The position numbers and the translations under genes are program-made. Shown here piece after piece: positions 1-35,397 of a DNA stretch of 35,397 bases (its first letter is position 1; each line of letters starts with the position of its first letter). Origin of the DNA: Gemmataceae bacterium (lineage in GTDB: Bacteria > Planctomycetota > Planctomycetia > Gemmatales > Gemmataceae). Location of the stretch: positions 1-35,397 of the forward strand of contig JANWYO010000197.1 of NCBI GenBank assembly GCA_025055215.1, in the 5' to 3' direction. The notes beneath the pieces are model-generated. The model saw only the letters and a list, made by a program, of their open reading frames with translations. It did not search any database and was not told the origin of the DNA.

Positions 1-960
1 AGTGTCAACACGCCATTGGTCACCGACAAGCTCACCTGCACCGGGTTGCTGCCAGCGTCGATGTCGCTGATGGAGATGGCATTCCCGCCGCTCGACGAGA
101 AGACGAGGTTCGTGTTCATCAGCGTCGTCTGGCTGCCCGGCACGGTGTTGACCGGTGCGTCGTTGACGGCCGTGACGGTGATCGTGACCGAGTCGGTATC
201 ACTGAGCGAACCACCCGAACCGCTATGGCCTTGGTCGTTGGTGGTGATGGTGAGCACCGCCGTGCCGTTGAAATTCGGGGTCGGCGTGTAGAACATTCCG
301 TTCAGGGCGTTGTTGATGTTGGCGATGGTGCCGGTGAAGGTCATGGTCGCGTCCGCCGTGCCATCACCGACCGAGAACGTCAGCCCCGTCGTGCCGCTCA
401 GTGTCAGCACACCATTGGTCACCGTCAGCGTCACCTGCACCGGGTTGCTGCCGGCGTCCACGTCGCTGATGGAGATGGCATTGCCGCCGCTGGAGGAGAA
501 GGTGCGGTTCGTGTCCTCGTTGGTCGTTTGTGCCCCCGGGACCGTGTTCACCGGCGGGTCGTTGACGGCCACCACCGTGATGGTGACGCTGTCGGTGTCG
601 CTCTTGGCGCCGCCTGTACCGGAGTGCCCGAGGTCATTGGTAGTGATCGTCAGGACGGCGGTACCGTTGAAATTCGGGGTCGGCGTGTAGAACATCCCGT
701 TCAGGGCGTTGTTGATGTTGGCGATGGTGCCGGTGAAGGTCATGGCGCTGGAGCCATTGCTGCCGCTGGTGAACGTCAGCCCCGTCGTGCCGCTGAGTGT
801 CAACACGCCGTTGGTCACCGACAACGTCACCTGCACCGGGTTGCTGCCGGCGTCGGGGTCGGAGATGGAGATGGCATTGCCGCCGCTGGAGGAGAAGGTG
901 CGGTTGGTGTCCTCGTTGGTGGTTTGTGGCCCCGGGACGGTGTTCACGGGGGCTTGGTTC
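1..960 (-). repeat. Tandem Ig/cadherin-like repeats 3-5 (about 396-399 bp units)
   Basis: Three in-frame units begin near 960, 563 and 164 on the minus strand; the last is cut by the window edge. The unit length is 132-133 codons: the stretch around 292-345 recurs at 691-744, exactly 399 bp away, with almost no nucleotide change. Each unit encodes PPVNTVPG...TNEDTNRTFSSSGGNAISISD...TFTGTIANINNALNGM. The near-identity at DNA level suggests recent duplication or ongoing homogenisation. Confidence 0.85.
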
Positions 961-3857
961 GCGCCACTACTGCCAGCAATCGGTGCAAAGGCAACCCCGC
1001 GGAACGACGTGTTCGGTGGGGCAGTCGCGAGGGTAGTGGCCGTGCCGCTGACGGCGCCGTTGTAACCGGTGGTGTCCACGAAGGTGTACAGCGTGCCACC
1101 GGCGGGATTGCTGCCGCCGGTGGTGGCGAAGAGGGTGACGGTATTGCCGGAGACAGACGCGGTCAAGCCGCGGGCGCCGGCGGCAGCGATATTCCCGTTC
1201 GACACCCAATTACCCCCGACCAGGGAGTACTTCTGGATTTCGCCACCATCGTCGGCGACGTACAGGGTATCGACGCCGCTGACCGTCGTTGTGAGGTCGG
1301 CGAAGAAGAAGCTGTACGGGCTGCCGGCGGTGGGAAAGCCGGGAAGATTGGTTAGCGATTGCCCGGAAGTCGTCGGCGTGCCGGTGCCAACGGTGGCGAC
1401 GCGGTATGTCGTGCCGGAAGCGGTGGAGATGTACAGCTGGCCGGCAAAGATATTCACCACCCGGATGTTCGTCAGGTCGGTGCTCAGCTGCGTGGAGGAG
1501 ATGCCGCCGAGGGTGGTGTGGCGGATGCCACCGGCGCCACCCACGAGCCAGATGTTGGTGCCGTCGTAAACCGCGGAGCGGATGTTGTTGCCACTGGCGG
1601 CGTCGTCGAGGACGGTCGTGGTGTTAATGACGGCATTGGCATCGACGATGCCGACGACGCGCTTGACCGCCGTGCTCGCCTGCCCTGAAGGGTTCGGGGT
1701 GCCGACGGCCGCATCGTAGCCGGTGATCGCCAGGAACTGTCCGTTGGGGGAGCGCGTCAGTTGACCTTCGGAGGTGGAATCGTCCTTGGCGGTCAGGCGG
1801 TTATTAGGGCCGGTGGTCACTGCCGGCACCGGGACCGACTGGACCAGGAGGCCGGTAACGGTGTACTCGTCGAGGAAGACGCGGGTGGCATTGCCGCTGG
1901 GGGTCGTGCTGCCGTCGCCCACGCGGTAGATGACCAGGTTGCCCGGGGTGAAGGGGTTGACGTTGACGACGGTGATCGCCACCGTGTCGGTATCGGTCTT
2001 GGGGCCACCCGAGCCGCTGTGTCCCTGATCGTTGGTGGTGATGGTGAGGGTGGCGGGACCGGAGTATCCCGACGTCGGCGCGAAGACCAGGCCGTTGAGG
2101 GCCGCATTGATGTTCGTCAGCGTGCCGGTGAAGGTCATCGTCGGATCGGCGGTGCCGTCGCCGCTGGAGAACGTCAGTCCACTGGTGCCGCTGAGCGTGA
2201 GCAGGCCGTTGGTGACGCTGAGGGTGACTTGCACCGGGTTGGTGCCCGCATCGGGATCCGAGATGGCCACGGCATTGCCGTTGGCGGTGGAGAACACCAG
2301 GGAGATGTTTTTGTTGGTCGACTGGGGCCCTGGGACGGTGTTCACCGGGGGCTGATTCGCGGTTGACGTCACGGTGATCGACACGGTGTCAATGTCGGAC
2401 TGGGGCGGCCCGCCTGTATGGCCCAGGTCATTGGTGTGGATGCTGAGTGTGTAGGTGCCGACCGGCGCCCCCATGGGCCGGAAGTACATGCCGTTCAGGG
2501 CGGCGTTGATGTTGGCGATGGTGCCGGTGAAGGTCATCGTGGGGTCGGCGGTGCCGTCGCCGACGCTGAACGTCAGACCACTCGTGGTGCTCAGGGTCAG
2601 GTGGCCAGTCGTTACCGTCAACGTCACCTGCACCGGGTTGCTGCCGGCGTCGGGGTCGCTGATGGAAATCTGGTTGGACCCGGAAAAGGTGAGTGTGCCG
2701 GTGTCCACGACCGTTTGCGGCCCCGGAACGGTGTTCACCGGAGGCTGATTCGCTGAAGCGACCGGCGCCCACGCCACACCCCGGAAAGCAATGTTCGCCC
2801 CGGCCGTGACAATCACGTTGGGGATGCCGGAGATCGTGCTGTTGTAACCGGAAGGGTCGGTCAGCTGGATCAGCTGCGTGCCGTTGGTGGCGTAGAGGGT
2901 CACGCTGGTACCACTAACGGTGCCGGTCAACCCGCGGACCGTCCCCACGCCGGACGACACCGAGCCGTTAGCGACCCAGTTACCGGACACGAGCGAGTAT
3001 TTCTGGATCGACCCCGGCGTATCGTCAGCGACGTACAGGGTATCGACGCCAGCCACGGAGGTGCTCAGATCAGCGAAGAAGAACGAGTAGGGGCTGCCGG
3101 TGGTCGGAAACCCTGGGAGGTTGGTGATCGTCTGGCCGGACGAGGTGGGCGTTCCCGTGCCCACAGTGCCGACGCGGACGGCGGATCCCGAAGCGGTGGA
3201 AATGTAGAGCTGGCTGTCGAAGATATGGACTTGACGAAGATTGGTCACGGTGGTGCTGAGTTGGGTCGAGGTGGTGGCGCCGAGGGTCGTATGACGGATA
3301 CCCCCCGCTCCTCCGGTGACCCAAATGTTGGTGCCGTCGTAAACGGCACTCCGCGGGTTGTTACCATCGGCGAAATCCGTCAGCGCCGTGGAGGTGTTGA
3401 CCACGCCAGCGGCATTGACGATCCCGACCGTGCGGTTCACAGTGGCCGCGGCCGTGCCGGAAAGGCTGCCACTCCCTCCGAGGTCGCGGGCGTAGCCCGT
3501 CAGGGCCAGGAACTGTCCGTTGGGGGAGCGGGTGAGCAAGCCCTCGGAAGTGGCCGTGCCGCTGGCGATCAGCTGCCGGTTGCTGCCCGAGACGGTGGTG
3601 GGCATCGCGATCGACTGCACCAGCACGCCCGTGACCGTATACTCGTCGAGAAAGACGGCGTTGCCGGTGTTGGTCAGGGTGGAGGTGCCGTCACCGACGC
3701 GGTAAATGACCAGATTGCCGGGGGTAAAAGGCGCCGGCAAAGTACGATCTTCGAGCAGTTCCAGCAGCGGAAGCCAGCGTCGCGACCTTGCGAGGCGCGG
3801 CTTCCGCCGTTGTTCGCGTGTTCGAATCCACCACTTCCGGATCGCTCGCCAAAACAT
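1..3857 (-). CDS. Giant secreted repeat protein with LExLEDR N-terminus, two propeller-like modules and cadherin/Ig-like repeats (3' end beyond window)
   Basis: The minus-strand frame is open from ATG at 3857 to the window edge (1285 codons, no stop), so only the N-terminal part is visible. The start has an AGGAGG 8 nt upstream. Residues 1-35 are very basic and end in LLELLEDRTLPAP, the LExLEDRxxP signature seen at the N-termini of many large planctomycete extracellular proteins. Residues about 36-365 form a beta-propeller-like module (FTPGNLVIYRVGDG, FLDEYTVTG, TSEGLLTRSPNGQFLALTGY, SAVYDGTNIW, DTLYVADD). Two Ig/cadherin-like repeats of about 132 residues follow (about 367-632; NQPPVNTVPGPQT, ISISDPDAGSNPVQVTL, MTFTGTIANINAALNG, LTITTNDQGHSG). 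The whole plan then recurs: a second propeller at about 634-962 and three more repeats, the last cut by the edge. The protein is probably cell-surface or exported and adhesive or structural. That role is inference; no catalytic motif was seen. Confidence 0.9.
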   Translation of the reverse strand, partial: MFWRAIRKWWIRTREQRRKPRLARSRRWLPLLELLEDRTLPAPFTPGNLVIYRVGDGTSTLTNTGNAVFLDEYTVTGVLVQSIAMPTTVSGSNRQLIASGTATSEGLLTRSPNGQFLALTGYARDLGGSGSLSGTAAATVNRTVGIVNAAGVVNTSTALTDFADGNNPRSAVYDGTNIWVTGGAGGIRHTTLGATTSTQLSTTVTNLRQVHIFDSQLYISTASGSAVRVGTVGTGTPTSSGQTITNLPGFPTTGSPYSFFFADLSTSVAGVDTLYVADDTPGSIQKYSLVSGNWVANGSVSSGVGTVRGLTGTVSGTSVTLYATNGTQLIQLTDPSGYNSTISGIPNVIVTAGANIAFRGVAWAPVASANQPPVNTVPGPQTVVDTGTLTFSGSNQISISDPDAGSNPVQVTLTVTTGHLTLSTTSGLTFSVGDGTADPTMTFTGTIANINAALNGMYFRPMGAPVGTYTLSIHTNDLGHTGGPPQSDIDTVSITVTSTANQPPVNTVPGPQSTNKNISLVFSTANGNAVAISDPDAGTNPVQVTLSVTNGLLTLSGTSGLTFSSGDGTADPTMTFTGTLTNINAALNGLVFAPTSGYSGPATLTITTNDQGHSGSGGPKTDTDTVAITVVNVNPFTPGNLVIYRVGDGSTTPSGNATRVFLDEYTVTGLLVQSVPVPAVTTGPNNRLTAKDDSTSEGQLTRSPNGQFLAITGYDAAVGTPNPSGQASTAVKRVVGIVDANAVINTTTVLDDAASGNNIRSAVYDGTNIWLVGGAGGIRHTTLGGISSTQLSTDLTNIRVVNIFAGQLYISTASGTTYRVATVGTGTPTTSGQSLTNLPGFPTAGSPYSFFFADLTTTVSGVDTLYVADDGGEIQKYSLVGGNWVSNGNIAAAGARGLTASVSGNTVTLFATTGGSNPAGGTLYTFVDTTGYNGAVSGTATTLATAPPNTSFRGVAFAPIAGSSGANQAPVNTVPGPQTTNEDTNRTFSSSGGNAISISDPDAGSNPVQVTLSVTNGVLTLSGTTGLTFTSGSNGSSAMTFTGTIANINNALNGMFYTPTPNFNGTAVLTITTNDLGHSGTGGAKSDTDSVTITVVAVNDPPVNTVPGAQTTNEDTNRTFSSSGGNAISISDVDAGSNPVQVTLTVTNGVLTLSGTTGLTFSVGDGTADATMTFTGTIANINNALNGMFYTPTPNFNGTAVLTITTNDQGHSGSGGSLSDTDSVTITVTAVNDAPVNTVPGSQTTLMNTNLVFSSSGGNAISISDIDAGSNPVQVSLSVTNGVLT
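963..3750 (-). repeat. Duplicated propeller-like module (about 3750-2757 and 1957-963)
   Basis: Both segments encode the same series of blocks: FTPGNLVIYRVGDG, VFLDEYTVTG.LVQS, TSEG.LTRSPNGQFLA.TGY, RSAVYDGTNIW, GGAGGIRHTTLG, STQLST, G.PYSFFFADL, VDTLYVADD, IQKYSLV.GNWV and FRGVA.AP. Each copy is about 330 residues. Kelch- or NHL-like propeller folds are my reading of the beta-rich repeated blocks and are not proven. Confidence 0.75.
1960..2752 (-). repeat. Tandem Ig/cadherin-like repeats 1-2
   Basis: Two further copies of the same unit begin near 2752 and 2358 on the minus strand, each opening with the codons for NQPPVNTVPGPQ. They are more diverged from each other than the copies at 1-960 are. 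They lie between the two propeller-like modules, so the gene is a duplicated block of propeller plus Ig array. Confidence 0.8.
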
Positions 3858-3865
3858 AGATGCTG

Positions 3866-3871
3866 CCTCCT
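3866..3871 (-). promoter_or_regulatory. Ribosome binding site fixing the start of the giant repeat protein
   Basis: The minus strand reads AGGAGG here, followed by 8 nt and the ATG at 3857-3855. It is a near-perfect Shine-Dalgarno sequence and decides the start over any upstream alternative. Confidence 0.75.
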
Positions 3872-4421
3872 GATGTCCAGCGACCCCCTGTCCCGAATTC
3901 GCTGGGCCTCAAAAACGTTCCCTTGACACCGATCCTTCCCCCTGGCTCGCACATGACCCGGTACCCCGGCGTTTCCTTGGCCCGAAAAGCAACCTCCTAT
4001 CCCGCGCGGTCTTCCTGGGATTCGGCCTGCCCAGCCAAGTTATGGGGGTGAAGCGTCAACCTTGTACGTATAAGGTCCGCCAGCAGCGAAACAACGAATG
4101 TCCCGGTAATTCACCGAAACCTAACGAATTCTTAATGAGCAGCCCTCCGTTCGCTCGATGCTTTGCGCCCGTTTGGAGGGCAATCGCTGGAGGTTCGAGA
4201 AGTCTAGCGCGCTCGAGTGTGGCTTGGCGGAGGGATTGATGAATTTGGCGTGACAGGGCGGAGAGTGTGCGGCGGCCGAGGGCGGGTAGGCCTGCGAGAC
4301 AGGCACAAGGCGGCGTGTAGCTGTGACAATCGATCCAATTTCCGCCGGTGTGCATTTGCATTCCGGGAATTTCTGACCTAGGCTAGCAACGAGGCAGCTG
4401 TCAGCTTTGGTGGCAGTTGCT
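3872..4421. other. Spacer upstream of the giant gene, no supported gene
   Basis: Short open frames occur on both strands (for example 4056-4361 and 4121-4441 on the minus strand). They lack a good ribosome binding site and their predicted proteins have no recognisable features. The segment must hold the promoter of the minus-strand giant gene and probably that of the plus-strand riboswitch transcript, but I find no convincing -35/-10 pair. Confidence 0.5.
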
Positions 4422-4668
4422 GGGGCAGGCCTCGTGTCCAAGCCCGGACCACAACGCCTTGCATCCTCGAAAGGGCTAACCCGCTCGAAAGACGGGCTCG
4501 CAAAGCCATGGGCCTTCGGTCACAGGGCCGATGGTCGCCAGGCTGCCGAAGGGATGGGCAGGCGAAGAGCCCGTCCGTCCCCGGGTGCCCAGTACCCTCT
4601 CCGCGTGCCGCTGGGCGCTCGCTCCCGGTTCGGGGACCGGCTTTGCCGGTTACATGAGGTCCTGCCCC
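4422..4668 (+). other. Long-range 12-bp helix (candidate antiterminator) enclosing the riboswitch
   Basis: GGGGCAGG at 4422-4429 is complementary to CCTGCCCC at 4661-4668, and the adjoining CCTC (4430-4433) to GAGG (4656-4659), with a single bulged T at 4660. This helix would use the CCCC that the terminator needs for its 3' arm, so the two folds exclude each other. It brackets the whole aptamer, as expected of an antiterminator or of a large closing stem. Confidence 0.5.
4462..4556 (+). promoter_or_regulatory. Cyclic di-GMP-I (GEMM-I) riboswitch aptamer
   Basis: The + strand aligns by eye, element by element, with the known GEMM-I fold. P1 is CATCC..TCG (4462-4469) pairing with CGA..GGATG near 4547-4556. 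The conserved AGGGCTAACC is at 4472-4481. P2 is CCCG/CGGG, capped by a GAAA tetraloop at 4487-4490. The core GCAAAGCC is at 4499-4506 and contains the adenine expected to stack between the two guanines of the ligand. P3 follows (GGGCCT pairing with AGGGCC), then the 3' strand GGTCGCCAGGCTGCCGA, which matches the consensus GGUAGC..GGGUUACCGA. The family binds cyclic di-GMP and controls transcription or translation of the gene downstream, here presumably the repeat protein starting at 5002. A covariance-model score was not computed. Confidence 0.75.
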
Positions 4669-4679
4669 GCCGTTTTTTT
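4626..4679 (+). terminator. Intrinsic terminator forming the riboswitch expression platform
   Basis: The stem is CGG (4626-4628) and CGGGG (4631-4635) pairing with CCCCG (4665-4669) and CCG (4670-4672), with a two-base TT bulge. It encloses an inner hairpin, ACCGGC-TTT-GCCGGT (4636-4650). Seven T residues (4673-4679) follow immediately. The 3' arm overlaps the sequence that pairs with 4422-4433, so terminator and long-range helix compete. Confidence 0.65.
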
Positions 4680-4778
4680 GAACCACGTCGCCTGATCCGT
4701 CGCCAACTGTATGTAGATGCTCAAGCGCCTGGCGCTGTCGCCTCGGCGCGTGGCGAATAGCTGCGCGGGGTGGCGTCA

Positions 4779-4809
4779 CCGCCGCCCGCCCAGCATGGGC
4801 GGGCGGCGG
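4779..4809. repeat. Perfect 13-bp GC hairpin, 5-nt loop
   Basis: CCGCCGCCCGCCC (4779-4791) and GGGCGGGCGGCGG (4797-4809) are perfect inverse complements around AGCAT. There is no T-run on either side. It lies between the riboswitch terminator and the gene at 5002. It may be an RNA structural element or a pause site; similar palindromes recur at other gene borders in this window. Confidence 0.7.
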
Positions 4810-5001
4810 TTGCGCGTCGGCCAGCGAGCATGCTTCATCCTTCCGCGGCGCTGACGCAACCCCAACTGGGCGTCAAGGACACAACTTTTCCTCAAGTTCG
4901 GCTTTCCGATGGCCGATGATCTGATGAGGGGCGCTGCCGGCCGTTGGCCCATCTGAAGCCGGCGGCCATGTCCTGCTCTGCCCTGTCTAAGGATCGGTCG
5001 G

Positions 5002-6192
5002 ATGCGATGCCTTGTCGTCGTGGCGCTTGTCCTGGCGTGGGAAGTCACGGAAGCTGCGGGCCAATTCGGCCGACGGCGGCCCGAGGCCGCTGGCCGGCCG
5101 GGTCAACCGGCCCCGGCGTTGAGTGCAGCGGCTACCGGGAGCCAAAGCTCGTTATTTTCCGCGACCAAGCCTGAGGCGCTCATTCGTTTTGATCCTCTAT
5201 CGGTTGAGGTGCGCCGCTACGGGGATCGCTGGCAGCTGCGAGCGGGACAACAAGTGATCAAGGACTTCGGCACGGAAAGCGATGCCCGGCAGGCCCTGAA
5301 CCTGATTCGGACCCTTCGGTTGACGCACTACGGCGCCATCGGCTCGCCCCAGCCCGTGCTCGAATACTGGCTGGCGGACGGCAAGGTGCCGCCGCCGCTT
5401 CGGACCAGCAACCCGCCGCTGGAATTTGATCCCACCAGTCTTCGGCTGGAGCAGCTGCATGGGCAGTGGTTTGTGCGCGACGACCGTCAGCCGTTGTTCT
5501 GCTTCGGCGCCCACGCCGCCGAGGCCCGGCAGGCCCTCGAGGTTCTTCAGAAATACGGCTTCAACCAAGCGTACTACGTGGGGCAGCCGCTCCCCGCCTT
5601 GATGTACTTAAGCACCAGCCAGGAGAAGGCTCGTCCCGTGCCCGGACCGATGGCGTTCAGCGGCCTGGTGCAGAAATCGCCGGCCCTGACCGATCCGCGG
5701 GCAACGCTCCTGCAAGTGCAGTCGCGACAGCTGAGCATGCCACCCCTGACACCGGAAAGCGGCCCCGCCGCCGGAACGCGCTCGGCGTTGACCTGGCAGC
5801 TGGTGCTGGGCACCAATTGCCTGGCCGACTTCGGCCCACACGAACGCGAGGCCCGCGCCGCCTTGTGGACCTTGCAAAACCCCCGCTTCGTGGCAGTGCC
5901 GGCTCTAGGGCGGCCGGCTCGGGCCGCGAGCTGTTTTCTTGTCAACAACCAGCACGTTGCCCCGGGTCAGGCGAACGTCGTGCGACGCCGTTTCCGCCCG
6001 GAGTCGCTTTCCGTGGGGCAACGGGACGGGCACCACGTTCTCGTGGAGAATGATCGGGTTGTCCTCGACCTCGGAAGCGACGCCGAGCACGCCCGCCAAG
6101 TGCTTCAACTCATCCAGCGATTCGGCTTGAATCAGCTGACGCAGGTGGGAACCAACGCCGACGTCTTCTATATCCTGGGACGCGAGCGCTGA
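5002..6192 (+). CDS. Exported protein with four internal repeats, function unknown
   Basis: 396 residues. ATG at 5002 follows AAGGA by about 8 nt and gives a short hydrophobic leader (MRCLVVVALVLAWEVTEAAG), so the protein is probably exported. The rest is four related repeats of about 63 residues at about 62-124, 141-203, 237-315 (degenerate) and 331-392. The shared pattern is FDPxSL, a Trp or His near position 15, DFG/DLG, then EARQALxLIQ+FGxNQ, VGxP and a closing YxL. No catalytic residues or known domain are recognised. Linkers are Pro/Ala-rich. The gene is the first on the + strand after the c-di-GMP riboswitch, so its expression may follow the motile/sessile signal; this is inference. 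It converges with ackA, with only 5 bp between the stop codons. Confidence 0.85.
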   Translation: MRCLVVVALVLAWEVTEAAGQFGRRRPEAAGRPGQPAPALSAAATGSQSSLFSATKPEALIRFDPLSVEVRRYGDRWQLRAGQQVIKDFGTESDARQALNLIRTLRLTHYGAIGSPQPVLEYWLADGKVPPPLRTSNPPLEFDPTSLRLEQLHGQWFVRDDRQPLFCFGAHAAEARQALEVLQKYGFNQAYYVGQPLPALMYLSTSQEKARPVPGPMAFSGLVQKSPALTDPRATLLQVQSRQLSMPPLTPESGPAAGTRSALTWQLVLGTNCLADFGPHEREARAALWTLQNPRFVAVPALGRPARAASCFLVNNQHVAPGQANVVRRRFRPESLSVGQRDGHHVLVENDRVVLDLGSDAEHARQVLQLIQRFGLNQLTQVGTNADVFYILGRER

Positions 6193-6197
6193 CACCT

Positions 6198-7397
6198 TTA
6201 CGGCCGCAGTCCGAGCACGCGGCAAGTCTCCCGAGCGACGGTCATGTCTTCGCGGGTGGCGATGACCAGGATGCGTGCCGGGGAGTCGGCCGTGGCGATG
6301 TCGGCATCCGGTCGGCAGGCGAGGTTGGCGGCGGCATCGAGGTGCAGCCCGAGGAAGGCCAGGCCAGCACACGTCTCAGCCCGGACCTCGGCGGAATTCT
6401 CGCCCACTCCAGCGGTGAAGATCAAGGCGTCGAGGCCGCTGAGGGCAGCGGTCATGGCCGAAATCCCCTGGCGGAGTCGGTGGACGTACACGTCCAGAGC
6501 CAAGCGGGCGAGGGGCTGGCCGGCCTGGGCGGCGGCCCGGACGGCCCGCATGTCGGCCAAGCCGCAGAGGCCCAGAAGGCCCGACTCGTAGTTCAAGGCG
6601 TGGTCGAGTTGCTCGGGAGTCATCCCCTTGCGGCGAAGGAGGTGCAGCAGCACGCCGGGATCGACCGAGCCGCTGCGGGTGCCCATTACCAAGCCCTCCA
6701 GCGGGGAAAAGCCCATGGTGGTATCAACGCTAACGCCATCGCGGATGGCGGCCAGCGAGCAGCCGTTTCCCAAGTGGGCGACGACGAGGCGGCCGGCCGG
6801 TCGGCCGGCCGCCGCCAGCATCGCCGTCGCCCGGGCCGCGCAGTACGCATGGCTCAAGCCATGAAAACCGTATCGGCGGATCCCCCACTCTTGGTACCAG
6901 CGGTACGGCAGGGGATACACCCGGGCCGCTGCCGGCATCCCGGCGTGAAAGGCCGTGTCAAAAACCGCCACCATGGGCACCCCCGGAAGCGCCGCCTCCG
7001 CGGCCTCAATCCCCGCCAGATTAGCCGGGTTGTGCAGCGGTGCCACCTCTGCCAAGGCCGCGATGGCCCGCTTGACGGCACCATCGATCCGTACGCTGGT
7101 GGTGTATACGTCTCCTCCATGCACCACGCGATGTCCCACGGCGACGATGGCGCCGCTGTCTGCAAGCGCCGGCCCTTCTTCGTGAAGGAGGCTGAGCACC
7201 GATTCGACCGCGTCGCGATGCGACGTCAGCGGGCCGGGCATCGACTTGGTTTCCGTCCGACCGGCGGCCTGCCATCGCAGCTGCACGGGACTCAGGCCCC
7301 AATCGACGACCCCGCTGCCGAGCACCGCTTCGCCCACGGCGTCGATCACACTGAACTTGAGGCTGCTGGAGCCCGCGTTGAGGACCAGGATTTTCAC
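6198..7397 (-). CDS. ackA: Acetate kinase
   Basis: 399 residues, the usual length. Acetate kinase transfers phosphate between acetyl phosphate and ADP, making ATP from overflow acetate, and runs in reverse for acetate uptake. The GTG start at 7397 is chosen because it begins the conserved first strand VKILVLNAGSSSLKF; the open frame extends 52 codons further upstream without conserved sequence. Family signatures in order: NAGSSSLKF, GHRVVHGG, FDTAFHAGMP, YGFHGLSHAYC, HLGNGCSLAAI, DTTMGFSPLEG, GTRSGSVDPG and FTAGVGENSAEVR. No phosphotransacetylase or phosphoketolase gene is adjacent. AGAGGGA about 10 nt before the GTG could serve as ribosome binding site. Confidence 0.95.
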   Translation of the reverse strand: MKILVLNAGSSSLKFSVIDAVGEAVLGSGVVDWGLSPVQLRWQAAGRTETKSMPGPLTSHRDAVESVLSLLHEEGPALADSGAIVAVGHRVVHGGDVYTTSVRIDGAVKRAIAALAEVAPLHNPANLAGIEAAEAALPGVPMVAVFDTAFHAGMPAAARVYPLPYRWYQEWGIRRYGFHGLSHAYCAARATAMLAAAGRPAGRLVVAHLGNGCSLAAIRDGVSVDTTMGFSPLEGLVMGTRSGSVDPGVLLHLLRRKGMTPEQLDHALNYESGLLGLCGLADMRAVRAAAQAGQPLARLALDVYVHRLRQGISAMTAALSGLDALIFTAGVGENSAEVRAETCAGLAFLGLHLDAAANLACRPDADIATADSPARILVIATREDMTVARETCRVLGLRP

Positions 7398-7497
7398 GAC
7401 GATGGTCCCTCTGGTCCGGCCGTTCGGCCGGGGCGTGTTGGCCTGATTCTCGGCCTGGAGTAGTACGCAAGTTTCAAGATGGGGAAGCTCCGCGCGC

Positions 7498-7546
7498 AAA
7501 AACACCGCCCGCCGTCTCGACCCAGGTATGGCCCGACGGCGGGCGG
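7498..7546 (-). terminator. Intrinsic terminator of the DUF1549-DUF1501 operon
   Basis: Read on the minus strand after the DUF1501 stop, CCGCCCGCCGTC pairs with GACGGCGGGCGG over 12 bp (plus-strand positions 7535-7546 and 7505-7516), with an 18-nt loop. TGTTTTT follows. It lies between the stop at 7575 and the ackA start at 7397, so it would insulate ackA from the upstream operon. Confidence 0.75.
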
Positions 7547-7574
7547 TTGTCAACGCCCCGCGTCTTGGTCGAGG

Positions 7575-8831
7575 TCAGAACAACTCCGCGACTGGCTGGG
7601 CGCCCTTATCCACGATGCTGAGCGGGCGACCCCCGGGACCGGTGTACTTTTTGGTGTAGTCGATGCCGATGGCCTTACAGATGGTGGCCATGAAGTCGAT
7701 CGCCGAGATCGGACGCTCTTCGACCGTGGCCCCCTCCTTGTCAGTTCGGCCAATGACTTGCCCCCCCTTGATGCCGCCACCAAAGAGCACGCTGCTCCAC
7801 GCCCGTGGGTAATGGTCGCGCCCCGGCTTGTCGCCACCGCGGGAATTGATGTGCGGTGTCCGGCCGAATTCGCCCATCCAGACCACGAGGGTGGTGTCGA
7901 GGAGGCCGCGCTCCTTCAAGTCGGTGATCAGGGCGCTCAGCGCCGGGTCAACCTGGGCCGACAGCTGCTTGACTCGGTCGAAATTGTTGGTGTGGGTGTC
8001 CCAGCCGCCGAGGGTCACTTCGACGAAGGCGACGCCGGCTTCGATCAATCGCCGAGCCATCAAGCAACCTTCGCCGAACTTCGAGCCGCCATATGCCGCC
8101 CGCGCCGATTCCGGCTCCAACGACAGGTCAAACGCCTTGGCCTCCCTCGACTGCATCATCTGCACCGCCCGGCGGTAAGTGGTCAGGTGGTCCTGTGCGG
8201 ACGGGGCATTGTACAACCGCAGGAACCCTTGCTCCAGCTCCTCGAGCAGGCCCACGCGATTGTTGAACTGTTGGCCATCAACGTATGCCTTCAGGTTTTC
8301 GACGCCTCGGGCCGGGTCGTTGACGACCAGAGGTTGATGGCGGGCGCCGAGGAAACCCGCCCCATAGCTGCGGTTGCCGATGGAGACGAAGTTGGGCACG
8401 GGCAGGTTGGGGTCGCCGATCTCTTGGGAGGCGAGGGAGCCGATGCTGGGGTACACCAAGCCGCCCAGCCCTTCCTTGTAGCCGGTGTGCAGGTAATAGC
8501 GGGCCCGGCCGTGCGCTCCTTCGCCGGTGCTCATGCTCCGCAGGATCGCCCCGTGGTGCATCAACCGCGCTAGCTTGGGGAAATGCTCGCTGATTTGAAT
8601 CCCAGGGACCGACGTCGGAATGGGCTTGAACTCGCCGGCTCCCTTGGATTCGGGCTTAAGGTCGAACGTGTCTTTGTGGCTGGGGCCGCCGTCCATCCAC
8701 AGAAGGATGCACGACTTGTGCTTGATGCCGCTCTCGGCGGCCCGAGCCGCCAGGATGTTCAGCCAGCCAGACATGCACGTCGCCGTGACGCCGGCGGACG
8801 AGAGCTTGAAGAATTCACGTCGGGACAGCAT
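7575..8831 (-). CDS. DUF1501 family Tat-exported protein
   Basis: 418 residues. ATG at 8831 is preceded by GAGGAG about 7 nt upstream. The N-terminus is a twin-arginine signal (SRREFFKLSSAGVTATCMSG), so the protein is exported folded. The body shows the DUF1501 family's sulfatase/phosphatase-like alkaline-phosphatase fold: CILLWMDGGPSHKDTFD, HFPKLARLMHHGAILRSMS, YYLHTGYKEG, LVVWMGEFGRTPHIN, GGDKPGRDHYPRAWS and GGGIKGGQVIGRTD. The family is hugely expanded in planctomycetes, always beside DUF1549/DUF1553 proteins as here. Its substrate is unknown. It is the downstream gene of a two-gene operon. Confidence 0.92.
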   Translation of the reverse strand: MLSRREFFKLSSAGVTATCMSGWLNILAARAAESGIKHKSCILLWMDGGPSHKDTFDLKPESKGAGEFKPIPTSVPGIQISEHFPKLARLMHHGAILRSMSTGEGAHGRARYYLHTGYKEGLGGLVYPSIGSLASQEIGDPNLPVPNFVSIGNRSYGAGFLGARHQPLVVNDPARGVENLKAYVDGQQFNNRVGLLEELEQGFLRLYNAPSAQDHLTTYRRAVQMMQSREAKAFDLSLEPESARAAYGGSKFGEGCLMARRLIEAGVAFVEVTLGGWDTHTNNFDRVKQLSAQVDPALSALITDLKERGLLDTTLVVWMGEFGRTPHINSRGGDKPGRDHYPRAWSSVLFGGGIKGGQVIGRTDKEGATVEERPISAIDFMATICKAIGIDYTKKYTGPGGRPLSIVDKGAQPVAELF

Positions 8832-8853
8832 GGATGCTCCTCGTTCTTTCTAA

Positions 8854-8880
8854 CCGGCCCCTGCCGGCGGCAGGGGCCGG
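8854..8880. repeat. 12-bp GC hairpin between DUF1549 and DUF1501 genes
   Basis: CCGGCCCCTGCC (8854-8865) and GGCAGGGGCCGG (8869-8880) are perfect inverse complements with loop GGC. The hairpin sits in the 56-bp intercistronic gap. It could stabilise or attenuate the operon transcript. No T-run is present. Confidence 0.7.
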
Positions 8881-8887
8881 GATTGGC

Positions 8888-10519
8888 TCAATGGTTCAAG
8901 GCGAACTCACTGGAGTTGAGCAGCGCCCAAAGAATGTCGCCGTAAGCTTGCTGCCGATTGCCTGCGTTGTGGACGTAGGCCGCCAGACGGGTCAGTTCCT
9001 CGGCCCGCGGCCGACGCGAGACCGTCGCCAGGTAGAGTCGTTCGATGACCGCGTTGGGGTCGTCGGACTTTACCAGAGAGGCGAGCGCCGCCGCGGTGTT
9101 GTTGAGCATCGGAGCGTTCATCAGCCGCAAGGCCTGCGGAATACCGGCCGTGTACTCCGTCGGCTCGGTTTCCTCCACGCGGAAGAAGGCGGCGAAGACC
9201 TCCCGCGGGCTTTGGTTGCCGCGGACCGTGGTGTTGCTCCGCACGCGATTGCCGCGCTGCTCGGTCGCCGTGCCGACTACTCGGACGAGCGAATCGTACA
9301 GCTGCTCGGGAGAGAGAGCCTTGATCGCCATGTGGCTGAAAAGCGAAGTGTCGTCCACGTTCTCCGGGAGGGGCCGGCTGGTGCGCTGGTAAGCCTGGCT
9401 GTTGCAGATGGCACGGATCAGGTCCTTGACGTCGAAGTCCCGCGCGAACTGCTCCGCCAATCCCTCGAGCAACGCCGGGTGCGACGGTTGGTTCTCGGCG
9501 TGCATGTCATCCACGGGGTTGACCAAGCCGCGGCCGAAGAACTGATGCCACAGCCGATTCACCATGGCACGGGCAAAGAACGGATTCTGCGGCGAGGTCA
9601 ACCATCGCGCGAGCACTGGGCGGAATGGCTCGTTGGGGTTGAGTTTCGGCTCCTCCCCCTGAAGGAACTTGGCCGGTACGATCTTGGCGGACTCCGGCAG
9701 GTTGTTGCGTCGCCCCGCTCGGCCGCTCAAGTTTTCCGCCACGCCCGGAACTGCCCCATTTCTCAGGGCCTTGTTCCGGTTGTCCTGCCGCTGCACCTTC
9801 ATGAAGAAGGCCGCCATCCCCCAGTATTCGGTCTGTTGCCAGCCGGTGAACGGGTGGTTATGGCATTGGGCGCATTGCAGCTGAATGCCGAGGAAATGGC
9901 GGGCGACGTTGTCGGTGACCTTGTCCACGGTGTCGTTAAAGAGGAAAAACGTCACCGCGGGGTTCTCATCCTGAGGCCCGGACGCCGTGATGATCTCAGT
10001 GACGAACTCGTTCCAAGGCTTGTTCTTGTTGAAATTCTCTTCGAGGAAGCGGACCATCGGCTCGTGCCGCACCAGGCGAGTTTCCGAGGTACGCGGCAAC
10101 AGCCAGCCCACCCACAGGTCGGCCATGTGCCGGCCATAAGCCGGGCTTGCCAAGAGACGGTCGATGAGTTTGGCCCGCTTGGCAGGGTCTGGGTCATCGA
10201 TAAAAGCGGCGGCCTCGTCGGCGGTCGGGACGATGCCGGTGATGTCGAGGGAGACGCGACGAACAAACTCGGCGTCATCGGCCAGCGGAGAGGCAGGCAC
10301 CTTCTCTGCATCGAGAGCCTTTTGAATTTCCGCGTCGATCCAGCGGGCTAGACTGGCGGCATCGACCTTGGTGTTCGGGAGGCCGGCCTGCGACGGGGTG
10401 GCCGGGGAAGCCTTGGCTCCCTTTTCCGGGGCTGCCTCCGCGCCCGAAGCCAAAGCCATCACGCAAAGCGCCCCATATGCCAAGGGGAATAATCTCCCGT
10501 TATCGTTTCGTGCCGTCAT
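8888..10519 (-). CDS. DUF1549/DUF1553 domain protein with CxxCH motif
   Basis: 543 residues from ATG 10519, chosen because GAGG lies 6 nt upstream. An in-frame ATG two codons earlier has its GAGG directly abutting, and a start at 10624 would hide the signal peptide. Residues 1-30 are a signal peptide (LFPLAYGALCVMALASGAEA). DUF1549 follows: WIDAEIQKAL, FVRRVSLDITGIVPT, LIDRLLASPAYGRHMADLWV. A haem-type CAQCH lies in the middle (HFLGIQLQCAQCHNHPF). DUF1553 is C-terminal: RPVLARWLTSPQNPFFARAM, NRLWHQFFGRGLVNP, RAICNSQAYQRTS, LYLATVSRRPRAEELTRL. This is the smaller cytochrome-like planctomycete type without an extra N-terminal cytochrome c domain. Its function is unknown; it is suspected to act with the DUF1501 partner on external polymers. 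Confidence 0.92.
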   Translation of the reverse strand: MTARNDNGRLFPLAYGALCVMALASGAEAAPEKGAKASPATPSQAGLPNTKVDAASLARWIDAEIQKALDAEKVPASPLADDAEFVRRVSLDITGIVPTADEAAAFIDDPDPAKRAKLIDRLLASPAYGRHMADLWVGWLLPRTSETRLVRHEPMVRFLEENFNKNKPWNEFVTEIITASGPQDENPAVTFFLFNDTVDKVTDNVARHFLGIQLQCAQCHNHPFTGWQQTEYWGMAAFFMKVQRQDNRNKALRNGAVPGVAENLSGRAGRRNNLPESAKIVPAKFLQGEEPKLNPNEPFRPVLARWLTSPQNPFFARAMVNRLWHQFFGRGLVNPVDDMHAENQPSHPALLEGLAEQFARDFDVKDLIRAICNSQAYQRTSRPLPENVDDTSLFSHMAIKALSPEQLYDSLVRVVGTATEQRGNRVRSNTTVRGNQSPREVFAAFFRVEETEPTEYTAGIPQALRLMNAPMLNNTAAALASLVKSDDPNAVIERLYLATVSRRPRAEELTRLAAYVHNAGNRQQAYGDILWALLNSSEFALNH

Positions 10520-10867
10520 GCCCATCCTCGATTTCAGAGCCACTGCGTTGCGCCCCGACCGGCCGCTGATGGGCCCGGGGTCGGGTAAATCGTCAATCCA
10601 ACCTTTCAACGCGCGGCCATCCAAAAGGTTCCGACTAGCGGATCAATTTTTCGAGGTTCGGCCTCGCGCACGGTCGCAACCCGCGTATCAAAGGCGTTCC
10701 TTCCCCCTGGGGCGGTCGCTCGGCCCTCCCTCCGGTGGAAGGGAACAACTTTTGTCCGATTGGCGGAGGCCCTTTCGGGGTCGAACGCAACACACTGTCC
10801 TGCAAGCAGTTATCCGACTTGAGGTCCCGGCAGAGCGACGCGGGAAAAATTGTTGAAGCCTTTGTGG
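10520..10867. other. Spacer upstream of the DUF1549 gene, nothing certain
   Basis: Open frames on both strands here lack ribosome binding sites and recognisable sequence. It should contain the minus-strand promoter of the DUF1549-DUF1501 operon, but no good -35/-10 pair stands out. Confidence 0.45.
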
Positions 10868-10897
10868 TTGACCTAAACCCCACGAACGCTTCATAAT
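10868..10897 (+). promoter_or_regulatory. Sigma70-like promoter candidate
   Basis: TTGACC (10868-10873), an 18-nt spacer and CATAAT (10892-10897): each box matches consensus at 5 of 6 positions. It would start transcription near 10904 toward RNase Y, leaving a leader of about 735 nt containing strong hairpins, or would serve the small open frame at 11199. Confidence 0.4.
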
Positions 10898-11104
10898 AAG
10901 CGTATTCTCCGACGGCCGCTTGGCGGCTGACTTCTTCACGGAGGGGCGTCCCGCGGGGGGATGCTCCGAATTTCGGAGACACTGGTTTTCACGGGATTTT
11001 AATAAACGAAGCCCGTCGCTTCAGGGTTCGACTCGTGGGGGCGAGCCGGAAGCGAGGCGGATACCGACACCTTCCGCCGCGATGCGGACCGGGCCCGTGT
11101 CGGC

Positions 11105-11139
11105 GGCGGACCGGCGAGCGAGCCGCTCTCCGGTCCGCC
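11105..11139. repeat. 10-bp inverted repeat in the rny upstream region
   Basis: GGCGGACCGG (11105-11114) and CCGGTCCGCC (11130-11139) are perfect inverse complements with a 15-nt loop. This is the first of two strong hairpins in the long spacer before RNase Y. Confidence 0.55.
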
Positions 11140-11198
11140 CTGGTTTCCAGTCCGTATCAGACCAGGCGGAACCGTTCACCGCGAACCACGGGGGTCCC

Positions 11199-11477
11199 AT
11201 GAGCCTGGCTATGCTCGTCGGCATGCTGGTGCTGTTGGTGGGACTGATGGGAAGCCTCTTCGACATGGGGTTACGAGGCCAGCCGGCCCCGGGATGCGAG
11301 GCCGGACGCAGGCTCTTTGCCGCGCGGCGATTTGTTGGCGCATACCCGGGGTCGCGACCGATGCGGTCGCGGCCGAAAGCCGGGCTAAGCGCTCGCGCCC
11401 CGAGTCCCCGGCCGCCCACGGGCGGAGGCGGGGCCGGCCCCGCCTCCGCTTGTGGGCCGGTCCGTAACCAGCGTTGA
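11199..11477 (+). CDS. Possible small membrane protein (uncertain)
   Basis: 92 codons from ATG 11199, with GGGGG about 5 nt upstream. The first 22 residues are strongly hydrophobic ([22 protein letters not shown]), which would make one membrane segment. The rest is Arg/Pro/Gly-rich and runs through a perfect 28-nt GC palindrome (11422-11449), which suggests non-coding sequence. The real gene may be shorter, or this may be chance in a GC-rich leader. No family is recognised. Confidence 0.25.
11415..11456. repeat. Large GC hairpin before rny
   Basis: GCGGAGGCGGGGCC (11422-11435) abuts its inverse complement GGCCCCGCCTCCGC (11436-11449). Outer bases CCCAC (11415-11419) and GTGGG (11452-11456) extend the stem. 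This 28-nt perfect palindrome has no T-run on the + strand. It may be an mRNA leader structure. Confidence 0.65.
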
Positions 11478-11638
11478 ATGCTGCTAGAAGGATCGGTTCG
11501 GTTCCTCCGCCCCTCTTCCTCGCGATCGCAACTCCCACATTTATTGTCTGGTCTCAGGTCTACGACCTGGGTCGAAGCTCCGCCTTTCCTCGGGGCAGAG
11601 GTCGTCACCCTGGGAGCGTCGGGGAAAGGAGTGGCCTG

Positions 11639-13204
11639 ATGGAGACGCTGACCTGCGTCATCTTGCTCTGCGTGGCCGCTCTGGTCGCGTTCCTGGCAGG
11701 ATATGGGGGTGCCCGCCTCCAGGACCACTGGCGCCGCACCAGTGCCCAAAGCCAAGTCGCCGAGTTGCTTTCCCAGGCCCGCAAGGAAGCGGACAACCTC
11801 ATCAAGGAGGCCGAGCTGCGCGCCAAGGACGAGCAATTCCAAAAACGCGAGGAATTCAACCGGGAAATGGAGCAGGCCCGCGCCGAGCTGCGCGAGCAGG
11901 AGCGCCGACTGGAGAAGCGGGAAGACAACCTGGAGCAGAAACACCAGCTCCAACTCAAAAAGGAGCGCGCCCTGGAGCACACCCAGAAGAAGCTCAAGGA
12001 GCGCCAGGAATGGCTCGAGAAACGCCACCAGGAGTTGGAGGCCCTGGTGCAGCGGCAAACCCAGAAGCTGTACGAAATCAGCGGCCTCAGCCGAGACGAG
12101 GCGGAGAAACTCCTGTTCAAGCGGCTGGAGCAGGAGCTTTCCGATGAAGTCGCGGCCCGCATCCAACGCCACGAAGAGGCCATCCGCTCGGCTAGCGAGG
12201 TGAAGGCACGGGAAATCCTGGCTTCGGCCATTCAGCGGTACGCCGCCGAACATACCGCCGACACCACCGTCAGCACGGTCGACATCCCGAGCGACGACAT
12301 GAAAGGCCGGATCATCGGCCGCGAGGGGCGGAACATCCGTACCTTTGAGAAATGCACCGGTGTGGACGTGATCGTGGATGACACGCCCGGTGTGGTCATC
12401 GTCAGCGCTTTCGACAATATCCGAAGGGAAGTCGCCCGGTTGGCGTTGACCAAGCTCATCCAGGATGGCCGTATCCATCCGTCCCGCATTGAAGAGGTCG
12501 TCAAGGAAACCCAGGAGGAGATGGAGAGGCACATCCTGGAGCTGGGGCGGCAGGCCGTGCTGGAGGCCAACATCGGCCCCGTCCACGAGAAGCTGCAACA
12601 GCTGCTGGGCCGGCTGCGGTTCCGTACCAGCTACAGCCAGAACGTGCTGCAACACAGCCTGGAGGTCGCGCACCTATGCGGCATGATGGCCGATGAGTTG
12701 GGACTGAACGGCAGCCTGGCGCGGCGATGCGGCCTGTTGCACGACATCGGCAAGGCCGCCGACCATGAAATGGAAGGGGGCCACCCGAAGATCGGCGCCG
12801 AATTAGCCAAGCGTTACGGCGAAACCAACCGCGACGTGCTCCATGCCATCGCGGGGCATCACGACGACGTGACAGTCGGGCACATTTACACCGTGTTGGT
12901 CGCCGCGGCTGACGCCATCAGCGCGGCCCGGCCCGGAGCGCGGCGGGAGACGTTGGAAAAGTACATCAAACGCCTCGAGGAACTCGAAACGGTGGCGTCG
13001 AGCTTCCCGGGGGTGGAGCACGCCTATGCCATCCAGGCTGGTCGAGAGGTCCGTGTCATCGCCAATGCCGCGCAGACGACCGACAGCGACGCCGTGCGGG
13101 TCTGCCGCGACATTGCCCGGGCCATCGAACAGCGCTTGAGCTACCCGGGGGAGATCAAGGTGACGGTGGTCCGCGAAACCCGCGCCGTGGAATATGCTCG
13201 ATGA
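11639..13204 (+). CDS. rny: Ribonuclease Y
   Basis: 521 residues, typical length. RNase Y is a membrane-anchored endoribonuclease that initiates mRNA decay. ATG 11639 follows AAGGAG by 7 nt and gives the expected N-terminal membrane anchor (residues 4-24). The open frame extends upstream to 11474 but adds nothing conserved. A long charged coiled coil spans about 35-195. The KH domain has its GxxG in [12 protein letters not shown] (223-234). The HD domain has His339 ([10 protein letters not shown]), the His368-Asp369 pair (LLHDIGKA) and GHHDD near 406-410. The C-terminal part ([15 protein letters not shown]) is conserved. It is transcribed alone and converges on the dehydrogenase operon. Confidence 0.96.
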
Positions 13205-13211
13205 GGGGTTG

Positions 13212-13243
13212 CTGGCCGCGGCGGCCTGGGCCGCCGCGGCCAG
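13212..13243. repeat. 15-bp perfect hairpin after rny
   Basis: CTGGCCGCGGCGGCC (13212-13226) and GGCCGCCGCGGCCAG (13229-13243) are exact inverse complements separated by TG, 8 bp after the rny stop. It is probably a transcript 3'-end structure. There is no T-run, so a classical intrinsic terminator is not shown. Confidence 0.7.
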
Positions 13244-13354
13244 GGGACAGGGCCCGGGCCACGGCAAGTCGGCCGACATCCCCCGACCCGCCGCGGTTCG
13301 CCGAGGCTTTGGGGGGCCGCGTCTCCCGGTCAGAACGGTCGCCCCGCCGCGGTC

Positions 13355-13380
13355 GGCCGACGCCCTACGGGGCGTCGGCC
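13355..13380. repeat. 11-bp hairpin covering the stop codon of the dehydrogenase gene
   Basis: GGCCGACGCCC (13355-13365) and GGGCGTCGGCC (13370-13380) are exact inverse complements. The minus-strand stop TAG (13367-13365) lies at the loop. It may protect or terminate both convergent transcripts. Confidence 0.65.
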
Positions 13381-14333
13381 CACCCCTCGCCGGCGTACAA
13401 TAAACGGTACAGCTGCAACAGCAACCTATCTCGCCGCTGTCGCCGGGCTTCGGCCCGATCCTCGGGATAGTCGTAGAATCCGCGGCCACTCTTGACGCCG
13501 AAATGCCCTTGGGCTACCAACGCGCCGACCACCGTCGGCAAGTCGGTGTCGCGCCGAATGTGTGGCACCAGGTTGCGGTAGGTCGCTGCCTGAATGTCCA
13601 GTCCGCCGAAGTCATGCACCTCGAGCGGACCGACCGCCGCGAGACGAAACCCAATGCTCGCCCGAAGGGCGGTGTCAATTTCCTCTGCCGAGGCCACCCC
13701 GCGCTCCAGCAGGTCCCAAACTTCCCGCTGGATCGCCACTTGGACGCGATTGACCAGAAAGCCCGGCAGCTCTTGCCGTAAGCGTATCGGCAGCTTGCCG
13801 ACCGAACGCAACAACGACACGGTCGCCCCCACGGCCGATTCCCGCGTCCGTGGTCCGGGCACCACCTCCACCAAGGGCACCAGATGCGGGGGGTTGAACC
13901 AGTGAGCCACGAGCGCATTGTCCGGCCGCTGCATCTGGGCGGCGATCTGAGAGATCGGAAACGACGACGAGTTAGACGCCAGAACGGCATCGGCGCGAGT
14001 CAGCCGCTCCAGCCGGGCAAACAACTCTTGCTTAGTGGCCAAGTCCTCACGCACCGCCTCCGTGACATAGCGCGCCTCGGCCACCGCGGCCGACTCCTCG
14101 GCACAGACCACGAGGCGCTCCAATGCGGGCGCCACCGCCTCCGCGGGCAGGAGTCCCGCGGAGACAAAAGCCTGAAGGTTGCCGCTAACGCGGTCGTGGA
14201 GGGACCAGCGCGCGGCGGCGGCTTCGTCCCAACAATGGACGCGATACCCGGCCACCGCAAAGACCTGGGCGATGCCGTGGCCCATGGTGCCCAACCCCAG
14301 CACGGCCACGATGTCGGCAGGTTGCGTCGGCAT
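13365..14333 (-). CDS. 3-hydroxyacyl-CoA dehydrogenase-family NAD-dependent oxidoreductase
   Basis: 322 residues. The Rossmann fold starts at once (IVAVLGLGTMGHGIAQVFAVAG), followed by the acidic NAD-selecting position (CWDEA). The catalytic domain carries VLASNSSSFPISQIA, VAHWFNPPHLVPLVEVVPG with the active-site His, and PGFLVNRVQ. The C-terminal helical domain has GFRLAAVGPLEVHDFGGLDI and GHFGVKSGRGFYDYP. HWFNPPHLVPLVEV, rather than the HFFNPVP of fatty-acid enzymes, suggests the sub-group that oxidises hydroxy acids such as L-gulonate or carnitine-like substrates. ATG 14333 has GAGGGG about 10 nt upstream. It is the last gene of a minus-strand operon after the ThDP enzyme (45-bp gap). Its exact substrate is unknown. 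Confidence 0.88.
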   Translation of the reverse strand: MPTQPADIVAVLGLGTMGHGIAQVFAVAGYRVHCWDEAAAARWSLHDRVSGNLQAFVSAGLLPAEAVAPALERLVVCAEESAAVAEARYVTEAVREDLATKQELFARLERLTRADAVLASNSSSFPISQIAAQMQRPDNALVAHWFNPPHLVPLVEVVPGPRTRESAVGATVSLLRSVGKLPIRLRQELPGFLVNRVQVAIQREVWDLLERGVASAEEIDTALRASIGFRLAAVGPLEVHDFGGLDIQAATYRNLVPHIRRDTDLPTVVGALVAQGHFGVKSGRGFYDYPEDRAEARRQRRDRLLLQLYRLLYAGEGWADAP

Positions 14334-14378
14334 GGTCTTGGCCCCTCGGTCTTGGGCGTGACCGGCGGCTTCGTCGGT

Positions 14379-16067
14379 TCAAATGTCGGGCGTCCAGGGG
14401 TCAGGTGGTAAGGCGCGGATGTCTGTCACCACGTCGAGCACCGCGGGTCGGCCGCTCGCCAGCGCCCGTTCCAGCGCAGGCCGAATCTCCGCCGGCTGCT
14501 CCACCCGCTCCGCGTGGCAACCGAAGGCCTCGGCCACGCGCGCCAGGTTGACGTCCTCGAACTGCCACATCTTGAACCCCGAGGTCTGCTGGCCGCCGTA
14601 GGCCTGGGCGAAGATGCGAGTTTCCTGGTTCAAGGAGCGGTTGTTGTTGACGACGATGACGGCCGAAATGCCATAGCGTACGGCGGTTTCCAGTTCGGCG
14701 ATGTGGTAATAAAACCCGCCGTCACCGCTGAAGCAGATCACCGGTCGATCGGGGCAAGCGCACTTGGCCCCGAGCGCTGCCGGCAGCCCCCAGCCGAGCG
14801 ATCCGGCAGCCCGGAGGTAGCGCTGACGGGCGTGGTGCAGCTCGACCTGCGTGCCGGTCCAGATACCGGCGTGTCCGGTCTCTGACACGAGGATGGCGTC
14901 CGGCGGCAAGGCCTCTTGCAGCTCGCGGCAGAGGCGCTCCGGCCGGATCGGTACGGCGTCGGAGAGGCGCAGGGGTTGGGCATCGGCCCGCCAGTCGGCT
15001 ACCAGCTGCGCGATCCGCCCCAGCCAGGTCCGCCGGGCGGGCGGCGGCCACGCCGCCGCCCGCAGCTGCCGCAGCACCGTCCGCGCGTCTCCCCATAGCG
15101 ACACCACGTTGGCATAATGCCGCCCCAGCTCCGCCGGCTCGATGTCCAGCTGGATCACCCGCGTCCCCGGTCGAGGAAGCCGCCAGCAGTGCGTCACTTG
15201 GCTGCCGGTGCCGCTGCCGATGAAAAACACCAGGTCGGCCTCGGCCACGGCGCGGTTGGCGCACGACCGGGCGTAGCTCCCGGGCACCCCGACCGATAGC
15301 GGATGGTCCTCCGGGATCGTCCCCTTGGCATTCAGCGAGGTCGCTACCGGCAGCTGGAGCGCTTCCGCCAGTGCCAGCACCTCCGCCTCGGCCCCCGACC
15401 AGACCACGCCGCCGCCCACGACCGCAATCGGCCGCTCCGCCCTGTGCAGCCAGTGCAAGGCCTGCTCGATGGCGGCCGGCTCGGCCGCCGTCCGCAGCGG
15501 CGGGACGGCGGCAAAACTCGGTTCAAAGGGGCAATCAAGCCGACCGGGACCGTCCGCCGCCTGGCCGAAGTGCCCGGCGATTTCCAGGTGGACCGGACCC
15601 GGACGCCCCGTCGTCGCCACCCGAAAGGCCTGCTGAAGCAGATCAGGCAGGCGCGCCACGGTATCGACCCGGGCGTTGAACTTCGTCAGCGGGACAAACA
15701 GCGGAAAGTCGTCGATCTCCTGATAAACCCGCCGATGGCGGGACTCCGGCAGCGGTCCCCCCGTCAGGGCCACAACCGGTGAGCCTGCCAAGTAGGCGTC
15801 GCGCAGCCCGGCGGCCAGGTTCGCCGCCCCAATCACCTGCGCCATGCAGATGCCCACGCGGCGGCTCGCCCGGGCGTAGCCGTCCGCCATGTATGCCGCT
15901 GCTTTCTCACCGTGGGTCATCACTCCCACGACGCCGCGGCGGTCCATCTCCGCCAAGGCCGGCGTCAGCACCACCGGCACGAAAAACACATGGCTGATGC
16001 CCGCCGTCTGCAAGGCGTCGGCCAAATACTGGGCACCAGTCAAAGGCGGCGTGGCAGTCAGTCGCAT
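14379..16067 (-). CDS. Thiamine-diphosphate-dependent enzyme, acetolactate synthase-like
   Basis: 562 residues with the three-domain layout of the acetolactate synthase / benzoylformate decarboxylase superfamily. The Pyr domain has the catalytic glutamate in MTHGEKAAAYMADGYAR. The central domain contains PIAVVGGGVVWSG and ADLVFFIGSGTGSQ. The PP domain carries the metal/ThDP motif GDGGFYYHIAELE, closing with VIVVNNN. It would cleave or join C-C bonds next to a keto group. The usual synthase small subunit is absent, and the neighbours are an enolase-superfamily enzyme and a hydroxyacid dehydrogenase. A role in catabolism of a sugar acid or aromatic hydroxy acid is therefore more likely than branched-chain synthesis. 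Only 4 bp separate it from the upstream gene, so the two are co-transcribed. Confidence 0.9.
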   Translation of the reverse strand: MRLTATPPLTGAQYLADALQTAGISHVFFVPVVLTPALAEMDRRGVVGVMTHGEKAAAYMADGYARASRRVGICMAQVIGAANLAAGLRDAYLAGSPVVALTGGPLPESRHRRVYQEIDDFPLFVPLTKFNARVDTVARLPDLLQQAFRVATTGRPGPVHLEIAGHFGQAADGPGRLDCPFEPSFAAVPPLRTAAEPAAIEQALHWLHRAERPIAVVGGGVVWSGAEAEVLALAEALQLPVATSLNAKGTIPEDHPLSVGVPGSYARSCANRAVAEADLVFFIGSGTGSQVTHCWRLPRPGTRVIQLDIEPAELGRHYANVVSLWGDARTVLRQLRAAAWPPPARRTWLGRIAQLVADWRADAQPLRLSDAVPIRPERLCRELQEALPPDAILVSETGHAGIWTGTQVELHHARQRYLRAAGSLGWGLPAALGAKCACPDRPVICFSGDGGFYYHIAELETAVRYGISAVIVVNNNRSLNQETRIFAQAYGGQQTSGFKMWQFEDVNLARVAEAFGCHAERVEQPAEIRPALERALASGRPAVLDVVTDIRALPPDPWTPDI

Positions 16068-16071
16068 CGCT

Positions 16072-17322
16072 TCACGCCTCGACGCGCTCCGCCTTGCGGA
16101 CGAAGGCGGGATCGATCGTGATGCCGAAGCCCACGCCCGTCGGGCACCGTACCTTGCCGTTCTCGACCTTCAGCGACGAGGTCTCTGAGGACACGGGGAG
16201 GTTTGTGTTCCCCTTGAATTCCATGAAGGGACCAATGTTCGGGGTGAACGAGGCGAAATGAGCAACGTCGAGGTAGCCCAACCCAACGCCCGACATGTGC
16301 GGGACGATGGGCAGGCCAGCCGCTGCGGCCATGCGGGCCACCTGGGTCGCCCGAATGAAGCCCCCGCCGTAGTGCAAGTCGGGCTGGACGATGTCCAACC
16401 CGCGGTGGGCAATCACCCACTTCCACCGGTGCATGCTGTACTCCTGCTCGCCGCCAGCCACGGGGATCGTCAGGGCGTCGGCCACCTCTTTGGTGCTCCA
16501 CAAGTCGTCGAATTCACAAGGTTCCTCGTAGAACCCGTAGCCGTGCTCTTCCATCAGTCGGCCGATGCGGATGGCCTCGCGGGTGTCGTAGGAGCTATTC
16601 GAGTCGGCATAGAGGGTCATGCCGTCGCCGAACGTCTTGCGGACCAGCGGAATCAGGGCCTCGGTACGGCCGGGGAGCGAATCGAGATTACGGCTCATGC
16701 AGCCCCCAAGCCGAAACTTGATGGCCCGCACCCCGGAATCGGCCACGAGCTTCTGGAGGTATTCGACCTCCGCCTCGGGACGGTTGCCGCGGTTGCCGCT
16801 GGCGTAATAGACCGGGATGTCCCGGCGGAGGGCACCGCCGAACAGGTCCGCCAACGGTCGACGCGCCGTTTGGCACATCAACTCCAACAGGGCCATCTCG
16901 ATCGCCGCCACCCCCGCCCACAGGGCAATCCCTTGGAGCTTATAGTTGCTGTTGTGCCGATACACGTCCCATAGCAGCGTCTCCAGCTGCCGAGCATCTT
17001 TCTTCAGGAAGACGGGGACGATGTCCTTCAGAAAGATCGGATACGTCTGAGCCATCCGCGCCGGATTGGGCACCGTGATCGCCTCCACCCCGTCCGTCGA
17101 ACGCACGCGGACGAGGTAGTTCCGGCCATGCCGCAGCAATTCCACCGACGCCACGATCACCGGCTGCTTGAGGAAATCTGTCTTCAACACCGGAGTGGCA
17201 AGGATTCGCTCCAGCTGCGCCACGGTAACGCGCTTGTCCTCCGCCGCGCGGCTGGTCGCCTTACTCCCCGCGACGGCGGCGGCCGTGGCGGCCAGGAAAT
17301 CCCGTCGGTTCAGCGTTCTCAT
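16072..17322 (-). CDS. Tat-exported mandelate racemase/muconate lactonizing enzyme family protein (enolase superfamily)
   Basis: 416 residues. ATG 17322 follows GGGGAGGG. The N-terminus is a twin-arginine signal (NRRDFLAATAAAVAG), so the enzyme is probably periplasmic. The enolase-superfamily barrel is complete: base residues Lys202/Arg204 (IKFRLGG), metal ligands Asp240 (LYADSNSSYD), Glu266 or Glu267 (FYEEPCEFDD) and Glu292 (VAGGEQEYS), Asp315 (IVQPDLHYGG) and His342 (IVPHMSG). The family abstracts a proton alpha to a carboxylate and then racemises or dehydrates a hydroxy acid. TATAAG on the minus strand (17376-17371), about 50 bp upstream of the start, could be a -10 box. It is the first gene of the operon with the ThDP enzyme and the dehydrogenase. 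The substrate cannot be read from sequence. Confidence 0.9.
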   Translation of the reverse strand: MRTLNRRDFLAATAAAVAGSKATSRAAEDKRVTVAQLERILATPVLKTDFLKQPVIVASVELLRHGRNYLVRVRSTDGVEAITVPNPARMAQTYPIFLKDIVPVFLKKDARQLETLLWDVYRHNSNYKLQGIALWAGVAAIEMALLELMCQTARRPLADLFGGALRRDIPVYYASGNRGNRPEAEVEYLQKLVADSGVRAIKFRLGGCMSRNLDSLPGRTEALIPLVRKTFGDGMTLYADSNSSYDTREAIRIGRLMEEHGYGFYEEPCEFDDLWSTKEVADALTIPVAGGEQEYSMHRWKWVIAHRGLDIVQPDLHYGGGFIRATQVARMAAAAGLPIVPHMSGVGLGYLDVAHFASFTPNIGPFMEFKGNTNLPVSSETSSLKVENGKVRCPTGVGFGITIDPAFVRKAERVEA

Positions 17323-17475
17323 GCTCGGCCCTCCCCAAGATGCTTCGTCGGCGAGTCGCCAGGGTCATTTCTTATAAAACGCCCCGCATCAGCGGCATCG
17401 GACCACGGCCAGCAAAAGCCATACCCATGTCCTTGTTGGCCGGTTATGATCGCTGTAACAGGTGAGGGATGCTCG

Positions 17476-18426
17476 ATGATGGCCCATTCGGCAGATGGCA
17501 AATGGATCGATGGGCTGACCCCCACGACGCCGGTCGCGGAGGCAGCGCGGAGGGTGCTGGCCACGCGCCTGGACGTCGTGCGACACTATCTCGGCCTCGC
17601 CCTGCGGGCGTCGGCCGAAGACCCCGAATACGTCCATCAGCTGCGAGTCGGCACGCGGCGGGCCGCCGCGGCCCTGGAAATCTTTGCTGGCTGCTTCCCC
17701 GCGCCGGCGCGCGACACGTTCGCCCAACAGCTGAACGCCTTGCGGCGGGCCGCCGGCCAAGCCCGGGACTGGGACGTCTTCCTTATCAATCTGCCGCCCG
17801 CTGCCAAGGCCCAGCCCCGGTTGCGCCCCGGCCTCGACTGCCTCGCCGGCTACGCCCACGGCCAACGACTCCGGGCGGAAAAACGGCTGCCATCGGCTTT
17901 CCCAGCGGGTCCCGAGGCTTTCGGCTTATGGGTTGAGTCGGTCCTGGCCGCCGTGCAACCGCCGGCAGATGGGTCGGCCACCCTCCGCGACCTGGCGGTG
18001 CCGATGTTGACCAACCTGGTCTCGCAGCTGATCCAGGCCGCCGACGGAGACCGTACGGATTTCGATCAGCTCCACCAGGTTCGCATCATCGGCAAGCAGC
18101 TGCGCTACGCGATGGAGGTCTTCGCCTGCTGTTTTGCCCCTCCGTTCCGCGAGCAGCTTTATGCCGAGGTCGAGGCGATGCAGGAAATCCTGGGTCGGCT
18201 CAATGACAGCTACGTCGCCATCGGCCGGCTTAGGGAACTGACGCAGCAACTGCGGCGGGACCCGCGGGGATGGCGGCGCTGGCGGCCGGCCATGGTTGGG
18301 CTGATCCGCCATCACCGCCGTTGCCTGCTCCAAGAGCGGCGTCGCTTCGAGGTGTGGTGGGCGGGCTGGCAACGCGCCGACGCGGCGGCCGCCTTTCTCG
18401 CCTTGCTGGAGCCTGAGCCGGCGTGA
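17476..18426 (+). CDS. CHAD domain protein
   Basis: 316 residues from ATG 17476 (an adjacent ATG at 17479 is equally possible; GAGG lies about 8 nt upstream). The longer open frame to 17128 lies under the oppositely oriented enzyme gene and is discarded. The protein is one CHAD domain in two helical halves with the conserved basic/His motifs YVHQLRVGTRRAAAALEIF (about 56-74), QLHQVRIIGKQLRYAMEVF and LGRLNDSYV. CHAD domains bind polyphosphate through these conserved His/Arg/Lys residues and localise to polyphosphate granules. No CYTH/triphosphatase domain is fused, and no polyphosphate kinase gene is nearby. It faces the divergent enolase-family operon. Confidence 0.9.
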   Translation: MMAHSADGKWIDGLTPTTPVAEAARRVLATRLDVVRHYLGLALRASAEDPEYVHQLRVGTRRAAAALEIFAGCFPAPARDTFAQQLNALRRAAGQARDWDVFLINLPPAAKAQPRLRPGLDCLAGYAHGQRLRAEKRLPSAFPAGPEAFGLWVESVLAAVQPPADGSATLRDLAVPMLTNLVSQLIQAADGDRTDFDQLHQVRIIGKQLRYAMEVFACCFAPPFREQLYAEVEAMQEILGRLNDSYVAIGRLRELTQQLRRDPRGWRRWRPAMVGLIRHHRRCLLQERRRFEVWWAGWQRADAAAAFLALLEPEPA

Positions 18427-18506
18427 AGCGCCCCCTCTTGCATTCCGGCGTGGTTGCGGCATGATGATCAGGCGTTTCGCTGAGTCCAACAGGGAGACTT
18501 GCCATC

Positions 18507-19421
18507 ATGAAGAGCGTAACCCGCCGTGATTTTCTGCAAGCTGGCGGGGCTTTGGCCGCCGGCGTGGCGGCCGGGCCGGCCGCCATCGCCGCTTCCGCCG
18601 CCCCACCGGCTGCGGCCCCCGCGGAGCCGATCAAGTTCCGCCTGGGGATCGTCACCTACAACGTCGCCGCCCAATGGGACTTGCCCACCATCCTCAAGGT
18701 CTGCCGCTCGGTCGGCTTGGCAGCGGTTGAGTTGCGGACAACGCACAAGCACGGCGTCGAGCCGAGCCTGGGGCCGGCGGAGCGGGCCGAGGTCAAGAAG
18801 CGCTTCGCCGATGCCGGCGTTGAGGTCTGGGGCTGCGGGACGGTTTGCGAGTTTCATTCGCCCGATCCCGCGGTGGTACGGAAAAACATCGAGACGTGCA
18901 AAGCGTTTGTCGGGCTGACGGCCGACATCGGCGGCCGTGGGGTCAAGGTGCGCCCCAATGCCTTGCCGAAGGAAGTCCCCGTCGAAAAAACCCTGGAGCA
19001 GATCGGCAAGGCCCTGGCCGAGTGTGGCAAGGCCGCCGCGGACGCCAACCTGGAGATTTGGCTGGAAGTGCATGGTCCCGGCACGTCGCTGCCTGCTCAC
19101 TGCCGCAGCATCATGCAGCACTGCGGCCATCCGAGCGTCGGGCTCACCTGGAACTCGAATGCCACCGACTTGGTCAACGGCTCGGTGAGCGAGGCATTCC
19201 AGATGCTGCGGCCGTGGATCCGATCCTGTCACATCAACGAGCTGTACAAGGACGCCTTCGGCGTTTATCCGTATCGGGAGTTGTTTCGGCTGCTGCGGCA
19301 GACGGGCTACGACCGCGTCACCTTGTGCGAGATTGGCAAGACACCGCCGGACGCGGCGTCGGGCGAGGAATTGCTGCGGTATTACAAGGCGTTGTGGCTG
19401 TCGCTGGTCCGCGACTGCTGA
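18507..19421 (+). CDS. Tat-exported xylose-isomerase-like TIM-barrel protein (sugar phosphate isomerase/epimerase family)
   Basis: 304 residues. GGGAG lies about 10 nt upstream of ATG 18507. The leader is a twin-arginine signal (VTRRDFLQAGGALAAGVAAG) followed by an Ala/Pro-rich linker. The barrel shows family strands FRLGIVTYNVA, LAAVELRTTHKHG, VEVWGCGTVCEFHSPDP, and probable metal-site residues in EIWLEVHGPG, WNSNATD, SCHINELY and VTLCEIG. This family covers sugar isomerases, epimerases and inosose dehydratases. Tat-exported members are common in planctomycetes and their substrates are mostly unknown. It probably forms one transcription unit with the CHAD gene (80-bp gap), though no functional link is evident. 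Confidence 0.87.
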   Translation: MKSVTRRDFLQAGGALAAGVAAGPAAIAASAAPPAAAPAEPIKFRLGIVTYNVAAQWDLPTILKVCRSVGLAAVELRTTHKHGVEPSLGPAERAEVKKRFADAGVEVWGCGTVCEFHSPDPAVVRKNIETCKAFVGLTADIGGRGVKVRPNALPKEVPVEKTLEQIGKALAECGKAAADANLEIWLEVHGPGTSLPAHCRSIMQHCGHPSVGLTWNSNATDLVNGSVSEAFQMLRPWIRSCHINELYKDAFGVYPYRELFRLLRQTGYDRVTLCEIGKTPPDAASGEELLRYYKALWLSLVRDC

Positions 19422-19445
19422 GGCGGCGGGCGGCCGCCCGCCGCC
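19422..19445. repeat. 24-nt perfect GC palindrome between convergent genes
   Basis: GGCGGCGGGCGG (19422-19433) directly abuts its inverse complement CCGCCCGCCGCC (19434-19445), beginning at the base after the stop codon at 19421. It lies in the 66-bp gap between two convergent genes and probably marks the 3' end of both transcripts. Confidence 0.7.
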
Positions 19446-19487
19446 GCCGGCGACATTCGCCCGGCGTGCCCGCTGGGGCCGCCGGCG

Positions 19488-22400
19488 TCATTCCTCCGTC
19501 GCTTGGGCGGCCAGGCGGACGCCATCGCCGCCGCTGAAGCGCCAAAACAGCCCCGGATGCACGAGAAACTCGCAGAAGGTGGACGTCACCAAGCCGCCCA
19601 AAATTACCGTCGCCACGGGATAGAGGATCTCCCGCCCCGGCTGGTGTCCGCCGACCACCAGCGGCACCAAGCCGATGCCGGCCGTCAGGGCGGTCATCAG
19701 CACCGGGGCCAGGCGCTCCAGGCTGCCGCGAACGATCATCTCCGGGGTGAACGATTCGCCCTCGTGTTTCATCAGGTGAATGTAGTGCGTCACCAACAGG
19801 ATGCCGTTGCGAGCGGCAATCCCGCCCAGCGATACGAAGCCCACCAGGCTGGCGACGGTGAGCGTTTGCCCAGTGAGCAGCAGCGCGATCACGGCGCCGA
19901 TAAAGGCCGTGGGCAGGGCATTGAGGATTTGGAGCACGATCCGCGCCGACGGGAAGAGGAGGTAGAGCACGCCGAACATCGCCAGCAGGGCGGCGGCGCC
20001 TAGGCCACCAATCAGCCAGGTGGCCCGCTGCTGGCTTTCAAACTGGCCCCCGAGTTCGATGAAATACCCGGTGGGGAGGTTGGGGCGGATGTCGGCGTCG
20101 ATTCGTCGGCGGATGTCCGCCACCACACTGGCCAGGTCGCGTCCCTGGACATGGCAGCGGACGACGATGCGGCGGCGGAGGTTTTCCCGCTGTACGACGT
20201 TGGGCCCATACTCATCCCGAACTTCCACCAACTCGCTGAGCGGGGCTGAGCCTCGACCGTCGGGCAACTCCAGCCGCAGCCGGAGCAGTTGATCCAAATC
20301 GGTCCGAAACGGATCGTCGAGGCGGACCACGAGGTCAAACCGCCGTTGGCCCTCGATCACTTGGCCCACGGTGGCCCCTTGTAGGGCCGTGGAGAGAAAG
20401 TCGGCCACTGTGGCCCGGTCCAGGCCGTAGAAGGCCAGCTGGTCCGGCCGCAGACGGATGTGTTGTTCGTCGATGGCTTGTTGGGCTTCCACCACCGGCG
20501 GCGTGATGCCCGGAACGCGGCCCAGCACTGCGCGAATCCGCTCGGCGATCCGGCGGAGCACGTCAAGATCGTCTCCGAACACCTTGACGGCGATCGGCGC
20601 GGTCACGCCCGAGAGCATGTGGCTGATGAGATGAGCGAGCGGTTGCTCAGCCTCGATGTCCACGCCCGGGATTTCCTCTCGCAGTTCCTCCAGGATCGCT
20701 CGCAAGACCTCGTCGCGGGATCGACCACAGTTGGGGTTGATGTTCAGGATGTACTCGGTGTTGCTGACAGGATCGACATGCTCGTCCTGCTCGGCCCGCC
20801 CGGACCGGCGGACGAAAGTCAGGATTTCGCCCTGGGGGTTTCCTGGCCCGACTTGCATTTGACGGAATTTGGCGTCGGCCAGGGCGCTGATCTGGTTGGA
20901 GGCCTCCAACGACGAGCCGGGAGGCAGTGTCAGGTTGACCTGAACGCTGCCTTCGTCGAACGGGGGAAGGAAGTCGGCCCCCAAGAGGCTGAGGGCCAGG
21001 GCCGCCAGCCCGACGCCCAGCCAGGTCACCAGGAGGATGCTGCCGGCCCGCCGCAGGCTGAAGCGCACCAAGTAGCCAGCTCCCGCTTTGAGCCAGCGCA
21101 GCAGCGGACTGTCGCCGGCTCGGTGCGTCGCCTTGGCCCGCGGCAAGAGGTACGACGACAACACCGGCGTCACCGTCAGCGACACCAGCAGCGACGCCAG
21201 GATCGACGTGATGTATGCCACCCCCAGGGGGGTGAAGAGTCGGCCTTCCATCCCGGAGAGCGCGAATAGCGGCAGGAAGACGAGGATGACCATCATTGTG
21301 CCGAAGACGATGGCACCCCGGACTTCGATGCTGGCGGCTTCGATCACCGCCAGCACCGGCCGCGGCGCTGCCGCGCGGAGGTTCTCGCGGAGGCGACGGA
21401 AAATGTTCTCGACATCGACAATGGCGTCGTCCACCAACTCCCCCATGGCGACGGCGATGCCGCCCAGCGTCATGACATTGATCGACAACTCCGTGTGGGT
21501 CAGCCAGCTCACCACCCGGAAGACAAGCATGGTCATGGCCAGCGACAGCGGAATCGCCGACAGTGAGATGAATGTCGTGCGGAAGTTGAGAAGGAACAGG
21601 AAAAGGATCAGCAGCACCAAAGCGGCCCCGATCGCCAGCGCCTCGGCGACGTTGTAAATCCCCCGGTCAATAAAGCGCTTCATCTGAAAGAGGTCGCTAT
21701 GGATGATCAGGGCGGGCGGGAGCGAGGCTTCAACGGCCGCCAACGCCTCGTGCAACCGATCGGTCAAAGCGCGGGTATCGACGTGGGGCTGCTTAGTGAC
21801 GGTCAAGACCACGGCGGGCATGCCGTTGACGCTGGCGTCGCCACGCTTCAGCTGCGGCCCCTCGACGACCCGGGCCACCTGCGACAGGAGGATCGGCCGG
21901 CGGGGGTGCGGTTTGATCGGCACCTGCTCCAATTCGCCGAGCACCTGTGCCGCTCCGGGGCCGAGCCGGCCCAGGATGCGGATGGGGACTTCCCGGTCGT
22001 CCTGAAGGGCATAGCCGCCGCTGGCGTTGAGGTTACTCCGCCGCAGGGCCTCGCTCACATCCTGGAGCGAGACGGCATGCTGTAGCAGCGCGTGCGGGTC
22101 CACGAGGACCTGGTATTGCTTGCGATCACCGCCCATGACCACCACTTGGGCCACGCCGGGAACCTTCAGCAGCTGCGGACGGATGATCCAATCGGCAGTC
22201 GTCCGCAGGTCGAGGCGTTGCTGCGCTGGCGACAGGAAGACCACGTCGTAGCGCTGACCGGGCCCTTCCACACTGGCCGACCAGCCGGTTCGGACCGGCC
22301 GAGGTGGTTGCCGCAAGGACCAGCCTGCCACCGCTTCCCAGCGGTGGGGCTGGTGGCGGTCGGTCGGTTGCCAAACGGCCAGCGACGGCTCGGGAGGCTC

Positions 22401-22913
22401 GCCGCTCCAGGTCAGCTCGGCCACCAGGCCGCTGGTCCCCAGGGAGGCCAGCGTTCCTCCCCGTGGCCCGGCCTGCCGTGTCAGTCCGATCTGCATCACT
22501 TGCCCCAGAATGGAACTGAGCGGCATCATTTGCGGTTGAATCCCCGCGGGCAGCTTGTCAGGCAACGACTCCAACCGGCCTTGCACCATCAGCCGGGCTT
22601 GTCGGATGTCGGTCCCCCAATCGAACTCGACTATCACGGCCGACAGCCCGGCTACCGACTGGCTCCGCACGGTCTGCACCCCCGGCGCCCCTAGCAACGC
22701 CGACTCCAGCGGGTAGGTGACCAGGCTTTCGACTTCTTCGGCCGCCAGCCCCGGGCACTCCGTTTGCACCACGACCCGAGGCCGATCGAGGTCGGGGAAG
22801 ACGTCGATCGGCAGGGTGGCGGCGACGTAGCCGCCACCCACTAGGATCGCCAGACTGAGGACGACGATGATCGGCCGATGGCGGAGCGAAAAGTGAATCA
22901 GGGCGTTAAGCAT
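19488..22913 (-). CDS. CusA/CzcA-type heavy-metal efflux RND pump with an extra periplasmic segment
   Basis: 1141 residues, about 100 longer than typical CzcA/CusA. It is the inner-membrane proton-driven pump of a tripartite metal exporter. Family features: an N-terminal membrane helix followed by LPIDVFPDLDRPRVVVQTECPG; VESLVTYPLESALLG; RTTADWIIRPQLLKVPGVAQV; the proton-relay helix GELVDDAIVDVENIFRRL with its paired aspartates; and a second membrane block near the C-terminus (GGIAARNGILLVTHYIHL). Residues about 147-232 are an unusual insertion between QIGLTRQ and LDLRTTADW, rich in Trp/Pro/Gly. The start at 22913 has only a weak ribosome binding site. The gene is last in a three-gene operon, 90 bp after the adaptor gene. 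Copper/silver versus cobalt/zinc/cadmium cannot be decided by eye. Confidence 0.93.
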   Translation of the reverse strand: MLNALIHFSLRHRPIIVVLSLAILVGGGYVAATLPIDVFPDLDRPRVVVQTECPGLAAEEVESLVTYPLESALLGAPGVQTVRSQSVAGLSAVIVEFDWGTDIRQARLMVQGRLESLPDKLPAGIQPQMMPLSSILGQVMQIGLTRQAGPRGGTLASLGTSGLVAELTWSGEPPEPSLAVWQPTDRHQPHRWEAVAGWSLRQPPRPVRTGWSASVEGPGQRYDVVFLSPAQQRLDLRTTADWIIRPQLLKVPGVAQVVVMGGDRKQYQVLVDPHALLQHAVSLQDVSEALRRSNLNASGGYALQDDREVPIRILGRLGPGAAQVLGELEQVPIKPHPRRPILLSQVARVVEGPQLKRGDASVNGMPAVVLTVTKQPHVDTRALTDRLHEALAAVEASLPPALIIHSDLFQMKRFIDRGIYNVAEALAIGAALVLLILFLFLLNFRTTFISLSAIPLSLAMTMLVFRVVSWLTHTELSINVMTLGGIAVAMGELVDDAIVDVENIFRRLRENLRAAAPRPVLAVIEAASIEVRGAIVFGTMMVILVFLPLFALSGMEGRLFTPLGVAYITSILASLLVSLTVTPVLSSYLLPRAKATHRAGDSPLLRWLKAGAGYLVRFSLRRAGSILLVTWLGVGLAALALSLLGADFLPPFDEGSVQVNLTLPPGSSLEASNQISALADAKFRQMQVGPGNPQGEILTFVRRSGRAEQDEHVDPVSNTEYILNINPNCGRSRDEVLRAILEELREEIPGVDIEAEQPLAHLISHMLSGVTAPIAVKVFGDDLDVLRRIAERIRAVLGRVPGITPPVVEAQQAIDEQHIRLRPDQLAFYGLDRATVADFLSTALQGATVGQVIEGQRRFDLVVRLDDPFRTDLDQLLRLRLELPDGRGSAPLSELVEVRDEYGPNVVQRENLRRRIVVRCHVQGRDLASVVADIRRRIDADIRPNLPTGYFIELGGQFESQQRATWLIGGLGAAALLAMFGVLYLLFPSARIVLQILNALPTAFIGAVIALLLTGQTLTVASLVGFVSLGGIAARNGILLVTHYIHLMKHEGESFTPEMIVRGSLERLAPVLMTALTAGIGLVPLVVGGHQPGREILYPVATVILGGLVTSTFCEFLVHPGLFWRFSGGDGVRLAAQATEE
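22218..22475 (-). other. Insertion of about 86 residues in the RND pump porter domain
   Basis: This codes for residues about 147-232 of the pump. In ordinary CzcA/CusA proteins only a few residues separate the QIGLT strand from the L(R)TLADW helix. Here the intervening sequence has several Trp (LTWSGEPPEP, LAVWQPTDRH, WEAVAGWSL, GWSASVEG) and stays in frame with normal codon use. It looks like a genuine extra loop or subdomain on the periplasmic side. Confidence 0.6.
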
Positions 22914-23003
22914 GGTGAATCTGGGGACGCCGGCTCGCGGAAGTTGTGGGCACCACGAAGGATGGTCCGTGTCGCCGCCCGCATGGTGCCGAGACGCGAC
23001 GGC

Positions 23004-24353
23004 CTAATGATCGTGGTGGTCGCAACTCGGGCCGTTGCCGGCCAGCTGATATTTCAAGACCCGGTTGAGAGCCGGGGCTCCGTTCTGAACGACGAACCAA
23101 CCAGGTGCGAGGCTGCCGTCATTGGCGACGACGACCTGCTCGCGGTCTTCGTAAACGACGTGGACCGGCCGGCGCTCGAACAGGTCGCCATTCTGCCGAA
23201 AGACATAAGTCTCGGCTCCGTCACGAACGACCGCTCCCGGTGGCAGGACAAAGACGTTGTCGGCCAGTTGGTCCACGGCGACGTCGAGCATGACGCGCTG
23301 GCCGGGGCGGAAGCGATGCCGCCGCACGACGCGTTCGTCGTCGGCTTCGTCCTCCACGGAGTTGGGCAGCGAGACGTAAAAAGCGACCGACTGGTGATCT
23401 TCGTCCACCACGTTGGCCACCGAGCGGATGGTCAGTTGGTCGATGACCAGCGGAGCGACCGCGGTAGGATCGCGGAAGACGGCCCGCACCGGCGCCCGCC
23501 GCCGCATGGCCTTTTGCAACAGGGGCACTTCGTGGACGAAGGCCCGGCCTTCAATCCATAGCGTCCGATGATCGGCCAGGCGGCAGAGCACCTGTCCCTG
23601 CTCGACGCGTTCGCCCAGGCTGACGCGCAATTCCTCCACATCGAGCGGATGCGGCACCGCCTCCCCGCCGGGGCCAACCGCCGCCACCGCCTCCAACTCC
23701 GCGGGCACGCGCACCACCATCTCCGTCTGAAATCGCCCCGCGGCGATCTCCTGCACCTGTTGGGAGGAAAGCCCGCGGCTCAACAGCTCGAAGCGGTGGA
23801 CTTCGACGGCGGCGGTCAAGCGCCGTATCTGGCTCGTCAGTTCGATCATCCGCGATGCCGGCAACACCCCTCGGCGGTAAGGCTCCTCCAGGCGTTCCTT
23901 CTCCTCCTGAGCGATGCGCAGGTCGCAGACGTTGCGATATAGATTGGCCTGGGCCGTATGAATCGACTCGCTGACGAGGCGAATGGTGCACAACCGGGCA
24001 CCGGGGCGAACCAGGTCCCCCGGGACGACGTCGATCTGCTGGATCAGCCCCGCCACCGGGGCCGCGATCAGTCGGTCCGACATCCCGGGCCGGTCAACCA
24101 CCTGTCCCGGGACGCGGATCGTCTGACGGTATGACGTCACGGGTGTCACCGGGGCGACAATCAGGCGGAAGTTTTTGCGTGCCGCCGGGCTGAGAGCAAC
24201 CCGCTCTGAGTCGGCGCAGCATTCGTGCTCGGCCTCACCAGAATCGGTGGGGAGTGCCAGCCAGCGCTGCCAAACGTCCCGGGCCAGCCACGCTCCCCCG
24301 CCGATGACCGTGAGCACCCCAACCAGCAACGCTATGGAAAGGAAGCGACGCAT
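23004..24353 (-). CDS. RND efflux periplasmic adaptor (CusB/HlyD-type) with His-rich C-terminus
   Basis: 449 residues from ATG 24353, supported by GAGG about 6 nt upstream and an immediate signal/anchor helix (FLSIALLVGVLTVIGGGAWLA). The open frame reaches 24410, but that extension has no ribosome binding site and would overlap the upstream gene. The barrel-sandwich (lipoyl-like) halves are LIAAPVAGLIQQIDVVPGDL and VSLGERVEQGQVLCRLADH, flanking an alpha-helical hairpin (AQANLYRNVCDLRIAQEEKE). The beta-barrel region includes FRPGQRVMLDVAV. A Cys pair follows the anchor (HECCADSER), and the chain ends in CDHHDH. Both are plausible metal ligands. The adaptor would link the RND pump to an outer-membrane channel, but no outer-membrane factor gene is in the operon. 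Confidence 0.92.
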   Translation of the reverse strand: MRRFLSIALLVGVLTVIGGGAWLARDVWQRWLALPTDSGEAEHECCADSERVALSPAARKNFRLIVAPVTPVTSYRQTIRVPGQVVDRPGMSDRLIAAPVAGLIQQIDVVPGDLVRPGARLCTIRLVSESIHTAQANLYRNVCDLRIAQEEKERLEEPYRRGVLPASRMIELTSQIRRLTAAVEVHRFELLSRGLSSQQVQEIAAGRFQTEMVVRVPAELEAVAAVGPGGEAVPHPLDVEELRVSLGERVEQGQVLCRLADHRTLWIEGRAFVHEVPLLQKAMRRRAPVRAVFRDPTAVAPLVIDQLTIRSVANVVDEDHQSVAFYVSLPNSVEDEADDERVVRRHRFRPGQRVMLDVAVDQLADNVFVLPPGAVVRDGAETYVFRQNGDLFERRPVHVVYEDREQVVVANDGSLAPGWFVVQNGAPALNRVLKYQLAGNGPSCDHHDH

Positions 24354-24406
24354 AGGCACCTCGCGGATGAAAAAAGGGAGGATTTCACGACCGAAAAACC
24401 GGCCGC

Positions 24407-24751
24407 TCAAATCCGCAAGGCGCGCAGTGTCAGATACAGGGAAGCAGATGTCGGGTCGTAGAACGGTATAAGACAGACGTGAGCCAGCTCGTCAGCGCTC
24501 CCAGACGGGTCGCCCTGCTCCGGCGCCGCCAGGCACACTGGGCCAGTTTCGTCAACGTCATAAACCGGCGGCTCAGCGGGAAGCATCGCCGCTTTGCGGG
24601 CCGGGCAGCCCGGCACATGCTTATCGGGGTGATCGTGATGGTCGAAAGGCGCGGAGGAATCCGGCTCCTGATCGAAGATGTGGCAGATGCAGTATCCCGG
24701 CGGCAGGAGCAACGGCGCGAGCATCGGAATGGCCAGAATCGCGCGAAGCAT
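24407..24751 (-). CDS. Small exported His/Cys-rich protein at the head of the metal efflux operon
   Basis: 114 residues. ATG 24751 follows GGCGGA by about 8 nt. Residues 1-20 are hydrophobic (MLRAILAIPMLAPLLLPPGY), then a Cys/His pair motif (CICHIF) and a cluster DHHDHPDKHVPGC. This composition suggests a periplasmic metal-binding or metal-sensing accessory. The family is not recognised and metal binding is inferred from residues only. It precedes the adaptor gene by 53 bp on the same strand and shares His/Asp clusters with that adaptor's tail. Confidence 0.7.
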   Translation of the reverse strand: MLRAILAIPMLAPLLLPPGYCICHIFDQEPDSSAPFDHHDHPDKHVPGCPARKAAMLPAEPPVYDVDETGPVCLAAPEQGDPSGSADELAHVCLIPFYDPTSASLYLTLRALRI

Positions 24752-24792
24752 TGTCGTTCCGCCAGGTTACACGATGAAAACCCCCTTTTTGA

Positions 24793-24821
24793 TCCTTAGC
24801 ACAGCCCCACGGCACGGTCAA
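24793..24821 (-). promoter_or_regulatory. Weak promoter candidate for the RND operon
   Basis: The minus strand carries TTGACC (24821-24816), a 17-nt spacer and TAAGGA (24798-24793), ending about 40 bp before the ATG at 24751. The -35 box is good and the -10 box is poor. A poor -10 would fit an activator-dependent promoter, but no regulator gene is visible nearby. Confidence 0.25.
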
Positions 24822-25347
24822 GCCACAAGGTGGGTGTCCGTGGAATTTCAGCGAGGCGAGGGTGTTGTGGCGGAGAGGGATCATTCGGTTTGCGCTTGCG
24901 CGAGGATGCGAGGCGCGTGATGGGCACGCAGCGAGCGCTCACGATTCAGCGATTGGCGGTCGCTGCATGCCGAGCGAACTTAACCAATGAATGCATGGGC
25001 GCGACGTGAGGAATCCGCGGCGGCCGAGGAAAAGCCACCGGTTGGAGCGCTCAGCGCTGACCCAAGCCGTACGCCCACCTAAGTTTCGCCTTTCTGCGAG
25101 TGGCTTCGACCCCCTGTGGCACAACCACGTAGCGAGTCTTTTCCGCCCCGCTTAGAACGAGCAAGCGGCGAGCGCGAAGCAACAAATCGGAGACGAAGGA
25201 GGAGGCTATCTTTTTCTCGTCGCTCTGAACCGGCCTTGTCCCGCTTGGCCGGCCAGGGACCGCGCGCCAGCCCAGTTCGATCCAGCGAATGTCGGCCTCG
25301 GCTGGCTCTGGGTCGGCCTTAGACCAAGACCGGCTAGCTCGTCCGGG
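24822..25347. other. Spacer with no supported gene
   Basis: Short open frames on both strands (for example 25116-25322 on + and 24939-25124 on -) have no ribosome binding site and no recognisable protein features. I see no repeats, RNA genes or mobile-element ends. Confidence 0.5.
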
Positions 25348-25830
25348 TCAAGCTTGCCAACCGCACTGGTGCAGCCAAGTGCGGAATTGTGCCTCACTTG
25401 GAAAGCGGACACTCATAAGGGCCACCAGCAAGAGAGCCACGATGATGTTCGCGATCACCCCGGTCAGGATGAAGACCGTTGTCAAAAGAAGAGCTGGGCC
25501 TTCCAAGAGCACGGTGGAGATAAGGACCTGGTTGCGGTACAGGAGCCATAACACGGCCTCAACCTCGGCATCCTTCGGCAGCGACGCGAGCCGAGCCTGG
25601 GCCGCTGCCTGAAGCCGAACGCGGATGACGGAACGAAGGATTAAGGCGCCGGCGGCCACGGCTAAGGCGCCGGGCGTCAGCAGGGATGGCTCGGCCGGCT
25701 GATCCGCAGCCCCTCCGGTCCCCAGTTTCAAGGCCAACAGGACAAACAGGCCGACCCCAGCCGTCGAGGCTGCCACGATGAACTGAAGCGGCTGCAATCC
25801 CGCCGTCTGAGCCGCGTTTCCCGCTGGCAT
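25348..25830 (-). CDS. Small multi-pass membrane protein, unknown function
   Basis: 160 residues from ATG 25830, which has GGGAGGG about 8 nt upstream. The longer frame to 26049 is rejected because it has no ribosome binding site and a low-complexity N-terminus. Hydrophobic segments: FIVAASTAGVGLFVLLALKL, PGALAVAAGALILRSVI, ISTVLLEGPALLLTTVFILT and VIANIIVALLLVALMSV, so about four membrane helices. A charged stretch (QARLASLPKDAEVEAVLWLL) lies between the second and third. The C-terminus is cytosolic-looking and short. No known family is recognised. It is transcribed divergently from the zinc-ribbon gene. Confidence 0.7.
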   Translation of the reverse strand: MPAGNAAQTAGLQPLQFIVAASTAGVGLFVLLALKLGTGGAADQPAEPSLLTPGALAVAAGALILRSVIRVRLQAAAQARLASLPKDAEVEAVLWLLYRNQVLISTVLLEGPALLLTTVFILTGVIANIIVALLLVALMSVRFPSEAQFRTWLHQCGWQA

Positions 25831-26096
25831 GGCGCCACCCTCCCGGCTGGCCGCCGCGGCGGCTGAGGCCGTCGGCAGGCCCTGGTTGCAATTAGTTCTC
25901 ACGGTTCGTGTAAGAATCGGTCCTCGCTTTTTCCGCAGGCGACGGGCCGGCCAAGAGTCTCCTCTCTCGATTGGCTTCTCCGGCAAGCGGTTATGATCTG
26001 GCGTCGTCGAAGGTGCCAACGATCGCTGATGTCGGCACGGGAGTTGCACCAGATCAGGGCGTTCCCCAAGTCCCAGAACGTCTCACGGAGACTGCC

Positions 26097-26330
26097 ATGC
26101 AAGTCGAACTGCGCTGTTGTCGGTGCCCGTGTCAATTTCATGTCGCCGCCGAAGGACTCGACTTGGCCAATCCCTGGTCAGCCGTCGGCGATGGCGAGAC
26201 GCTGGAAGACCACTTGTGGGCCAGTCTGCCCGAATGGGGAGAGACGCGGTGCCCGGAGTGCGGCGATGCCACCCATGTAAGCCAAGAGAGCTTGGGGCAG
26301 CTTTCGCGAGAGCTGTTGCTCCGCTGGTAG
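26097..26330 (+). CDS. Small zinc-ribbon-like protein
   Basis: 77 residues from ATG 26097; CGGAG sits about 8 nt upstream. Four or five cysteines form two knuckles, CCRCPC (7-12) and RCPECGD, about 45 residues apart, as in a zinc ribbon. The linker is acidic with Trp (ANPWSAVGDGETLEDHLWA). It could be a small nucleic-acid- or protein-binding module; nothing more can be said. It converges on the coiled-coil gene, with a terminator hairpin between them. Confidence 0.65.
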   Translation: MQVELRCCRCPCQFHVAAEGLDLANPWSAVGDGETLEDHLWASLPEWGETRCPECGDATHVSQESLGQLSRELLLRW

Positions 26331-26340
26331 TTGAAAGGGG

Positions 26341-26373
26341 GGCGTGACCCGCGCCCACGCTGCGGGTCACGCC
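26341..26373. terminator. Bidirectional 12-bp hairpin between convergent small genes
   Basis: GGCGTGACCCGC (26341-26352) and GCGGGTCACGCC (26362-26373) are perfect inverse complements with a 9-nt loop. The minus-strand stop codon at 26369-26367 lies inside the right arm. No T-run follows on either strand, so it acts as a terminator only if weak or Rho-assisted. Confidence 0.5.
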
Positions 26374-26717
26374 TCGCCCGGCGGTCCCTCCGGCGCGGTC
26401 GCCGGCTCCTGCGCCTGAGGCTCCGCCCACGTCTCCGGCTGACCGCGGTCGCGGATCAATTCGGCTGCCGCCCACAACGCCTTGGCCACAAACACCGCTT
26501 CCTCCGATTCGTGCTCGATGGCCTCGGCAAAGTCTTCGACCTCGCGGGCACAGGCTTCGCGCTCCTCGGCCAATTCGCGGCGAAGCTTCTCCACCTCGGC
26601 ACGCAGCCGATTCCGCTCTTCCCACAAGTCGATGACCGCATCGACCTTGACGACCATCCCGACCGGCTTCATCTGCATCACCTGAAACTCGGCCAGAAAT
26701 TCACCCCACGTCGCCAT
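26367..26717 (-). CDS. Small coiled-coil protein, unknown function
   Basis: 116 residues. ATG 26717 has a strong GGGAGG about 7 nt upstream. Residues about 32-70 form a charged coiled coil (DLWEERNRLRAEVEKLRREL, EEREACAREVEDFAEAIEHE), with a Pro/Glu/Ala-rich tail (ETWAEPQAQEPATAPEGPPG). No catalytic motif or membrane segment. The gene is supported by its ribosome binding site and amphipathic pattern rather than by a family match. Confidence 0.65.
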   Translation of the reverse strand: MATWGEFLAEFQVMQMKPVGMVVKVDAVIDLWEERNRLRAEVEKLRRELAEEREACAREVEDFAEAIEHESEEAVFVAKALWAAAELIRDRGQPETWAEPQAQEPATAPEGPPGEA

Positions 26718-26984
26718 GGGCGCCTCCCGGTTATGGTGGTTTTTCGCAGCCTACCCGGTCGGCCGATGCCGGTCCAGAGGGATTCCCGGACCCTCGGGCG
26801 GCCTTGGTCAACCGGCCCTCGGTACCGCCCAAGGGGCGTTCGGCCGGGCCTTTGGGTCATACAATGGCCTCGCGGCGGTCAGCGTTGCTGCACAAAACGC
26901 TCTGGCAGAACGTCGGCCCGCCGGGCAAAATAGGGTCGCCGTGACGGTTTCTCCCCTCTGTACTCAGGAAAGGACGTTTGATCC

Positions 26985-27809
26985 ATGTGGATGACTCTCG
27001 CCTTGGCCACGGCGATGAGCCTGGCCCCGGAACAGGCAGGGAGCCTGCGCCTGACCAATGTGCGCGCCACCTACGGCATGCAAGGTCCGATCCGTACCGA
27101 CAACAAAATCCTCCCCGGCGACGCCTACTTCGTGGCCTTTGACATGGAGAACGTCCGCGTCGATCCGATGGGGCGCGTCCTGTACACCATGGGGATGGAG
27201 GTCATCGACGCCAAGTCGGGCAAGGTGCTGTTCAAGCAAGATCCGCGGGACCTCGAGGCCCTGAATTCCCTGGGGGGCACGACGGTGCCGGCGTTCGCCC
27301 ACGTCACCGTGGGCCTCGACCATCCCCCGGGGCAGTTCAAGCTGCGCGTCACCGTCACGGATCGGGTGGCCAAGGCCACGCAGACCCTGGAGCAACCGTT
27401 CGAGGTACTGAAGCCGGACTTCGGCTTGGTGCGGTTGCAGCTCAGCGCCTTCTCCACCGACCAGACCCCGGAGCGGTTCTCCATGCCGCCGATCGGGGCG
27501 CCAGGGCAAATCGTCTGGGTCAACTTTGCTCTGGTCGGCTTCGGGCTGGACAGCAACAAAAAGCCGAACCTCGCCGTGGAAATGACCATCGTCGATGCGG
27601 AAACCGGCAAACCGACCCTGTCGGAGCCGTTCCGTGGCGCGGCCAACCAAGACATTCCCGAGAATTTCCGCGCCGTGCCGATGGCCTTCTTTGTGGCGCT
27701 CAATCGTCCAGGCAAGTATACGATCAGGCTCAAGGCCACCGACTTGATCTCGCGGAAGACCTCAGAATTGTCGTTCCCGTTCACCGTGTACAAGGTGCCG
27801 GCGAAGTGA
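26985..27809 (+). CDS. Exported beta-rich protein with two related halves, unknown function
   Basis: 274 residues. ATG 26985 follows AGGAAAGGA by about 11 nt. The N-terminus is a short signal-like leader (MWMTLALATAMSLAPEQAG). The rest is predicted beta-sandwich in two halves that share motifs. Each has a strand like ILPGDAYFVAFDMENVRVDP or APGQIVWVNFALVGFGLD, then EVIDAKSGK / TIVDAETGK, then a closing GQFKLRVTVTDRVAK / GKYTIRLKATDLIS. This looks like two Ig- or CARDB-like domains for binding or display. TACAAT at 26860-26865 could be a -10 box. It probably leads an operon with the TPR-YggX and PSP1 genes (gaps 66 and 24 bp). Confidence 0.8.
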   Translation: MWMTLALATAMSLAPEQAGSLRLTNVRATYGMQGPIRTDNKILPGDAYFVAFDMENVRVDPMGRVLYTMGMEVIDAKSGKVLFKQDPRDLEALNSLGGTTVPAFAHVTVGLDHPPGQFKLRVTVTDRVAKATQTLEQPFEVLKPDFGLVRLQLSAFSTDQTPERFSMPPIGAPGQIVWVNFALVGFGLDSNKKPNLAVEMTIVDAETGKPTLSEPFRGAANQDIPENFRAVPMAFFVALNRPGKYTIRLKATDLISRKTSELSFPFTVYKVPAK

Positions 27810-27875
27810 GGGGCCACGGGCCCACGGTGCCGGAGCGGAACAAATCAACGGACCTAAGACGAGGGGCGTCAAACG

Positions 27876-28481
27876 ATGAGCGCGTTGGACGAGCGAATCG
27901 CCCAGTTCCGGAAGATGGCCCAAGACGACCCCGACAATGAATTGGGGCATTTTCGGCTCGGCCAGCTCCTGATGGAAGCGGGCCAGCTGGACGAGGCGGT
28001 GCAATCTTTCCGCCGCACCCTCGAGTTGAGCCCACAGTTTTCCAAGGTCTACCAACTGCTGGGCCGCTGCCTGATTCAGCTCAACCAGAAAGAGGAGGCC
28101 ATCCGCGTCCTCCAAGAAGGGTGGAAGATCGCCGACGCCCGCGGCGACCATCTGCCGCGCGGCGAGATGGCCCGCATGCTCCTGGAGCTGGGAGCCGCCG
28201 TGCCCGAATCGAAAAAGGCCGATCCCGCCGTGGGCAGCGGCGGTTTCCGCTGCCAGCGGCCCGGCTGCTTCGTCGGCTCCCGCGCCCGGCAGCTCCCGGC
28301 GCCGCCGATGAAAGACGACCTCGGCCAACTCATCTACCAGACCATCTGCGCCGATTGCTGGAACCTCTGGCTTCGTGACTACAGCGTCAAAGTCATCAAC
28401 GAGCTGCGGCTCGACCTGAGCACGGAGTTCGGCCAGGAAGAATACGATAAGTACATGCGTGGTTTTTTCGGCCTGGAGTAA
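27876..28481 (+). CDS. TPR - YggX (Fe2+-trafficking protein) fusion
   Basis: 201 residues. Residues about 5-100 are tetratricopeptide repeats (GHFRLGQLLMEAGQLDEAVQ, VYQLLGRCLIQLNQKEEAIR). Residues about 118-200 resemble YggX, the small protein linked to iron trafficking and oxidative protection of Fe-S clusters: a Cys in CQRPGCFVG, then the YggX-typical DDLGQLIYQTICADCWNLWL and VKVINELRLDLSTEFGQEEY. YggX is normally a stand-alone protein of about 90 residues, so the TPR fusion suggests docking to a partner. Cysteines at QRPGC, CQRP and ICADC are candidate iron or cluster ligands. It is followed 24 bp later by the PSP1 gene. Confidence 0.85.
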   Translation: MSALDERIAQFRKMAQDDPDNELGHFRLGQLLMEAGQLDEAVQSFRRTLELSPQFSKVYQLLGRCLIQLNQKEEAIRVLQEGWKIADARGDHLPRGEMARMLLELGAAVPESKKADPAVGSGGFRCQRPGCFVGSRARQLPAPPMKDDLGQLIYQTICADCWNLWLRDYSVKVINELRLDLSTEFGQEEYDKYMRGFFGLE

Positions 28482-28505
28482 GCCCCGACCTGTCCCTCGG
28501 TCGCC

Positions 28506-29138
28506 ATGAACACGGTGGAATACCTGGTGAGCCTGGGTGCGGCCGGCCGACTCGGCCGTTGCCGCGCTGCGTCCGCCCACTCTTACGGCCGCGGCGATCG
28601 CGTCATTGTCCGCACGGCCTGGGGGCTGGAGGTCGGCACCGTCTTGGGGCTTGCCACGGATCGCCATGCCCAGTGGTTGCCGAAAACCGACACTGCCGAC
28701 CTCCTGCGGCTAATCACGCTGGAAGACGAAGGAACTGTTCAAGCCAGGCGGGAACTGGGAAATCACATCTTCGACGATGCCACGGAGCACATCAGGCGCT
28801 CGGGCCTTCCACTGGCCCTCCTCGACGTGGACATCACTTTCGACGCCTCGCACGCCCTGGTGTACCATGTATCGTGGGAACCGTTCGATCCAAGGCGTCT
28901 GGTCGAACCGCTGTCAACCCGTTGGGGAGTCTCGTTGGCCCTCCACGACTTGGCGGCCGCGTCGGAAAGCGGCTGCGGCCGGCCCGGTTGCGGTCAGGGG
29001 GGCGGCGGGTGTACTAGTTGCCAGAAGGGAGGTTGCGCCACGGGCTGCGGTTCGGCCGCCCAGGCTCGTCAGGTGCACGATTATCTGGCCCACCTTCGAC
29101 CACCCCGCGAGACGGCCGGCCGAGTGCCGTTGTTGTGA
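28506..29138 (+). CDS. PSP1-domain protein with a six-cysteine cluster (RicT/YaaT-like)
   Basis: 210 residues. Residues about 25-150 resemble the PSP1 C-terminal domain of RicT/YaaT: YGRGDRVIVRTAWGLEVGTVL, TVQARRELGNHIFDDATEHI, LALLDVDITFDASHALVYHV. A Gly/Cys-rich tract (157-182) carries six cysteines in GCGRPGCGQG, GGCTSCQKGGC and ATGCGS. It is a likely metal or Fe-S site, comparable in position to the cysteines of RicT, which belongs to an Fe-S-containing complex that modulates RNase Y in Bacillus subtilis. Here RNase Y is encoded about 15 kb away. There is no clear ribosome binding site, consistent with translational coupling to the YggX fusion 24 bp upstream. Confidence 0.8.
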   Translation: MNTVEYLVSLGAAGRLGRCRAASAHSYGRGDRVIVRTAWGLEVGTVLGLATDRHAQWLPKTDTADLLRLITLEDEGTVQARRELGNHIFDDATEHIRRSGLPLALLDVDITFDASHALVYHVSWEPFDPRRLVEPLSTRWGVSLALHDLAAASESGCGRPGCGQGGGGCTSCQKGGCATGCGSAAQARQVHDYLAHLRPPRETAGRVPLL

Positions 29139-29169
29139 CTTCGCGCCAGGGTTGACCTTTCCTGCAATC

Positions 29170-29198
29170 TGGACAGTGCGTTGCTGTTGACTTAGAAT
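29170..29198 (+). promoter_or_regulatory. Sigma70-like promoter upstream of the kinase gene
   Basis: TGGACA (29170-29175), exactly 17 nt, then TAGAAT (29193-29198): each box matches consensus at 5 of 6 positions. Transcription would start near 29205, leaving a leader of about 44 nt before the ATG at 29249. This is the best promoter seen in the window. Confidence 0.55.
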
Positions 29199-29248
29199 CA
29201 CGCATTCAGGCGCAGCCGCACACCCACACTCAGATCAACAGGCCCCCG

Positions 29249-30571
29249 ATGGGACAGGGGATCGAATCGAGCACGCACCCGTCCGCCACGTTCGCGCAGG
29301 CCATCCTCCGCAGCGGCTTGCTTGATCGTGACGCCTTGAGGGCCGTGGTGCAAAGCGCGCCACCTGACCGATTGGCGACACCCCAGCTGTTCGCCGATTA
29401 CTTGGTGGCGATCGGCAAGTTGTCGCGGTTCCAGGCCAACAAACTCCTCAAAGGTGCCGTCATCGGCCTGGTGCTGGGGCCGTACCACATCCTGGCACCG
29501 ATCGGCAAGGGGGGCATGGGTTCTGTGTACCTGGCGCGCGACAGCCGCAACCAGCAGCTCCTGGCCTTGAAAATCCTGCCGCCCAAGCGGGCCCGCACCG
29601 AAGAGCGGCTCCGGGCCCGCTTCCTGCGCGAGATGGAAATGTGCCAGCGCGTCGCTCACCCCCACCTGACGCAAACCTACGAGGTCGGCCAGCACCTCGG
29701 CGTTTACTACATCGCGATGGAATTCATCCCTGGTCAGACGCTCCATCGCCTGGTCCGCGACCAGGGTCCACTCAGCGTGCCGCGGGCCGCCCGCTTATTT
29801 GTCGAGGTGGCTTCCGGGTTGGAGCATGCGCACCAGCAGGGGTTGATCCATCGCGACCTGAAACCCTCCAACATCATGATTACCCCCAACGACCACGCCA
29901 AGATCCTCGACCTGGGCCTGGCATTGATGGACAACGAAGAAATCAGCGACCGGTCGATCGTGGGGGGCCATCGATACATCGTGGGCACGATGGACTACGT
30001 CGCCCCGGAGCAAGCGGAAAACTCGGCTGCCGTGGATCCGCGCTGCGACGTGTATTCGCTGGGTTGCACGCTGTACTATGCGCTAACGGGTCAGCCCCCG
30101 TTCCCGGGGGGAACGTCGTTGCAGAAGATTCGGCGGCACCTGACCGAGGAGCCGACGCCGATCACCGAGCTGAATCCGACGGTGCCGATCGAGTTTGTGC
30201 GGCTGGTGCAATGGCTGATGGCGAAAAAGCCGGCGCGGCGGCCGGCCTCGGCCGCCGCCGTCCGCGAGGCCCTGCTTCCCTGGGCCGGTCAGGCCCCGGT
30301 GGCCGCCATCGACCAGGCGGGCGATGCCGCGTATCAGCGGGCCGTGGCGACGCTTCAGGAGGTGGACGCCGAGCCGGAGCAGCTGTGGGAGGTGATCGTC
30401 GGCGCCCATCTCGGCGCCGTCAGCCCGCCGCCCGCCGCGCCGCCGCGCCGCATTCGACTGAAAGGGACGCTGCCGTTCTGGCTCGATTTTCTCATGCCTG
30501 TCGGCCTGGGGAGCCTGGTGCTGACCGGATTCTGGTATCTCATCTTTCGCTGGCTTGTGGCACGATGGTAA
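29249..30571 (+). CDS. Membrane Ser/Thr protein kinase
   Basis: 440 residues. The N-terminal extension (about 12-80: FAQAILRSGLLDRDALRAVV, YLVAIGKLSRFQANKLL) is the type found on many planctomycete kinases. The Hanks-type catalytic domain follows: Gly loop GKGGMGSVY (86-94), Lys108 (ALKIL), HRDLKPSNI (201-209), DLG at 221-223 in place of the usual DFG, APEQ (252-255) and YSLGCTLYYALTG. One C-terminal membrane helix (about 413-436: FLMPVGLGSLVLTGFWYLIF) tethers it with the kinase domain cytosolic and almost no extracellular sensor. Its last codons overlap the start of the YgfZ-like gene by 7 nt, suggesting co-expression. A promoter candidate lies at 29170. The target is unknown. Confidence 0.94.
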   Translation: MGQGIESSTHPSATFAQAILRSGLLDRDALRAVVQSAPPDRLATPQLFADYLVAIGKLSRFQANKLLKGAVIGLVLGPYHILAPIGKGGMGSVYLARDSRNQQLLALKILPPKRARTEERLRARFLREMEMCQRVAHPHLTQTYEVGQHLGVYYIAMEFIPGQTLHRLVRDQGPLSVPRAARLFVEVASGLEHAHQQGLIHRDLKPSNIMITPNDHAKILDLGLALMDNEEISDRSIVGGHRYIVGTMDYVAPEQAENSAAVDPRCDVYSLGCTLYYALTGQPPFPGGTSLQKIRRHLTEEPTPITELNPTVPIEFVRLVQWLMAKKPARRPASAAAVREALLPWAGQAPVAAIDQAGDAAYQRAVATLQEVDAEPEQLWEVIVGAHLGAVSPPPAAPPRRIRLKGTLPFWLDFLMPVGLGSLVLTGFWYLIFRWLVARW

Positions 30572-31524
30572 CGCAACCTTCCAGCGTCGTGAGCGAATAC
30601 GAGCACGCCCGGCGACACGCGGCCCTGTTCGATCTCACCGGCCGCGGTCAGATCGAGGTGGTCGGTCCGGATGCCGCGGCCTTCCTGCACAACCTCTGCA
30701 CGAACGACATCAAAAACCTCCCGATCGGCAGCGCCTGCGAGGCGTTTTTCTGCAATGCCAAGGCCCGGGTGATCGCCTATACCCTCGTCTACCGCAGCAG
30801 CCCGGATCAATTTTGGGTCGATGTCGCACCAGGCCGGAACGACACGCTTTACCGTCACCTCGACCATTACCGGATCAGTGAGCAAGTGGAGCTGATCGAC
30901 CGCACGGATGAATTCGGTGTGCTCCATCTGGCTGGCCCCAAAGCTCCGACGCTGCGCGACATCATGCCCGGGGAGGCTGGTGGGCAGGTCCGGCGGCACG
31001 AGCCGCTCGGCCTGCCGGGTTTTGACATGGTCTTGCCGCGGAGCCAGATCCCGGGGGTGCGGGATCGGCTCCTCGCCGCGGGGGCGGCGCCCGCCAGCCT
31101 GGAGACGTACCGCATGTTGCGGATCGAAGCCGGCACCCCGGTCGATGGCGAAGAGATCGACGCGGATCGCTTTGTCGTGGAGGTGGGCCGCGGATCGAGT
31201 GCGATCTGCCCCACCAAAGGCTGTTACCTGGGCCAAGAGCCGATCGTCATGGCCCGCGACCGGGGCCACGTCAATCGACAGCTGCTGGGTTTGCGCTTCG
31301 CCGACGACGCCCCAGTCCTAGCCGGCGCGATGGTGCGTCGCGGCTCCGAAGAGGTGGGCACGGTCATGTCGGCCGTTCGCTCGCCCGCGTTGGGCGTGAC
31401 CATTGCCCTGGCATACTTGCGGCGGGGGTGTCAAGAACCCGGGACGGCCGTCGAGGTCGTGACGCCCGGGGGAACTCGCGCGGCGGTCGTGGCTTCGTTG
31501 CCCTTCGTCGGCTCGCCGGCGTGA
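30565..31524 (+). CDS. YgfZ/GcvT-like folate-binding protein
   Basis: 319 residues. The frame is open further upstream, but that part lies under the kinase gene; ATG 30565 overlaps the kinase stop by 7 nt. The YgfZ signature KGCYLGQE (218-225, Cys220) is intact, with the GcvT-type N-terminal block LFDLTGRGQIEVVGPDAAAF, LHNLCTNDI, and a middle RMLRIEAGTPVDGEEIDADR. YgfZ binds tetrahydrofolate and helps assemble or repair certain Fe-S enzymes such as MiaB. This fits the nearby YggX fusion and Cys-rich PSP1 genes. The C-terminal 31 codons overlap the oppositely oriented protease gene. Confidence 0.9.
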   Translation: MVTQPSSVVSEYEHARRHAALFDLTGRGQIEVVGPDAAAFLHNLCTNDIKNLPIGSACEAFFCNAKARVIAYTLVYRSSPDQFWVDVAPGRNDTLYRHLDHYRISEQVELIDRTDEFGVLHLAGPKAPTLRDIMPGEAGGQVRRHEPLGLPGFDMVLPRSQIPGVRDRLLAAGAAPASLETYRMLRIEAGTPVDGEEIDADRFVVEVGRGSSAICPTKGCYLGQEPIVMARDRGHVNRQLLGLRFADDAPVLAGAMVRRGSEEVGTVMSAVRSPALGVTIALAYLRRGCQEPGTAVEVVTPGGTRAAVVASLPFVGSPA

Positions 31525-32498
31525 GTCAACACCAGCGCCAAGGTGGCCACTGCATTGAAGAGGCTGTGCAGGACGAACGGCGCCACGAGGCTTTGCGTCC
31601 GCCAGGCGAGCCAGCCTAACGCCAGGCCGAGCACAAACAGCGGCACCGGGGTCGGCCAGACGAAAGCGTGCGACACGGCGAAGAGGAGGGCGGTGCCCAA
31701 CAGGCCACGGGCCACTTCGGCCCGCGGCAGCCAGCGGCGCACCAGCAGCGGGGCCAAGGCATACAGCGGCACAAGGGCGAGGACGAAAGCCAACGGCAAC
31801 AACTCTATGATGATGGCCGAAATGTCCTGTCGCCGGAGCGCTTCCTCCAGCCGGGGCCGACTCAGCAAGGCGAACACCGCGGAACCGATCAAGGCGGCGA
31901 CGCCGCCCTGGGAACGGCAAATGAACCAGGGCTGAAGGACACCTCGAAAGAGGAGTTCTTCCAATGCCGGCGCCGCCGCCAGGGCCGTCACCGCCAGTAA
32001 TCCCCACTCCGCAGGAGTCAGGCCTGCTCGGGCGTAACGCTCCAGCGGATGGACCTCAGGTTCACCCGGGAACAACTCGGCATGGACGTAGCTGACTAGC
32101 CCGTGCAGCACGAGCACCGACGGAGTCACGAGCAACCAGGCGAGGCAGCCGAGCCGGGCATTGGGGAGGAAGCGACGACACGTCACGCCAAGTTGATAGG
32201 GTCGCGTCCCACTGAGCCGGTAGAGGCAGAAGAGGACCAACGCCGCCTGCACGGGCGCGGCCAGGACAACGCCCCAAAGCTCTCCCTCGCTGTGGCCCGG
32301 AAGGCCAATGGCGCCGCGGACCAACCCGGGGACAAGGAGGACAATCACGACGGCGAGGAGCGCTTCGGGCCCTGACCAGGGGACAGCCCGCACGCGCTGC
32401 GGGGGAAGGAGCGGGCGGGGGTCGAGCCAGCGGCAAAAGAGGACGGTGGCGGCAGCGAGCGCCGCCACCGTCAACCAGGCGATGATCTCCGAGGCCAC
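31431..32498 (-). CDS. CPBP family intramembrane metalloprotease
   Basis: 355 residues, GTG start at 32498 with GGGAG about 9 nt upstream. Several membrane helices. The CPBP (CAAX/bacteriocin-processing) signatures are present: the glutamate pair with Arg in APALEELLFRGVLQPW, and the histidine motifs FAVSHAFVWP and PFVLHSLFNAVATL. The family cleaves within membranes or processes prenylated or peptide substrates; the substrate here is unknown. The C-terminal tail (HAGEPTKGNEATTAARVPPG) is low in hydrophobicity and is encoded opposite the end of the YgfZ gene, a 94-bp convergent overlap. It is divergent from trpC. Confidence 0.92.
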   Translation of the reverse strand: MASEIIAWLTVAALAAATVLFCRWLDPRPLLPPQRVRAVPWSGPEALLAVVIVLLVPGLVRGAIGLPGHSEGELWGVVLAAPVQAALVLFCLYRLSGTRPYQLGVTCRRFLPNARLGCLAWLLVTPSVLVLHGLVSYVHAELFPGEPEVHPLERYARAGLTPAEWGLLAVTALAAAPALEELLFRGVLQPWFICRSQGGVAALIGSAVFALLSRPRLEEALRRQDISAIIIELLPLAFVLALVPLYALAPLLVRRWLPRAEVARGLLGTALLFAVSHAFVWPTPVPLFVLGLALGWLAWRTQSLVAPFVLHSLFNAVATLALVLTHAGEPTKGNEATTAARVPPGVTTSTAVPGS

Positions 32499-32536
32499 GG
32501 ACCGGCGCTCCCTACGATCTGTCCAACCCTGGAAGC

Positions 32537-32555
32537 CGGCTGTATCCTACAGCCG
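32537..32555. promoter_or_regulatory. 8-bp inverted repeat in the divergent CPBP-trpC spacer
   Basis: CGGCTGTA (32537-32544) and TACAGCCG (32548-32555) are perfect inverse complements around TCC. At 19 bp with this spacing it could be an operator or a leader hairpin for trpC, whose ATG is about 38 bp downstream. No leader peptide with tandem Trp codons is visible. Confidence 0.35.
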
Positions 32556-32592
32556 AGCCGTTGCCCGGACCAGCCGCCCGAGGCCTTGCCGC

Positions 32593-33375
32593 ATGACCGA
32601 CGTCCTGAGCCGGATTCTGGAGCACAAACGCCGGGAGGTTGCCGAAGCCAAGGCCCGGGTTTCAGAACGGGAGTTGCGGCGCCGGTTGGCCGAGGCACCC
32701 GCAAGACGCGATTTTCGGGCTGCCATCAGCGCGCCGGGGCCGATCCACGTCATTGCCGAAGTCAAGAGAGCGTCGCCGTCCGCTGGGGTGATCCGCTCCG
32801 ACTTCGATCCGGTGGCCATCGCCCAAACCTATGAGCGGCACGGAGCGTCGGCCATCAGCGTCTTGACCGACGAGGCGTTTTTTCAGGGTTCCCTGGAGCA
32901 TCTGGTCGCCGTCCGGCGGGAGGTTTCGCTCCCGGTCCTGCGGAAGGAATTCATCATCGACCCGTACCAGCTAATGGAGGCGCGTGTGGCCGGTGCCGAC
33001 GCGATCCTGCTGATCGCCGAAGCGTTGGATGCGGGCTTGCTCCGGTCGCTATTGCGCCAGACGTGGGACTTGGGGCTGGAAGCGTTGGTGGAGCTGCACG
33101 ACTCCGTCCACTTGTCGTGGGTGCTCGACAGCGGTGCCCGCATCATCGGCATCAACAACCGCGACCTGCGCACCTTCACGACCCGCCTGGAACATACGCT
33201 GGAACTGCTGCCGCGGGTTCCGCCGAGCGTCACCGTCGTCAGCGAGAGCGGCATCCGCACCCGTGACGACGTGCTTCGCCTACAGGCTGCCGGGGTCCGT
33301 GCCATCCTGGTCGGCGAGAGCTTGATGCGGGCAGGCGACATCGGAGCGCAGCTCGATCAGCTGCGAGGTCTGTAG
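32593..33375 (+). CDS. trpC: Indole-3-glycerol-phosphate synthase
   Basis: 260 residues, normal length. It converts carboxyphenylamino-deoxyribulose phosphate to indole-3-glycerol phosphate in tryptophan synthesis. ATG 32593 follows GAGG by about 10 nt. The barrel carries the family motifs: LSRILEHKRREVAEAK, HVIAEVKRASPSAGVI (catalytic Lys and Glu), SVLTDEAFFQGS, LPVLRKEFIIDPYQL (catalytic Lys), ADAILLIAEAL, LEALVELHD (Glu), IIGINNRDLRTF (Asn/Arg), VVSESGI and AILVGESLM. No other trp gene is adjacent, so the pathway genes are dispersed. Its 3' end overlaps the opposing glycosyltransferase gene by 96 bp. Confidence 0.96.
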   Translation: MTDVLSRILEHKRREVAEAKARVSERELRRRLAEAPARRDFRAAISAPGPIHVIAEVKRASPSAGVIRSDFDPVAIAQTYERHGASAISVLTDEAFFQGSLEHLVAVRREVSLPVLRKEFIIDPYQLMEARVAGADAILLIAEALDAGLLRSLLRQTWDLGLEALVELHDSVHLSWVLDSGARIIGINNRDLRTFTTRLEHTLELLPRVPPSVTVVSESGIRTRDDVLRLQAAGVRAILVGESLMRAGDIGAQLDQLRGL

Positions 33376-35049
33376 GAGTTCGACGTCGGCCGTGTCGCTC
33401 AGGGAGGTCGGTGACTGCCACCAGCGAATACCGCAGTATAGCCAAAGCACCATCAGCACGTAGGTGTGCCACGGCTGCCCTTGGATTTCGGTATCCAACC
33501 GGATGGTGGCGAAGCGATGGCCGAGGGTGGCGCTGGCGTGCAGGAGAGGGAAAACATGCTCAATGACCAGGAGGACGAGCAACACGGTGGGGGCGAAGCG
33601 ATTGATGGTCCAGAGGTGGCGGTCCTCTGCCGCCAGCCACGGCAGTGGCAGCGGCAGGTCGGTCAAGAGCCGAGGCCGGTAGAATTCCCGTAGCGTCGGT
33701 TCGAGGGTGGTGCCGTCGACGGGGATGATCGCCAGGAGCCGGGGCTCGAGGTAGTCTCTGGGCCGGGTGAACAGCAGGCTGAGGGGCAGGGCCGTGAGCA
33801 GGACGTCGTAGTACATGAAGTGGAAGCAGCAAAGCCACGCCCCCAGGAGGAGGAAGGCGGCGATTGGCCCATCGACGGCCTGGGCTTGGGATGGGCGGAG
33901 CAGCGGCACGGCGGACGTCAGGGCGAAGGTGACGGACAACAGGCCCCAGCCGATCACGGCGGCATCGAGGCGGTCGCGCTCCTGGATCGGACGGGTGAAA
34001 TCGAGCAGGAAGCGGCGGGGGATGCCGAGGAGATCGCGGCTGAGGAAGACCCAGTTTTCGTCGACATTGTACAGGCGGGCGGCGGTCTGGCCGACCGCCA
34101 ACCAGTTTCGCCACGACTCCCAGCCGACCACCGGGACGGTGGCCAAGGCCAGTCCGGCGGCAACGGCTGACATGGTCAGGCAGGCACGCCAGCGCCGCGT
34201 CAGCAAGGGTACCAGGAAGAACGCGGCGGCCCAGACAGGCTTGAACGCCAGCAGGCCCCAGACCGCCCCGCCCCAGCCGGGGCGTTGGCGGCTGATGAGC
34301 ACCCAGCCCCAGACGAGGATGGTCAGCGTCAGGGCGGCGTTTTGCCCCAAGTCAAGGCTGCTGTTGAAGCCGGGATAGACCAGAACCAGGAGCGTAGCCA
34401 CGGGCCACCAGATACGGCCGGCGGCCAGCTGCCGAATCCCAAGCCCCGCCACGAAGGCCAACAGGACGCCGAGGATTTGCAGGGCGCGGTAGCCGACTTG
34501 CGGTCGGAGGAGTCCCAGCGGCGCGTAAACCACGGCATGGATGGGCGGATAGAGCGGGCCGCCGACGTGGCCCTCGGGGTCGGCGGTCATGAACCAGCCC
34601 AAAAGGCGATCGGCGTCAGAGCGATGGGCGGCCGCTTCCTTCAGAAGATCGACGAAGCGTTCGGGTGGGTCCCAGGCGAAGGGGCCTAGCGACAGCAGGC
34701 ACGAGGCGAGGACCGCCGCCGCAGGGGCTTCGTCGGTGCGAGGATAGGCGCGGATCAGCACTTCGTGCTGGGCCCGCCGATCGTAGAGCTGGCGGCCCCG
34801 CCCCTCCACGATCATGCGGCCCATGACCCACTGGCCACCGAAGTCAATGAAGGTGTGGCCCTCGTTGCCATCGCGGCGCAATCCCGAAAGATCGCCGCGG
34901 CCGACGACATCGAAGCGGGTCCAGGCGAGATAAAGCGCCAGACCGGCCCCCGCCAAGGTGACGCACCACGACGCGACCCAGCGGGTCCGCCAGTCAACGA
35001 GGAAGAGCACCAGGCGTTCCCAACGATCGGGGGGCAACGGGCGGTCCAC
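33280..35049 (-). CDS. GT87/DUF2029-like polytopic membrane glycosyltransferase
   Basis: 589 residues from GTG 35049, which has GGAGAA about 10 nt upstream. The frame extends to 35262 but would overlap tilS and adds a low-complexity leader. There are about ten or more membrane helices. Family-like features: an acidic periplasmic first loop after helix 1 (FDVVGRGDLSG, FIDFGGQWVMG, RRAQHEV), GGPLYPPIHAVVYAPLGLL, YPGFNSSLDLGQNAAL and WGLLAFKPVWAAAFFLVPLL. These resemble the C-type glycosyltransferase 87 / DUF2029 proteins, which use polyprenyl-phosphate sugars to modify cell-envelope glycans. The last 30 or so residues are hydrophilic and encoded opposite the end of trpC. Confidence 0.82.
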   Translation of the reverse strand: MDRPLPPDRWERLVLFLVDWRTRWVASWCVTLAGAGLALYLAWTRFDVVGRGDLSGLRRDGNEGHTFIDFGGQWVMGRMIVEGRGRQLYDRRAQHEVLIRAYPRTDEAPAAAVLASCLLSLGPFAWDPPERFVDLLKEAAAHRSDADRLLGWFMTADPEGHVGGPLYPPIHAVVYAPLGLLRPQVGYRALQILGVLLAFVAGLGIRQLAAGRIWWPVATLLVLVYPGFNSSLDLGQNAALTLTILVWGWVLISRQRPGWGGAVWGLLAFKPVWAAAFFLVPLLTRRWRACLTMSAVAAGLALATVPVVGWESWRNWLAVGQTAARLYNVDENWVFLSRDLLGIPRRFLLDFTRPIQERDRLDAAVIGWGLLSVTFALTSAVPLLRPSQAQAVDGPIAAFLLLGAWLCCFHFMYYDVLLTALPLSLLFTRPRDYLEPRLLAIIPVDGTTLEPTLREFYRPRLLTDLPLPLPWLAAEDRHLWTINRFAPTVLLVLLVIEHVFPLLHASATLGHRFATIRLDTEIQGQPWHTYVLMVLWLYCGIRWWQSPTSLSDTADVELLQTSQLIELRSDVACPHQALADQDGTDPGSL

Positions 35050-35104
35050 GGAAAGGCTTCTCCGGTGGTTGGACTCGTGCGGTACGGTGGGTATTAGGCA
35101 GCCT

Positions 35105-35397
35105 GTGCCACTGGTGGGAAAAGTCGGCGAGTTCTTTCGCGGCCGCGGCCGGCCGGCCGCGGGGCTGGTGCTGGCGGTTTCCGGGGGCGCCGACAGCGTT
35201 GCCCTGGTCCGGGCCGTCTTGGAGCTGGGGGCCGAGCCACCGCTGGTGGTAGCGCACCTCAACCACCAGCTGCGCGGGGCGGAGAGCGACGCCGACGAGG
35301 CTTTCGTCCGCGGGCTTTGCGAGGCGTTACGGCCGTGGGGCCCCCCCCCGCCCCCCCCGGGGCCCCCCCCCGGGGGGCCCCCCCCCCCCCCCGCCCC
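35105..35397 (+). CDS. tilS: tRNA(Ile)-lysidine synthase, N-terminal part (cut by window end)
   Basis: Only about 77 reliable codons are present. The GTG at 35105 has TTAGG about 6 nt upstream; a GTG at 35087 is also possible. The PP-loop ATPase signature LVLAVSGGADSVALVRAVL is complete, followed by VVAHLNHQLRGAESDADEAF, which is diagnostic for TilS. The enzyme converts the wobble cytidine of tRNA-Ile(CAU) to lysidine. From about 35337 the sequence is only G and C, and the frame there (Pro/Gly runs) should not be trusted. It is divergent from the glycosyltransferase gene with a 55-bp gap. Confidence 0.88.
   Translation, partial: MPLVGKVGEFFRGRGRPAAGLVLAVSGGADSVALVRAVLELGAEPPLVVAHLNHQLRGAESDADEAFVRGLCEALRPWGPPPPPPGPPPGGPPPPPA
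35337..35397. other. G/C-only low-complexity contig end (probable artefact)
   Basis: The last 61 bases contain no A or T and consist of runs of 4-15 identical bases, unlike anything else in the window. This is the kind of sequence produced by sequencing or assembly errors at contig ends. Confidence 0.75.

Follow-up and report, generated by a model that had tools for sequence, protein, structure and literature searches.

Background

To our knowledge, nearly all known riboswitch aptamers lie within the leaders of mRNAs. A noncoding RNA of 445 nt, merRNA, has been described in Bdellovibrio bacteriovorus and was found to contain a c-di-GMP riboswitch without a conserved downstream ORF (PMC3627812). 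The merRNA was massively expressed, was proposed as a c-di-GMP reservoir and was reported not to be conserved outside Bdellovibrio (PMC3627812). A survey of riboswitches found the tendency to act in antisense to be strongest for c-di-GMP riboswitches (PMC9943018).

The window analysed here, which is the whole stretch of 35,397 nucleotides from a Gemmataceae bacterium, was found to contain a c-di-GMP-I aptamer on the + strand. With a probability of roughly 70%, the aptamer belongs to a discrete standalone c-di-GMP-sensing noncoding RNA of ~290 nt (~4388-4679, +) that contains an internal ligand switch. An earlier note on this DNA had read the same region as a terminator/antiterminator riboswitch and had considered c-di-GMP riboswitches to be little discussed for planctomycetes. 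The latter remark agrees with the open-access literature (subscription journals being mostly outside), in which no paper on the subject was found. The family RF01051 is nevertheless common in these bacteria: 40 of the 59 relatives and 57 of the 95 genomes of Gemmataceae were found to be positive. The genomes were mostly metagenome-assembled; genes were called by the length and codon composition of their ORFs, and a subset was checked against Pfam.

The c-di-GMP-I aptamer

The RF01051 model was matched at 4464-4550 (+) over its full length (1-87 of 87) with 60.1 bits (E 1.6e-9) against a gathering score of 35 bits, which bears out the GEMM-I aptamer that had been placed at 4462-4556. RF01051 was the only Rfam family above threshold in the whole window, and no Rfam family was found for the remainder of the ~290-nt RNA, where SPRY4-IT1 and P17 gave weak matches far under threshold. 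The aptamer was found to contain the following features.

4464-4550, + strand: c-di-GMP-I (GEMM-I) aptamer, RF01051 at 60.1 bits, with CGCAAAG invariant in 44 relatives
4463-4469 paired with 4547-4549 and 4552-4555, + strand: P1, helix of 7 bp closing the aptamer, in the aptamer flanks

The P1 helix was paired in 91.9% of cells in the relatives and was near-invariant, hence it carries no covariation information. The nucleotides G4475, A4503 and C4546/C4547, which we take to be the ligand contacts G20, A47 and C92 (Vc2 numbering), were present in the window copy and were invariant or nearly so among the 44 relatives. The GEMM-Ib aptamers, which sense 3′,3′-cGAMP, are presumably marked by an A that replaces G20; position 4475 was occupied by G, and not by A, in the window copy as well as in 43 of the 44 sequences. 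The window RNA was likewise placed outside c-di-GMP-I-GGC (RF03167), for which it scored 50.3 bits against a threshold of 59 and contained CGCAAAG instead of the CGCGAAG of the model, whereas some of its relatives scored above that threshold. Since CGCAAAG is invariant in the 44 relatives and neither the RF03167 nor the GEMM-Ib pocket is present, the window aptamer is by its sequence a canonical c-di-GMP-I member and is predicted to bind c-di-GMP. The joining segment at 4497-4498 was found to be CU in the window copy alone and GA or GG in 43 of the 44 relatives; the CU could alter the affinity of the window copy for c-di-GMP, or it could be an assembly error.

The genome itself was found to contain three GGDEF proteins above threshold and a second c-di-GMP-I aptamer, L062 (G000:C282:73945-74041, - strand; 66.8 bits), and because of these c-di-GMP is presumably made and used in it. 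L062 is of the ordinary type, in which a GC-rich hairpin and then a long T run follow within 60 nt behind the aptamer, and this conventional terminator-type platform was found to be common to ~15 relatives (GGGATGGACGGGACCC type). A third aptamer type was found in relatives (L100, L104, L105, L107, L108, L113, L116, L123, L090, L076, L102 and L078), in which a start codon is present ~5-15 nt past the end of the aptamer and control is likely translational; its genes encode secreted-looking proteins and large proteins with a 'LEDR' motif. The aptamer of L051 precedes a Flp-pilin-like ORF. Upstream of the RNA, the window was found to contain a divergent gene (3-3857, - strand) for a giant protein with a LEDR N-terminus and cadherin-like repeats, and in relatives, c-di-GMP aptamers were found to precede proteins with a similar N-terminus.

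Conserved architecture around the aptamer

In a subset of the RF01051 loci, the likeness to the window was found to extend well past the aptamer. An alignment was made of 23 relatives that share sequence and architecture with the window over this longer region, and RNAalifold gave a closed structure of 69 pairs, of which 50 showed compensatory changes. The features outside the aptamer, all on the + strand, were as follows.

4388-4391, + strand: 5′ strand of P0 (AACG), pairing with CGUU at 4671-4674; MFE fold
4393-4421, + strand: H0, 5′ hairpin (4393-4403 with 4411-4421); covariation
4422-4433, + strand: U1, 5′ strand of the outer long-range helix; covariation and held-out loci
4443-4450, + strand: U2, 5′ strand of the inner long-range helix; covariation and held-out loci
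4583-4620, + strand: PC, variable hairpin; RNAalifold and MFE
4627-4634, + strand: D2, 3′ strand of the inner long-range helix; covariation and held-out loci
4636-4651, + strand: PB, hairpin ACCGGC-UUU-GCCGGU; RNAalifold with compensatory changes
4656-4668, + strand: T3′, 3′ strand of the outer long-range helix; covariation and held-out loci

The H0 hairpin was paired in 93.7% of cells with a covariation of 0.861 vs 0.247 in shuffled alignments (reached by 0 of 500 shuffles). The outer helix contained 12 bp (4422-4429 with 4661-4668 and 4430-4433 with 4656-4659) with U4660 bulged, and was paired in 83.3% of cells with a covariation of 0.580 vs 0.301 in shuffles (0 of 500); both sides were changed in 11 of the 12 pairs, and the signal collapsed once the helix was slid. 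The 12-bp pairing between 4422-4433 and 4656-4668, which the earlier note had described as an alternative helix, is thus literally present and strongly covarying. The inner helix (4443-4450 with 4627-4634), which was absent from that note, was paired in 82.5% of cells with a covariation of 0.343 vs 0.179 (0 of 500). In 23 held-out loci outside the alignment both long-range helices were found to hold (0 of 10000 permutations each), and in the fold of the window RNA the U1 and U2 helices had a pairing probability of ~1. The outer helix encloses the aptamer without overlap and was predicted with or without P1.

The P0 pairing was examined in relatives through the pairing of their own 5′ and 3′ ends, as in AGACAT/ATGTCT of L050 and AGCAGCAA/TTGCTGCT of L044. 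A first, badly anchored comparison of the ends gave an unclear signal (311 of 5000 permutations), and once anchored on the alignment the own ends paired better than swapped partners (13 of 20000 permutations); on these two results P0 is the weakest helix of the scaffold.

The stem that had been proposed as a terminator behaved differently from the outer helix. An 8-bp stem can be drawn between 4626-4628 plus 4631-4635 and 4665-4672 with a 2-nt bulge, and the seven T nucleotides behind it are present. In relatives this stem was paired in 66.3% of cells vs 64.9% in shuffles, and its covariation was reached by 145 of 500 shuffles. When the window RNA was folded, the pairs of this stem had probabilities of 0.0, forcing it gave -136.1 vs -157.1 kcal/mol, which is a cost of 21 kcal/mol, and it was not among the calls of a terminator scan. 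The stem is most likely a chance pairing, so that of the claimed stem ending in T7 the T run stood and the helix did not. Since the long helix covaries, and the stem does not and has a probability of ~0, the long helix is read as a scaffold and not as an antiterminator.

Interior alternative hairpins

Inside the scaffold, two hairpins of the consensus structure were found to share nucleotides with the closed aptamer.

4457-4474, + strand: P-alpha (4457-4462 with 4469-4474), hairpin alternative to the 5′ part of the aptamer; RNAalifold consensus
4551-4581, + strand: PA, hairpin; RNAalifold

The P-alpha hairpin was kept in 21-22 of the 23 sequences, hardly varying, and the outer pairs of PA were kept in 20-23 of the 23. 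The outer pairs of PA and P1 both need 4551-4555 and are mutually exclusive, and P1 and P-alpha share the bases 4463-4469. This arrangement fits two alternative interior states, P1 on one side and PA with P-alpha on the other. P1, PA and P-alpha were all kept in almost every aligned relative and hardly vary, so covariation cannot prove the interior switch.

Predicted promoter and ends of the RNA

Directly before H0 the window was found to contain TTGCAT-N17-TAGGCT (4356-4384), and the T run marks the presumed 3′ end.

4356-4361, + strand: TTGCAT, predicted -35 element of a promoter dedicated to the RNA, from sequence, conserved in most of the 23 relatives
4379-4384, + strand: predicted -10 element TAGGCT, from sequence, conserved in most of the 23 relatives
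4673-4679, + strand: run of seven T, presumed 3′ end, from sequence

The pattern TTGC-N17-TANNNT was found at a near-constant distance in most of the 23 relatives, and the summed consensus score of the promoter was 160 vs 50 ± 12 in shuffles, with a null maximum of 87. A scan with the sigma-70 consensus at a threshold of 9/12 called no promoter in the region; the predicted sigma-70-like promoter of the RNA is suggested by the conserved sequence, spacing and place of these elements, and would put the transcription start at ~4388-4392. The seven-T run that had been claimed was confirmed at 4673-4679. About two thirds of the 23 relatives were found to have a T run of at least 4 near the end of the RNA; in ~1/3 of relatives, among them most members of one large genus, the U-tract is absent or weak, so that the 3′ end at the T7 run is only presumed. 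Standalone structural RNAs typically have their 5′ and 3′ parts paired around a central domain.

Distribution and neighbouring genes

A covariance model of the RNA core (R1) was built from 44 training sequences. In the search with R1, 52 loci from 51 of the order's 102 genomes scored 100-154 bits, and the next match scored 88.6 bits; most of the matches are members of the training set, and the informative part is the gap in score. Only one genome was found to contain two R1 loci of at least 100 bits, and in the 298 genomes covered from the class none outside the order reached this score. When 84,980 species were scanned for the exact sequence, 33 records were hit, all with planctomycete titles except one ('Bacterium isolate'). 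The RNA was also found in Gemmata sp. IIL30, the assembly of which is not marked as metagenomic.

No common identity was found among the genes downstream of the RNA loci. At nine loci the downstream gene was convergent, with Pfam support.

L044: convergent, DAHP synthase (Pfam)
L074: convergent, glycosyltransferase 9 (Pfam)
L085: convergent, DUF1501 (Pfam)
L092 and L161: convergent, Pyr_redox, pyridine nucleotide oxidoreductase (Pfam)
L112: convergent, Metal_resist (Pfam)
L117: convergent, UPRTase (Pfam)
L169: convergent, TerC (Pfam)
L170: convergent, HEAT (Pfam)

The co-directional neighbours were found to include metallo-beta-lactamase, AP endonuclease-like, CNNM, Tle1-like, acid phosphatase, GDSL and GXGXG proteins. 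A conserved same-strand gene directly downstream, as expected of a cis riboswitch, was not found across the RNA loci. In the window the next gene is P0001, the repeat protein that had been named as the target.

5002-6192, + strand: P0001, secreted-looking protein of 396 aa with internal repeats, not a conserved neighbour of the RNA

P0001 had no match in Pfam, NCBIfam or PDB, and it stands alone, since the acetate kinase gene behind it is convergent. The P0001 family was found in 49 of the 95 Gemmataceae genomes, one per genome. Only G000, G034, G014, G006 and G008, which belong to five genera, were found to have a member directly behind the RNA, and the adjoining proteins share 24-31% identity with the P0001 of the window. 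In G022, G027, G035, G063, G068 and G062 the family gene lies 0.3 to ~10 kb from the RNA, and in the remaining genomes it is unlinked to the RNA or on another contig. Fourteen genomes that are at least 90% complete contain the RNA and no P0001-family gene. The linkage of the two is beyond chance and is probably ancestral, the RNA being kept without P0001 elsewhere. As a general target P0001 was rejected, because the 51 genomes with the RNA have varied downstream genes, many of them convergent, and P0001 is directly downstream in five; it is retained as a rival explanation for the lineage of the window.

Between the RNA and P0001, the window was found to contain CTCAAG-n-TTCCGAT (4891-4910), with a single occurrence in this genome, and a perfect 13-bp GC inverted repeat with a 5-nt loop and no T run after it (4779-4809). 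Essentially no upstream motif was found that the unlinked P0001 genes have in common with the RNA-linked ones.

Interpretation

The aptamer, the covarying scaffold, the conserved promoter, the single-copy distribution and the lack of a conserved downstream gene together argue for a standalone RNA. Transcription of such an RNA would start at a promoter of its own, and the pairing of its 5′ and 3′ parts would close it, with the aptamer at the centre and with P0, U1:T3′ and U2:D2 as the constant scaffold. The binding of c-di-GMP would stabilise P1, which would take 4551-4555 from PA and 4463-4469 from P-alpha, so that the ligand would refold the interior, while the 3′ end and the scaffold would stay as they are. 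The segments so opened could serve for base pairing in trans, protein binding or ligand storage, and the RNA would work in trans or would hold c-di-GMP as a reservoir, as proposed for merRNA, rather than serve the adjoining gene as a leader. We infer both the internal switch and the trans function. We consider it probable, though with somewhat less assurance than the standalone nature of this RNA, that it represents an undescribed family of c-di-GMP-sensing noncoding RNAs that is single-copy, conserved across Gemmataceae, refolds internally and either has mRNAs or proteins as targets in trans or serves as a reservoir.

The switch of the earlier note, in which the stem 4626-4635/4665-4672 would compete with the antiterminator 4422-4433/4656-4668 under control of the aptamer, draws on two pairings that can both be written, share 4665-4668 and are followed by the T7 run. 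The supposed competitor is, however, the conserved helix, which forms regardless of P1, and folding with and without P1 left the long-range helices undisturbed; with a stem that lies at the shuffle mean, has a probability of 0.0 and costs 21 kcal/mol, the terminator/antiterminator pair was rejected on covariation and energy, and we give this mechanism almost no credence. A riboswitch acting in cis on P0001 could instead use the conserved fold, with c-di-GMP deciding between a stop at 4673-4679 and read-through into 5002-6192. The same-strand P0001-family genes directly downstream in five genera agree with this, as do, for three of the five, the short distance from the T run to the gene, and the presence between RNA and gene of CTCAAG-n-CCGAT with variable spacing, found by pattern in three of the five and in a looser form by eye in the other two. 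Against it, ~46 other genomes keep the RNA without P0001 directly behind, nine loci having convergent genes instead, the scaffold does not overlap the aptamer, and the gap in the window is 322 nt long and contains the GC hairpin at 4779-4809; control of P0001 in cis is judged unlikely.

Read-through could also yield antisense transcripts against convergent neighbours, which has been proposed for many c-di-GMP riboswitches, a role that would suit the nine loci with Pfam-supported convergent genes and the leading antisense tendency of c-di-GMP riboswitches (PMC9943018). The convergent gene varies by genus without a common function, however, and the next gene in the window is co-directional, which makes an antisense role very improbable. 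The standalone c-di-GMP-sensing RNA is the reading that we prefer. If it is true, this would be the second free-standing RNA with a c-di-GMP aptamer after merRNA, conserved over a whole bacterial family, and the function of such RNAs would be directly testable, given the presence of the RNA in Gemmata sp. IIL30.

Comparison with known systems

The RNA was found to share with RF01051 the full-length match, the GAAA loop, the CGCAAAG joining segment, P1 and the ligand-contact bases. It differs from that family, which is filed as cis-regulatory, in that the aptamer sits inside a larger RNA closed by conserved outer helices, with a predicted promoter of its own and varied downstream genes. With the antisense-acting riboswitches (PMC9943018) it shares, at some loci, an aptamer beside convergent genes, whereas a common antisense target is lacking. 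By anatomy and context the closest likeness is to merRNA, as both are RNAs that contain a c-di-GMP aptamer and have no ORF conserved downstream, with a length of ~290 nt here vs 445 nt in merRNA. The RNA of Gemmataceae may thus be regarded, by analogy only, as a counterpart of merRNA.
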